Of a stretch of DNA of 64,000 bases, positions 1 to 64,000 are shown piece after piece. Each line of letters opens with the position of its first letter. The first letter of the stretch is position 1. The notes beneath the pieces were generated by a model. The model was not told the origin of the DNA and did no database searches. It saw nothing but the letters and a program-made list of their open reading frames with translations. A program made the translations under genes and the position numbers. The DNA comes from Aphrocallistes beatrix (lineage: Eukaryota; Porifera; Hexactinellida; Sceptrulophora; Aphrocallistidae), in the NCBI GenBank assembly GCA_963281255.1, contig OY725488.1, positions 4,611,925 through 4,675,924 on the forward strand, in the 5' to 3' direction.

Positions 1-215
1 AGAATACAAATGGTGAAAATGACGTCATAATTCCATGACGAGTCGACATTTTCGTCTAAGGTTAGAACTTATGGAGCCATAGCCAAAGACTCCAGTATCC
101 AAAAATCAGTTTTCTTTGCCTAGCAATTTCTTCCATCAATTCGTTACAGATATTTATATATATGCGATACATACTAGATACATACACGTACAAACATTAA
201 TCGAGTTTTAATAGA
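1..215 (+). repeat. R1 dispersed repeat, truncated copy
   Basis: This is the AT-rich distal half of a roughly 550-bp dispersed repeat, called R1 here, that recurs at least ten times in the window. It contains a TGACGTCA palindrome near 22, the line GAGTCGACATTTTCGTCT, and the terminal CAATTCGTTACAGATAT followed by a TA-rich junction. After the junction comes the reverse complement of ATTAAAACTCGATTAATG. The GC-rich hairpin half lies left of the window edge. Confidence 0.8.
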
Positions 216-433
216 AAGCATTTTTAAGTTTTTCGCTTTCTATGGATTTGCGCACTATAAAGAATCTCGAGATTCTAGAATGTGTTGTACATTCTAATGA
301 CTGCCCAAATCCATAGAAGCCGCGGGACATTTGTAATATTTGCAATACTATGCAAAAGGAATAATAAACATCACCTAAATATAAATTTGCGCCTCTCTGG
401 CCTGCTCTATTTTACCTACTGATAAACAATATG

Positions 434-1290
434 CAGTAAAACCTCCAATTTGGGAACACTTTTGGGACTGCTGAAAAGTGTTCTTAATATGGAAGTGTTC
501 CTTGTTAAGATGTCTGCCTTTTAGGGGCCTGTCATAAACTTTATGCGGTGTATGAATGTTTGTTTGTACACGTTTAACGAATCTGTATTATTAAATGTAT
601 TAAGTAGTCCAATTGATTAAACTTTGAAAAAGTCTGTGAGACATTTCTGAGACATGTAGCAACGCTTTTCTACAATATGTCCATAAACAACACTCTCTGT
701 ACTGATGATTGACCCTAGGACACTAGGATTGTGAATCGCATATAACTTGAGCACCTCTATAGCACTGATAACCTCCTTGTCAGAAGGCACTGAAGGTTCC
801 GGTAAGTCCTGAGAAGTCTCATCTAGTGTGATGTCCTGATCATTGATACATGAGTGAAGTTCAGCTTCCCAGTCACAGTTGATTCCAAAGTATGAACATG
901 GTTTCCACTGTCAATGTTACTAAACAATGGGAAATGGCTTCCTTTTCATATAAACAAGTGTCATTTCAATAATCAGTCATGCAAAGAACAAAACAAACAA
1001 CGAATACACTGATCCCCACAAACTGTGAACAAAATACGTACAGCCCACTGACTGTCATGTTGGTCCCCAGAAATTATGATAAACACTTTTGTTCCTTAAT
1101 GGGAGGTCCATATGAATGCTAAGTGACATTTGGGACACAAAAGAGTGTTCCCTGTTCACTAAATGGAGGTGTTCCTTAATGGGAGGTAGGTATCAATGTT
1201 AAAGGATAGGAGAAAATCTGGACTTCAAAATGGTGTCCCCTAAGCGGAGGTGTTCCTTAATCGGAGGTCTTCCCTAATGGAGGTTTACTA
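434..1290 (-). mobile_element. pogo/Tigger-like DNA transposon, internally deleted
   Basis: The ends form an inverted repeat. The left end reads CAGTAAAACCTCCAATTTGG and the reverse complement of the right end reads TAGTAAACCTCCATTAGGG. CAGT-starting termini with TA target sites are typical of pogo/Tigger elements. The right flank begins TA, while the left flank reads TG and is probably mutated. The block from 1085 to 1290 repeats the motif TTCCTTAATGGGAGGT several times, extending the right terminal region. A minus-strand transposase tail lies inside (617-895), and the rest of the transposase is missing. The element lies in what is probably intron sequence upstream of the first WNK exon. Confidence 0.7.
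617..895 (-). pseudogene. pogo/Tigger transposase C-terminal remnant
   Basis: Reading the minus strand from 895, one frame stays open for 92 codons and ends at TAA. It finishes with SQKCLTDFFKV. Tigger/pogo transposases typically end in an acidic tail followed by a QTKITDFF-like PCNA-interacting (PIP) box, and the Q-x-x-L-x-D-F-F here fits that pattern. Upstream residues include an acidic and serine-rich linker, then DKEVISAIEVLKLYA, an amphipathic stretch. There is no start codon and the DDE core is absent, so this is the last piece of an internally deleted element and not a functional gene. The family call rests on the PIP-like end, the reading direction and the CAGTAAAACC termini around it. 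Confidence 0.6.
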
Positions 1291-1749
1291 TACCTCTCCT
1301 TTCGTCTATTATCCTGCCTTTTTTAACATCTGAAATCTGCTCTTCATTAAAATTAATGCCGCTCCCAAAATTATGGATCCCAAGGATAAAATGATGTAAT
1401 TTTAAACCAAGTAAGAATAAACTGGTATCGATAGTAATACGTACGTATTGAATACAGACCTATAGAATATATTATTTACCTATGGGTTATCCATACCTAG
1501 TAATTAATTAGTGAATACTTGTATGCCTTCAGAGTTTTGAGTTATGACGTCATTTTATTTTTGACGCACCCATTTTTTTATTTTCACTTTTGCAATTCTT
1601 TGTATTATTTTACACACACATTTATAGATGATCAAAGTATGCTTCTAAATACATAGACATAACCTAAAGAACTAAATTACGACTTATAGGTGCCATACTA
1701 AGGTTTTACTTAAATTAAATATCAAGATTTTGGAGCATGAGAGAGTCAA

Positions 1750-3156
1750 CTAGTTTTCCTGCTCTAAAGATGGCACTCGGTTACCTTTACATTGCATATT
1801 CCTGATATGTCCTATTTGACCACAATGCTTACAAACTAAAGTTATTTTGTAGCTTGAGAGAAGCGGTTCGCTCTGGCTAGGGAGACGTATAAATATATAT
1901 TTAATGTTAGACGTGAAGGAATTTTTTCGGGAGAGATGCTCTCTGAATCGTCCAATTAGCTAATGACAAGCCTCTACCGATTCTTCTGAATATTCCTTTA
2001 AACCGTAGCCATCGTTACAGTTCCGTATCAATTCAGCACAGTGGGCTTATACTTGTAGCTTGTGTAGAGAAGGTGTTATGTTAGCCCATGGAAAGGTGGA
2101 AAGAATGATTTCGTAAGTTTCTTTGGCTTGAGTTTCCAATTTCTCTGTTTCGATTTCGTGGCTGCTGTTATAGATCCTTAAAATAGCAGAGAGATTATTT
2201 TGAATGAGACCCAACTTAACTCTAATTTCGGCTGGAACAAGTGTGGATGCATGGAAAATGAAATTGTTTTTATTTTAAAAACACTGTCTAGCGACATTTC
2301 CGGTTGAAGTTGTTCCACCATCACTTGAAGGTTTATCAATCCTTAAACCAGTTTTCTCAAAAAGGAATTCACTGCAAAATTTTCTTGAAGTCTCAATATG
2401 CTTAGTGAGTTATTCCCAACCTTTACTAGAAGTAAGGCTAAGGTACTCATCCTTGTCAACGTATCCCAACATTTCCTTTCCGTCAGAAATATGTCTGTTA
2501 ATCGGAAAACCAGCCATAACCATTTCGATGTCTTTAAGGTCTTTGATACTTGTCGTTCATAATTGACAGTGCGCACCTGCAGCACCACTTAAATCCGACT
2601 CATTTTTCCATCGAGCATGCTACGAATGATCTTTACATGGACTTGACCTTGTGGGAACTGTGAACCCAATTGTTCAATGGTATTCACTTCTGGGTTGATG
2701 ATATTTTCCATGATGATCTTAACGTTATCGATGGACTATTTCTGGGTCGTTAATAGAACAGACCTAACTCCAAATTGTGAATTCGGGATATTATTTATCC
2801 ACAATAAACAATATCCCGAATTCCTAAGCCTTGCTCATAAGGCTTTTAAGGTTAATTGAGATAAAGGCTTTTTTGTTTCCATTGATAGATCAGATTCAAT
2901 TTTGACCTTTTCTGCTAGAATTCGCTTCTTTGTGGGATGTGCTGATGGTATCGAAAAAAATGTATTGTTCTCCCATTCTTCCTATTTCTTTACCTTTCTC
3001 GAAGAATCCCTGGTCGATTTGAGAATATTGAATTTATGTCGAATAGGTTCATTCATATTCATTCTCTTCTATTTGAAATTCTTGCATAAATGCCTAAGCA
3101 GCATCACGTACGGAATCCTTAGTTGAGAGGTAGTCCCAAGCTTCTCGATTATTCAT
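1750..3156 (-). pseudogene. Decayed transposase-like fossil, possibly Transib/RAG1-like
   Basis: Several minus-strand segments in shifting frames, with many stops, give one recognisable protein order. It opens with MNNREAWDYLSTKDSVRDAA near 3156. Next come AGFPINRHISDGKEMLGYVD near 2,450-2,510 and GGTTSTGNVARQCF near 2,285-2,330. Then follow SAILRIYNSSHEIETEKLE near 2,150-2,210, EEYSEESV-like residues near 1,970-2,000, and a zinc-knuckle-like CKHCGQIGHIRNMQC near 1,790-1,835. The G-T-x-x-T-G-N-x-A-R motif followed by a conserved S-E-E-x-x-E-A segment and a C-terminal zinc site recalls Transib/RAG1-like transposases, but I cannot confirm the family. Frameshifts and nonsense codons show it is dead. 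No terminal repeats were identified. Confidence 0.4.
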
Positions 3157-3997
3157 TTTGATATAGAGAAAAGCTTTTAGTCGTAGTAAATAAATAGCAC
3201 TAATTTCTATTTAATATTGATGGGGCGAGCTTTTATATACTGGGAGATTTCCACATCCGCGTGATTTCGCGGACCTAGAAAGTGGTTAAAATTCAAGTTA
3301 ATTGGTTAAACTTTAGATAAAAATTGGACTACTAACACGACACTAGAGGATACTACAAGTTTACGAACTACCACAATGCAAGGAACTTAGCAGTTCGGAC
3401 ACTTTCAGTGAATCATATCTTTCAAGGTCAATCAAGGTCAATCAATTATATAAGGAGTATTCAACAGTTTTAGGATGATTTAAACTATAATTAGACACTG
3501 TGAAAGTCTTGACTCATTCTGATATTAACCAAACGAGTAATACGAGTTTGAACTGATGCAAGCTTTTGAAACCACAAAATTTCTATATTTAGCCATTCAA
3601 CTTTATATGCTACATTATATTTCTGATTCTGCTCTGAATTTTGAACTGTAAATACAGTTACCTAGGTTCTCGAGTATGCTAATCACGATAAAAACGTTTT
3701 TAGGGAGATTAGAAGAGATCAAAAAATTTTCCAACTCCCTGTTAATATACCACTGTGTTTTGTTAGCACACATTTACTGAACACAGCATCGCTGTTTTGA
3801 TGTGAGGTTGTATCTTTGTTCTAAAACCCATAGCGCTCCCTTGCTGCATATTCGCCCCCCAACAAGCTATCCGTGCCCCCGGGAGACTCTACGGCCCTCT
3901 TTAACATTTAAGCCATCTTTTTTATTCTGCTAATAATTCCAGATATTTTTTCCGATTATTTTTATTTGCAACTCTAAGATATCATGTACTTATTTAG

Positions 3998-4215
3998 ATA
4001 TCTCAGTCGTTTTAAGAGTATTCCTCTCAGATTAATTAAGAATTGGTGCTTACAAATACTTCGAGGATTGCAATTTTTACACAGTCGAGACCCATCTATT
4101 ATTCACAGAGACCTCAAATGTGATAATATTTTCATTAATGGTGCCAATGGTTCAGTAAAAATTGGTGATTTAGGGCTCGCTGTATTGAGTAATACAAATG
4201 CAAGAACAGTAATTG
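3998..4215 (+). CDS. WNK: WNK kinase exon: catalytic loop and DLG
   Basis: The exon encodes the start of the C-lobe of a serine/threonine kinase. It reads [19 protein letters not shown], then [40 protein letters not shown] and finally ARTVIG. WNK kinases have exactly this combination: a YLxRFK segment, W-C-x-Q-I-L-x-G-L-x-[14 protein letters not shown] and GDLGLA. WNK kinases regulate cation-chloride cotransporters through SPAK/OSR1. The donor is G|GTAAGA at 4215/4216, leaving phase 1. The next codons should complete G-T-P-E-F-M-A-P-E. The acceptor is TTTAG at 3997 or ATCTCAG at 4006, so the start is uncertain by 9 bases. Upstream kinase exons are outside the window. The conserved active-site residues make this a real, not degenerate, exon. 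Confidence 0.9.
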
Positions 4216-4380
4216 GTAAGATTTATCTGTTTTCATTTAGGTAGTTCTTTATTATTCACTAAAAAATTTGAAATTATCTTAATTATTTTTATACTTATAT
4301 GAAATTGAATATTTAGCGAATATTTGTGGTGATTCAAATATTTTTCAGTCTTCAAATCACTAAGAAAAATTTACAGATGG

Positions 4381-4868
4381 GGTAGCAGCAGGGCCGTTAA
4401 GGTTGCGCGGGGCCCGTGGCATATTTTTTACGCGGGCCCATAGACTGGTCCGAGCAAACCATGCTATTACTAAAAGCTTGTATTGTGCCTAGCAGATGGC
4501 CGGACCAGGCGGACCGGGTGCTACGCCTATGATATATAGTATAAGGTAATAACCTTTTGTAGTGTGAAATATACTCAATCTTTAGAGTCATTTAAAAGTA
4601 ATGCTTACGGGATTTCAGAAGAGAAAATTCACGAATAAGTGACGACAAATCAATGTCACGGAGAAGTTCATATTCTACGCTAAGCAGAGTGAGGCTGTTC
4701 AAGCGGGTCTGAGTCATACACGATCGTAACTGATTTTTTATGAGTTGGAGTTTAGAGAACGATCGTTCACCAGAACAGTTGGAGATCATGAGGCACAAGT
4801 AGATGAAAGCGCGGGGCCCGTGGCAAATGCCACTTCTGCCACGTGCTTAATCCGGCACTGGGTAGCAG
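4381..4868 (-). mobile_element. hAT deletion derivative with perfect 8-bp TSD
   Basis: The 472-bp element occupies 4389-4860. It is flanked on both sides by the identical 8-mer GGTAGCAG (4381-4388 and 4861-4868), the target-duplication length of hAT elements. The termini are inverted: CAGGGCCGTTAAGGTTGCGC on the left, and CAGTGCCGGATTAAGCACGT as the reverse complement of the right end. The GC-rich subterminal motif GCGGGGCCCGTGGCA appears near both ends in direct orientation. Inside is only a remnant of the transposase dimerisation domain (4592-4798, minus strand). It lies in the WNK intron just 174 bp after the exon donor. Confidence 0.92.
4592..4798 (-). pseudogene. hAT transposase C-terminal dimerisation remnant
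   Basis: The minus-strand frame reads SNCSGERSFSKLQLIKNQLR, then SCMTQTRLNSLTLLSVEYEL, ending LLKSRKHYF and TAA. The pattern (S/C)-x-E-R-S-F-S-x-L-x-x-I-K-x-x-L-R-S-x-M-x-x-x-R-L is the hallmark of the hAT dimerisation (hATC) domain of the zinc-finger MYM/TTF-type clade. Only about 68 residues survive. The catalytic RNase-H core and zinc finger are gone, so it cannot transpose itself. A closely related domain occurs in the longer hAT at 39712-40767 (CERSFSKLKLIMNYLRSTMS), so both belong to the same broad clade. Confidence 0.85.
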
Positions 4869-4956
4869 TGTGCTCTTCATCCATGAATGTGGAATCGCAT
4901 TCTCATCAAATCTGTGTGATTTTTCGCTACACTGAACTTATTTTAAATTATACACT

Positions 4957-5295
4957 ACCAGTATAAAAGTATTCGACCTACACGAATCCCTCCATACAAA
5001 AAGTATTGAAAGTGGATCTATTCATAAAGGAAAATGTACTCAAACTATAAGAAATGTACTACTTTGATTCCATATTCATGAACTAACAAATAAATTGCTA
5101 ATTTTTGACATTTTCAACATAAATACTTATTCTCATGGTGAAAATTTTTAATCTGTGCCACTCTGTATCGCAGCACGCCATCATTTATAATGGCCGTGAC
5201 TAGGGACAAGTTGTATCAGGAATCAAATCTAGATATTTAAAACTTGGTAGTTATTAATTTCGTTGATGTTCTCAATTATGTGTAGTTAGAATGTT
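4957..5295. repeat. Tc1-type MITE, one end missing
   Basis: It begins with CAGTATAAAAGTATTCGACC, a degraded version of the TACACTRCCYGGACAAAAGTATT terminus seen at other sites. The body (TCCATACAAAAAGTATT..., then GTGCCACTCTGTATCGCAGC near 5,158) parallels the copy at 56490-56885. The end near 5,290 lacks a clear terminal repeat. Confidence 0.65.
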
Positions 5296-5870
5296 TGGAT
5301 AAATTATTTAAAATTAAATTAAAGTGTTTATTATCTTAGCGGCCGATTCAGCGACGGATTCGCATGTCACGTTCAAACATTAACTAAGCAAGCATATGCC
5401 ATGGATGAAATCTAATTACATCATTGTGTAGAGGGGCATTGGTGCATTCATATTTGACATGTGAAATTTTAATATCCCGCCTGATGTAAGCAGTGACACT
5501 TTTAGTCCATGTCACTTATATGGTAGAATAACTCAATAATTATGAATGGTAGCAATTATCCATTTTGAGCACATGAAAATTAGCTTTGTACACCCCTGAA
5601 ATCCATTTGCGAGAGTAAATTCTTAAAACTGGGTGAATAGAAGAAGGGGGCACAAATTATATTTACTAGTTTGGTAATAGGCATAACTTCATACTGGTAT
5701 CCAACTAGGATGCGATCTAGACAAACTTAGCTATTCATCCATAGTTATCTACGCTCTTGATGAATGTCACTGAATTTGTTTATACAATCGATGCATATTC
5801 CTTGGTCAATTCATAATTAATTAAATATTCCTCCTTTTTTTTATTTGATTCCAGTCTAATTAGTACAACC
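5296..5870. other. Intronic sequence, nothing recognised
   Basis: I see no coding segment, RNA gene or terminal repeat in this stretch. It is AT-rich and lies inside the first long WNK intron. Confidence 0.5.
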
Positions 5871-6245
5871 GCGCTTCTCTTGCTTGCACTGCGCGGCTAG
5901 CGGACACTTTGTGTCCGCCGGAGGCGCCCTCTGGGTGCCTGGGGTCACATTGATTAATCATCAGAGGAAAAACATCTCTAAATACGTCTGTCCTACTGTT
6001 ATAATCGAATTGGCACGAAAAATCACCAAATTGTCAATTTTTAAAATTATGATGAGTGATCATCATTTTTTTAACGTACTAGTTGCATCATATGTGAGGC
6101 ATGTTAGTATACAGATTCTATTAAATTTTCAGCCTTCTATCTCCTATAATAGCTGAGTTATGCTCGAATAACTGTATTGCTTAACTTTTAAGAATGTGAC
6201 AATGATGTCATAATTCCATGATGAGTCGACGGTTTTTTCTGAACT
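5871..6245 (+). repeat. R1 dispersed repeat
   Basis: It starts with the GC-rich end TTGCTTGCACTGCGCGGCTA, followed by the palindrome GCGGACACTTTGTGTCCGC and GGTCACATTGATTAAT. It continues through the region that normally carries two TGACGTCA sites; here one has decayed to TGATGTCA. The distal end is replaced by the 7-bp minisatellite that starts near 6296. Confidence 0.85.
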
Positions 6246-6295
6246 AACATTATTCAAATTTGACGTTTTATACATTTTTGTTTTTCGCATATCGC

Positions 6296-6460
6296 ATTTC
6301 GCCTTTTGCCATTCGCCTTTCGCGTTTCGCGTTTCGCGTTTCGCCTTTCGCGTTTCGCCTTTCGCGTTTCGCCTTTCGCCTTTCGCGTTTCGCCTTTCGC
6401 CTTTCGCCTTTCGCCTTTCGCCTTTCGCCTTTCGCCTTTCGCCTTTCGCCTTTCGCCTTA
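6296..6460. repeat. 7-bp minisatellite (TTTCGCC/TTTCGCG)n
   Basis: About 23 tandem copies of a 7-base unit alternate between CGCCTTT and CGCGTTT, becoming uniform CGCCTTT toward the right. Because 7 is not a multiple of 3 and the unit has no stop in any phase, open frames run through it in several frames on both strands. The predicted peptides (FAFRLSP or AKGERRK repeats) are repeat artefacts, not genes. Confidence 0.97.
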
Positions 6461-6540
6461 CTCCAATTGGGATGCGATTCTTTTGAATCTTTAAACTCAG
6501 CATTCATAAAGAAAACAGGAGAGCATGCAATTCTCTTTAG

Positions 6541-7108
6541 GGAAAATTGACCAATGCCTTTGATGCTATGATCGAAGATAAATTTGTTTGTGTTATTTAG
6601 TTAAATACAAAAAAATGGGTGAAATTAATTGTTGGAAAAGCAATACTTGTTTTTTCGCTTCTCATGCAGAACGCAAGTTTTCTAATTGTCTTCGTTTTAA
6701 ATTTACAATACAGAATGAATCTTTAACCTCTTGGCCTTTTAACATTTCCGTCAATCACGAAGTAATGGGTACATTATCCTCTGAGCATTCAAATGTGGAC
6801 ATTGCCTATTCAAAGAAATTGTCGAATAAGATTGCTGGTAGCCTCTAATTTAACTGATATATCAATTGGTAACTACTTTTATGAACAGTTTCTCCATCCC
6901 AATTGTGAGAGCTCTGCATTATCTTTTGATAACTTTAGCAATGTGAGAACTGCCTGCGTCTTGAGGAAGGTTAAGTTTGATTTGTCTTATCTTCAATGGT
7001 TTCTAGCGATAATTGGAGCGAACTTTCTGGTTTACAGGAATAATACAGAAATATTACAGTTAATAATATACTTCGAGGGTACATCCAGTCTTTAGGCCAT
7101 GATCCGTT
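6541..7108. other. Unclassified stretch with short overlapping frames
   Basis: Two + frames (6588-6848 and 6793-7095) overlap and together suggest a frameshifted old coding remnant, with residues such as HAERKFSNCLRFKFTIQNES. I do not recognise the family. The region runs directly into the assembly gap, so its continuation is unknown. Confidence 0.3.
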
Positions 7109-7308
7109 NNNNNNNNNNNNNNNNNNNNNNNNNNNNNNNNNNNNNNNNNNNNNNNNNNNNNNNNNNNNNNNNNNNNNNNNNNNNNNNNNNNNNNNNNNNN
7201 NNNNNNNNNNNNNNNNNNNNNNNNNNNNNNNNNNNNNNNNNNNNNNNNNNNNNNNNNNNNNNNNNNNNNNNNNNNNNNNNNNNNNNNNNNNNNNNNNNNN
7301 NNNNNNNN
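7109..7308. other. Assembly gap (200 N)
   Basis: Exactly 200 N, a placeholder length, so the real size is unknown. It lies within the WNK intron from which an expected kinase exon is missing. Confidence 0.99.
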
Positions 7309-7324
7309 TCTAGCATTCAACAGC

Positions 7325-7960
7325 TCTCTTTCAGATGGCACTGATTGTTTTATGAGTGAACCCCGTAAAGTTTAGCGTTACTAAAAATTTAAAATAATTG
7401 ATAGTTTTTTCGTTTTTTGTTTGGTTGATATTTTTGTAATTATATAAACCTCAGCATTATTTTGGCCCCTTTGGAGTTATACAACACAAAGATTTAGAAG
7501 AAAGGCCAATACAATACAATCAAAATAGCTCTATAATGGAGGTCATTCTTTAATGTTGAGGAATTGGCCCGTTTTATATCATAAATTTAGCAGTAATTGT
7601 ATCAGAATTAAAATTCTGATATTATTTTTGATTTATAATATATTGTAATCTTAAATTGGAGAATATATACGATAATATATATGTTTCTCGCTCTTTACTT
7701 TTTAGAAAGCTCTATTCATTCTAAACTGATGGATTATACTTTGTAGTGGAATATGAATAATATTCACAATGTGCTCAAAGTATTCGGAGTTAGGAGTTTT
7801 AATTGAAATTTGTTGATTTCCAGTGTGCTTTTGCTATTTTCTCCAAAATTTGGTTGGAATACATAAAAATAGAAAATAGGTTGCAAAATAATTAAGATGC
7901 CTGTTTTCACGATTTGGAAATTACGCTTACCTTATTTAAATTGAAATTCCAATTTGAATT
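7325..7960 (-). repeat. R2 dispersed repeat, diverged copy
   Basis: It shares long stretches with the minus-strand copy at 62510-64000: GTAAAGTTTAGCGTTA, CCCTTTGGAGTTATA, AAAATAGCTCTATAA and CATTCTAAACTGATGGATTA. The similarity is lower than between the 15-kb and 63-kb copies, so this is an older insertion. No coding potential is seen. Confidence 0.75.
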
Positions 7961-8056
7961 CCTTAATTGGTACTGCTGACTTCCCCTAATTAGGCAATTT
8001 GTATTTATCATATCTACGTATATTGGTTATAATAATCGCTCAAAAGCTCACCGCTA

Positions 8057-8329
8057 TTATATCTTCAAGCAATTTGATTTTCTTGAAAGACAATGCTGTT
8101 CTGCCCCTCTCTTCTTCCCTCCTTTTTGTCCTCTCCTTATTTTATTATTGTTAACCCGTGGCTCGTAAAACGTCTCCTCAGACGTTTCAGTCATTATCTC
8201 CGCTGGTGTTTCATCAGTTATCTCATCCGGTGTTTCTGCTGTTATCTCCTCCGATGTTTGAGCAATTATCTCCTCCGGTGTTTCAGTAATTATTTCCTTC
8301 GGTGTTTCAGCCATTGTAAGTATATGCAT
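8057..8329 (-). CDS. Hypothetical acidic protein with 8-residue repeats
   Basis: A 90-residue open frame starts MHILTMAETPKEIITETPEE and continues with about seven repeats of an 8-residue unit, E-T-P-E-E-I-x-x. A basic tail (NNNKIRRGQKGGKKRG) follows, then KSNCLKI. The DNA repeat is a 24-bp unit, so the frame is kept. Synonymous and conservative differences between units hint at coding constraint, but a short repeat expansion in noncoding DNA could look the same. I do not recognise it. It could be a short exon, or part of a gene carried on the 3-prime side of the nearby Helitron, which is read in the same direction. Confidence 0.3.
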   Translation of the reverse strand: MHILTMAETPKEIITETPEEIIAQTSEEITAETPDEITDETPAEIMTETSEETFYEPRVNNNKIRRGQKGGKKRGAEQHCLSRKSNCLKI

Positions 8330-8787
8330 TTTATTAAAAATATTTCGCGTTTATCAGTGTATTTATACAATCTCAATAATGGAATGCTTAGATATAAATA
8401 AATCCTAACAACCTACCTGAAATACTGAAACGCTTTACGTCAATGCATTATTTCAACATAATTATCTCTTACAAAAATAGCATTATATGCTATTAATAAT
8501 TCAGCATATATCAATGAAATGACCGACTTTGCAGTTGAAAAAAACATCACCATATATATTTGACAATACGTATATGCATTATTGTAAAATATGAGGATTA
8601 AAAGGATCAGCATAACCATTTTCAATGTCCTACTCCCACAATAATATCCCATTGATCTGAAAAGAAATGAGTTGTGCTGATTCTGGAATAATTCACATTT
8701 ATATGGCTGTTGCATTTTAACAGTTCATCATTTAATATAAACATTAAGGATTTGTGCATAAAGAGTTCTATAGCATTGTGTCTTAAT

Positions 8788-9275
8788 CGTCTCGTGGTAT
8801 ATCTGCATGTAAGAGAGTGCACATCCGTCTCGTGGTGTATCTGCATGTAAGAGAGTGCACATTCGTCTCTTGGTGTATCTGCATGTAAGAGAGTGCACAT
8901 CCGTCTCGTGGTGTATCTGCATGTAAGAGAGTGCACATTCGTCTCGTGGTGTATCTGCATGTAAGAGAGTGCACATCCGTCTCGTGGTGTATCTGCATGT
9001 AAGAGAGTGCACATTCGTCTCTTGGTGTATCTGCATGTAAGAGAGTGCACATCCGTCTCGTGGTGTATCTGCATGTAAGAGAGTGCACATTCGTCTCGTG
9101 GTGTATCTGCATGTAAGAGAGTGCACATCCGTCTCGTGGTGTATCTGCATGTAAGAGAGTGCACATTCGTCTCTTGGTGTATCTGCATGTAAGAGAGTGC
9201 ACATCCGTCTCGTGGTGTATCTGCATGTAAGAGAGTGCACATCCGTCTCGTGGTATATCTGCATGTAAGAGTACA
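8788..9275. repeat. 38-bp minisatellite with higher-order period
   Basis: Thirteen tandem units of 38 bases are present, built on CGTCTCGTGGTGTATCTGCA and TGTAAGAGAGTGCACATC. Units alternate between three variants (CATCCGTCTCG, CATTCGTCTCTT, CATTCGTCTCG) in a regular four-unit order, giving a 152-bp higher-order repeat. The two outermost units both carry GTATATC in place of GTGTATC. All three minus frames are open through it and encode the same CTLLHADTPRDGC-like peptide in rotated phase, so these frames are artefacts. Confidence 0.95.
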
Positions 9276-9438
9276 CATTAGTACACATTCGTTCCATACA
9301 GTTGGTATATTATAACTTAACCTACCTGGACGTTCATGATTCAATACGCTACATTGAAGAACTGTAAGTTATATTAATATAGTATGATTCCTAATTCATC
9401 ACTAAATGGTGTCCACTCTCCAAAACTGGTGATCATTA

Positions 9439-9849
9439 TTAGTTGCATTGATCACTATTAATATCTAGATGCGCTAGAGCACCAAAAATAACTAATTCTA
9501 CATTTGTTCCCCATTCGTTTGGAGTGTTGATTAGCTCAAAATGATCGTCCAACTCCTCTTCACTTGTAATGCCTGACATGTGCATGACATTTAAGGTGTG
9601 TTCTGGACTATTACGGAATTTTGTAATCAATTTTGATTTCAAATCGTCGTAATGTTTCTCAATACCTAATATGATATGAGATAAAGAACGGTAAAGACAA
9701 TTACCGTCCCCAATGACAGGACACATATTTAAAGTGTCCCCAAACATTTGTGATAGCCGTATTCGTAGGGATCTATAATATTGTCCTAAACAGCTATCAA
9801 TAATATTCACCAAAGTGTTCTCATAGGCTGCAATCAACTCAGGATCCAT
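9439..9849 (-). pseudogene. Helitron C-terminal OTU-type cysteine protease
   Basis: The 136-residue frame contains CPVIGDGNCLYRSLSHIILG, the OTU catalytic D-G-N-C signature, with Cys at about residue 51. NEWGTNVELVIFGALAHLDI follows, matching the W-G-x-x-x-E-L-x-x-x-A segment of OTU folds. It ends at TAA soon after, without the closing H-Y catalytic histidine strand, so the fold looks truncated. It overlaps the end of the helicase frame by about 11 bases in another phase, suggesting one former RepHel-OTU polypeptide. OTU domains are known on some animal Helitrons, where their role is unclear. A different OTU is carried by the Mutator-like element at 49.7-50.1 kb. Confidence 0.85.
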
Positions 9850-10201
9850 GTGGATACTTATGGCTAACTGAGTTCAGTGAGAAGCGATTGACAGTACCTG
9901 TTAGAGATACTGCTGCTCTAATAGGAATAGAGGGTTGACTGGGAGCTGGATCCCTGTCATCTCTGTCATCCTCAGAGCGACTCCTTAAGTCTGCAGTAGA
10001 AAATGAAATTTCACTCAATGATATATCAATTTGAGAAAGATCCATGGTATCATTAAGAGATGGATTGATATTATGGTTTTGGAATACCTCACGGTAGACC
10101 ACATTCTTAATCCAAACGCCACCCGAAGTGGAATAGTTTGCTCCGCAAACCATGACTTTCAAGCCCTTAGGGTTCTTAACTCGACTCAGGGCAACGTACA
10201 A
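9839..10201 (-). pseudogene. Helitron helicase C-terminus (motif VI)
   Basis: The frame begins MYVALSRVKNPKGLKVMVCG. Y-V-A-L-S-R-x-x-x-x-x-G-L is motif VI of Pif1-like (superfamily 1B) Helitron helicases. A serine- and acidic-rich linker follows (LRSRSEDDRDDRDPAPSQPS) before the OTU domain. The segment just upstream, AYLIQAQ-type motif V sequence, is interrupted around 10202-10346. Neighbouring fragments on both sides belong to the same protein. Confidence 0.85.
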
Positions 10202-10346
10202 TTGCCCATGACTGAATATGGCATCAGGAGATGATATAAATATACCAACAAATTATAAACTCTTTCTCTGCCATTTGTTAACTGTTATACAATAGGCAGG
10301 GCGAATGGGAAACTGTTTCCGTCTGAGAACAAATGGAAAATCTGTT

Positions 10347-10661
10347 TCAGAAGGAGTCATTATAATGCGAGGAATGAACACTCGTTTGCCACATTGGATA
10401 CCTGTGGCAATTTCTACCATCTATACCATTGTTTAGAAATGCTCTAATTAGCAATCGCGTGCCATTACACATCCCATTTGTGGGATCGAGACTGCGCAAG
10501 AGTATAATTGACGCATACTCCTTAAGGTAGAAGCGGTGTGGAGGCAAGCTAGTAGGCGTAATATAATTATGGTATTCAGTAGGATACATAGCTGCCTGAC
10601 TGGTATCTACTGAGTCTGCACTCAATAATACCTTTACTTCACCAGGAAGTTGATCAATCAC
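10347..10661 (-). pseudogene. Helitron helicase middle fragment
   Basis: The frame reads LPGEVKVLLSADSVDTSQAA, then TPTSLPPHRFYLKEYASIIL and LRSLDPTNGMCNGTRLLIRA. This is the very conserved Helitron helicase stretch with P-P-H-x-L-x-L-x-x-x-x-x-I-x-L-L-R-x-L-D-P-x-x-G-L-C-N-G-T-R. It lies between the motif III/IV and motif VI regions. It is continuous for about 85 residues and then loses frame. Confidence 0.9.
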
Positions 10662-10669
10662 GTATTTAT

Positions 10670-11212
10670 TTATCGTTTCAGTTGTCTCATTTTAAGAAAC
10701 ATCATAATACGCGGCGTGATGTAATCACGATCATTAAAGTGTTCTTTAATGTTACAATATATAGCAGTGGCTAAGTCTGCAATAGACTCACCACGTACTA
10801 CATATTTGTGATCTAAATGAATCATGTTATTTTCATCATGAGGCTCATTACCTTCTCCTACCCTCAATAAAAGGTCAGAGAAGTTACTCACCTCTTCATG
10901 ATCCTGACATGAATCCATTCGATGAATTCTCGCACGAAGTATAAAATCCTCTGCTAGAGACGCCTTATGCTTATTCCACAGTGCTAGTGGGTCACAGAGC
11001 TCATTAAACAGAAGAATGGTGACGAATAACTGTCGCAGTTGTGCTGGCATTGCACATGTAGCGGCCTCGGTGAGACAGTCATCGGACTCCTGGTCATCTT
11101 CCAACAGGCCTCGTCTACGGCACGCCTCCTTAAAGGTAGTGCAGACGGTGCCATCAGGGAGAGTGCGGATATCCTGGTAGCAGGTACAGCCTGTTACATG
11201 GTCAAGGAGCAT
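10670..11212 (-). pseudogene. Helitron helicase N-terminal part, Walker region deleted
   Basis: The 180-residue frame starts MLLDHVTGCTCYQDIRTLPD and includes TFKEACRRRGLLEDDQ, AMPAQLRQLFVTILLFNELC and LAEDFILRARIHRM. It then jumps directly to SDLLLRVGEGNEPHDENN. In intact Helitrons about 200 or more residues lie between these segments, carrying the Walker A (G-x-x-G-T-G-K-T) and Walker B/DEA motifs. They are absent here while the frame stays open, so an in-frame deletion removed the ATPase core. The remaining order matches the family. Confidence 0.88.
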
Positions 11213-11262
11213 TCTGAGGAAGTAACGCTCTCCTTCACCGGGATGGGCAGAATAGACACGAC

Positions 11263-11789
11263 CTATGACATGTTACCATGTGCTTTCAACCTTTCGGTCC
11301 ACTCACGTTTGAATTTATTCAACACAAACTCATCAGGGAAGTTGGTGTATGTGAGCTTGCGAGCACTGAGGTATTTTTGGTTTGCCAAAAACCATCCTGT
11401 AATGGTAGTATCCCTCTGTCTACGATGAACCTCCTGCAAGTCAGATTCTCCGGTAAACACGACAGGCTGGTGATGCTCCAGATGGGGAGCTAACCTCATG
11501 ACATGTGGTAGGTTAGCATGAAGCTCATACGCAGAGTCGGTAGCAGGATTGGAATCTCGGCACAGACTATCTTATCATACATAGTAGGATCTCTAGGTTT
11601 ATCCTGATCAGATAGGATGATCAGGATATGTGCATGAGGAAGACCCCGCTTTTGAAACTCGATGGTGTATACATGCACGAGTGGTCTCCCTAGAACGTGC
11701 TTAACGCAGATGTCATTGAGCAGTTCACGCAATTTCATTCTAAATATCCTTATAATTAAGTCTGGACGGTCAGTCGCTTTCTGATTCAA
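11263..11789 (-). pseudogene. Helitron Rep (HUH) domain, tyrosine region lost
   Basis: Two minus frames adjoin here. The first (11496-11789) reads RPDLIIRIFRMKLRELLNDI, then HVYTIEFQKRGLPHAHILII, the HUH motif (H-A-H) of rolling-circle replication initiators. It ends after CAEIPI. The second (11263-11499) resumes at LAPHLEHHQPVVFTGESDLQ. In full Helitrons these parts are separated by a segment carrying the C-M-x-H-G-P-C and two-tyrosine K-Y-I-x-K-Y-x-x-K-G motifs. That segment is missing, so the DNA-nicking tyrosines are gone. Confidence 0.88.
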
Positions 11790-11908
11790 TAAAAGAGCAG
11801 AAGAAATCTCTTCACATTTCGGGTTACATGTAAATGTACAGTATTAAATAAATCAGGTTTACCATATTTCCGCACGATAGACATACTGTCCTGATAGAGC
11901 TCGAACAT

Positions 11909-12340
11909 CTATCGAGGACTGCCAGTGAAGGAAGAAGGTAGTATGATCCTCTTTCCATACGCCATAGGATTGACGTCACCTGCAGATACTGCATCGGCCA
12001 GACCTTTGTATAGATCCACTCTGAGCTTTTCTTGGTTTAACTTTATATAGTTCAACCTTTGCTGCTCAACTTTAGCGTACATGTCCACGATATACTGGTG
12101 GAACAGTCTGCCAAAGAGATGCAGATAGCTCAGAGAGCTCCTCACCATCAGGCGGTAAGAGTATAACTCCATTGCAGTAACACAGCCTTTCCCGCTACTG
12201 TGGGGAATGGCCAGGTGCCAGCCGTTATCTCCTGAAGGAAACAATAAAACATAATGGAGGCTATCGTATGCACAATTGGTTTCAGTGATACGTTTTAAAC
12301 CTCCTGTACGTGCATGCAGCACTATATCCCTGGTTACCAC
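11909..12340 (-). pseudogene. Helitron-like N-terminal domain fragment
   Basis: The frame contains YDSLHYVLLFPSGDNGWHLA, then MELYSYRLMVRSSLSYLHLF and GRLFHQYIVDMYAKVEQQRL. It ends with the well-conserved GDVNPMAYGKRIILPSSFTG. This is the Helitron-like N-terminal domain immediately before the Rep domain. A gap with a frame change separates it from the next segment at 12468. Confidence 0.9.
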
Positions 12341-12467
12341 ACCTTCAGTGTAGCCATCTCAAGGCATTATTGACTGCTATTTCAGGAGCAGTTGGAGCGT
12401 TATAACGTCTCGGATCTGGTGCACCATCAGCTCTGATGGCCATCCTAACGTCCACTCCCCCCTTGTC

Positions 12468-13448
12468 TCACATCATAGCGACACCTTGTCTGAAGTGAGA
12501 GACGTAGGGGTTTACTTCATGCAGCAAGTTCTGCAGTAGTCGCAGCTCGGGGAGACTCGCATCTCCAAGGTGTCGCTGGCGATTCTCCAGCTCTCCCTCA
12601 GGAGTACCATCATGGATGTAAATTTGTGCAAATGAAGGAGTTTCTCCTACTCGAGGAGTCAGCTGCCCAATGTAATGATGCACAACACCATGGATACGGA
12701 ATGTGTACACTCCGCGCCTAGCGCTAGCTAACTCTTTATCGAGATTAACGCCGAGTGAAGCGAACGCTAGAGCCGAGTTATAAGCTCGAATGTGTTCTCT
12801 AAATGCTCTGCCTCGACTGTCAGTAGCCGTCAGCAGATGCATCAGCATCAGCAGCTCAGGGGGAGAAGGTAAGGCTGGAATAACCACCTTTCCTTGTCCG
12901 CAGCAGAGGGAAAACTTGAAGTCATCCTTAGTGCTAGTGGAGAGTTTTTCATTCTCCCAAAATTTAGCACTACAATGTGAACAGTGATATTCCATCCGAC
13001 CAACTGAATATTCGTCAATTATGTCATCAGAAGTTTCAGTTACTTGCATAGAACGTGCAATATTAAGGAATGTAAAGTTAGTTTTACCTCTACTCTTGGC
13101 TAACTGATACGTTCTCTGATATCTCAGGCGAACAGACCTCTGTAAAGAGCTCTGCTTTGTATTCCTAGCAGTCTGGTACCTCAACTGCGCTTCAAGCCGC
13201 ATAACTTTCTCCTGGCAGCTCTGCTTCTCGAAATGAGCAGTCTGGTATTCCACCTGCGCTTCAAGTCGCTCAGCTTTCTCCTGAGAGCTCTGCTTCGCGT
13301 AATGAGCAGCCTGGTATTCCATTTGGCGATTAAGACGGGCTTCCCTTGCCTCCGAGGTATCACTCAACCGCGCAAATTTCTTACGCTGAGCATCACTATG
13401 AAAACGTTTCTCGCAAGAACGTCCATGCTTATTCTTTAGAAGGGGCAT
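12468..13448 (-). pseudogene. Helitron protein N-terminus with basic repeats
   Basis: I place the start at the ATG at 13448-13446 (MPLLKNKHGRSCEKRFHSDA). The longer in-frame start at 13511 would add a hydrophobic leader atypical of the family. Three tandem units of about 23 residues follow (RLEAQVEYQTAHFEKQSCQE type). Next comes a zinc-finger-like CSHCSAKFWENEKL with a downstream CCGQGKVVIP. The segment SRGRAFREHIRAYNSALAFA then leads to the Q-L-T-P-R and F-A-Q-I-Y-I-H-D motifs usual in Helitron proteins. About 325 residues are open, the longest intact block of this element. Confidence 0.88.
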
Positions 13449-13886
13449 TTCTAAACAAATTAAACAGAGAACAAAACAAAATTTTATGATCCATAAGTTA
13501 AAGAAAGTCATTATATTAATTATTTAGGACTATAGTTCAAGAATTTAGATAATGAATATGGATAATGAATGGAATTATAAAAGGCTGATAATTGATTGGT
13601 TCTCACATAAACCAATGAATTTCAATCACAAATAGTTCCTTTGAATATATGCATAAGTCACTACTATTTTATTCCAATGTATTTGCATTATAAAATAATC
13701 GAATTTGATTGGTCAGCACATTTTGTCACCTATCTCGGCGAGGTGTAAAATTTCGCTTAGATCTTCGAACTTATCCTAGATTCATCATTTGACACCTACA
13801 TGCCAATTCTCGTATATCTACGAGTTGCTAATTCTTCAATCAAACAAACAAACAAACAAAAAATCCTAGCATTTTAATATATAAGA

Positions 13887-15063
13887 TTATAACCTAGTGA
13901 TATTATTGATGATTTACCGAAAAAAACGTTTTTCGGCGTTTTAGTACTTCTTTTTCAAAAACATATAAAATTTAATTTTTGTCATTTAAACTCTCTTTTG
14001 GTCTTATGTGGTGACAAATATGGTGGACTATCTATGATTCATTTTTGGAAGCATTTGTTTTTTGGCAAGTCCTAAAAAATATTTTGCTGGGGCATTAGGA
14101 TACGCTAGACACTGTATTTCAAAAACTAGAAATTAGAATCAAAAGCGCTTTGGAATGCGTAAGTATTTCTATAAGAAGATACGTCCCCACGCTTAACATC
14201 CCTTATAGCTCTCCTTTCATCTTATGCTGTAAGCCAAATCGAATGGTTTTTGCGGGCGGTATCCTTAACTAATCTATCCACTGTAGAGTATTGCACTTCC
14301 TAAACCTCGTACTCGCCAAAACCATTTCATTGTCTATTACCCTGTTTATAAGATTGTATCTTTGATTAGACTGTCGGCAATGTATGTCGATTGGATATTT
14401 ATAATCGAATTTTCATCAATATTTTCGATTTTTCATCATCAAAATTATTTGTATAGTTACTACAAATCTATTTGCACGTATGTTGTAAAATGTAAACAAT
14501 TGATAAAAATTGACGAAATGTGAGAAATTTCACTAGCATATTTTTTAAATAAACATTTTCAGAAAAAGGGAACTTGATAAAAACAATCGAGAGGGCAATA
14601 TCTGAACATCAAATAAAAATCTGTTAAACACCCATTAAGGATCCCGCCTGCGAAAATCATATGATTTGGCATACAGCATACGATGAAAGAAAGTAGAGTT
14701 ATAAGAGATGTTAAGCATTGGATCGTATCTCCCTCTAGAAATACTTGCGCATTCCAAACCACTTTTCATCCTCATTTCAAGTTTTTGAAATACAGTGTCT
14801 CAAAGTCTGTTTTTTTCGTTTATCGCTAGCAAATCTTAATGGGAGAAATCTGGTCATTCCGAAAATATTTTAGGACATGCCAAGGAAACAAATGCATCAA
14901 AAATCGAATCATAGATATTGTATCATATTTGCTAACTCATAGGACCAAAAGAAAGTTAAAATGACAAAAATTGTAAATTTTATTGGTGTCTGAAAAAAAA
15001 GTGCAATTAAACGGCGAAAGACGTTTTTTTGGTAAATCAAGAATAAAATCACCAAGTTATAAG
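13887..15063. repeat. Foldback element A, about 0.4-kb arms
   Basis: The sequence from 13887 to about 14272 is the diverged reverse complement of about 14635-15063. The outer ends are ATAACCTAGTGATATTATTG and, reversed, ATAACTTGGTGATTTTATTC. The inner arm ends read GCGGGCGGTATCCTTAA and AAGGATCCCGCCTGC. The spacer of about 360 bp shows no coding. It abuts the Helitron 5-prime terminus at 13886. The inner-arm sequence GGCGGTATCCTTAA also forms the end of the R2 repeats. Confidence 0.8.
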
Positions 15064-15486
15064 ATATTGGAAATCGAGTGATCCTACCTTCATCGCTTAA
15101 TGATATCGAACAACTCTTGAAATTTTGACTTTTTATTTATTAAAGACAGTCAAATTTGAAATTTTAAAATCCCGAGATATAGAGATTTTAAGTTTAGAAG
15201 TTAAGAACAATGTAAAATGAGTTATTAAAAATGAATAAAAGCATTCACAGGCATATATTCCATCCAAATATGTGCGGGAAATAGCAAAAGTACACTGAAA
15301 ATCGACAAATTTCCTTGAGGCCCCTAACCCCGAATATTTTGAGATAATTGTGATTAATAATTCATATTCCTAGCACTACGAAGTATAAGTTTAGAATGAA
15401 TAATGAGCTTCCAAAAAGTATTTTGGAAGTTAGAACGGAAGTCTACGACTCTTAGTTTCCAAGTTAGGATTTTCGAAAAATGCTAC

Positions 15487-15769
15487 GTCATCACCATAGG
15501 CGTCGTAAACTTTATTTCCTACCCTTGGACTGCCCGGCCACAATAATCCAGGGCCGTTCAGTCAGTTAATCGGGTCGTATCTTCAGCTGATCCAGCGTTA
15601 CCGTCAGCCAAATGGGCCGTGAACCCTTGATCTATATGAGGAATTAGTAACAGCCAATTACCAGTACATAATAGCACTAAGCTTTTTACCGGGTAGTACC
15701 CGGCATTCACTCTGGGCCGCCCGGCAATTGCCGGGTAACCGGGTGGGTTACGACGCCTATGGTCATTAC
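15487..15769. mobile_element. hAT-type MITE, 267 bp, 8-bp TSD
   Basis: The element occupies 15495-15761 with termini CATAGGCGTCGTAA on both ends, inverted. It is flanked by GTCATCAC and GTCATTAC (7 of 8 identical). The paralogous R2 copy near 63,530 reads GCTACGTCATCATATGAC without the insertion, which confirms the boundaries and the duplicated octamer. The interior has GC-rich CCGGGTAACCGGGTGGG and CCGGCAATTGCCGG palindromic motifs. Confidence 0.93.
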
Positions 15770-16123
15770 ATAATAAAAATCTGAAAAAAACCCCCCCAAA
15801 AAACAAACAATCAAACTTAACATTCCAATGGATGTAGTCGATTATTATCATTGAATCATATGTATACCCTAATAAAGAGTATATTAGGAAGTGAGAACTA
15901 AGAATTTGGGCTTATATTCACAGATATAGAAAGATATCTCTTTTTGGAAGCTAAATGGGTTTTTTGACCGAATCTGGGAAGTCCAAGGTCAGAACTTTCA
16001 AAATAATTATGAAAAGTCCTCCAGTTTTTCTGTACACATTATTAACGACAATTGTGTTCATTATTTAGCATAATAGCCGCATTTCGATACATATTTCATG
16101 ATTAGATTCGCCATTTTCTAGTA

Positions 16124-16455
16124 CAGTACACCCTCGCTAGTCCGAACCTCGCCAATCCGAACCCTCACTAATCCGAACACTTCATTCTTAAAATCCGAAC
16201 ACCCAAAATATAATTTTATTCGCCTCTATGATTTGAATAAACGTTAATAAACTTAAATTTATCATTAAGATTGTGAAACCTCGTTAAATAAGCAATAATA
16301 GCGAAATAATATCCTTAATATTCTAACAATACAAATTTATTATAATTAATGCCTTATTGAATTAATGTTATTTCACTAATCGGAACAAATTCACTAATCC
16401 GAACGATTTTTTCGAACATTGGAACAGAGCTGTTCGGATTAGCGAGGGTTTTCCT
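16124..16455. mobile_element. pogo/Tigger-type MITE, about 330 bp
   Basis: The left end reads CAGTACACCCTCGCTAGTCC. The right end, reversed, reads AAAACCCTCGCTAATCCGAA. The motif ACTAATCCGAAC or its complement recurs near both ends. The other R2 copy near 63,210 runs TTTCTAATAGATTCAAATTT across this site with no insertion. A truncated relative lies at 62344-62509. Confidence 0.88.
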
Positions 16456-16930
16456 TATATTCAAAGTTCTCCATAGAATTTGTATTACAATCAAGTCAAT
16501 GATTAGTCGTGTAATGTTTATTTTTTGACAAAGAGTTGTTTGAGGAAACCAATATATTTTCGCATATATCCTTTCATTTAAGATTATAATAGATTATATA
16601 TCTTCATTAGTTTTTTAGACATGACATCGGCCTCTTTCGGGACCATAGAGAGGTATTATGCCAGAACTTTACCTATAATAAGCGATATCTCACGATCAAA
16701 TGATCGGATCCGAACAACTTTTTTTCAAAATGATGAGAATTTTGTTTCTGATCCAATTGTCGCTAAATATCTGATTCATACTGGCCATTTCCTGTGCATT
16801 ATTGAAATGATCTCCCTTATAGAGTTATTAAGATTGGATTTTAATTGGACTTTCCTCTAAATATTTTTGTTATATAATCTCCAATGAGGCCAAAATAATT
16901 TTGAGGTACATATCATTAAAAGATCAAATG

Positions 16931-19627
16931 ATATATCGATGAAACCATTGATAAATATCGACTAAATTTTTAGGATTAATGCTCAAATAATGTGGAAAAT
17001 TTGAAAAATAGCTAAGTAATAACATAATGAAACGAAATATAATTATCAAAGAATATTAATATCCAAAACTAGATCTATTCTGATAACCATTTGGATTTTA
17101 ATTTTTAACTGGTGCAATCAATTTTATATTTATTATCTTTTAATGCTGGATTTATTTCATAGTTACTCTACGTCATTAGTTCTCAACCCGTGTGCCTCAT
17201 TGTTAGGTGTTAGCTGTGCCTCAGACTATTCGACTCCTTGATAGTAAATTTTTATTGTTGTATTTCGAATTTTAAAATCTGAATTCTTCATTTGATTACC
17301 ATTAATTATGACTTGGTATATTTTCAGTCCTTAATGACCTATAATAATGGAAATATAAGGCTTTATAATAAGGCTTTATAATATTAACCTGCTGTATCTA
17401 GAACCTATGCTCTGACGTGTAGGTGATTTCTTATTCTTTTTATGCTACATTTATTTTCATTTTAAAATTATTTCTTTGATAATTAAATAATCCTAATAGA
17501 ATTGGACCTTTTTGATAAAATGGCTTATAGGATATAACATATGCTGTTGTGACTTGGGAAAGTAAGAATATTTTAGACTACCTCAACGAAAAGAACGTTG
17601 AGAAGTACTGCCCAAAGTTCTCCAAATACAGCTTACTCTCGCTATCCATGGATTCATGGATTAATTTTATTGTAATTGGAAACTAACAATGACATCATAT
17701 CTTTTGAGTATCCATCTTCAACTAAATTGAAATATAGATAATGTTGATACTGTTGAATAATTTTTTAGATTAATGGCTTCATTATTGCGAAAACACGGAT
17801 GATTACTTGTGCATGTTGTTTCACCAACTTTCTAAATTAGTTAATTTATTTTTAGTGTAGCGTCAGAAGAGTTATTTTTTGGAAAAGTGAATTTTCTTTC
17901 ATTAATTGTTTTCTGAAATTGATCTCTGGTACTACTTTTGTTATTCTTCTCATAAACTGTAATGTAGATGGGGACGCTGCATTTGTCCTACTCTGTATTT
18001 TAGCATTTCTCCTAATTTGTGATGGTGGCATTTGTTCAACTACTTTTTCTATATGTTGGCATTTGTCCGACTACTTTTCTCCAATTTTGCATTTGCCGAA
18101 CATTAAATTTGTTGGAAAGAGAATGATCATTTTGAAGAGTCATATGTTTAAGAACTTAGTATTTAGGGCCATTTTAGGTTTAAAATACTTTCCAATTGTG
18201 TGAAAGTGACATTTCTATTTCATGTAGGGGACTGTGTAGTATTTTGGGTATTATTCGTATTTGCAGGTTTTAGGGCTTATTCCTACTTATAATTAGGCCT
18301 TTTCCGTTGATTCGTTAGAAAATATACTAATTAGAAACGAAATTATAGGTAATCTGAAGAATGCCAACATACAGATTCGGACAAATGCAGGTGCTCCACT
18401 ATCGATCAGTAATTGGTAACAAATCATAAATTCGCTATTGGAATCAATCAATTTGCCTGGACTATTTTTTGATTATAATGTATCCCTTTTTTTGTCTCCC
18501 ATACTTATTTATTGATCCTCTCCCCTCCCTCTGGTTGCAACATTTGATTCAGGCTCATCAAAAAAATTGACTATCCCTATTTAATGCAAATCCGTGTAAA
18601 ACACGAGTGGGAAGTTGCCTTACTTTTGGCAAAAGGCGGAGCTAGTTACAAAATAAGATTCTTTGAAATGGAAGCTACAGTGAAAAGACCAGTATCTGAT
18701 GTCTGGACTCGATAAAGGAGCGAAAAATGGAAAATAATCTTTATTTTAAAATTAATTATTCTTTTCACAATATGTAATGTAAAATTGATTCTTCTAGATG
18801 TAACACTTGTTACGAGAAGCTACTGTGAGATTGGAGATTGTGAGATTTATTTTTGTTATTGAATCTTCTTTTTCATTGATTCGTGTAGTACACTAGGAAT
18901 AAGAATCTGTTTACACTTGTAACTATTCATACAGTGCAAAATTATATTCCACAAACATTTCTGAGCTAGATCACTCATACTCGTATCTATAAAATGAAAT
19001 ATTATAGAAACGTTTGAAACTTAATAAACTGAATAATGAATAGTGATAGGATAAGGGTTTCAACGAATATATGTTCATCATATGTCATGATACCTTTAGC
19101 TAGATATATGTGGTCCAGTGAAGATGAATCATCCAAATAAAAAAGAATTTGCGTTGAACAAATACATTGCCTCAAGAAATTAGAGGTTATCTCACCAGAA
19201 TAAGTCTGAAAAGCGGCATAACTTGAAAACGAGAGGGGATAGAGATTAGGTTGCTTGAGGTAAAATGTTTCTTACGCACCAACTTTTTAGGCGAATATTT
19301 TCATGATCAGGTGATAAAGACTCATTAATGATTGCATTGTGTTTAAAAAATATCAAAGATTCACCAGTTTGCCTCCACCTTTATCGAGCGGTCGCTATCC
19401 AGACATCCCACAAATACACCGGGATACCAAGTGAGTATAATCTGGCTGGATTATGTCCTCAAATAGGCACCAGTGAGCTAGAAGACACTCATTTGGTTAT
19501 GCAGCGCCTTTTTTGGAATGTCTGCATCGTGACTGCTTGATAGAAGTGGAGGCTTACTGAGGCACATTTATTAAAAAATTGAGGTTGTTAATTTTGATGT
19601 CTTTATGATATATTGATTTTTATTTAG
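16931..19627. other. WNK intron, no feature recognised
   Basis: AT-rich sequence without recognisable coding exon, RNA gene or terminal repeat. I looked for the missing kinase exon (the T-P-E-F-M-A-P-E segment) here and did not find it. Confidence 0.5.
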
Positions 19628-19777
19628 GGAATAAGACCAAAGGCATTGAATAGTGTAGAAGACGAAGATTTATACAATATTATAAAGAGCTGTACTGAAA
19701 AAGAAAAATGTCAACGTGTAACTATCCCAATGTTGCTCAATCATGAATTCTTCCAAGAACAAGAAATACACATGGAG
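19628..19777 (+). CDS. WNK: WNK kinase exon: end of the kinase domain
   Basis: Exactly 50 codons lie between TATTTAG|GGA and GAG|GTTTCT. They read GIRPKALNSVEDEDLYNIIK, SCTEKEKCQRVTIPMLLNHE and FFQEQEIHME. WNK kinases end their catalytic domain with G-(V/I)-x-P-x-x-(F/L)-x-x-V, an E-x-x-x-I-I-x-x-C helix, then a basic R-x-(T/S)-x-x-x-L-L-N-H-x-F-F-Q-E. The match is close. Both ends are phase 0. The donor GTTTCT is weak, so the true splice site should be checked. Immediately downstream exons encode the regulatory domain (33365, 36699). The preceding exon joining it to 4215 is missing from the visible sequence. Confidence 0.9.
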
Positions 19778-20620
19778 GTTTCTTATCTTTTGTAGTTTTA
19801 GTAGTATATATAGTCCACTAATTAACATTTTGAAATTGGATTACTCTACAGGATAATTGTTTTGGCTTTGACTTTAAAATTTTGCTTTTAAAATTATTGA
19901 TGAGATTGTCTTACATTGATTCTGACTAAACCTGTTGGTAATTTGCTGATTGGTTTTGTTAAATAAATTCGCTGAAATCTAAATATTTACGCATCAATTA
20001 GCACTTGAATTGGAATATCCTTGAAATATAACTAATTTAAACTTCATCTTTATCGCATTGCGCTACACCACTGGACCATTCTATATTATGATCATATCTA
20101 ACTTATGTATCAAAGTGGCACAGTGATATAATTTTCTTTTAGAAAAAGTTATCTTTGAATGCTTTTTATACTGAGTTTTCTCAGAATTTCTCTTTCAAAT
20201 TTCATACTAGATTTACAGTTGCTCTTTCATTTTAAATGAATTGTCCAATATTAATCAATTTAGCTTATAATGATAGATAGGTGATTCTTCCTCTTAATCT
20301 GAACACTTTTGCCCCGGATATTTTGCAACCATTAAGCGGATTTCCCAATTAACCAATGAAATTTTGTTATTCATTAAGGGTAATATATTAATTTACTATT
20401 GTTTTAAAAGTTTGGTATTACTTTTTTATTCAATTAATGACTTCAAAATTATTAATATGACCCAAACTTGTCATTTAAAGTGTCCTAATACGGATCTTTT
20501 TATGAGGATGATACTATTAAATCAGTAATCTATACAGTATATCCTCGAATTGCAGCCTGAGCGATCAAAAATGTTTACCTCCATTTTTACCACCAGATAG
20601 AAATTATATTTCAGGTTTTT
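19778..20620. other. WNK intron, no feature recognised
   Basis: Start of a 13.6-kb intron. No exon, RNA gene or clear repeat boundary was seen. Confidence 0.5.
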
Positions 20621-20639
20621 AGTTTGTATTCAATGCAAA

Positions 20640-21180
20640 CACACTTCGTTTGCTTGCGCTGCGCGGCTGACGCACACTTTATGTCCGCCAGAGGCTTGCT
20701 TTGAACACCCAGGGTCACATTGATTAATTAAGGGTAGATAACCTTTCTAATTACTTCTTTTTGTTATGATAGATAAGCACATTTTTTAAATTTTTGATGT
20801 GTGATGATGCCCTCATAACAGAATGATGCGTCATCTTTTTTTGATGATAGATGTATCATATGTGAAGAATATTAATATACGTTAACTATTAAAACTTCAG
20901 CTTTATAACCCCTAAAATGACTGAATTACAGTTGAACTAGTGAAATATCTAATACAGTAGTAAAAAAAGGTATCAATGACGTCATAATTCCATGATGAGT
21001 AAACATTTTCGTCTGAGGTCAGAACGTAGTGGCACCATATCTAAAATACTCCAATATGTCAAAATCAGCTTTCTGTGCCTGGTCGTTTTTTCAATCAATT
21101 CGTTAGAGAACTATTAATATATATATTCCTATACTCATTAATCGAGTTTTAATAGTAAGGCAGAAAATTTTTAGATCTTA
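20640..21180 (+). repeat. R1 dispersed repeat, near full length
   Basis: It starts with TTCGTTTGCTTGCGCTGCGC and ends with a TA-rich junction followed by ATTAATCGAGTTTTAATAG. It carries one intact TGACGTCA near 20,977. The hairpin palindrome has decayed (GACGCACACTTTATGTCCGC). Confidence 0.88.
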
Positions 21181-21583
21181 GACGCTCAAATATCGATATA
21201 CAGCTATTGTTGTTACCTAATGAAAAAACAATATAAGACTATAGTGGAATAAGAATGCAATTAGCTATGCTAATTGAGCTATCTAGACTCAATCAACATA
21301 ATTTTGTGGTTTTATTGTAACCTATAAGTTTGTGTGAAGTCCTGCCATACCACTGTTTCCTCCCCCTATGTGCCAATTCTTGGCGCCTATGATTCATATC
21401 AATTGATCCGAAAGTATTGTCAACTTTGGACAATTTTGATCTGTGGTTAATTGTGGTTATAAGCCCTCACCCCAATCGATTGAGAAACCCTTCACTGTAT
21501 TAGCAGTATAGAGTACTATAAATCTAGTGCAAGCTTTTATTTTTAACAATTCTTCAGTCCAAATCTTCTTAGTTCAATATGAG

Positions 21584-21585
21584 AC

Positions 21586-21644
<59 letters not shown>
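21584..21644. repeat. (TA)n microsatellite
   Basis: About 30 uninterrupted TA units. Foldback element B begins directly at its right edge, and another short TATATATA tract separates B from foldback C. Confidence 0.99.
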
Positions 21645-21647
<3 letters not shown>

Positions 21648-22325
21648 GGTGCTCCAAGAAATTCCAAAGTTTGAATCTTATTATGCACACTCTTCAAATA
21701 GTTGACCTTGATCGCCAAGTATTCACCATAAAATTTTCATGCAATTTGGAGATGGTTTAGTGGTTGCGGAAGGTTGCCACCCCCTCGTGCAAATTTATAA
21801 TGGGATATGTCTGGGTTGAGGCCAGAAGTTGTAAAAAGCGTACTTCTGACATTTAAATAAACTAGTAGCTTGATTTTTGTAATATTTGAGGGTGGTTTTA
21901 TATCAGCTAATAATACATTTTATTAACCTAAAATCTACCGGTTCCGAGATATTGGTGAAAACAGCTGTGACCATTAATAATTTCAAGTATGAAGGTTGAT
22001 CCCAACTGTTTTCACCAATATCACGGAACTGGTAGATTTTAGGTTATTAAAATGTATTATTAGCTGATATAAAACCACCCTCAAATATCACAAAAATCAA
22101 GCTACTAATATATTCAAATGTCAGAAGTAGGCTTTTTACAACTTCTGGCCTCAACCCGGACATATCCCATTATAAATTAGCACGAGGGGGAGGCTACCTT
22201 GCGCTACCACTAAACCATCTCCAAATTGCATGAAAATTTTATGGTGAATACTTGGTGATCAAGGTAAACCTTTTGAAGAGTGTGCATTATAAGATTCAAA
22301 CTTTGGAATTTTTTGGAGCACCTTA
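21645..22325. mobile_element. Foldback element B, about 0.32-kb arms
   Basis: Arms 21645-21967 and 22004-22325 are near-identical reverse complements around a 36-bp centre at about 21,985. The outer ends are TTAGGGTGCTCCAAGAAATT and, reversed, TAAGGTGCTCCAAAAAATTC. It is almost all inverted repeat, with no coding. It is bounded by TA tracts on both sides. Confidence 0.93.
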
Positions 22326-23258
22326 TATATATATGAGGAATTCCATCTCAAATCAACCAGTCATTTCACCACCATCAACCGATTTGTCTGAAATTTGCTG
22401 TGCGACAGGGCACTGATATGTCTTTACTTTTGTGAAAACTTCAGATCAATCGGTCATGTGGTTTTTGACTTATGACGTCACAAAATATGGAATTTTTGCT
22501 GTTTGACCGAGGATTTTCGCAATGGTAAATCACCATCCCATATTAAATTCGAATAACTCGAAAGATATTCATTATACTCATTCATAAATTGCAATATTTA
22601 TGTTTTTACATATGGAGAATACGAATATCATGAGTAAATTAAGTTTTGAGTTCCTTTTCTTTGTGAAAACTGGAACTGAAACCAACTCCCGAAGCAAACC
22701 GGAACTATGACGTAACAAAAATATATATTTCGGAAACTGTTTTCTTTTTTGGTATTTACTGTTGATAGTCATAATTCATTGTATAAAAAATTCATTTGGT
22801 TTCCATGTGTTCTCTTTGAGTTATTCACATTTTTGTACCTGTAAACGCTTTCTATTTATAACTCTAAAAATTTTATCCCTTTTGTGAAAATATAACATTC
22901 ACCTGACAACTCTCAATTTCTATCATTTTGAAAATGCTTTTATGTCTTCCTCTATAATATCACTCATTCTTACAACATTCTACAATTGATATGTGCATTA
23001 GGAATTATAAGTCTGTTGTATATTTGACCGCAGATAGACTAAACATAAACAGTGCAATGCTGTTGTTGCTATGTAATAGGAATGCAATAAGTGTCACTAA
23101 TGAGCTGAAAAGTTAATTTAGGAGGACCAATATTTGCTGAACAATCCGATATTTAGTCCGAAAATAGCACTCTGTATATAAGGCCTCCCATCTAAATCTC
23201 AAAATTAGACCAGGGATGCGGTCGAAGATGGTTGAACAAATACTACATGATCTGCCTA

Positions 23259-23458
23259 NNNNNNNNNNNNNNNNNNNNNNNNNNNNNNNNNNNNNNNNNN
23301 NNNNNNNNNNNNNNNNNNNNNNNNNNNNNNNNNNNNNNNNNNNNNNNNNNNNNNNNNNNNNNNNNNNNNNNNNNNNNNNNNNNNNNNNNNNNNNNNNNNN
23401 NNNNNNNNNNNNNNNNNNNNNNNNNNNNNNNNNNNNNNNNNNNNNNNNNNNNNNNNNN
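23259..23458. other. Assembly gap (200 N) inside foldback C
   Basis: Exactly 200 N at the inner end of the left arm. The right arm continues a few bases further (GATTTTAGGCAGATC), so the palindrome probably extends into the gap. Confidence 0.99.
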
Positions 23459-23589
23459 TCATTTTGTCGTTGTGTTCCCTTGAGACATTTCTTATTACTC
23501 AACCTTAATATAATATACTAGTACGCAGATTCTATGTACATTCATTAAAACTTACAGTTTTTTTTTACACTTTTTGCCGATACAGTTTT

Positions 23590-23885
23590 GCCGATATACT
23601 AGGATGCTGAATCGGTCCAAAACGATGGATCAGTTCAGCCTGATGATTCGGTCCAGACCGATTGTTCGGTTCAGACCGATGATTCGGTCCAAACCGATGA
23701 ATCGGTCCAGACCGATTGTTCGGTCCAAACCGATTGTTTGGTCCAGACCGATGATTCGGTCCAGACCGATTGTTCGGTCCAGACCGTTAGATCGCTAATT
23801 CGGACCAGTCCAGACCGAACTTTAAAAATGCGGACCGGACTGAGCTGAAACCGGTCGGTCCGGTCCGGACCGGTCTGGACCGCAG
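23590..23885. repeat. 18-bp minisatellite (CCGATGATTCGGTCCAGA)n
   Basis: About eleven diverged copies of an 18-base unit alternate ATGATTCGG and TTGTTCGGT. They degrade on the right into GGTCCGGACCGG palindromes. Because 18 is a multiple of 3, a + frame is open (RSRPIVRSRPM repeats), but it looks like a repeat artefact. Confidence 0.93.
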
Positions 23886-25494
23886 TCCAGTCCAGACCGC
23901 TGCACCTCTGATCTAGACGTAGAAATTATGTTATGGCTTTATAGGAAGTAGTATATTGGCCGTCAAATAAGATCAAATTTGGATGCATAGTTATAGCGAT
24001 TTTCAAGATATAACCTCAACTGATCAAGATGCGTTTCCATAGCAACGCTGGAATGTAGCAACTTTCCTTGAAAATAATTCAACTTTTCGCATCAACCCAT
24101 TCACAGCTAATTTCTATGCGAAAAAACTATAATAAAACAACCACTTAGAAGTGCTCTTAAACAACCTCTGAAAATCACTAAATTTGTTCCTAATATAACC
24201 TATTGTGCAACCATATGATGACTAATCGAAATTTTAACAACGGATATGAATACTTTGGCGCCATATTTATATATGCTGGTAATACATTTCGAAGCTCTAT
24301 TCTGCGTCGTTCATGATTTTAGGCAGATCATGTAGTATTTGTTCAACCATCTTCGACCGCATCCCTGGTCTAATTTTGAGATTTAGATGGGAGGCCTTAT
24401 ATACAGAGTGCTATTTTCGGACTAAATATCGGATTGTTCAGCAAATATTGGTCCTCCTAAATTAACTTTTCAACTCATTAGTGACACTTATTGCATTCCT
24501 ATTACATAGCAACAACAGCATTGCACTGTTTATGTTTAGTCTATCTGCGGTCAAATATACAACAGACTTATAATTCCTAATGCACATATCAATTGTAGAA
24601 TGTTGTAAGAATGAGTGATATTATAGAGGAAGACATAAAAGCATTTTCAAAATGATAGAAATTGAGAGTTGTCAGGTGAATGTTATATTTTCACAAAAGG
24701 GATAAAATTTTTAGAGTTATAAATAGAAAGCGTTTACAGGTACAAAAATGTGAATAACTCAAAGAGAACACATGGAAACCAAATGAATTTTTTATACAAT
24801 GAATTATGACTATCAACAGTAAATACCAAAAAAGAAAACAGTTTCCGAAATATATATTTTTGTTACGTCATAGTTCCGATTTGCTTCGGGAGTTGGTTTC
24901 AGTTCCAGTTTTCACAAAGAAAAGGAACTCAAAACTTAATTTACTCATGATATTCGTATTCTCCATATGTAAAAACATAAATATTGCAATTTATGAATGA
25001 GTATAATGAATATCTTTCGAGTTATTCGAATTTAATATGGGATGGTGATTTACCATTGCGAAAATCCTCGGTCAAACAGCAAAAATTTTGTGACGTCATA
25101 AGTCAAAAACCACATGACCGATTGATCTGAAATTTTCACAAAAGTAAAGACATATCAGTGCCCTGTCGCACAGCAAATTTCAGACAAATCGGTTGATGGT
25201 GGTGAAATGATTGGTTTTTTGACATGGAATTCCCCATATATATATATACCCCTTATACACCTTGAGAAAATAGGATATTTCGATTATGCATTGAATTTCT
25301 TAGTGAACCCAGAGCTACACAACTCGGGCCAAATTGAATGCCTAGTGATGAGTAGCGTTCTACATTGGAAATGATTTATATTTTATTCCTTTTTTCTCCC
25401 TTTGCATCCCGATTTAAAAAAATAGTCATTCAATCAAAAAAATGTAATTAATAAATAACATCGTTATTTAGATAAAGGAAGATAGTGAAGATAC

Positions 25495-25700
25495 ATCTTA
25501 TATATTAAAACGCAATGGTTTTTGTGTGTTTTTTGTTTGTCCAGATTTGGTTGAGGAACTAAGAGGTGCTAGAAATGTTAAATTTGGCATACAGGTAATA
25601 ATAATGAGTCTACGAATAAGTTCGAAGATCTAAGCGAAATCTTCACACCTAAAAGGACTATTTGTGATTGAAATTCATTGAAATTCATTTGTATTATCAT
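25495..25700 (+). mobile_element. Helitron 5-prime end fragment
   Basis: It starts TCTTATATATTAAAACGCAA after a host A, matching the 5-prime terminus of the Helitron at 13886. It stays similar for about 200 bp (TTCGAAGATCTAAGCGAAAT, ATTTGTGATTGAAATTCATT). It then diverges into unrelated sequence, so it is a truncated or very short non-autonomous copy. Confidence 0.8.
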
Positions 25701-25997
25701 ACTTTTATGATGCGATTTACACGATTCTATTTCATATAAATGATTGAATATAGCTATTTTGAGTCTATAATTTGATTGTTAAAAGTTATTTTTAGGATCG
25801 AATTAATCGATCATAGCATACAACACGCTTTAATTGTTGTTAACGACATGGACTCAAATTGGTTGATTATTCAAGTATTATCATCAGTAATGTTAACTTT
25901 GTAGATTCAAATTGACCATACATTCAGGATTAGTTGACTTAATACGAAGGAAATTTAATATATCACCTTCATTTTCTGAGACAGTTCTGATTTCATT

Positions 25998-26480
25998 AAT
26001 AAGCGCGATTCGATTGCTTGCGCTGCGCGGCTGCGGACACTTTTTGTCAGCCGGAGGCGCACTTTGGACGCCTGGGCTCACATTGATTAATTATAAGGGA
26101 AAATAACATCTCTAAATATGTCTGTCTTACTGTTAAAATAGATATCACTCAAAAATTGTCAATATTTAAAATTTTGATGAGTAATGATGACGTCATAACA
26201 AGTGATGAGTTGTTGCATCATATGTGAGGTATATTAATATACACATTCTATTAAAATTAAAGCCTTCTATCACCTGTAATGGCTGAGTTATAGTCGAAAA
26301 ACTGAAATTTCTAATTATATAAAATGGTGACAATGAAGTCATAATTCCAAGATGAGTCGACATTTTCGTCGAGGTCAGAACTTTGTGGAGCCATAGCCAA
26401 AAGACCCACATGCCAAAAATCAGCTTTCTGTGATCTGCAGTCTCTTCAATCAATTCGTTACAGATATATATACTTAAGTA
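25998..26480 (+). repeat. R1 dispersed repeat
   Basis: It runs from TCGATTGCTTGCGCTGCGCG to ATTCGTTACAGATATATATA. It contains TGACGTCA near 26,189; the second site has decayed to TGAAGTCA. Unlike other copies, the TCCTTACTATTAAAGCTCGA segment that follows it is in direct, not inverted, orientation and precedes a second R1 body. Confidence 0.88.
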
Positions 26481-26492
26481 TATATATTTATC

Positions 26493-26665
26493 CTTACTAT
26501 TAAAGCTCGATTAATGTTTGTGTATGTAGTATATACTATATACAAGCGCACTTCGCTTGTTTGGGCTGCGCGGCTGGCGGACACTTTGTGGGCGCCTGGG
26601 GTCACATTGATTAATTATAAGGGAAATAACATTTCTAAATACGTCTGTCCATAGCCTACTATATA
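26493..26665 (+). repeat. R1 terminal segment plus truncated R1 body
   Basis: TCCTTACTATTAAAGCTCGA, preceded by A, leads through a TA-rich junction into CTTCGCTTGTTTGGGCTGCG and GGCGGACACTTTGTGGGCGC. It breaks off after AAATACGTCTGTCC, where R3 sequence starts. Confidence 0.8.
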
Positions 26666-26679
26666 TAAGGCCTAAGAGT

Positions 26680-27320
26680 AACATTACCAGGGATGCGGTA
26701 GAAGATGGATGAAGAAATACATGAGCAGCCTTAAATCATTAACAAAGCACAATAGAGCTTAGGAATGTATTACCAGTATATATAAATATGGTGTCAAAGC
26801 ACCCATATCCGTTGTGAAAATTTAGATTAGTCATCAAATGATTGCGCCACAGGCTATATTTGGGTCAAATTTAGTGATTTTCAGAGGTCGTTTAAGGGCA
26901 CTTCTAAGTGTTTTTATTACAAAGTTTTTCGCATAGATATGAGAAGTGAATGTGTTAATACTAAAAATTTGGAATTTTTTCATGGAATGTTCTTACATTC
27001 CAGTGTTGCTTTGGAAACGTGTTTCGGTCAGTTGGGGCTATATCTTGAAAATAGCGATAGCTAGACAATCAAATTTAATTCCATTTGATAGCAAATAGGC
27101 TACTTCCTATTAAGCTATTATACAATTTCTATGTCTAAATTCAATGGTTTACGAGATATTCGACAAATTACCAAATGTGACCAATATGATAAATTGTCTA
27201 ATAACTCGTAAATTATTGAATTAAGACATATAAATTGTATTATAGCTTAATAGGAAGTAGCCAATTTGCTATCAAATGGGATTAAATTTGAATGTCTAGC
27301 TATCGCTGTTTTCAAGATCA
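26680..27320. repeat. R3 repeat with internal palindrome
   Basis: From 26680 to about 27130 it matches the reverse complement of the core and inner arm of foldback C (ACCAGGGATGCGGTAGAAGA, TGTAATGTATTACCAG-like). Then 27075-27165 and about 27190-27300 are inverted copies (CTACTTCCTATTAAGCTATT against AATAGGAAGTAG). This looks like one end of a related foldback family. Shorter relatives occur near 57390-57560, 60040-60160 and 62165-62330. Confidence 0.8.
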
Positions 27321-27344
27321 AACTTGCGATTTCCTGAACATTAT

Positions 27345-27695
27345 ATAAATGAATTCCCTTATAGAGCTATTTTGTTTGGATTTATTTGCCCATTCTTTTA
27401 AATCTTTGTGTTATATATTCTCCAAAGGTACCCAAACAATGTAAAGGTCCATATCATTAAAAAATATCAAATAAGTTAAAAACTAATTGGTAAATGAGTT
27501 AAAAACCTCCAATAATTCTCAATTTTTATTAATGCTAAACTTTAGGGGGTTATCTCACAAAAAATAAAAGAAATACCGTCCAAATAGTGCTATCAGATGG
27601 TAGACCGATCAGTAATACAATGAAATTAGCAATAAACAAATTTGCCGGGGTTTTTTATACCAGGCAAGGTTTTTCGAGGGCGGTATCCTTAACTA
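27345..27695 (+). repeat. R2 dispersed repeat, 3-prime part
   Basis: It matches the end of R2: ATAGAGCTATTTTGTTTGGA, then GGTCCATATCATTAAAAAAT, ending TTTTCGAGGGCGGTATCCTT followed by AA. The terminal CCTTAA suggests a TTAA target site. Confidence 0.85.
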
Positions 27696-28766
27696 CTGAA
27701 TTGTTCAACCATTCATATTTTGAGCAGTGTTCCCACTAATTTTCGGGGGGCACGACTTCTGACGGGGTGTACATCAGAACATCTGGGTACTTAAATACTT
27801 CAAAGCATATTTTCCAGCAGAAGGAGTCGTCAGTTAGGTATAATCGATTACATTTACTTTAAAATTATCATCATTCCTGCCTATGAACTAAATGCTCTAA
27901 CAGAGATCCGCTCTTTTCTTCCAGATTAATTACTTTTCATTAGTAGCTCTATATTTGAAATGTTCTGCTCGAAGACAATTGATGACTTTCATAAGCTCTG
28001 GCCGAATATCGAAGTAAAGAGGCATCACTGACTAACAAGGATACACCCAAGGGCAGCACACACAACCTTGACAGGTTGATTACATTTACCGCTGTAGAGA
28101 GTATTCCTTGCGTGGATTTTCTAAAATGAATTTCGGAAGGCCAATGTACTATACTAGAAGGCGTTATAAAAGTAGTGCCTTCAAGGGACATTTTGAGAGC
28201 TGCGAGGGAATGGCGAACAGTGTTCAGCCTGTCCTTCCACTCACGATAGACAAGTTGCCACAAAAAGACTGAGAGCTCAGTCTGATGCAAAGATTCAGCG
28301 TGAAGAAGAATCGAAGGAGGGTCTGCTAATGTCTTTCGGGTTGGTGGAGCTGATTGCCAAGCAGGAAATATCGATGACCAAGCGAATCCCGATACTCTCA
28401 TGGGGTGACAAGCTTCTTGAACAGTTCATCTAAGCAAGCATTGGCGAGGAAAGAATAATACACAAATGATACTTCCATTTATCTGTAGTGTGCTGAGGGA
28501 CCGCAATTTCGATTCTCTTCGGAATGGTACCATTTGGTCCGTGAGTTTAGATGAATCCACTGATATTACTTTTAACAAGAACCTCTGTTTGTTGAGTAAG
28601 ACTCATAGTGAAATTACATTCATCGGTATTGTTTCTCTTGATGATTGACGAGCGGTGACCATCGCTAACGCCACTAAGGAGTTATTTGAGAACTATTGTA
28701 CCCCTCTGGCCAACTGCTGTGGAATTGGAAGCGATGGGGCAAGCTGTATGACAGATCATAGCATTC

Positions 28767-29249
28767 TACACTGCCTGGGCAAAAGTATTCGTACACCCCA
28801 TAATTCCCCATACAAATAGTTATAATACTGATTTATTTAACGAGTCAAGGTATTTAATTGGCAAGAGATACGCTTAATTTGACTTCAAATTCGAATTCTC
28901 CATATTTAAATTACCCACTTTATAAGTTTTCAACTTAATTGCTCTTCTTCAAGATTAAGTATTTTCAGCATTTGTTTTCAAATGCCACATGTCGCGAGTG
29001 ATCACCATTTTATATGACGGCATTTGGTGGTATGAGGTGGCACAGTTTGAAAATTTTTTAACCCTGTGGGAGTGTAAACAAGTTGAAAGATTAAAAAGTG
29101 AGTAATTCGAATATGAAGAATTCGAATTTAAAGTTAAATTAAGCGTATCTCTTACCAGTTGTATACCTTGACTCTCTAAATAAATCAGTATAACAACTAT
29201 TTGTATGTGGAATTATGGGGCGTACGAATACTTTTGTTCAGGCAGTGTA
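28767..29249. mobile_element. Tc1/mariner-type MITE, 479 bp, TA target
   Basis: The element occupies 28769-29247 between two TA dinucleotides. The ends are CACTGCCTGGGCAAAAGTAT and, reversed, CACTGCCTGAACAAAAGTAT. Long arms of about 200 bp pair across the centre. It sits inside the left terminal repeat of element X. Confidence 0.9.
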
Positions 29250-30584
29250 TATACTAAGGCAATGGCAGTCACAAAAAATAATTAGTACCATGGATTGGTT
29301 AAAGACTTTAATCCTAAAACCGCTGATTAAACAACTTGTTATCAACTATATAATTATCTCATATTTTGAGTTCATGGTTGTTTAAATATTTATATTTACT
29401 TCACATACAACACTAGTGTATTACAATAATGTATTGTTTTGCTGCATATTATTTCTATTGCTCACTTATAATACTCACTTGACAACACTAATTGCATAAT
29501 CATTATTTGGACGAGATGTCTTGTTTAGTGCCTGACTCTACTTTCAATTACAGAAGAGTAGAACACTTCATTAAGTTTTTCAATTTCCCAAAGATGGTGC
29601 TCTTCTTGAAAATGGTATCGAGCCATTCCAAGACGTGTGAATACTACCAGACAACAAGATCCCAAGGCCCAAGGGTGAGTAATTTCTTAAGTAATGTAGT
29701 TAATTATTCAAGAATCATGACTATACATACTCTAGTAGCTGGGTAGAAGCAATTGACTGAATTTAAAAACTAAGAAAAAGTGTTTACCTTTCCCAAATTT
29801 AGTAAATGCTATCTTCGTTACTACAAACGTGGGCATAAGTACCTTTTTTAATTCGAATAAGTGCAATTTATCTAAACGTGCTCCAAATTAACATCGATAG
29901 CCTTCTGGTTGTCAGCTTAGAAAGGCGAAATGTAATTTTGGCCCTCAAGGTTTTCCATTAGTCAACTTCAGCCGGACTGTTAGCTTATATCATTGAAAAG
30001 AACATTGTAGATAAGAACCAAATTGTTGAGTTCTTGAAATTCATCAATGATGTTTAGAAAATGTGCAATGTGAATTGGTTACGGAAGAATAGTCGTTTAA
30101 CGACGATCATAAGCTTAACTATTTGATTTTTTCATGGTTAGCTGGCTGGGGTGGCGAGATTTGTAAACATATATCAAACTAATGTGGTATGCCACCCCAA
30201 GTCAACATACCATTTAAGTCAGGGGTGGCACGCTACCCCTGCAACCTCTGGTGTTGCGCCTATCACAACGATGTATCTGCACCCTCAGCAGAAATGTAAA
30301 AGATTTATTCTGGCTCTTCCCGTACTAATATTATTCATTTGGCATGTGCTACTATGGAACTAGAGCATTGTACACTTCTAATAAAGTCAAGACCTATATA
30401 TATTGCACTAATATTGAAACAAGAAAATAGTAAACTTGCTAAATTCAAGAACTAATTTAATATATTATTTGTTATATTATTTGTATTTAGTCGACTTCAC
30501 AGGCTGTAGAGGCCCGGAATGTGTGACTATATCCTATTGAAAGGCCGGTGTGATTGTTCCTTAGTACTTTGTAGAAGTATATTG

Positions 30585-30780
30585 TTCCCTAAGATATCTC
30601 AAGTCTCAGGTCAAGTCAAGTCTGTCCCTCAAGCTAAGTCAAGTCTGTCTCTCAAGCTAAGTCAAGTCTGTCCCTCAAGCTAAGTCAAGTCTGTCCCTCA
30701 GGCTAAGTCAAGTCTGTCTCTCAAGCTAAGTCAAGTCTGTTCCTCAAGCTAAGTCTAGTCTGTCTCTCAAGTCCCAATAT
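30585..30780. repeat. 23-bp minisatellite
   Basis: About eight copies of AAGTCAAGTCTGTCYCTCAA plus GCT in tandem, inside element X. Confidence 0.93.
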
Positions 30781-32400
30781 TGTGATTAACTATTCTTTGG
30801 ATATTTTGTATATATTAAGTATTAATTAATTCGACTATGTTCATTAAAAAACAAATAATATATCTCATTTCAATTGTTCAGATATAATAGTTAGTTTGTA
30901 AAGGTGGGTGAATGCCTAAATTAATGGAAAATTGAAATATCTACAGTATCAAAATTACTGGTTTTGAAGTATTTAACCAATCCATTGTACTAATTTTTTG
31001 GTGACTGCCATTGCCTTAGGATATAGAATGCTATGGACAGGTCAAATCAATGGCTTCTTGAAGTTCTGGCAGGATATGGTAAGGGAAGCTCGTGGTGACA
31101 AAAGTGACGAGATAGTGTTATCCAGGTTCACTGCGTTTCACACCGTGTTGCACTAGCTGTCACTGATGTGTACTCACTTAAAGGTGACGAAAGTACATTT
31201 TTGGCCAGTGTTGACCAGTTGTGTCGTGTAGTATATTCCTTCTTCGCAAGGTCAATCGTAACTAGGAAGGAGTACATGCAACTTCAGTCTACGTTCTCAA
31301 AACTCAAACTCCCCAATTCTCTCTGCGAGACCAGGTGGATCGGGCGCTACCGATGTATTGCTACTCTTGATGACTATGGCAATTCAAAGCAGCAATTTAT
31401 TCATGGTAACTTCAGTCTGAGATGCACGATACAGAAGGTGCATTTATTCGCGAGTTCTACAATGACCACGTGAGTATAATCTGCGCTGCAAACTACATAT
31501 TGCGTGACGTCTCAGCCAGTGCACACAATAAGATAATTTATGGCTTTGGCGGGCATTTGTTTACGCACTCATCGCACAGGGTCACATCTCAGAGCTGTTT
31601 GAACTGAGGCCTTTGGGGAAGAAGCTGGCGAAGGCGTTTGTCTCCTTGATAACAAAGCGGTTCCCTATGGATGCTTGTGCGGTTATGCCTTTTGATTTTT
31701 CACTACTATGTAGGAGAGGCTAGAAGTTTGGCAAAAGAGAAGTGAAGAAAGCTATTTATACATTGTGAAGAAGAATCAATATCACTTTATCGAGAGAATA
31801 AATCAACCTTGAAATCGCTCTACATTGTTTAGAGAAAATGTTAAATTTACGCCATTCAACATCGAATACCACACGTGGTAAAGCATCTTTTGCAAGAGCT
31901 ATGTTCTAATTTTTCGTTGGTGGATATTGTTAGTTATTTGCCTGCTAGTTCTGCAGCCGCAGAGCGAGTGTTCTCTGTTCAAAATAGAATTAAGAACAAA
32001 TACCGAAACAGGTTATCTACGCGTATTGACGTTCTTGATCAAATAATGACGGCTAAGACTCCTGGAAGCACCAAAAGAGTATGAAGCCAAGGCATTTGAG
32101 CAGTGGTGGTTCGCGAAAGATAGAAGAGTGTGCAAAAGCAAATCTGGTGTAAAGAAGATTAAATTCAGTGCAATTCCCGGAAAGAGTGCATTGAATCTAG
32201 ACAGTGATACAAGTGAAGGTGAAGATTCCATCCCTGAAGGAGATTATGCTGACAGTGAAGATGGTGATTCAGACTGGTTTGAGGAGCAACATTTACACAA
32301 CAAACATGTAGCAAACAAAGAAGCAGAGGTCAAATGGCCTAGTACTGAAACATTGTTCTTGTATGAAAGCAACATATCTGAAGGCTGGGAAAGTGATTGA

Positions 32401-33364
32401 TATTAGTAGTAAACTTTATTGAGTTAGCATGCAATAACATGGAAGCAGTTATTGTGTCCAGAGTTTCACTAATTGTAAGTATACCAACAAACTAAAATTG
32501 GGAAAATATTGTATATACCCTCTAATTTCCGGCCACCCACTCAAAAAGTCCAATTTTCTGGGGGGGGTAAGATCGAAAAGGGAGAAAATTCCGGGGGATA
32601 CTCCCCCCGGATTGCTTAGAGGAAACACTGATTTTGAGTATGGCGATATATATCACCTATCAAATTACAAAATGCAACTTCCTATTCTTTAGTACAAATA
32701 TATTTTCCAAATCTAATGTTAATCAATTCTAGTTTTCAACGTTATTACAAATATTGAAAGGTGTGACACCGCATAACTCACAAACCACACATATTTCAAC
32801 AATGGCAATATGACCAATGAAATTAGCATATGCAACTTTTAATTTGGTAGAATAGATACTGATCTAACAATCACATTCTTTAAATCACTCTATCCGACGT
32901 ATTCGAAGTATCTTTGGATGTGATCAATCAGAGAAAATATCAAATTTAAAGATTGGGACATACTGTAAATAAATATTGATATCTACAAGTACATCAATAT
33001 TTTATTATTTACAATCGCTTGGTCTTATATATGAACTATATTATGATGAATTATGAAGCATTTTGTGAATTTATTCTTTTCTTATTACTCGAAAAACATT
33101 CGACATTGTAAGCACATATCCATACTAAATTACATGTGGGCACAAATATTTAATAATATTTGCCATTACAAACGAATTACGGCATTTAAACGTATTTCCA
33201 TATGTATAATATTGATTAGGTAACGCGTCAACTCATGAGGCACACTTGCACCCGATATGTGAGAACGATTTCAATTCTGTTAAAATATGTAATGCTAACT
33301 ATTCCAAATAGGAATAATTATCGATAGTTTATCAACATTTCTTTCTCTTCATTTATTCATTTAG
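32401..33364. other. WNK intron, no gene recognised
   Basis: The stretch 32498-32690 has G- and C-rich patches (GGGGGATACTCCCCCC hairpin near 32,592) but no confirmed element. The rest is AT-rich and featureless. Confidence 0.45.
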
Positions 33365-33496
33365 GAAATCAATCCAATTGGTTCGGATATTTTGGATCCA
33401 GAGATCATCAGACTTCTTATATCCAGAGACCAAAAAGCAATTACTTTGGATTATAATCTTGAAATGGATAAAACTGATAAAGTTGTTGAAGAATTG
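33365..33496 (+). CDS. WNK: WNK exon: regulatory domain, first part
   Basis: Exactly 44 codons in phase 0 lie between CATTTAG|GAA and TTG|GTGAGT. They read EINPIGSDILDPEIIRLLIS, then RDQKAITLDYNLEMDKTDKV and VEEL. In WNK kinases the catalytic domain is followed by an autoinhibitory OSR1-C-like (PF2) domain. That domain starts with a hydrophobic beta strand, then E/D-F-x-F-D/N-L-x-x-D-x-x-D-x-V-x-x-E. The I-T-L-D-Y-N-L-E-M-D-K-T-D-K-V-V-E-E stretch fits this. Good splice signals and a continuous frame with both neighbours support a live exon. It lies after a 13.6-kb intron filled with foldback elements and hAT-2. Confidence 0.85.
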
Positions 33497-34779
33497 GTGA
33501 GTATGTTATCTGTAATCTCCGTTGGGTACAGCTACGGAAGACTATGATTAATTGTTTTCATGACTATGCGTTCATATTTATAGGATGTTATCATCCATGA
33601 TAAGTAAAATCCCGATCTTCATATAATGATAATGTAGAATTACAAGTATGTTATGATCATTTGTGTCCATTTAGATTATTAGTATAGCCTTAAGATCTTT
33701 CATTTTGTGACCCTTTGCAATAATAAAATGATGACTTTTTATATTTGTTAATGGGAAATAGTAATATGTATTTGTGATTCAAATGTCAGTTTTCTGTTTC
33801 TTAGTATTTAATTGATTCCAAAAATGTGGATTTTCCGATTATGATAGAACTTTGCAACTTGTTGACTAGTATTTGAAATTTGATTCAGAGATTCACACTT
33901 CTCAAATTAATCAGAAAATATTTCATAATGTTAAAGAGAATTTATTAGGTGTTCTTCCTATATTATTATATATTGGATCTATGATCCAATATATAAAGTG
34001 ATATTCCAAAATACAAGATCCCTGCGATTCAAAGTTTTAATGCCAATAATATCCAAACTCGAAGATTTTATGAAAAAATACGTTGTCACTTGATTAATTT
34101 CGTTCAATATCATACTAGTCAAACATTACTGATTGAAGAGATTCTTCGATATATTTAAGGCATCGCTGATTTTTATAAATATAGTTTCCCCAGTGATCAC
34201 AATGAAGATTGTGTAACGCATTGCACAAGAAAAAGAGCCCCAATATATCCTGATTCTCTACAGCTTCAGTTTAGGTGCTATGTGGTCCCAAAACACTATT
34301 TTAAAATTCGCCAAATCTGAGCATTAAGTGCGAAAATATGTAAATTCTTCATGTTTCAATAGTCCTTCGGAATTACCTTGTTACCCACGCGTTTTTTCAA
34401 ATGTCAAAAGACAGTCACTCAAATCAAAAGTCATAACATCTTCCTCTTTCAATGTAGTCGAATTCCATGCCATTGCCTGGACTCTCTCTATATAAAAGCG
34501 TGCTTCTCACACTTGACTAGCGCATCAAGGAATACTTAGTTTCGGCAGAGTCACCCTAACTGCCTAAGGGCTCCTGGGGATATAGCCTAATATTGATTAC
34601 ATTTGCTGATCCATTAATGCATATTAATTGAAATTCAGTCAGTGAGCAAACTGGGACGGGAATAATGTAGATAATATGTTTATGCTTGTGTTTGTGCCAT
34701 TTTAAACTGTAGTATTTATATATCTCAATTTTGTCAATTAATTTAGTAATTAGAAGATATTATTTATGCGTATTTAGCA
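33497..34779. other. WNK intron, no gene recognised
   Basis: Nothing coding was seen. A TATATAAAAG box occurs at 34,489-34,500 followed by a GC-richer stretch; with no gene after it I do not call a promoter. Confidence 0.45.
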
Positions 34780-35690
34780 GCTTGTATATGAATAGAAATT
34801 TCCCTGCTTTAGCAGTTCCCAGCCTATTCCTCACTTGTGAATGGACCAAGCCAAAAGATAATATTCTCTCTACCCAGGCACTTGACGCCACACCTCAAGT
34901 ATTTGGCAGCAAAGTGTAATCATATCATTCCCCACATGGCTTTTCTGAGATCGCCAACATGTAATGAGGGAGATCCTTTATATAAATTCTTTTTTGAACA
35001 TGAATGACTTGAATTGGTTACTTCTAGTAGTCCTGAAGTTGATCACGGTATCCAAAATGATGTATACTCCAGGCTGCATAATTCAAACCCTTCATCAATC
35101 TCGCAATTTGACAAATTTCTACCCATGTATCTCGGATCAATTATGTTTGTTAAGTAGTGTGCTATGGCTAGCGCATGTTTGGAGCATTGTTGTATTTCCA
35201 AACTTCAGCCTCCATGGCCGGCGCCATGTTTTATCGGCAGTGGGTGTCCTAAGAGGGATTTCCCTGAAAGTGGGTGTCCATTTATGGAGGGATATATATT
35301 GTACAATATGATAAAACAGGACGCAGTGGGTGTCTGGTCACCCAGGACACCCCCGGTGGCGCCGGCCCTGGCCTCACTCAATTTGCAATTGTCACTCTGC
35401 ATTTTATCAAGGGCCACAGTGATAGGCTTCAGGAGTCCGAGATAATCTTCAGCATTTCTCTTGATACTAATATCTCGCACTTTCTTCGCGATCATGGCGT
35501 CAATATTGTCGCGGTGTTCCTCGCACACTTTGAGGATCATTGCCCAGTTATCTAGGTAACATTGATGAGAATCCGCGAGGGTGTTCTAGCGAACTCCCCT
35601 GGTAGCACAAGTTTCTTGCCGCTTGTTGATTTGTGCCACGCGGCGAAGAAGGTGCCTACTTTTGATTGACTCCAAATAGATTATTCAAAT
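34780..35690 (-). pseudogene. hAT-3 transposase fossil, split by a MITE
   Basis: Minus-strand residues from 35,690 downward read LADSHQCYLDNWAMILKVCE, then IAKKVRDISIKRNAEDYLGL and LKPITVALDKMQSDNCKLSE. The frame resumes after a 158-bp MITE at EVWKYNNAP. Nearer 34,800 a second block reads VERILSFGLVHSQVRNRLGT, the hAT dimerisation domain of a clade with F-G-L-V-H-S-x-x-R-N-R-L-G. Stops and frameshifts lie between the blocks. This is a different hAT lineage from hAT-1 and hAT-2. Confidence 0.85.
35208..35375. mobile_element. GC-rich MITE, 158 bp, in hAT-3
   Basis: The element occupies 35213-35370 with inverted ends CATGGCCGGCGCCATG and, reversed, CAGGGCCGGCGCCACC. GCCTC flanks it on both sides (35208-35212 and 35371-35375). 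Disregarding it restores the hAT-3 reading across L-S-E-A-E-V-W, which confirms the boundaries. It contains three copies of GTGGGTGTC. A 5-bp duplication does not fit hAT (8 bp), so the superfamily is open. Confidence 0.85.
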
Positions 35691-35692
35691 AT

Positions 35693-36240
35693 CCTTACTA
35701 TTAAAACTCGATTATTGTGTATGTGTGTATATATATATATCTGTAACGAATTGATTGAAGAAACTGCCGGTCATAGAAAGCTAATTTTTGGCATGTCGGA
35801 GTATTTTGGCTATGGCTCCAGTAAGTTCTGAGCTCAGAGCAAAATGTCGACTCATCATGGAATTATGACGTCATTGTCACATTTTTAAAAGTTAAGCAAC
35901 ACAGTTATTCGAGCATAACTCAGCCATTATAGGAGATAGAAGGCTGAAATTTTAATAGAATCTGTATACTAACATACCCCACATATGATGCGACTTTCAT
36001 CAAAAAATGATGACTCATCACTGTTATGACGTCATCATTACGCATCAAACATTTTAAAATTGACAAATTTGGTGATTTTTCGAGTGAAATCGGTTTTAAC
36101 ACTAGATGGACATATTTAGAGATGTTATCTCCCTTACAATTAACCAATGTCACCTCCAGGCGACGGAAGGGAGCCTCTGGCGGACACGAAGTGTCCGCCA
36201 GCCGCGCAGCGCAAGCAAGCGAAGCGCGCTTGTATATATT
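35693..36240 (-). repeat. R1 dispersed repeat, full length
   Basis: It starts TCCTTACTATTAAAACTCGA after an A and passes a TA-rich junction into CTGTAACGAATTGATTGAAG. It ends with GGCGGACACGAAGTGTCCGC and GCGCAAGCAAGCGAAGCGCG. Both TGACGTCA sites are intact (near 35,867 and 36,028). Confidence 0.92.
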
Positions 36241-36698
36241 AAAATATTGATCTTTTATAATCAAAAGGGTTGTCCTTCTGTAATTGACACATTTTGATGA
36301 TAATCAATAACTGGGATAAATGATTATTTCAATTTTCGCAATCACTTTTACAAAAAAAAAAGACTTTTATTGTGTATTAATTCCATCTGAATTTACTCTC
36401 TTAGAACGCATTTTGTCTTCTATACTAAAGATTCATGACGCTGATTGAGCTGATTTTAATTTTATATTTGGGGTAAAAATATTGAATCTCGATTCAAAAC
36501 CTTAGAATTGTCGTTTCAAAATACCTAAATACTGCACAGATATATATACAAAAAAGGAGAATATTTTAAACTTCTACACTAGTTCTAGAGATCTTGACAC
36601 ACGACAAATAATTTAAACACATAAATGTAACAATATATGTGTTTTAATTATTTTAGCATACAATTTTTAATTTTTTCATCACTGTTTTTTCTATATAG

Positions 36699-36935
36699 GT
36701 ATCAGTAGGATTTGCAAAGCATGATGAATTCCAAATATTTGTAAAAACACTACAAAGTCGAATTGACAGAGCTAAAAGGAATAAAAATATAAATGGAAAT
36801 CTGGTAACATCAAATGATGCAGATGCCAATATTGCAATCAAAACCAATTCAGTAATTGATATTGATAAAGATGAAATGTTGAAAGAATTTAACCAGAATG
36901 ATTTATTTTCTCAGCCTGGTTCATTATATGAGAAG
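36699..36935 (+). CDS. WNK: WNK exon: regulatory domain, second part
   Basis: 79 codons in phase 0 lie between TATATAG|GTA and AAG|GTAATC. The exon opens VSVGFAKHDEFQIFVKTLQS RI and continues the WNK autoinhibitory domain: after V-x-x-E in the previous exon comes (M)-V-x-x-G-F, an acidic residue pair, then a hydrophobic V-K-x-(I/L)-x-x-R-I. The remaining residues, NKNINGNLVTSNDADANIAI and IDKDEMLKEFNQNDLFSQPG, are a low-complexity polar linker as expected outside domains. The donor suggests further exons downstream, but none was recognised in the rest of the window. WNK C-termini are long and poorly conserved, so unseen exons are possible. Confidence 0.85.
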
Positions 36936-37475
36936 GTAATCAGAAGTTTTTAAAATTATGTACAATTTAATTTAATTTGTTTAATAAAGTAAATTATTGA
37001 TCCACTATGATTACTGTTCTGTTCCCTTCTTGACAATAGTCAAATAAATATACAATATCTTGCTTTGTCGAGATGGTATTAATTATTCCCGATTTTCCTA
37101 GAAACTCAATTTTATTTCCATTAATATGGATGTATAGAATAGATTCTAACAAGTACGAACTCAGATGGGTGGTAACAGTGGATAGGAATTACATCATTTA
37201 AATAGCTACACATCAAGGTAAATCCAAATTACTCACTTTAGAAATTCTGGGTAGACGTATACATTTCAAAATTTCCTTGGGAAAATAAGTGAAAGTCACC
37301 TGTAATATTGGAATGGCGAAAATAACTTATGTATTCTATATTTTCATCACTGAATAACTATGTATATTATTATACGATCTTGCACCATAGGAGTGTTAGT
37401 TTTTATAAATCTCTTCGTTGAAAATCTATGTTATACAAAAATAACAACTTTGGATTGCTTTATTAAGTTACCCAA
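36936..37475. other. Intron or downstream sequence
   Basis: No coding exon or repeat was recognised between the last WNK exon seen and the next R1 copy. Confidence 0.45.
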
Positions 37476-37477
37476 CC

Positions 37478-37800
37478 ACGCTTCGTTTGCTTGCGCTGCG
37501 CGGCTTCAGGATTTAAAGTGCCCGCCAGAAGCGCACTTTGGCACCTCACATGGGGTAGGGTAGATAGGGTAGATAACATCTCTAAATACGTCTGTCCTAA
37601 TGTTATGATCGATATCACTCGAAAAATTACCTTTTTTCTTTGATGCGGTGATGACGTCATAGCAGAGTGATGAGCCATCATTTTTTTATGTGAGTTATTT
37701 CATATTTGAGATATATTAATATACACAATATATTACAATTTATTATTAGCACTATTTTCATTATCCTTACTATTAAAACTCGATTAATATTTTTTTATTT
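37478..37800 (+). repeat. R1 dispersed repeat, internally deleted
   Basis: It begins ACGCTTCGTTTGCTTGCGCT and keeps one TGACGTCA near 37,652. It skips most of the distal half and ends with TCCTTACTATTAAAACTCGA in direct orientation. Confidence 0.82.
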
Positions 37801-38256
37801 ATATACTATATAGGCAGTGGCACCGTGGGGGGGGGGGGCGGGGGGGCGGCACTCCAAGGGGGCGGCAAATTGCATTTACAACTTTAAATTAAATTCACCT
37901 AATGCATGTAGAAATCCAGTGTTGAATTAAATTGATCAAAGTTTATTGTATGTTGACAATTTGCTCTATTACCAATTGACAAATAACAATTGATTACTGC
38001 ACTTCTATAATTAAGAATCCCTCTAAATCAATTGTAATGATTTCAATTTCTGAAATAATGAAAACATATATATATTAGTATACAAACCACAACCTTACTG
38101 TAATAACATAATAACATAATAGTCATAATACTTGTAGAAGTTATATTATTAACTGTAAGAAATATAAATGACAATATTAAGTCGCATGTATAGATTTCTT
38201 GCGTGTTTTAATAAATTAACTATTCAGATTTCATCATAAAATTGCAATTTCAAATA

Positions 38257-38640
38257 ATGAGCAGCAGTATTAAGAGAGTAAAGCTGAGTGGTGCTGCATA
38301 CAGAAGGCAACGAGATGAGCGTAAAGAAGAAAATCAGCGCTCTGCACGTACAATGCACAATTTCTTGCTGCCTGTTGAGTCTGTAACGGTTCCAGTTCCT
38401 GATATATCTTTTGTAGAAAGCCCTCCGATTGATTCCAATCTTGACGAGACTATAGCTAGCTCTTCAGTCAGAGACACAGTTGGGATAGAATCCAATTCAA
38501 TGGAATCAGATTCAATGACGGTACCTGAATCAGAAGTTTTGATAAAGTAGATCCTGATATCTTTCATGATGCTGGAGTTTGGAATATACCATTATCTGAC
38601 CCTATTCGGATCGAACTCGTATTCCGTGGGCCAGTAGATC
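38257..38640 (+). pseudogene. hAT-1 transposase N-terminus
   Basis: The + frame from the ATG at 38257 reads MSSSIKRVKLSGAAYRRQRD, a basic start common in TTF/MYM-type hAT proteins, and then a serine- and acid-rich linker. It stops at 38550. A one-step frame change continues with DPDIFHDAGVWNIPLSDPIR and IELVFRGPV. The D-P-x-x-W and D-P-I-R-x-E-L-V-x-R-G-P pattern is the conserved entry to the TTF-type zinc-finger domain of this hAT clade. The coding is then cut off where the Tc1-like sequence begins near 38,640, so the zinc finger is missing. Confidence 0.82.
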
Positions 38641-39555
38641 TTCAAAACTCAAAAAGTCAATTGAAATTTTCTCCCAGATTTCATAAAGAGTCTTCTCAAG
38701 CTCGCCAAGAGCCCTGGGAGATCTCAAATTGAACTGCATTTTTATCCAGGCCCACAGGTTTTCAATTGGATTGAGATCCGGGCTACGCGCAGGCCAATCC
38801 ATTCTGACTATACCCTCATTCCGCATGAAATCCTTCGCAACCTTGGAGGTGTGTTTGGGATCATTGTCCTTCTGAAAAATCCAACCATCTGGATACAGAA
38901 CTTGACTCTGAGCAATCAAGCACTCGTTTAGGATACTAATATATCCCAATCCAGTCAAATTCTCCCGAAAGATCTTCAATGGAAAAGTGCCACGAGCAGA
39001 AAAGGCACCCCAAACATGAAGTTTCGGTGTGTGCCTAGAGGTGGGTTTTACTGGGTTCTCGTAACTCTTGCACCACAGGCAAATCTTGCCTTGTGACAAC
39101 CAAATAGACATTTCGCCACTGAATACGACCTTCTCCCAATCTGCGGCCTTGTTATCTTTTGCCCAAGACACGTATCTGTCCATATGCCTCTGTGTGAGGA
39201 ACGGAATTGCCTTCGCAACCTTTCGAGTGTGTCCCAGCCTCTTGAGATGCTGTCTCACAGTCTCCCGGGAGTATGTATTCGACCGTGTGATGTTAAATTT
39301 GCTCGTTAACTTCCTAATAGACATCTGTCTTTTGTTTCGAGCAAGTTTAACAAGTGAAATAGTGTCGTTCTTGTTGATAACTCTGCCTTTTCCAGAACCT
39401 CTCTTTCTCTTAATTGAAACTTCGGCTTTCAGCTTAGAAATTGTTCGATAAATCGTGCTCTTTGGGATGCCTGTACGACGAGATACCTCCATCGCATTCG
39501 TAATACCGGACTGGAATAAGGTACTAATCTTGTCACGGTGGATCTGTTCAGTCAT
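38602..39555 (-). pseudogene. Tc1-like transposase with altered first Asp, C-terminus cut
   Basis: A 317-residue minus-strand frame starts MTEQIHRDKISTLFQSGITN. It has paired helix-turn-helix DNA-binding regions: SRRTGIPKSTIYRTISKLKA, then SIRKLTSKFNITRSNTYSRE. The DDE core follows: VVFSGEMSIWLS, IFQKDNDPKHTSKVAKDF, and MDWPARSPDLNPIENLWAWI. In this family the first block normally reads F-S-D-E, so the catalytic aspartate appears to be Gly here. The second Asp (K-D-N-D) and the Glu (P-I-E-N-L-W) are present. The last residues (LLAHGIRVRSE) read into hAT-1 sequence on the other strand, so about 20 native C-terminal residues and one terminal repeat are missing. The frame has no stop, so decay is recent, but activity is unlikely. 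Confidence 0.9.
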
Positions 39556-39711
39556 TACGAACTAATTCGAAAAGAAATTCAAATGTTATATGAGTATTTG
39601 TGACGGAAAACAATCTTAAATTACCTAAAATATATTATAGAAAATGGGAAGTCAGGGTTATACAATAATAGGAAAGAACACTCACAGAAATGTTACTAAA
39701 ATAGTTTTAAA

Positions 39712-40767
39712 ATGCTGCATTTATCGAAACATATAATATGTACGAATAATAGAAGAGAGAAGGAGTTTAGAAGTGATGGTTGTGTTATAACATGCGAAAT
39801 AACAAAAATAGCAATATTCCCAATTTTAGAAGCCTTGGAGAAACTTACGGGAGTAGAGGAGAATTTCGACACAAGGTCAGGTGCAGGTATCCTCATTTCC
39901 AGCTTAAATACATTCCCATTTTTCTGTTACCTGGGATTGTGGGGGAAGATTCTCCCTGAAGTTGATGACGTCCAGAAATATCTACAGACCAAAGGACTCG
40001 GATTAGATCAATCTGTTTTTAAAATCCACTCACTTCGACAGTTTCTGGATGATGGACGAGATCGCCTGTTTGAGGAATCTATTATTTATGCGATCGCCAG
40101 ATGTGAGGAAATGGATATTACAATAACGCGACGTGTGAGGAAGCGAAAAAGATTAGATGGTGTGGCGATTATGATGAAAATATTACTTTCCAAGAAGAGC
40201 TACGACGAGAGTTGTTTCAAGTGGTGGACAAATTAAGGAATGAAATTAACTAACGCTTTGAACAGATGGACACAATTAACAAAAAATTTGGGTTTCTCCA
40301 ACTTGAAATTATCATGGATACAAACTGGGATAAATTTATCGAACAAAGCATCCAATGCCCTCGCTGATGTATATAATGAAGTCGATGGTGATGAATTGAA
40401 ACTTGAAATTCATAGACTTAGGAGATATGTGTTAGTCTCGCGTAATAATAATCAAGGTGTCATTTGCGGAAATTGCACTATTCTTGTTCTACTGCAATGG
40501 ATGGTCAAATGGGGATTTATAGAGTCCCTTCCAAATCTTATTATCGCGATTCGAATATTTCTGATCTTGAGTATCAGCGTTGCAAGTTGCGAAAGAAGTT
40601 TTTCGAAGTTAAAACTAATAATGAATTATCTGCGATCGACAATGAGTCAAATTCGGTTAACAAGCATTGCAATCTTGTCGATAGAGAGAGACATGACAGA
40701 TAATACTAATTTTGATTATATTATCATTGATTTCGCAGCATTGAAAGCAAGAAGAACTATTTATTAA
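39712..40767 (+). pseudogene. hAT-1 transposase C-terminal half
   Basis: The first open block runs to a TAA at 40234-40236. It includes SSLNTFPFFCYLGLWGKILP, then EVDDVQKYLQTKGLGLDQSV and RVRKRKRLDG. After the stop a second frame supplies RFEQMDTINKKFGFL near 40,250-40,300. The original frame then gives VASCERSFSKLKLIMNYLRS and TMSQIRLTSIAILSIERDMT, the hATC dimerisation domain, followed by ALKARRTIY. The order fits MYM/TTF-type hAT transposases. At least two frame changes and one nonsense codon inactivate it. Confidence 0.87.
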
Positions 40768-40929
40768 CCATTTGTAGCGAGTTTTTAGAATATTGTTAAG
40801 CAAAATTAAGCAAATAGGAAATTGAATCGCGAAATTATAATTTAAATAATTCACACTTAGGGGCGGCAACGCGGCATTCTAAAATTCCCGCCCCGGGCGG
40901 CATTTGGTCACGCTAAGCCACTGTAATAG

Positions 40930-41449
40930 GGTGGATCGATTTTTCAACTTTTGGTCCTACTCACTTTGCGATCTCAGAAATGAACCGGCTTGACCTAAAA
41001 AATAATTATTTGATCATTAAAAACCTACTCATTTACACTTTAACATCACCCTACAGGGTTCAAAAGAGGAGGAATTCGAAATTTGTTGGGAATTTTGTCC
41101 ACATTTGTGTTAATTTATCCCTTTAATGATGAAAGAGAGTGTTTTAGAATAGTAAAATGTCACGTAGGACTCAGGGTGATTATTAGAAAGTTTGAACTTT
41201 CCAATTTATAGTATCTGTTCAAAAGTTATGATCTAATATGCAAAGAAATCGGACAAAAACGCATAAACTCAATAACTATAAATCTATTAAAGCTTGAACT
41301 TAGCTTAGCTTGGCTTTAGAAACCCAAAGCATTGATTACAAGGTTGAAATAATCAATTGTATATTATTTTAAACTATGTATTATTATTATCATTATAACA
41401 GTATAACATCACTTTTCAACTACTAAATCAACTTTTTTTAAATTACTAC
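40930..41449. other. Possible 5-prime region of an unclassified element
   Basis: It starts GGGTGGATCGATTTTTCAAC directly after the hAT-1 right end, and AACATCACCCTACAGGG occurs near 41,042. I could not find a matching inverted end, so an element boundary is only suspected. No coding. Confidence 0.3.
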
Positions 41450-42118
41450 ATGGCAGTTACCAGGAATAAATCATCGAAATTTTTGTTGGGACATCCTAAA
41501 ACCTTTCCAGGTATTCAACTTCCTGCAAATCTTGATGTTATAAATCATGCCAGATGTATTCGAGCTCAACTCATAGAAAGCGGTGAGTACAACCCTCATA
41601 GAGGCATATACATTGCACAAGCAACCCAAGATATTATAAATGTTTGGAAAAAAGCTTCACTTCCAACAATTCTGAATAAAACGGTAAGGGATAGAGTAAA
41701 TTCCTACCTCAGTAGAATGAAGATAGGAGAAACCCCAGTCTCTAAACGTAGTGAGGCACACGCTCGGTTAATCGTTATAAGCAATATCAATTCAATAGTC
41801 ACAAAGCTCTTGAGAAATATAAAAAAGGCAAATACAGAAACTTCTATTCGTGTTGAAAATAAAGGGAAGAGATTAAAATTAATTCAAGTTGCAGATGAAG
41901 GAGTCGAGTATTCTGATACTGAGTTATCCGAGGAAATTGTAGAAAGCAATGATCCTACAATTAGTCTCAATACTGAATTGAAAAATTCCATCCTAGGAAA
42001 TTCACATTATCCCAGAAACATGAGGAACACTATTCAAGCTGCAGATGGATATGGAATCTCTGATCGTGCTCTTGCTGATATTCTGAACAATTTTCTCCAT
42101 AGATTTGTATTCAAATAA
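41450..42118 (+). CDS. Unclassified 222-residue protein, possibly transposon-derived
   Basis: A clean ATG-to-TAA frame of 222 codons, standing apart from the short shadow frames around it. It reads MAVTRNKSSKFLLGHPKTFP, then GIQLPANLDVINHARCIRAQ. A helix-rich middle (TVRDRVNSYLSRMKIGETPV) and a lysine-rich segment near residue 130-150 follow. A serine/acidic linker and finally AADGYGISDRALADILNNFL come next. The F-L-L-G-H-P, P-x-x-x-D-V-I and G-(I/V)-S-D-R-A pieces give the impression of the N-terminal part of a larger, repeated, possibly transposon-encoded protein whose catalytic part is missing. I cannot name the family. It could be a truncated copy or an independent small gene. Confidence 0.5.
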   Translation: MAVTRNKSSKFLLGHPKTFPGIQLPANLDVINHARCIRAQLIESGEYNPHRGIYIAQATQDIINVWKKASLPTILNKTVRDRVNSYLSRMKIGETPVSKRSEAHARLIVISNINSIVTKLLRNIKKANTETSIRVENKGKRLKLIQVADEGVEYSDTELSEEIVESNDPTISLNTELKNSILGNSHYPRNMRNTIQAADGYGISDRALADILNNFLHRFVFK

Positions 42119-42169
42119 AGTCAATGATAAGTTAAGAAATATGTTTGTTTTTTAAATGGGATGTTTAAG

Positions 42170-42910
42170 GAACCCTTATATTATCACATACATCCTTTCA
42201 TCAAAGATTTTAATGGATATTCTATTTTCAATCGTTTTAGATATGACCTCGGCGAATTTAGGGGCCTAGAGAGTTACATTTTCCCGAACTTTACCCATAC
42301 ATTGTCTTAGCATACTAACCAATGGTCGGATCTGAACTTTTTTTTTTTCAAATGATCCGAATTTTATTTCTTTCGCAATTATCGGTAGATTTCTGCTATT
42401 AACCCTACTTGGACTTGGGGTACAAAGTATAAATAGAAAAATCCCTCTTTCATTTTCACTTTCAATTCACTTTCAATTAACTTTCACTTTCACTTCAACA
42501 TTCCAAGTCCAAGTAGGGTTAAACCTGCCTTTCCACTAGTAATTTTGAGAGGAATTCTAAAATGCATCTTGTTTTGAATCGCTTTTAATGATCTTTCTTC
42601 CAAATTCTTGCATTATATAATCTCTGAAGGGGTCCAAACAATGTTCGACGTCCATAGAATTTTTTTAAAATCAAATAAGTTAAAACCATCTGATGAATGC
42701 GTTAAAATCGCGTTATTATCAATTTTTAGTATCTCTAAACTTTAACGGGGTAAAATCTTAAAATTCAAAATCGCTACCCTTTAATTAGTAAAATAAAATG
42801 TAACCTCTCAGTAATACAATGAAATCAAGTATAAAACTTTTTTTTTGAAATCAAATATAAAAACTTTTTTTTTTACGTTACTAACGACTTTCGAGGGCAG
42901 TATCGTTATT
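42170..42910 (+). repeat. R2 dispersed repeat, 3-prime part
   Basis: It is similar to 16500-16930 and to the reverse of 62510-63060: ACATCCTTTCATCAAAGATT, GACCTCGGCGAATTTAGGGG and ATAATCTCTGAAGGGGTCCA. It ends TTTCGAGGGCAGTATCGTTA. A 116-bp MITE interrupts it at 42403-42518. Confidence 0.85.
42399..42522. mobile_element. piggyBac-type MITE, 116 bp, TTAA target
   Basis: The perfect inverted ends CCCTACTTGGACTTGG are bounded by TTAA on both sides (42399-42402 and 42519-42522). CCC-starting termini within TTAA are the piggyBac signature. The interior is a short pyrimidine-rich run of CTTTCACTTTCAATTCA repeats. It interrupts R2. Confidence 0.85.
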
Positions 42911-43371
42911 GACTGTATGTAATACATTTCCGTAAATAAATGCGAAAATTTAATTTTTGTTTTCTGAACGACGTCGAATTTCCTTTCGAAGATATGACTG
43001 GTTTCAAATTGCTCTGGAAATTCTTAGCTCTGCTCAGAATTCTTAACGGATAATTCTTAGAATTCATCAAGAATTCTTAATTCTAAGATATTTTGCGAAT
43101 TCTTAGAATTGACTAAGATTTATTAAAATCCTACTACTTTACTATTTTGAGTACTTTCAGCTTTCTAATTTACGGTTACTCGGCATGCTATTGCAGCGGT
43201 TCTCAAACTTTTTCTCATTGCATACCCTTCAAGCAGGCTCTTATGTGTCTTGTACCCTTGCAATGGCTTAGAACCTTACATTGTAAATATTGTGTTTACA
43301 CCCCTTTAACTCTGTTTACGCAGAATATCCTTTTTTTCTTATCTAGCAATATACTAGTAACACAAAATTAA

Positions 43372-44885
43372 TTATTGAGAAGGATGTGCTTGCATTTTGC
43401 ACCCTTGGCTATCAATTCGTGGCACAGTTTTTGTAAGAAACAGACGGAGATAAGCTTCAAATGATATCCGCGCAAGAAATTTGTTCTTAATTAGTAAGAG
43501 CGATGAAAATCCTTGCTCACAAAGGTAAGTGCTGGGAAACATCAACCGGAGTTTTATTGCTATTTCATCCACGTTGGGATATATCACGCCCATTTCGCAC
43601 CAGAACCTGTTGAGTGCGAGTGTTTAAAATTTATCTCGGGCACTAGAATAATTGATTAATTCAACAAATCCCTCTTGGACTGGGGTCTGGTATAGAACTT
43701 ACATCAAAGCTAAATGGATTTCGAATCATTTTCATGTCCAGATCGCTCAGATCTGGGAAATAATTCTGAAATTCAATACACAATGCGGAGAGATGAGCCT
43801 TTCCTAAAGCACATATACTCTGATCTGTTGTATCCCCATCTCCAAGAGCTGCTGACAAGTTTTCAAACTTTCCCACGCCTACTTTAGCTTCCCAGAGTTC
43901 TAATTTCAAAATAAATGTCCGAATCTTGTCCACAAAATCAATCATGGTAGTAAACCGTCCTTTGAGGGACTTGTTGAGCAAGTTGACGCGCGTGAAGATA
44001 TCATTAAAGTAGTTGAGTTTTTTCAGCCATTCTTTATCTAAAAATTTGCTGAAAAATAAAGGTGTATCATACAGTGATTGTGTTTCGAAACTGAATTAAT
44101 TCTCTTTACTCGAACTCGAAATCCCGAATGAATTCCAAGAATAGCAGGTGCACCATCTGTTGTGCAAGCAGTAACATTCTTCAACGATAGTCTCATTCTT
44201 ACAAAATAGTCAGAGTCCTCCTGGAAGATATCTTGTCCTTTTGTAGTTATCTCCAAGCAATGCCAAAATAGTAACTCTTCCTTGAAGTTCTCTCCCCGTC
44301 TTTGGTGTACCGTGCAATACCAGTAGTTGTACATAACTTGAAATGTCCGTTGACTCACCAAGTTGAAGTGAAAAAGTGTTCAACAGGGCTCCCAGGATTT
44401 CAGCAACTACCTGCTGCTCAACGTCATCTGCCATATCTCTAATTCGGCGCTTAATAGTATCGTTGGAGAGAGGTAGAGAAGTTTCTTTTCGGCACTATCT
44501 CCCGAAATGCAATGCACGATGTCATTGCAACAGGAGTATAAGATTTTCTGCAATCTTATGTGTTTTCTTTTCCTGAGTGATGCGCAAAGCCACCATGTAT
44601 GAGGCACGAAGACCTGCCTGAGTCTGTTGACTGAATTGCCCTCTTTGATCGAAACGGATCGCTTTACTCCGACCCCTTTGTGTTTAAAGAAATTGATCTC
44701 TTTATCTGCAAGATCAGTGTGGCATCCGCATAAATGGCGTTTTTGAAAACTTGATTTAATCGAGCCCTCAGATAACACCTTATAACATACTACACATTGT
44801 GGTAGTTCCTGTCCCTCTTTAAGTATGGATGTAATCCGTATTTGATATAATCTTCATTATACTTCCGTTTCTTACCAGATTCCAT
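43372..44885 (-). pseudogene. hAT-4 transposase pseudogene (SCAND3/ZBED-like)
   Basis: The start is the ATG at 44885 (MESGKKRKYNEDYIKYGLHP). A frame change follows to VCYKVLSEGSIKSSFQKRHL, an N-terminal zinc-finger-like region. The core includes LGESTDISSYVQLLVLHGTP, then VTACTTDGAPAILGIHSGFR (the D-G-A-x-x-x-x-G motif) and LNKSLKGRFTTMIDFVDKIR. The C-terminus has MFPSTYLCEQGFSSLLLIKN, the dimerisation motif. The order and motifs match the Charlie/SCAND3/ZBED5-type hAT branch. Breaks between blocks (near 44,210, 44,030 and 43,650) show it is inactive. Confidence 0.85.
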
Positions 44886-45137
44886 ATGAATTTAGTTATA
44901 ATGTCAAAGTCTCAAAGAAATACTACTAGTTCAATCAAGTATTTCCGTTGAGCACCACGATACTCGGGTAGGTGTGATATGCAAATCGATATAGGGTGAC
45001 ACATATGTAGAGATATTGGAATCCTAATAATAAATTATAATTATAATTATTGATGAAACCATTGCAATCGATATATTTTAACTATATGGTATGAATCTAC
45101 TTTGTATGTGCTGGTCTGTTGATATGCTGGAGTGGAG

Positions 45138-46050
45138 ACGAGTGTGAAGTTGGCTCAGTATTCGACTGAGCACAGTTTGAGTAAAAATTTAACCAACTTC
45201 CCATTCTCAGATTTAAATAAATCTGGCACCATTCGAAAGAGGAGGATTAGGATTAGTGCTCTCTTTCAACATGATAATATTTAAAAAAATCTTTTTTTTC
45301 GATGACTTATAATATAATATGTCCGAGCACAGCTTGACCAACTATTTGGTCCGCTTTCTATAAGAATTTAATTATCAAACTTTGTAAGCAAGCTTCTTGA
45401 TGATAGTGCCCTACTGAGTTTAAATTTCAAGAAAAAATTCTAATTTATTTTTGAGATATGACTTGCGAAAGTTGGAGTTCGGACAAATCCCCCTCCCCGC
45501 TAATGTACTGAATGAGCATGTTTCGATTCTAGAAATCACATCCTATATGTGTTAGTTCGATCCCAATTTGGCATAATTCGATAAAAGAAACACAGTGCTC
45601 TCCTCTGATCTGATTTTATTTACAATACCCTCCCAAATCAGCTTCGATGTGTTCATTGAAATTCCGAGTATTATTAAAATCTGGTCACGGTGTTTCTATC
45701 TAAACTTGTTTCTACCACTAATCTCTAGAATTAGTACACCATTAACTTGTGATATTTCCATATAATGTAGCTATATTAGCTGATAATTTATCATATTTAG
45801 ATCGTTATATTTCACTCATTTTTCGGATTGTCAAAAAACCAAGTTGAATTTGACTCAATGTGTATGCATACGTATTTGGAAGCTTGACATGACATTCTTT
45901 AGTTTGACGTTTGTATTCTTTTGTGTGATGATGATATCCAAATCAATTCAACACAATCAAACTTTCTAAAATAAGCTACCTCAAGTAAGGATCTTCTCAT
46001 CACCCTATCTATCTATTTTCGTCAATTCTGAATTCCTATATGGTTTATAA
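45138..46050 (+). repeat. Left terminal inverted repeat of the Mutator-like element
   Basis: It pairs with 52444-53270. It carries about 78 extra bases (about 45525-45602) between GAGCATGTTTC and CTCTGATCTG that the right arm lacks. It ends inside at TTCTGAATTCCTATATGG. Confidence 0.93.
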
Positions 46051-46201
46051 ATTGAAGAAATTGGTTTACTTCTACAAACTTACATTTTATCGTTATATCA
46101 TTCAGTTCTAAACCAGTTGGTTCATTATTTTTCTCATCTATTCGTCTAATAGCAAATCATTGTTTTATTTCAATTCAACTTTGAACAAAACACGTGTCAC
46201 A

Positions 46202-49200
46202 ATGGAAATCTCTTCGACTGGTAGGTTCCTAAATTAACAATTATAATTATTAGTACAGCTGTATCACTATTTTTAGGTTCCAAAATCACACTTTATATGT
46301 ATATATTTATTAGATTCATTCTATAGATTTACCTTTTGATCTACAAAGATTTAGTGATTTGAATTTTGCAAGATTTATGTCATTCTCCGCTCTAAATGAA
46401 AAACTCTCCACTAGTCCTAGAGACTCAAATTCAATATGGGGCACACTTTCTAAAGAAATTTATGGTCGTAACAGGATTTCTCAAAGGCGCAAGTTATACC
46501 TGAAGTGGACAAAGAATAATTTTGGCATTCAGACAGTACTGAAACGAAGGTTTGATATTCAATCTGAAGATCTTCGGGTATGTTATAGCTTAGATTTGCT
46601 CTCAATGAAAATTCGAACCACTTTGGTTAGCTCAGCCATACTGAGGATTATTTGTGATCGAGTAAATGAGAAAAGTTCCACCAAAATGGACTCTTCTGAG
46701 TTGGTTTGGGAGTCAGTAGAGTTTGATTTACATAATGATAATTTACTAATAGTTTGCTCCTCCGCTGCATCTGATATTGATACATACAATGAACTAAAAA
46801 ATAGATATCAAAATATTAGTCTAGATTCTGAAAATGATAATGGGGAAAGTGTCTATCACACGTTTATTCATTGTGAATCAATATTATGGGTTGATGGTTG
46901 CAGGTATTTTGATTGTATAATTCCTCGAATAATTCCAGGTTTTCTGCAATTTGTAGAATTAAACCAGCTTCATAGTTGTGAAGAATTCACATCTAAACTA
47001 ATGACTAAACTAAGTGGCAGTTTAATAGAGAGAAGTCCACTGGTTATCATGTGGATTTTATCAACACCTGAACTTTTGAATTTTGATTATAAACTAATAA
47101 ATGGTCTATTCAATAAAAATTATGTATTGTTAAGTGGTAGTTCAATGACGAAACTTACTTCTTGGATAAAAGATTTGAAAATTAAAGTAAAAAATAATGG
47201 GATTGAAGTGGTAAGAGCTCTGTATACAGATTGTTTAGTTAAACTACAAGGTTTACATGTGTCGAATTCAAACTCCTCATCCTCAGCTGGTGGATCAACT
47301 ACGAGCCCTGTCGTTGATCCTCTACCCGCTGAGGATGAGGAGTTTGAATTCGACAAATTAGATTTACGATCTTCTATTAAAGTAATAGACGTCCAGGAAC
47401 AATCTAGTGATTTAGGCTCAGAATTAGATGTTTCCTGTTCTAATAATCAGGGATCTGGCGAGTTTTTCCTTGAATTAGATTATTGGAATAATATATGTTA
47501 TAAGGATGTTGCTGGTAAATATAGGTTAGATAGAAATTGGACCAATATATTCGCTAGACATATTGTTGAGTTAAATCCCAAATGCGTACTTAAATTTAAA
47601 CATTATTGGATAAAGAAAAGTAGTAGTAGGAAAAAAAATAGCCCATTTTTTCAAGCATGGGCCGTATGCAAATTTAATAATTGTTTATCTTTTTATTTTT
47701 CTATTGAAGATATTAACAAGTTAATAGATAATAATATGATTCCAGTTAAATACGAGTTTAAAGGAGTTTTATCATTAGCACACTCAGATTGTAGGACTGC
47801 CCATTCTCGACATCTCTCAAGTGTTGAAAGAGAAAAGATTGGTGAGATTTTGATTAATAATCCTGCTAGTAATACTTTTTATAAACAGTTTACTGTTAAG
47901 GATAATGTAGAAGGATTCCTTCATGGTAATTTTACACATCTAAAATCAAAAGAATGTTTAAGGCGTGTTAAATCTGAATTCAAATCCGAGTATAGATTTT
48001 CTAACAATGATATTACAGATATTATAGCGACACAGGAATATTTTCGTTCATTCCTAACAGAAGTTCCTGTTTCAGGGTATATTCAGTATATAGCCCAGGA
48101 ACCATTTGTAGTCCATCTTTATTCTCAAAACCAGATAGCACTATTTAAACTATTCCAAAAGAAAGACATTGTATTGAATTTAGATGCAACTGGCTCTCTT
48201 ATAAGTAAGCCATCTAAAGTTACTAATAAAATTTATTACTATGCCCTTACTTTACAGCATCCTGAATTTTGTATAAGCCCTATACCAGTAGCAGAAATGA
48301 TTAGTAGTGATCATGGGACTGCTGAAATATCTCATTTTTTGAATAAATGGGTTTTAACTTCTAAGTTAGTATTACACAAGGCGTTAAATATTACACAAGT
48401 TGAAATGGATTATAGTTGGGCGATGATGCATAGTACATGTATAGCCTTTAATAAGATTAGCATAATGAGTTATTTAGATAAATGTTGGGAGTTTGTTGAT
48501 AATCTTAAGTCAAAATTGGATATCACAACAGTTCTCCATCTTTGTTCTGCGCACATTATGCATCGGGTTAGTTATAATTTAGATAAGCGTTATAAGATTG
48601 ATAAAAGGTTGAAGCACGTGATATTGCATGTATTAGGTACAATGGTACAGAGCACTAAAATTAATGAAATAGATCTTCTATTTGAGTCGTTGTGTTATTT
48701 ATTGGGTAGTGAGTTTATGTTACCAATCGTATCTAGTAGTATGTTAGATCTTGAGGCGTTAGTAAGAGGAATTATAGAAATTAATGATAAAGTTCCTGAA
48801 TTAATTGATGAAGAATCTGTTGTAAAAGAGAATAGTGAGACTTATAGGCAAAGATCTCCTTTTGGGAAACATTTTGACAAAATCTATATAAAATGCTTAG
48901 ATCAAATTAGAGCTGATAAAGGCTCAGTCAGTATTAAAAATGTATCATATTATCCTAATTTACTTGAATATCTATTAACCAATTATCTCCCTATACTTCC
49001 GTTTTGGACAGGTATAATAATAAGTAAAATCAGGCAAGATAGAATTCATACTGACAGCAATGCCATTGTTGAGAATTGGTTTAAAATAGTTAAATATGAC
49101 ATATTTAAATCCGAAATAAATATTAGACCAGGTGATTTTATTCGTACTATATATCCACATATAGAAGATAGAATGGCATCTTTTAAGTTCGCGTTTCAAC

Positions 49201-50132
49201 CTTTGGCTCATAAAATTTTCAAGGTTAAAAAAAGAAAGCAGGAATTAGTATTCAATGAAGAAGAATGCAAAGAGGAATGGGGAAAAAGGAAAAAAGCGAA
49301 ATTAAGTTATATTTATCCTGCGTCTTGTAAGATCGATAAAATTTTTGATAAATTTAAGATAATGAATAAAATAAATGGTTCTCCTTCACGAAAAATTAAA
49401 AGAAAACTACTTAAAGAAGATGAGTCTATAGCTCCTAAATTGAAATGCTGTAAAACAACTTTAGAATCAGATGTGTTAGTACCAGATCAAATTGAAATTC
49501 TGAATGATTTAGATGTATTAGCATTAGGTAGTATCGAGTTTATATTACCAGATTTTAAACCACTTTCATTAATGGGTCAAACGAAAATTTGTAAAGACTT
49601 AGGTTTAAATATTGTAAACCCAGTTATTTGTAGGAATGATAGTAACTGTAGAACTAATTTGAATGATTTAATACCATCATTAATGTTTCCGGTTCCAATG
49701 GATGGGAATTGTTTATTTTCTTCCCTTTCTTATTTAATTACAGGCAGCATTGATAACCATCATCAAATGCGATTAATCATTACTGATAACATGGGTGGTA
49801 AATTTAAAGCTACATGTGATAAATTCATAAGAAATAAATATCCTCGATCAGTGATCAACTATCGAAATACAAAAGACTATATAACAAAGTCAAATATGAG
49901 GGGAACGAAAACCTGGGGTACTGATCTTGAACTGTTTGCCGCCACCCTAATTTTTAAGACTGATATTTGGGTTTATACAAATGATATGGGAAATAAATGG
50001 ATGATTTATTCAGGAAAAGGTGCCAGTCTAGATCAAATAATTAAGGCCCCGCCTGCTAATGAAAAAGGATCTTTGTATATACGTCATGCGAGTAATCACT
50101 ATGAACCTATATTAGTTTTAAATGGGCGTTAA
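46202..50132 (+). CDS. MULE transposase with C-terminal OTU protease (2 exons)
   Basis: Model: exon 1 46202-46220 (ATG in CACAATGG, M-E-I-S-S-T), a 106-bp intron with donor CTG|GTAGGT and acceptor TATAG|AT, then exon 2 46327-50132. This gives 1,274 residues and uses an otherwise blocked upstream frame. Without splicing, the first ATG would be 46377. A C/H-rich presumed DNA-binding region lies around residues 430-520 (AVCKFNNCLSFYF, later HSRHLSS). The transposase core has LNLDATGSL (D626), VEMDYSWAMM (D701), HLCSAHIMHR (CxxH 746-749) and SNAIVENWFKIVKYD (E922), fitting the MULE D-D-E with CxxH. The OTU part has VPMDGNCLFSSLSYLITG (D1132, C1135), GTDLELFAATLIFKTDIWVY and NHYEPIL (H1264). No stop or frameshift interrupts it. 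A NOF-type transposase is most likely; the OTU role is unknown. Confidence 0.88.
47260..47355. repeat. 96-bp palindrome inside the transposase coding sequence
   Basis: Arms 47260-47287 and 47328-47355 are 28-base perfect reverse complements, starting TGTCGAATTCAAACTCCTCA. The 40-base centre contains a further GGATCAAC/GTTGATCC pair. The length is 32 codons, so the frame is kept. It encodes SNSNSSSSAGGSTT... then PAEDEEFEFD, and because of the symmetry the antisense strand reads nearly the same peptide. It lies in a linker between the N-terminal region and the putative zinc finger. Confidence 0.97.
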
Positions 50133-50329
50133 TTCATTTTATATCATTCTTTATTAGAGGGATTTCTTATGTTAAATATTTTATGATAGACACATTTAAT
50201 TTAGGGCTGTTTAAATATATTTACCAAGCAGTATATTGAAAATTTCGTTACTATTAATTCACGTATAAATATAACACTACTAAATTTGTACTATTTTTAA
50301 GGATTCCTACTTCGTACGTTAAGAGATAC

Positions 50330-51070
50330 AATTATTAAGATTTCAGATTCAAAATATACAAGACACATTCGAATTAATCAAAGTAGAGTATTTCTAATCA
50401 ACTAATCATTCCCAACGTTTCAAATTATCAATCAGTACCACAGTGTGCCACATGTCATTTTTGGTGATGAATTACGTCAGGTGGCACAGGTTCATAGTTT
50501 TTCATTGATGGTGATCAATTTATTTGAAATTTTCAACTATGACTAATTCGAATGTGTAGATTTCGAATGAGGTAGACTCTTTGTTTCTCTTAGAGTTAGA
50601 ATTCATTTTCGTTCATGAAAAGATCCAAATTAGTGCTGGTTGTATGAGGAAGAATGAAGTGTTCAAATTCTGTCCCGATAGTGTATTACACTAACCGGAC
50701 AAAAGTGTTTGAACACTTCATTTTTCCCATACAATCAGTACTAAATAGGATAATTTCATGGAGGGAACCGCATTCAGTCCCTATGAGATTCCAAGAGTGA
50801 TTTCAAATTCGAAATCTACACATTCGAATACATCACAGTTGAAGATATCTAATTAATTTCTTACCCCAATGGTTACAAATATCAACCTGTGCCACCAGAG
50901 GTAATTCATCACCATCATAAAGTGTTTAAAATGGACAAGTTTCGGACAGAGTGTTACTGATTGATACTTTGAAAGTCGGGAATAAAGAATTGATCAGAAA
51001 TATTCTACTGTGAGTCGAATGTGCATTTCAAATGTGAAATCCAATTAGTTGTATCCCTTACCGTTTCGAA
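50330..51070. repeat. Two Tc1-type MITE halves joined end to end
   Basis: From 50690 the terminus CACTAACCGGACAAAAGTGT leads right into a MITE body (GTGCCACCAGAGGTAATTCA near 50,890). Immediately left, ending at GATAGTGTAT, lies an inverted relative with TGCCACATGTCATTTTTGGT near 50,445. The pair lies in the noncoding right part of the Mutator-like element. Confidence 0.7.
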
Positions 51071-51089
51071 GTATTCGTCTTCATTAATA

Positions 51090-51327
51090 TACCGTAAACT
51101 GGGGCGACTTTATCCCTAAGAGGTGACTTTGTCCCACAATAGCAATATAACTAAAATACACTCAAACTAATAAATCAATGTAATCCCATTGCTAATATGT
51201 TGAATGAACTCTCAATATATCCAAACGTATTTAAACCGCAATATTTTAAGTTTGAGTATATTTTATTAAAATTGCTATTGTGGGACAAAGTCACCTCTTA
51301 GGGCCAAAGTCGCCCCAGTTTACGGTA
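51090..51327. mobile_element. TA-target MITE with ACTGGGGCGACTTT ends
   Basis: The element occupies 51092-51325 between TA dinucleotides. The ends CCGTAAACTGGGGCGACTTT are inverted and pair for about 65 bases, with one small difference. The interior shows further symmetry (AAGTTTGAGTATATTTTA). A Tc1/mariner-type origin is inferred from the TA target. It is nested in the Mutator-like element. Confidence 0.9.
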
Positions 51328-51497
51328 CTCATTTTTGTCTTCCCTGGCCTGGAGTAAGACGATTTGTACAAAATGAAATTTAGACATACTGTAATTAATA
51401 TTTGTTATAAGGTAGTTGAATATTTTTTGGTAGGTAGTGCATTTCATTTTAGGAATGTTTACTGCATCAGCAATTAGGATTGGATACATAAAATATC

Positions 51498-51554
51498 GGG
51501 CATGCCTAATTTACTGGACGGGAAGGCATCCCGTCCCGTAAATTAGGCATGCCC
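51498..51554. repeat. Short hairpin, 57 bp
   Basis: GGGCATGCCTAATTTAC and its exact reverse complement enclose GGACGGGAAGGCATCCCGTCC, itself a near-palindrome. It could fold into a very stable stem. No protein or RNA class was recognised. Confidence 0.9.
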
Positions 51555-51974
51555 TAAATATCTGAATCACTGTATATGTCCTTTATTTTATCAATTCAGT
51601 AGTAATGGTGGGAGCACTTTATATTCACAGTGTCAAAAGTATTTGATTAACTCCATCTGATTCATTTGTGTCTAAATTAGTGTGGGAATATTTTCTAGAA
51701 TAATTGATCACATTTAATCCTCAGTATGGTTGAAACCCACGAGGGATATGTACCCTAATTAGAGATAAATCTGAGCTATATACGAGCGAGATATACCTAA
51801 ACTATAGTATGGGTTTTATCTTAGAAACATCTTTCCATTTTTGAGTGAGAGTTTGGAAGTGGAAGAAATATACAGTACAGAGCAATGGAAAAATTGTACA
51901 AACATCAATTCATCAATATAATTTTAAATGACATCCATATTGTTACTTCTTCTTTTTTGCTTTATACTATTTTA

Positions 51975-52095
51975 TTTATTTATATGTATTCCATATTATC
52001 TGTTATTATTGTTGTTACTTTTTATATTTATTCCATATTATCTGTTATTACTGTTGTTACTTTTTATATTTATTCCATATTACTTATTATTTTTA
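51975..52095. repeat. 42-bp minisatellite, about 3 copies
   Basis: TTATTCCATATTATCTGTTA plus TTACTGTTGTTACTTTTTAT is repeated in tandem. It causes spurious hydrophobic open frames here. Confidence 0.9.
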
Positions 52096-52443
52096 TTTGA
52101 CTTATATACTGTATACTATCTATATTTTGTAAGCCAGGAGTCACTATCCTAAAGGTGCTGCTCGGTGAAATACTAAACCTGGTTCGAGTAGCTCGCATTG
52201 TCGAATTGTGAAAACCCTCCAGTGGGAAGTGAACTCATAACTGGTAGCATAAGTTGTTGTTGTTGTTTTGTAATAATTTAGCCTACGGGCAAATATTAAA
52301 GCTATTATCCTCAATTGAGACAATTTATACGGGCAGAGTGGTATTATATAAGATGAGTGCAGTGTAACACTAACATATAGCATGAATATTAATTTAGGAT
52401 GCAGTCTTATAAATAGGGGAGGGGGTACGCAGATTAATTAAGA

Positions 52444-53270
52444 ATATAAACTATAGGAATTCAGAATGACGAAAATAGATAGATAGGGTGATGAGAAGAT
52501 CCTTACTTGAGGTAGCTTATTTTAGAAAGTTTGATTGTGTTGAATTGATTTGGATATCATCATCACACAAAAGAATACAAACGTCAAACTAAAGAATGTC
52601 ATGTCAAGCTTCCAAATACGTATGCATACACATTGAGTCAAATTCAACTTGGTTTTTTGACAATCCGAAAAATGAGTGAAATATAACGATCTAAATATGA
52701 TAAATTATCAGCTAATATAGCTACATTATATGGAAATATCACAAGTTAATGGTGTACTAATTCTAGAGATTAGTGGTAGAAACAAGTTTAGATAGAAACA
52801 CCGTGACCAGATTTTAATAATACTCGGAATTTCAATGAGCACATCGAAGCTGATTTGGGAGGGTATTGTAAATAAAATCAGATCAGAGGAAACATGCTCA
52901 TTCAGTACATTAGCGGGGAGGGGGATTTGTCCGAACTCCAACTTTCGCAAGTCATATCTCAAAAATAAATTAGAATTTTTTCTTGAAATTTAAACTCAGT
53001 AGGGCACTATCATCAAGAAGCTTGCTTACAAGGTTTGATAATTAAATTCTTATAGAAAGCGGACCAAATAGTTGGTCAAGCTGTGCTCGAACATATAATA
53101 TTATAAGTCATCGAAAAAAAAGATTTTTTTAAAATATTATCATGTTGAAAGAGAGCACTAATCCTCCTCTTTCGAATGGTGCCAGATTTATTTAAATCTG
53201 AGAATGGGAAGTTGGTTAAATTTTTACTCAAACTGTGCTCAGTCGAATACTGCGCCAACTTCACACTCGT
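52444..53270 (-). repeat. Right terminal inverted repeat of the Mutator-like element
   Basis: Reverse complement of 45138-46050, lacking about 80 bases near 52,892. The outer end reads, reversed, ACGAGTGTGAAGTTGGCGCA. Confidence 0.93.
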
Positions 53271-53527
53271 GGAGTGGAGCGAAATTTATTATTACAGAAT
53301 TGATATTATTTGGTTAAACATCGGCGTCCCGCTAGAAAAATTGTTGGCGTACCCCTAGAAAAAGTTTTGGCATACCCTCAGCGATACGCGTACCCCAGGT
53401 TGATCCACTGGATGATTATAATTGATCTCAAAATACACATCAGTCCATTGTTGACTATAACTTGTTTCAGAATTTGTATAATAATCATGCTTAATTTACT
53501 TTATTTGTTTATTATTGTGTTCCAATA

Positions 53528-53790
53528 TAGTACACTGCTAGCCAAAAGTATTGGAACACCATATTGCATTGCATCATGAATAATACTAAAATGGGTCTCT
53601 CCAATGAAGCCAATTCTTTATAACCACGAGAGCAAATGAAAATCATTAAGTTCGAAATATCCACGCTCGAATTACTCAGTTTAGAAGTTTAACTAATATA
53701 ATAGCCTACTACATTTCCATGGTACCAGGGATAAGATAAAGTGGATTTTCTTACGCACCCATAATATGAATAAATAATTTTTGTTCCAAA
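53528..53790. repeat. Tc1-type MITE end
   Basis: TACACTGCTAGCCAAAAGTA begins a Tc1-like terminus. The motif TAGCCTACTACAT and then CCAGGGATAAGATAAAGT near 53,703-53,740 is found inverted at about 55,683-55,735. The outer MITE may therefore have been split by the retrotransposon fragment between. Confidence 0.6.
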
Positions 53791-53939
53791 TCTGCTAATT
53801 CATCATTTGTTTGATGCATAAGTATATGGAACTAGTCTACGTTCCAATAAATTAATATCAATGTTATTGTTATTTTCTTTCTCTGCTATATGGTTCCTTT
53901 TTACTTTTACGTTGTATTTGTTCTTGAATGTTAGCTCTC

Positions 53940-55330
53940 AACTGTTTCTATACATATAAGGATGCGCCACGTAGCAAAGGGCAATGGGGAGGCGGGATGG
54001 ACCTACAAGGAAGTATCCGGCAAGCCAATTCCCTAAGAAGGGTCGGTGCTTTATTTGCGACTCGAACAGGCACTTTATGGCCCAATGCCCGGAACGGCAC
54101 TTTGCGAAATGTGGCGAAAGAGGACACGAGGTCCGCTATTGCCTACATACACGAAGTCGAAGAGGGGTATTTCAGGCCACGACGCAGCATAGTGTTGTAC
54201 ATGAGACGGCGGTTGTGGTACCAGTTAAATGGAACGGCAAACCCATCAATGTAATGATGGACACGGGGGCGGATCCTTCGGTAGTGGACAGAGGCACCGT
54301 ACAAAAGATGAATATTCCTTACAGCACAAAGTACAGTCAAGTGTATGGGCTAGGGCGGGCAGCGCTTGCGGTCTGTGGTACGGCCTGCGTGGCGATGGAT
54401 GTGGGGGATGGTCGACCACTAGAACACGAAATCGAAATACTCGATACTAACAATAGGGTGATTATATTGGGGCGAAGGTTCCTCGCGCGCTTCAAGAATA
54501 CTACTTTCGATTGGGAAACATGAGAGTTAGGCTAGGTGGTTGTTGGAAAACCTCTTTAGCTGCGGCACGCGGGGATACGCGGCGACTAGAGCAGAAATTA
54601 TGCAGACTGAGATGGGAAAGGAGGGAGATAGCTTGGAGGCCAGGTTCAATATAAACCCGAAACTATCACCGCGAGAAGAGACAGCCATACGCAAGGTGCT
54701 GTCGAGATGGAAAGACGTTTTCGCGGAGAACCCGAAGAGCCCGCGCGAAATTGGAACCGCGGAACACGTTATCACTTCTGGATGAGCGGCCGATCAGAAG
54801 CCGGCCGTTGCGTGTTTCTCCGGAAATTGAGGCGGAGGTATCCAAGTAGATAGATGAAATGCTCGAGAATGGGATCATACGTCCCTCTTCTTCCTCTTGG
54901 GCGAGTCGAGTGATCTTAGTGAAGAAAAAGTACGGGACCCATCGATTTGCCGTAGATTACCGGGATCTCAACGATGTGACGAAGCGAGATGCCTATCTGA
55001 TGCCGGATACCCGAGATGTTTTCGATCGTATGGGAGGGGCAACTGTATTCTCTACACTGGATGGGGCATCCGCATACTGGAGCGTTCCTGTGAAGGAAAA
55101 GCATAGGGAGTTCACTGCGTTTGTTTCAACTCGCGGCCAGTTTGAATTCAACCGCATGCCTTTTGGATTGTCAAACTCAGGCTACCTATCAGCGAGCGGT
55201 AGACCAGGCTCTACGAGGGTATCTGAATGTACAGGCGTTTGTTGATGACACATGTGTCCACTCGCCCAGTTTCGATACGCACCTGGAGCATTTGGATGAG
55301 GCTCAGTTGGCTATTCTAAAAATTGAGGAT
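53940..55330 (+). pseudogene. Ty3/gypsy retrotransposon fragment (gag-pol)
   Basis: Frames in order give a zinc knuckle (CFICDSNRHFMAQC), an aspartic protease (VNVMMDTGADPSV-like, active site D-T-G-A), a linker and the reverse transcriptase. The RT has HRFAVDYRDLN, STLDGASAYW and FAFVDDT (Y/F-x-D-D near 55,230). The frame changes at about 54,525, 54,785 and 55,165. Coding stops shortly after the RT active site, with no RNase H or integrase, and no LTR was found. The segment is visibly GC-richer than its surroundings, so it is a comparatively recent, truncated insertion. Errors in every domain make it nonfunctional. Confidence 0.9.
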
Positions 55331-55399
55331 GAAGAAGTGAGGATTGGGCTTTTGAGTGTACTGATTGCTGTATTGACGGAAAAGATATGCTACGTTGTA

Positions 55400-56290
55400 T
55401 TTTAATGACTTCAAGTAACTATTTACTCAACAACAAGGCCAAGAATATTACTTCTACCACCTCTTGTCCCAAAGATACTCAAAGGAAGATACTTAAACTT
55501 ACCTCTAATTAATATATGTATATATATACACCTATATATTTATGTAGTATTCCTTGTCCGTCAACTAAATTATGCCAGCAGTCAGTAATATCATTATTGT
55601 GGGGTAGAGGATGTATAATTAGTAATTACACGATATTAAATATATCAAAATGATATTGTGTTAATTTAATTGTATTAAAAACTCGACTTTATCTTATCCC
55701 TGGTCTAAAGTTGTGAAACGGCCTGTATGTAGTAGGCTATGCTAATATCTAAAATACCAAGTCGTTTTGTATTATGCATGTTTATTGGGCGGATTATTGG
55801 GCAATTGTTCAAGTTAGATGTTGATATCAAATACCTATTATAGCTCCATTCATTTAAAACCCAAACGACAACGGTACCAACACTCAATTAATATCCAAGT
55901 GACATGTGATGATAAATCCCGTTTCATAGACGCTGTTGTGATGTGGCCCTGCAGTACTCATGATACCATCATGTGAAGAAATTCTGGCATCAATCAAAAG
56001 CTTTCATTTGGTGAAATTCATAAAATTGATGGATGGCCTTGATGTGACTGTAGATATCCATTAAGTCAAAATTCAATAAATTCAATAACCTTGTGAGGAA
56101 AGGTACAATCGAACTTTCTTAATGACAAGAAATACTATCGAGTGCACGTTTGAGTTTTGGAAAGTAGATTGAAATCGATGGATAAGAGTAGTGGTAGTTT
56201 ATGCTATACGAGTATTCCAATAAAAAATGTACAAAATAATATTTTCCCAAGGTGGTTGAAAATTCCTGTTTTGAAAACGGAATTATTGAC
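55400..56290. other. No gene recognised
   Basis: Apart from the inverted match to 53,705-53,740 near 55,690-55,740, this AT-rich stretch shows no coding or terminal repeat. Confidence 0.45.
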
Positions 56291-56299
56291 AAAAATAAA

Positions 56300-56488
56300 A
56301 TACCTGAGTTATAGTTGAAAAACTGAAATCTCTAATTATAAAAAAGGTGACAATCACGTCATAATTCTATGATGGGTCTATATTTTCGTCTGAGGTCAGA
56401 GCTTAGTGGATCCACATCCAAAATACTCCAATATGCTAAAATCAGCTTTCTGTACCTTGCAGTTTTTCAATCAATTCGTTACAGATAT
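56300..56488 (+). repeat. R1 dispersed repeat, distal part
   Basis: CTGAGTTATAGTTGAAAAAC through CAATTCGTTACAGATATACA. The TGACGTCA site has changed to TCACGTCA. It ends where a Tc1-type MITE begins. Confidence 0.82.
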
Positions 56489-56885
56489 ACACTACCCGGA
56501 CAAAAGTATTTAACCACCACGAAAACTTCCATACAAATAGTATTAAATTGGAACTATTCAAAAAAAGAACATGTCCTCAAACAGTAGAAAAACTCAATTC
56601 GTAATCTACACATTCTAATTACTCGTAATTCAGTGTCTCAACTCAAATACTTATTCTTATGTAGAAAATTATCAACCTCAGCCACTTTGTTTCACTAATC
56701 GCCATCATGTATAATGGCTGTGACTGGGACAAGTAGCATCAAGTAGCAAATGTAGATATTTATTAACTTCGGAGTTAGTAATTGAGTTGAGGCTATCAAT
56801 TATGAGTAATTAGAAAGTGTAGTTCACGAATTTGAAATAAAAAATAGAGTATCCCTCACGGTTTGAGTACATATTCTTTGATAAA
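56489..56885. mobile_element. Tc1-type MITE
   Basis: It starts CACTACCCGGACAAAAGTAT after TA. The body resembles the fragment at 4957 (CGCCATCATGTATAATGGCT). The right end is blurred where a second R1 fragment resumes. Confidence 0.75.
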
Positions 56886-57200
56886 TAGAAGGTACGTTAT
56901 AAGGTACATAACATCGCTAAATACGTCTCTCTTACTGTTCTATTCGATATCGCTCGAAAAATCACAAAAATTTTTCAATTTATCCATTTTTGATGCGTAA
57001 TGATGACGTCAAAACACAGTGATGTACAATCATTTTTTGATGAGAGTTCATATTTGAGATATATTAATATACTTATTCTATTAAAATTTCAGCCTTCTAT
57101 AATCTAAAATTGCTCAGTTATAGTCGAAAAACTTGCTGAGTAAAAATTGAAAATCAGCTTTCCCTGCATGTCAGTTTCTTCAATTGATTCGTTGAAACTT
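56886..57200 (+). repeat. R1 dispersed repeat, middle part
   Basis: ACATCGCTAAATACGTCTCT, then ATGATGACGTCAAAACACAG and TTCAGCCTTCTATAATCTAA. Together with 56300-56488 this is a rearranged R1. Confidence 0.78.
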
Positions 57201-57389
57201 TTCTGGTTATTTTAAATTTTGCATCGATATCTTTAGTTAGCTTCTCCTTTTCACTTTCCTTGTTAAATATTAATATTTACATTGCTTCATACTGTAGGCC
57301 ATCATCAGATATTTCCATTCCTTCAAAATTCTTATTTAATTCTTAAAGCGAGCTCTCAACAGCTAATTTAAGGTATATTAATATGTAAA

Positions 57390-57560
57390 TCCCGATATTC
57401 ACACTTTATAGGTGGATAGATATTGAAAATTTTGGGATTATTCTGTGAAATATTGTTACATTCCTACGTTGCGATCAATTAAGGCCATGTCTTGAAAATT
57501 GTAACAACTAGGCTTTCAAATTTGAACTCATTATATGGGTAATCGGCTGCATCTAAAAAT
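57390..57560. repeat. R3 repeat fragment
   Basis: It matches the R3/foldback C core: ATTGTTACATTCCTACGTTG and AAGGCCATGTCTTGAAAATT. It is short and diverged. Confidence 0.6.
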
Positions 57561-57815
57561 AGAAACAACTCCAAATTCTACCGCAAAATAACTTGTTGTT
57601 CTATAAGGGCATATAAAATTTTCCAATGGATTAATGTACTATGATGTAATGTTTATTCAGGGGGTAATACACTCCTAAGCTCTATTATAAAGTTCCCTCT
57701 GCCCCAGCCTGAAAGTTAATCGGCTTATGTCATATACTGCACTTTCACAATTATATCCTTAATAATATGTTGTAATACTACTTGAAATGTTAGAATATCT
57801 TTTAGCTAACCATAT

Positions 57816-58448
57816 GGGATACCGGCATTTCGTGACGCGACATTTCGGTACCAAATCTTATTAAGTTGACAAGACATTAATACATTTATATCGTAGTTTA
57901 ATAGAAAATGACTATGGTCATAGGCGCCGAACCCGGGGGAGCTGGGGGGGCTCGAGCCCCCCCTGGATTCGAAGATGGCCCATAGACGCAATACAAAATT
58001 TTGGGCTAAGCCCCCCTGGAACCCCGAAATTGTCCTTAGATTTTGAAAAGTTCGGCGCCCCTGACTATGGTAATAGTATTATTAGAAGAGAAATGTTAGA
58101 ACAACAAGTTAATTAATTAATCCAAATCCAGCCCAATGTGATGCGCTATACCACGTAAAAAATCCATCATTGAACGATTGAAGTACTATTCACTCACTAA
58201 GTTCTTGATTGATTATTCATGGTATTGTCAATTTTTATGCTTTGTTAGTCTCTCTATCACTAGATATTTTATTTGTTTTCATTCTACAATCCTCTGTTCT
58301 AATTTATTTTACTACATCATAAATTTAGTTTACCTCATCTCTTGTCATCCTATCAACTTAATAAGATTTGGTATCGAAATGTTTCACGAATTGTCGCGTC
58401 TCGAAATGTCGGCATCTCGAATTGTCGGTATCGAAATGTCGATATCCC
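57816..58448. mobile_element. MITE D with ATTTCG-repeat termini
   Basis: The ends are inverted: GGGATACCGGCATTTCGTGA on the left and, reversed, GGGATATCGACATTTCGATA on the right. Paired inner segments are CAAATCTTATTAAGTTGACA and its complement near 58,345-58,370. The right end has four tandem variants of GAATTGTCG/GAAATGTCG. A hAT-type MITE is nested at 57919-58063. No coding. Confidence 0.8.
57911..58071. mobile_element. hAT-type MITE, 145 bp, perfect 8-bp TSD
   Basis: The element occupies 57919-58063, flanked by ACTATGGT twice (57911-57918 and 58064-58071). The ends CATAGGCGCCGAAC and, reversed, CAGGGGCGCCGAAC are related to the MITE at 15495. The interior is GC-rich with GGGGGGCTCGAGCCCCCC, a palindrome. 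Confidence 0.95.
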
Positions 58449-58449
58449 A

Positions 58450-59380
58450 ACAATAATATTATTGTATATGATAGCGGAATTATCCTAAATCGTTAACGGA
58501 AAATTCGTCGCAGAAACCTAATCGTATATGCTACAATGTATAATAATCGAGGGAGTAAGTCCTTTTAGGTGTGGAAATATGATGGGCGGGCCAAAGGCCG
58601 ATTGCATTTGAAAAAAGGAATGGAAGTCGAAACCAGGTGCCAAGGAAGCTTTTGAGGTGTAGAATTAAAGTAGTCACGTGATATCATTGCATTTTAGGCG
58701 CATGATAATGTAATAATGGATTTTCACTACAGCCGTAGCTTGTACATGCTTGTACTGTCTAGATGTTTTGATGCGGATATAAATCAAGACTTCTAGACGT
58801 TACTCGAAATCATCCGAAAATGGAAATACAGTGGATGTCGATTATATTCTTTTTTAGGAATTAGATACGGTAGATTCGAATTTTCCGGCCACGAATTTCC
58901 CACCATCCAGCTTAAACTCAGCGAATCATGTCTTTCCTGGAGGGAAACGTATTTTTTTATTTCAAGTACAAATTCAGCCAAAACTCAGCCCTGTCCAGCG
59001 TATCCCTCTCCTCAGTAGCGACTCCCACCCCGAATAAAGTATTAAAGTTGCCTCCCCTAAATTAGAATCCCTGGAGCCTCCACTTCCTCTCCTACTTGTA
59101 GATTATATGTGATGGAAATAAAATGTGTATGTCTTCTAGTCAGGTTAGGTGTATAACGAGAACGAGCAAACTTTTAGATTTTGGTCTAGTTATAATCAAA
59201 CTGCCTTCAGCTACCAGGAGCTTCGCCTCTGGTCCCACTAGGGGGCTCAAAGCGCCCTCAAACCCCCAGCTGGGTTTTATCATGAGTTGACCATAGTTCT
59301 ACCCCACTGGTGTGACACAGTATTATTTTGTAAAGTCCTAGACCACGTGCCCCGTACTCTCGCTACGTCGCTTGGCAAAT
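58450..59380. other. No gene recognised
   Basis: Contains a short GC-richer patch near 59,210-59,340 (TTCGCCTCTGGTCCCACTAG) that may be an old repeat. No coding frame is convincing. Confidence 0.4.
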
Positions 59381-59381
59381 A

Positions 59382-59634
59382 TACCATATATACTCGAATA
59401 GTAGTCGGGTTGATTATTTTTTTACACGTATAAATCCACTGTAGAAAAATTTTTATTTCAGATATAAGCGATTTTCAATGAGTTACCGAACGAGAGAATC
59501 AAGAAATGGGAGAAAGAAGAATTAACCTTTATTATTTTTTAACAAATATCAGAATATGAATAGAACCCTCTTTGGGGCTATCATTCAGGCAGGCAAGTGT
59601 TCGTTGGCCGAGAACTATTTAAACATATACGGTA
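59382..59634. mobile_element. TA-target MITE, 249 bp
   Basis: The element occupies 59384-59632 between TA dinucleotides. The inverted ends are CCATATATACTCGAATAGTA and, reversed, CCGTATATGTTTAAATAGTT. The similarity is moderate. Confidence 0.65.
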
Positions 59635-59668
59635 GACATTTAGAAACATGACAGCGTTTGATATATAC

Positions 59669-59995
59669 ACTGCCTGGACAAAATTATTTGTACATTTCAT
59701 TATTTCACGTGCATTTAATACTAAATGTGTCTATTCATTGAGATCAAAATTCCTAGCAGAAGTGATAGAACTAATCGGGATTCAAATTCAAAATCTGCGA
59801 ATTAGTTATTGAAGAATATTTCTAATCAATTATTAAATTCCAAAGTTTTCAAATTATCAATCACTGCCGCCTTGCGTTACATATGTCCCTATTTACCGCT
59901 ATACATACATGATGATGATAAATTACTTCTTGTACCACAAGTTGATGATTTACTTATTGGGTATAGCCTTTTAAATACAATGCCATTTCACTGAT
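59669..59995. repeat. Tc1-type MITE fragment
   Basis: TACACTGCCTGGACAAAATT begins a Tc1-like terminus. The body matches the MITE at 50330-50690 (TTTCAAATTATCAATCA). The other end is missing. Confidence 0.7.
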
Positions 59996-60173
59996 TTTAA
60001 TTAGAGATAAAATCGATAGAGATAATCAGTATTAAAGTAAATTTTAAAATATATAAAGATATATCATAGTCCCAAAATCCGTTGTCAAGCTTAAGATTAG
60101 TCAGCATACTATCGCGCAATAGCTAAATTTAAGACAAATTCTACTGAATTTCTGACCAGTTTTAAGCATGCTT

Positions 60174-60728
60174 ATCCTTACTATTAAAACTCGATTAATG
60201 TGTGTGTATATATATATACTATATATATATCTGTAACGAATTGATTGAAGAAACTGCCAGACCCAGAAAGCTGATTTTTGAAATGTGATAGTTTTTTGGC
60301 TATGGCTCCAGTAAGTTCTGAGCTCAGAGCAAAATGTCGACTCATCATGGAATTATGACGTCATTGTCACATTTTTAAAAGTTAAGCAACACAGTTATTC
60401 GGGCATAACTCAGCCATTATAGGAGATAGAAGGCTGAGAATTTAATATAATCTGTATCCTAACATGTCAAACATATGATGCAACTATCATCAAAAAATGA
60501 TGACTCATCACTTTGCTATGACGTCATCATTACTCATCAAAATTTTAAAAATTGAAAAATTTGGTGTTTTTTCGAGTGATATCGATTTTCAAACTAAGAT
60601 GGACATATTTAGAGATGATATATCCCGTTTAATTAACTAATGTCACCTCCATGCGACCGAAGGGATCCTCCGGCGGACACAAAGTGTCCGCCAGCCGCGC
60701 GCAGCGCAAGCAAGCGAAGCGCTTGTAT
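60174..60728 (-). repeat. R1 dispersed repeat, full length
   Basis: TCCTTACTATTAAAACTCGA, preceded by A, then a TA junction and the whole body. It ends GGCGGACACAAAGTGTCCGC and GCAAGCAAGCGAAGCGCTTG. Both TGACGTCA sites are intact (near 60,356 and 60,520). Confidence 0.93.
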
Positions 60729-60754
60729 AGTACGTATATACTATGCGTATATAT

Positions 60755-61258
60755 ATATATATCTGTAACGAATTGATTGAATAAACTGCCGGGAGTAGAA
60801 AGCTGATTTTTGGCATGTGGGGGTCTTTTGGCTATGGCTCCACTAAGTTCTGAGCTCAGAAGAAAATGTAGACTCATCATGGAATTGTGACGTCATTGTC
60901 ACAATTTTAAAAGTTAAGCAATACAGTTATTCGAGCATAACTCAGCCATTATAGGAGATAGAAGGCTGAAATTTTAGTAGAATCTGTATACTAACATATC
61001 TCATATATGATACAACTATCATCAAAAAATGATGACTCATCACTTTGTTATGACGTCATCATTACTCATCAAAATCTTAAAAATTGATAAATTTGGTGAT
61101 TTTTCGTGCGCTATCGATTATAAGAGTAGAACAGACGTATTTAGAGATGTTATTTCCCTTATAATTAATCATTGGTGCCCACAGGCGCCCAAAGTGCGCC
61201 TCCGGCGGACACAACATGTCAGCTAGCCGCGCAGCGCAAGCAAGCCTACGCGCTTGTA
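60755..61258 (-). repeat. R1 dispersed repeat, tandem second copy
   Basis: Joined head to tail with the previous copy by a 27-bp TA-rich linker and lacking its own TCCTTACTA segment. Both TGACGTCA sites are intact (near 60,887 and 61,050). The hairpin has decayed to CGGCGGACACAACATGTCAG. Confidence 0.92.
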
Positions 61259-61270
61259 TATATATATATA

Positions 61271-61325
61271 CAGTGGAACCTGTATATAACGGCCACCCAA
61301 GGGACTGGACAAAATTGGCCGCTAT
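61271..61325. repeat. Solo pogo/Tigger-type terminus
   Basis: CAGTGGAACCTGTATATAAC and CGGCCACC, followed by GGCCGCTATACACAGGTG. It resembles a pogo-type end. No partner end was seen. Confidence 0.55.
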
Positions 61326-61374
61326 ACACAGGTGACAGTAGTACCATAAATATCAAGTTTTTAGAAATCCATTA

Positions 61375-61640
61375 GTTGAAGTAATTACATCGACTCATAA
61401 TGGAATTATGGCGTTATTGTCAACTTTTTTATAATTAGAAATTTCAGTTTTTCGACCATAACTCAGTCATTTTAAGATGATAGAAGCCTGAAATTTTAAT
61501 AGAATATGTATATTAATATATCTCACATATTATACAACTATCATCAAAAAATGATGACTCATCACTGTTATGACGTCATCATTACGCATCAAAATTTTTA
61601 AAATTGACAAATTTGGTGATTTTTGGCGCGTTAGTATTAT
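61375..61640 (-). repeat. R1 dispersed repeat, third partial copy
   Basis: TTGAAGTAATTACATCGACT through AAATTTGGTGATTTTT. One TGACGTCA is intact near 61,577; the other has become TGGCGTTA. Confidence 0.85.
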
Positions 61641-61698
61641 TAACAAATGATTTTCGCACAGAACCAAGGTCAGGACCAGTAATTACATTTCAATACAA

Positions 61699-62164
61699 TA
61701 CACTGCCCTACCAAAAGTTTTCGTACACCTCAATATTTCCCATTAATATATACTATAATGGCTATATTAAAGAATGATCATGCAGTTAAAATATAAGAGA
61801 TATAGTATATTTGATTTCAGATTCGTATTTTATGCATTTGAATTACCTATTTTCCAAGTTTCAAATCAATTGCTAATTGCCAAGGTTACAATTCCCGACC
61901 TGTGCCACCATGTACCACTTTTCTAGAGTCTCAACCACTGTTGCAGATGGTAGCACAGGATGGATGATAAATTTCGGCATAGTTAAAACATAATTGATTT
62001 GAAAACTCTAAAATAGGTAATTCAAATGCGTAGAAAACGAATCTGAAATCAAATATACTGTATCTCGTCTAGTTTAACTGCATGACAGTTCAGTAATAGA
62101 CGCATTTAGTACTATTTTAATGGGAAATATTGAGGTGTACGAATACTTTTGGTAGGGTAGTGTA
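61699..62164. mobile_element. Tc1-type MITE, 462 bp, TA target
   Basis: The element occupies 61701-62162 between TA dinucleotides. The ends are CACTGCCCTACCAAAAGTTT and, reversed, CACTACCCTACCAAAAGTAT, with arms of about 200 bp pairing across a centre near 61,930. It is the best preserved member of the Tc1-type MITE group here. Confidence 0.92.
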
Positions 62165-62343
62165 TTAGTGCATTCCAGCTTTGCTATGGATATTAAAAGT
62201 ATGGCAGTTAGACATTCAAATTTAATCTAATATTAAAGGAAACCCCTACAACCCATTAACTAAAAACACAATTCATACTTCTTAAATTCAATTATTTTCG
62301 AGTTATTGGACAATCGTCACATTTGCTTAATTGTATAATATAG

Positions 62344-62509
62344 TACACCCTCGCTAATCCGAACAGCTCTGTTCCAATGTTCGAAAAAATCGTTCGGATT
62401 AGTGAATTTGTTCCGATTAGTGAAATAACATTAATTCAATAGGGCATTAATTGTAATAAATTTGTATTGTTAGAATATTAAGGATATTATTTCGCTATGA
62501 TTGCTTATT
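62344..62509. repeat. Truncated pogo-type MITE
   Basis: It starts TACACCCTCGCTAATCCGAA and matches the reverse complement of the right half of 16124-16455. It breaks at TTGCTTATTA, where R2 begins. Confidence 0.85.
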
Positions 62510-64000
62510 AAAGGATACCGCCCTCGAAAAATCTTGCCTGGCGTAAAAAAAAGCTGCAAAATGTTTTATTGCTAATTTCATTGTATTACTGATCGGTCTA
62601 CCATCTGATAGCACTATTTGGACTGCATTTTTTTTTATTTTTTGCGAAATAACCCCCTAAAGTTTAGCGTTAATAAAAATTTAAAAATTATTAGAGGATT
62701 TTAACTCATTTACCAATTAGTTTTTAACTTATTTGATATTTTTTTAATGATATGAACCTTAACATTGTTTTAGCACCTTTGGAGATTATAAAACACAAAT
62801 ATTTAAAAGAATGGGCAAATAAAATCCAAACAAAATAGCTCTATAAGGGAGTTCAATTATATAATCCTCGGGAAATCGCAAGTTTGATCTCAGATATTTA
62901 GCGATCACTGGGTCAGAAATAAAATTCTGATCGTTTCAAAAAAAAATTTGTTCGGATCCGACCATTTGTTCTTGAGATATCGCATATTATAGGTAAAGTT
63001 CAGCCATAATATCCCTCTAAGGTCCCGAAAGAGGCTGATGCCATATCTTAAAAACTATTGTAGATATATAATATATTATATCCTTAAATAAAAGGATATA
63101 TGCGAAAATATATAGGTTCCTCGACCATTCCTTTGTCAAAAAATAAATAATTCTCGACTTATCATTGATTTAATTGTAATACAAATTCTATGGAGAAATT
63201 TGAATCTATTAGAAAATGGCGAATCTAATCATTAAATATGTGTCCAAATTTAGCTATTATGCTAAATAGTGAATACAATTGCCGTTAATATTATGTACAG
63301 AAAAATTGGAGAACTTTTGATAATTATTTTTAAAGTTCTGGCCTTGGACCTCGCAGATTCGGTCAAAAACCCCCATTTATGGGCCAAAAAGAGATATCTC
63401 TCTATCTTTGTAAATACAAGTCCAAATTCTTAGTTCTCACTTCCTAATATACTTTTTATGAGTGTACATATATGATTCTTTGATAATAATTGCACTACAC
63501 CCCATGGAATGTTAAGTTTTAGATTTTTGTCATATGATGACGTAGCATTTTTCGAAAATCCTAACTTCGAAACTAAAAGTCGTAGACTTTCGCTCTAACT
63601 TCCTAATATACTTTTTGGAAGCTTTTTATTCATTCTAAACTGATAGATTATACTTCGCAGTGCCAGGAATATGAAATATTATCTACAATTATCTCAAAAT
63701 ATTCGGAGTTAGGGGCCTCAAGGAAATTTTTGTATTTTGAGGGTTCTTTTGCTATTTTTGGTAAATATTTGGCTTTAAAATACCTAATCAGCAGTATGGA
63801 TGCGAATAAATGTCTGTGGATGCTTATGTGCATTATTAATAACTCATTTTACATTCTTCTTAACACCTAAACTTAAAATCTCTATATCTCGGGACTTTAA
63901 AATTTCAAAATTGACGTCTTTACAGAATTATTTCTCAAATTTGGTTTGAGATAGAAGTTTGAAAATTCAAGAGTTGTTTCATATCATTAGGCGATGAACG
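62510..64000 (-). repeat. R2 dispersed repeat, runs off the window
   Basis: It begins at the R2 terminus AGGATACCGCCCTCGAAAAA and is colinear with the reverse of 15080-16930. It lacks the two MITEs found there, providing the empty sites near 63,210 and 63,530. It continues beyond the window edge. Confidence 0.92.

Follow-up and report, generated by a model that had tools for sequence, protein, structure and literature searches.

Which kind of transposon occupies positions 45138-53270 of the window, that is the whole stretch of 64,000 nucleotides of the Aphrocallistes beatrix genome analysed here, and does the OTU-type cysteine protease encoded in its gene belong to the machinery of transposition? 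We consider it probable that the element is a DNA transposon of the cut-and-paste kind, with long inverted repeats of foldback type and one spliced gene, whose product would comprise a putative zinc site, a DDE-type core, a linker of variable sequence and, at the C-terminus, an OTU domain acting as a deubiquitinase in cis.

The element is nearly intact and is flanked on both sides by the 9-bp target-site duplication GGAGTGGAG (45129..45137 on the left and 53271..53279 on the right), which is perfect in 9/9 positions and abuts the ends of the inverted repeats exactly; by simple arithmetic, two random 9-mers agree about four times per million. The left terminal inverted repeat (TIR) comprises 903 bp with the terminus ACGAGTGTGAAGTTGGC (45138..46040, plus strand) and the right one 819 bp (52452..53270, minus strand). 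Between them 813 of 818 aligned bases are identical, and the indels consist of one of 78 bp, one of 6 bp and two of 1 bp. The outer 463 bp of the left TIR yielded 40 matches in the genome, the two ends of the window element itself included. A sequence-only reading of this DNA had described a complete, apparently intact TIR element with perfect 9-bp duplications and inverted repeats of 0.83-0.91 kb, and with the open frame described below this description holds. A duplication of 8-11 bp, mostly of 9 bp, and long TIRs are expected of Mutator elements, and both were found in two families, in the window element and in the sister element L063, which has TIRs of about 840 bp at 99% identity and the 9-bp duplication CTTATAATT around its ACGAGTGT ends (flanks read by eye). 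The flanks of other copies revealed duplications matching in 8/9 (L045), 8 bp (L044) and 9/10 positions (L047), and at the flanks of L041 and L046 no matching duplication was present. The term foldback, used in the same reading, fits in part: it agrees with the long TIRs and with the composite tandem-repeat TIRs of two sister elements (L061 with a 185-bp unit in 8.8 and at least 3.7 copies, L063 with 321 bp twice), whereas a repeat scan detected no internal tandem repeats in the TIR of the window element, which we therefore assign to the long-TIR type. A 42-bp minisatellite is located between the open reading frame and the right TIR (51979..52104, plus strand). Scanning the window for Rfam families and tRNAs gave no match.

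The gene lies on the plus strand, where an ORF of 1,272 codons without stop extends from 46314 to 50132. A product of 1,274 amino acids is predicted if a proposed first exon with an ATG start (46202..46220) is joined to the main coding exon (46327..50132) across a 106-nt GT...AG intron (46221..46326, GTAGGT...TATAG), by which the frame would be kept into the long ORF; the uninterrupted reading of 1,274 residues reported before was recovered in this way. The ATG of exon 1 and the GTAGGT donor are retained in the degraded copies L042 and L043, and in L041 the ATG is replaced by TTG. As an alternative start the first in-frame Met at 46377 is disfavoured; it was probably not the ancestral one, since the codon is CTG in L041, L042 and L043. 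Residues are numbered along the ORF in the following, D626, D701, CxxH and E922 of the 1,274-residue product corresponding to ORF residues 624, 699, 744-747 and 920. The amino-terminal part includes a putative zinc-binding region (residues 424-491; 47583..47786), whose Cys424, Cys452, Cys457 and His490 are invariant in 5/5 aligned full-length frames and may bind zinc; a FLYWCH or WRKY domain was not matched by Pfam anywhere in the window protein. It is followed by the transposase core (residues 565-965; 48006..49208) with D624, D699, C744xxH747 and E920, and by the OTU domain (residues about 1120-1269; 49671..50120) with D1130-G-N-C1133 ... H1262-Y-E-P.

The C-terminal protease, first proposed from its D-G-N-C ... 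H-Y motif, was confirmed by a match to PF02338 at residues 1129-1231 (E 7.6e-7), and D, G, N, C and the C-terminal H are kept in all five aligned frames, which represent four families. Among PDB sequences the domain matched OTUD1/2/3/5 best, together with chains that bear the name RNA-dependent RNA polymerase and that we take to be viral OTU domains; one weak antibody row was also returned. Judged by its sequence, the OTU domain of the window protein is genuine. It was the only match of the whole protein to Pfam, and NCBIfam and PHROGs gave none. A tblastn search of phage records did not match the window protein, and no relative was confirmed among IMG/VR viral contigs when either the protein or alignment A4 served as query.

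Within the genome searched (100.5 Mb in 28 contigs), residues 591-936 of the core gave at least 122 matches, and for the analysis of the fusion the 41 near-complete ones, covering at least 284 of 346 residues, were retained and the 81 partial rows dropped. An OTU match was located no more than 1.2 kb downstream of the core in 37 of these 41; 28 of the 37 were recognized by PF02338, searched up to 3 kb downstream on the strand of the core, and nine more by a match to the OTU of the window element itself. Frames of at least 700 codons (25 of the 41) carried the OTU in 23 cases at a distance of 538-646 bp, 20 of them with equal frame length. Behind the remaining four near-full cores no OTU was found with either search, and two of these have frames of 704 and 728 codons. 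In view of the copy count proposed together with the sequence-only reading, its statement that the transposase-OTU fusion is uncommon is too narrow, as the fusion is the usual arrangement in this clade. The OTU was probably fused once, before the families of the clade split, and then inherited with the core. One sister family comprises five identical full-length coding copies and another 12 copies at 99% or more, so the clade has moved recently, and old inactivating mutations shared by all copies, which the sequence-only reading had considered, are not a property of the clade.

The assignment of the core to a superfamily is less firm. The D/D/CxxH/E set is invariant in 8/8 aligned clade members, spaced D-74-D-44-CxxH...E in the window element, and these data support a predicted transposase-type core conserved across the clade. 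The order D..D..C-x2-H..E, found in all eight, is expected of Mutator; it is also common to hAT and P types. A MULE DDE core had been claimed for these residues, and the absence of a MULE profile match over residues 600-950 named as evidence that would refute it: the residues stood, but taken literally the refuting outcome occurred for PF10551 (Pfam MULE), which remained undetected at E<=10 in this protein and in four relatives scanned. The D2-E spacing amounts to 220-232 residues in the clade versus about 130 in the MULEs L001, L007 and L008 of the same genome, as measured from motif positions. A comparison of the clade with five MULE sequences of this genome by hhalign resulted in E values of 0.42 and 0.64-0.8, with shallow profiles on which a negative outcome weighs little (Neff about 2-3). 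AlphaFold2 single-sequence models of core and OTU reached a pLDDT of 35, too low for use. Since neither the Pfam model nor the profile-profile comparison gave a significant match, the Mutator label is based on the 9-bp duplication, the long inverted repeats and the motif order, and appears weaker than the rest of the observation. It is accordingly conceivable, though unlikely, that the core belongs to another, possibly undescribed DDE superfamily which likewise generates 9-bp duplications and has long TIRs. Besides the spacing and the profile results, this is favoured by a scripted check in which, among the matches listed, none of 121 genome PF10551 matches lay within 2 kb of any of 122 core matches, and by the survey of Dupeyron (2019, PMC6446971), where some Repbase MULEs were set aside because they could not be aligned; the Mutator-like duplication, TIR length and motif order speak against it. 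We regard as similarly tentative the further-reaching proposal that the clade is a separate, as yet unnamed lineage of cut-and-paste elements with long TIRs, possibly outside Mutator, in which the deubiquitinase would be an obligate part of the transposase and transposition would depend on stripping ubiquitin from the transposase or the break site.

Between subfamilies the OTU is under purifying selection. Against copies of sister subfamilies, raw pN/pS of the OTU was 0.29-0.38 in four copies with bootstrap upper limits of 0.38-0.49, and that of the core 0.27 in L044 and L045 and 0.40 in L057 (65 codons); codons in poorly aligned stretches are omitted from these values, dS is near saturation, and the ratios are raised by the broken state of the subfamily copies. 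The OTU is thus constrained about as strongly as the core, and both diverge in step, with core/OTU identities of 56%/65% between L061 and L062 and 38-42%/30-44% in the other between-family pairs. In each between-family pair the linker is the least conserved of the three (22-37% versus 38-56% for the core). Such selection is a sign that the OTU is used and is silent on what it cuts.

In the mechanism we favour, the transposase would cut out the element after binding its ACGAGTGT-type ends and reinsert it with a 9-bp staggered cut, and the OTU would be a standing, selected part of the transposition machine. Most likely it would deubiquitinate in cis, either sparing the transposase from proteasomal destruction or editing ubiquitin marks at the donor break; as a precedent, VTD domains of Helitrons are active deubiquitinases (PMC9741609). 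According to the same source viral deubiquitinases often process polyproteins as well, and this, together with a linker as poorly conserved as a cleaved spacer could be, would suit an OTU that matures its own fusion protein by proteolysis instead of removing ubiquitin; with cellular OTUD1/2/3/5 among the relatives of solved structure, we judge this quite improbable. Very unlikely is a passenger role, in which a captured host or transposon domain has no function in transposition. OTU domains are indeed common in the genome, where scoring 150 of 263 candidates gave 149 PF02338 matches, including that of a Helitron-like relic within the window, and within the window element's own family the OTU shows the omega values given below, but such a role is disfavoured by selection and co-occurrence: the domain is constrained about like the core between subfamilies, co-diverges with it, retains its Cys and His in 5/5 aligned frames from four families and is matched behind 37 of 41 near-full cores.

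The foldback architecture, long TIRs and 9-10-bp duplications are shared with Drosophila FB-NOF and MULE-NOF elements. The TIRs of FB4 measure about 700 bp, compared with 819 and 903 bp here, and FB4 is called non-autonomous with an unknown transposase in accounts that mention no OTU in connection with it (PMC4079207, PMC8277862). The Mutator-foldback elements Phantom and Tm1 (Gross and Williamson, 2011, PMC3169594; Dupeyron, 2019, PMC6446971) are alike in their 9-bp duplications (8-10 bp for Phantom), long or composite TIRs and foldback-type architecture; the Tm1-A transposase, however, has 496 residues and matches FLYWCH and MULE in Pfam (PMC3169594), while the window protein matches neither and carries an OTU. 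Rehavkus shares the 9-bp duplication, the long TIRs and a minisatellite before the 3' TIR, but a PHD finger is reported for it and no OTU listed in its description (PMC6446971); in the window protein, Pfam found no PHD. The main text of that survey contains no occurrence of the term OTU. Ginger1 elements with OTU or Ulp1 (Bao, 2010, PMC2836005) likewise have an OTU protease at the C-terminus of a cut-and-paste transposase; they differ in their Gypsy-integrase type transposase of a different family, zinc finger, GPY/F motif and lengths of about 2.6-7.1 kb. Helentrons also encode deubiquitinase-type domains, OTU or VTD, but are RepHel elements of the rolling-circle type that lack a classical transposase (PMC9741609, PMC6431247). 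In the Mutator elements with Ulp1 cited in PMC2836005, the cysteine protease carried by the Mutator-type transposon is specific for ubiquitin-like proteins and belongs to the SUMO protease family, not OTU. No publication describing OTU-bearing transposases of Mutator or foldback type came up; as Repbase reports and most subscription journals lay outside the scope of this search, such families may be on record elsewhere. Deubiquitinase-type domains recur in several unrelated transposons. Here the OTU is fused to a DDE-type transposase clade-wide and selected about as strongly as the core in a clade with identical young copies, which makes this clade a natural system for asking whether DNA transposition needs deubiquitination.

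The window element's own family is small. It includes one other complete copy, L041, in which all 1,272 codons of the frame are likewise open, with 98% amino acid identity, and which among the copies fetched is the only other one open throughout; several others are degraded. Recent autonomous movement of the window copy is plausible, as suggested in the sequence-only reading. That it is a relic, recently immobilised or put to use by the host, appears improbable: the few close copies and an omega of 0.73 versus L041 (9 synonymous and 26 nonsynonymous changes) would fit, but the window copy has a perfect duplication, near-identical TIRs and an intact frame and start, the last lost in L041, and the youth of the sister families is evident. 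Selection has left little trace within the own family, with further omega values of 0.68 versus L042 and 0.62 versus L051, and the changes probably arose after insertion. For the OTU, omega was 0.78, 0.66 and 0.73 versus L041, L042 and L051.

The element at 45138-53270 is flanked on both sides by perfect duplications of GGAGTGGAG, and its TIRs of 903 bp and 819 bp share 813 of 818 aligned bases, with one 78-bp, one 6-bp and two 1-bp indels. The enclosed frame (46314-50132) is open throughout its 1,272 codons and would be extended to a product of 1,274 residues by a proposed 106-nt intron and a 19-nt first exon, as predicted splicing. The perfect 9-bp duplications, the long inverted repeats and the uninterrupted reading reported from the sequence alone were thereby confirmed, and their combination is not a chance product. 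Two degraded copies of the same family, L042 and L043, retain both the donor and the ATG of exon 1, and the second complete copy, L041, carries TTG at the ATG position. The methionine encoded at 46377 is probably not the ancestral start, because the codon is CTG in L041, L042 and L043. Within the coding region, at 47257-47358, lies a 48-nt inverted repeat (85%), from which acidic AEDEEFEFD is read on both strands. A palindrome at 51090-51327 (84-nt arms, 90% complementary, 70 nt apart, with TA adjoining) resembles a MITE that has inserted into the element's 3' region.

The element's own family is small and comprises L041, degraded copies and short TIR-only derivatives. L041 has an intact frame with 98% amino acid identity to the element; no matching duplication was found in its flanks. 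The derivative L046 (C9:2985543-2985947, 405 bp) consists of two outer-TIR arms of ~200 bp each, back to back, and L047 (C10:3247806-3247997, 192 bp) of 39 bp of outer TIR opposite ~150 bp.

The sole Pfam domain in the element protein is the OTU (PF02338, residues 1129-1231, E 7.6e-7), which bears out the earlier OTU call. Among PDB sequences the isolated OTU matched best 6dx2 (E 6e-4), which is labelled RNA-dependent RNA polymerase and which we take to be a viral OTU; with the profile of the clade, OTUD1, 2, 3 and 5 matched as well (E 0.003-0.05). The residues D626, D701, CxxH and E922 of the sequence-only reading (ORF residues 624, 699, 744-747 and 920) are invariant in 8/8 aligned clade members, including the window and L041 copies, which are mutually 98% identical. 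The spacing is 72-74 residues from Asp to Asp and 220-232 from the second Asp to Glu. The assignment of the motif to a MULE core found no support in PF10551, which matched neither the element protein nor four relatives at E<=10. Of the PF10551 matches listed genome-wide (at least 121), none comes within 2 kb of a listed core match (at least 122). Comparison of the clade with five MULE sequences of the same genome by hhalign gave E 0.42, and 0.64-0.8 with trimmed cores, a weak negative because the profiles were shallow. The features that speak for Mutator are a 9-bp duplication, long TIRs and the order of the motif residues; by architecture the element is Mutator-like, a candidate member of the superfamily. 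The earlier Mutator/foldback label holds for these features, but not for profile similarity or for the element's own TIRs, from which foldback-type tandem repeats are absent.

The 346-aa core yielded at least 122 genome matches (best 117 of 311 candidates), some being pieces of one copy. Matches covering at least 284 residues were taken as near-full cores (41; 81 partial matches were excluded). Among the matches listed, PF02338 (best 150 of 263 candidates) follows within 3 kb on the same strand in 28 of the 41, and the element's own OTU (best 150 of 419) matched 424-1,185 bp downstream in nine of the remaining 13. Both searches together place an OTU behind at least 37/41 near-full cores, so that the transposase-OTU fusion, previously considered uncommon, is clade-wide here. 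Where the frame reaches at least 700 codons, PF02338 is found downstream of 23/25 cores at 538-646 bp, and in 20 of these 23 the core frame and the OTU frame are equal in length. Four near-full cores have no OTU among the matches listed: C1:3684320 (704 codons), C12:3761322 (728 codons), C18:1446942 and C8:1360716. Their OTU may be truly absent or may have been missed, since only these best candidates were scored.

Selection was assessed against sister-subfamily copies (L044, L045, L057, L058), of which L045 is 43-69% identical to the element by tblastn piece. In the core, raw pN/pS was 0.27 against both L044 and L045 and 0.40 against L057 (65 codons only); in the OTU it was 0.29-0.38 across all four copies, the bootstrap upper limits lying at 0.38-0.49. 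Codons in regions of <30% local identity were excluded, which biases these values to conserved codons equally in both domains. Corrected omega, with dS near saturation, was 0.15 (L044) and 0.13 (L045) for the zinc-plus-core region and 0.16 (L044), 0.15 (L045), 0.18 (L058) and 0.21 (L057) for the OTU. Across families core and OTU divergence run in step, and linker conservation lies below both in every between-family pair. Constraint like that of the core and divergence in step indicate an OTU that was already functional before these families split and has stayed so. Inside the element's own family there is little or no sign of selection (omega 0.73 against L041 with 9 synonymous and 26 nonsynonymous changes, 0.68 against L042, 0.62 against L051), as expected if most changes post-date insertion.

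The transposase part would bind to the ends, excise the element and integrate it again with a 9-bp stagger, an insertion whose outcome is visible in the duplication and the ends. The favoured reading of the OTU is a deubiquitinase whose substrate would be the transposase or proteins at the break; the leading alternative is a protease with a self-processing role. For the deubiquitinase reading there is a precedent: VTD domains carried by Helitrons are active deubiquitinases, by which transposition proteins are protected, as their authors suggest (PMC9741609). A similar role, via DNA repair, was proposed by Bao and colleagues for the Ginger1 OTU and Ulp1 (PMC2836005). A transposase-OTU fusion is already known from Ginger1 (PMC2836005), an OTU from Helentrons (PMC6431247) and Ulp1 from Mutator (cited in PMC2836005). 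An OTU on Mutator-like or foldback transposases was not found in the literature searched, Repbase not covered, and is unmentioned in the main text of a 2019 Mutator survey (PMC6446971).

At least two other families of the clade are young. In the L061 family (1,041 codons), at least five full-length coding copies are 100% identical in DNA, and at least ten matches span the query from end to end with an identity of 97% or above (72 matches listed); in the L063 family (1,102 codons), the full-length copies with at least 99% identity number 12 or more (86 matches listed). Not every L063-family copy has an unbroken frame; three of 1,102 codons occur among the core matches listed. The L063 TIRs measure about 840 bp (99% identity), and the ends ACGAGTGT are bounded by a perfect 9-bp duplication CTTATAATT, read by eye from the flanks. 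The TIRs of both families contain tandem repeats (a 321-bp pair in L063, 185-bp arrays in L061) and are foldback-type. In the 6.6-kb stretch of L062, a further family, no inverted repeat was found. Internally deleted L061-family copies also occur (e.g., C3:6126376-6128272, C16:3802515-3804465, C2:1496408-1498360), several of which keep the same ORF blocks including the OTU end and have lost most of the core; they are apparently non-autonomous and mobilised in trans.

Only 28/149 PF02338 matches among those listed lie behind a near-full core, and OTU domains are therefore common elsewhere in the genome too, both as parts of incomplete copies and within frames of about 220-244 codons. Many such frames, several multicopy, carry an OTU related to that of the element, e.g., C8:2950733-2951137, C12:3548194-3548598, C17:2656367-2656771 and C2:6542085-6542588, and no core match stands beside these four among the matches listed. 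They may be host genes, other transposons or second ORFs.

Within the window, 6455-7108 (+) holds the remains of an L063-type clade member, cut by an N run at 7109-7308; DNA identity is 92% and 94% in two pieces, and protein identity 46-82% by piece. At 9442-13523 (-) the frames resemble a Helitron relic by eye. Its OTU (PF02338 at 9481-9711, E 7.3e-5) shares ~29% identity with part of the OTU of the element, and the relic is apparently a second OTU-bearing transposon type within the window.
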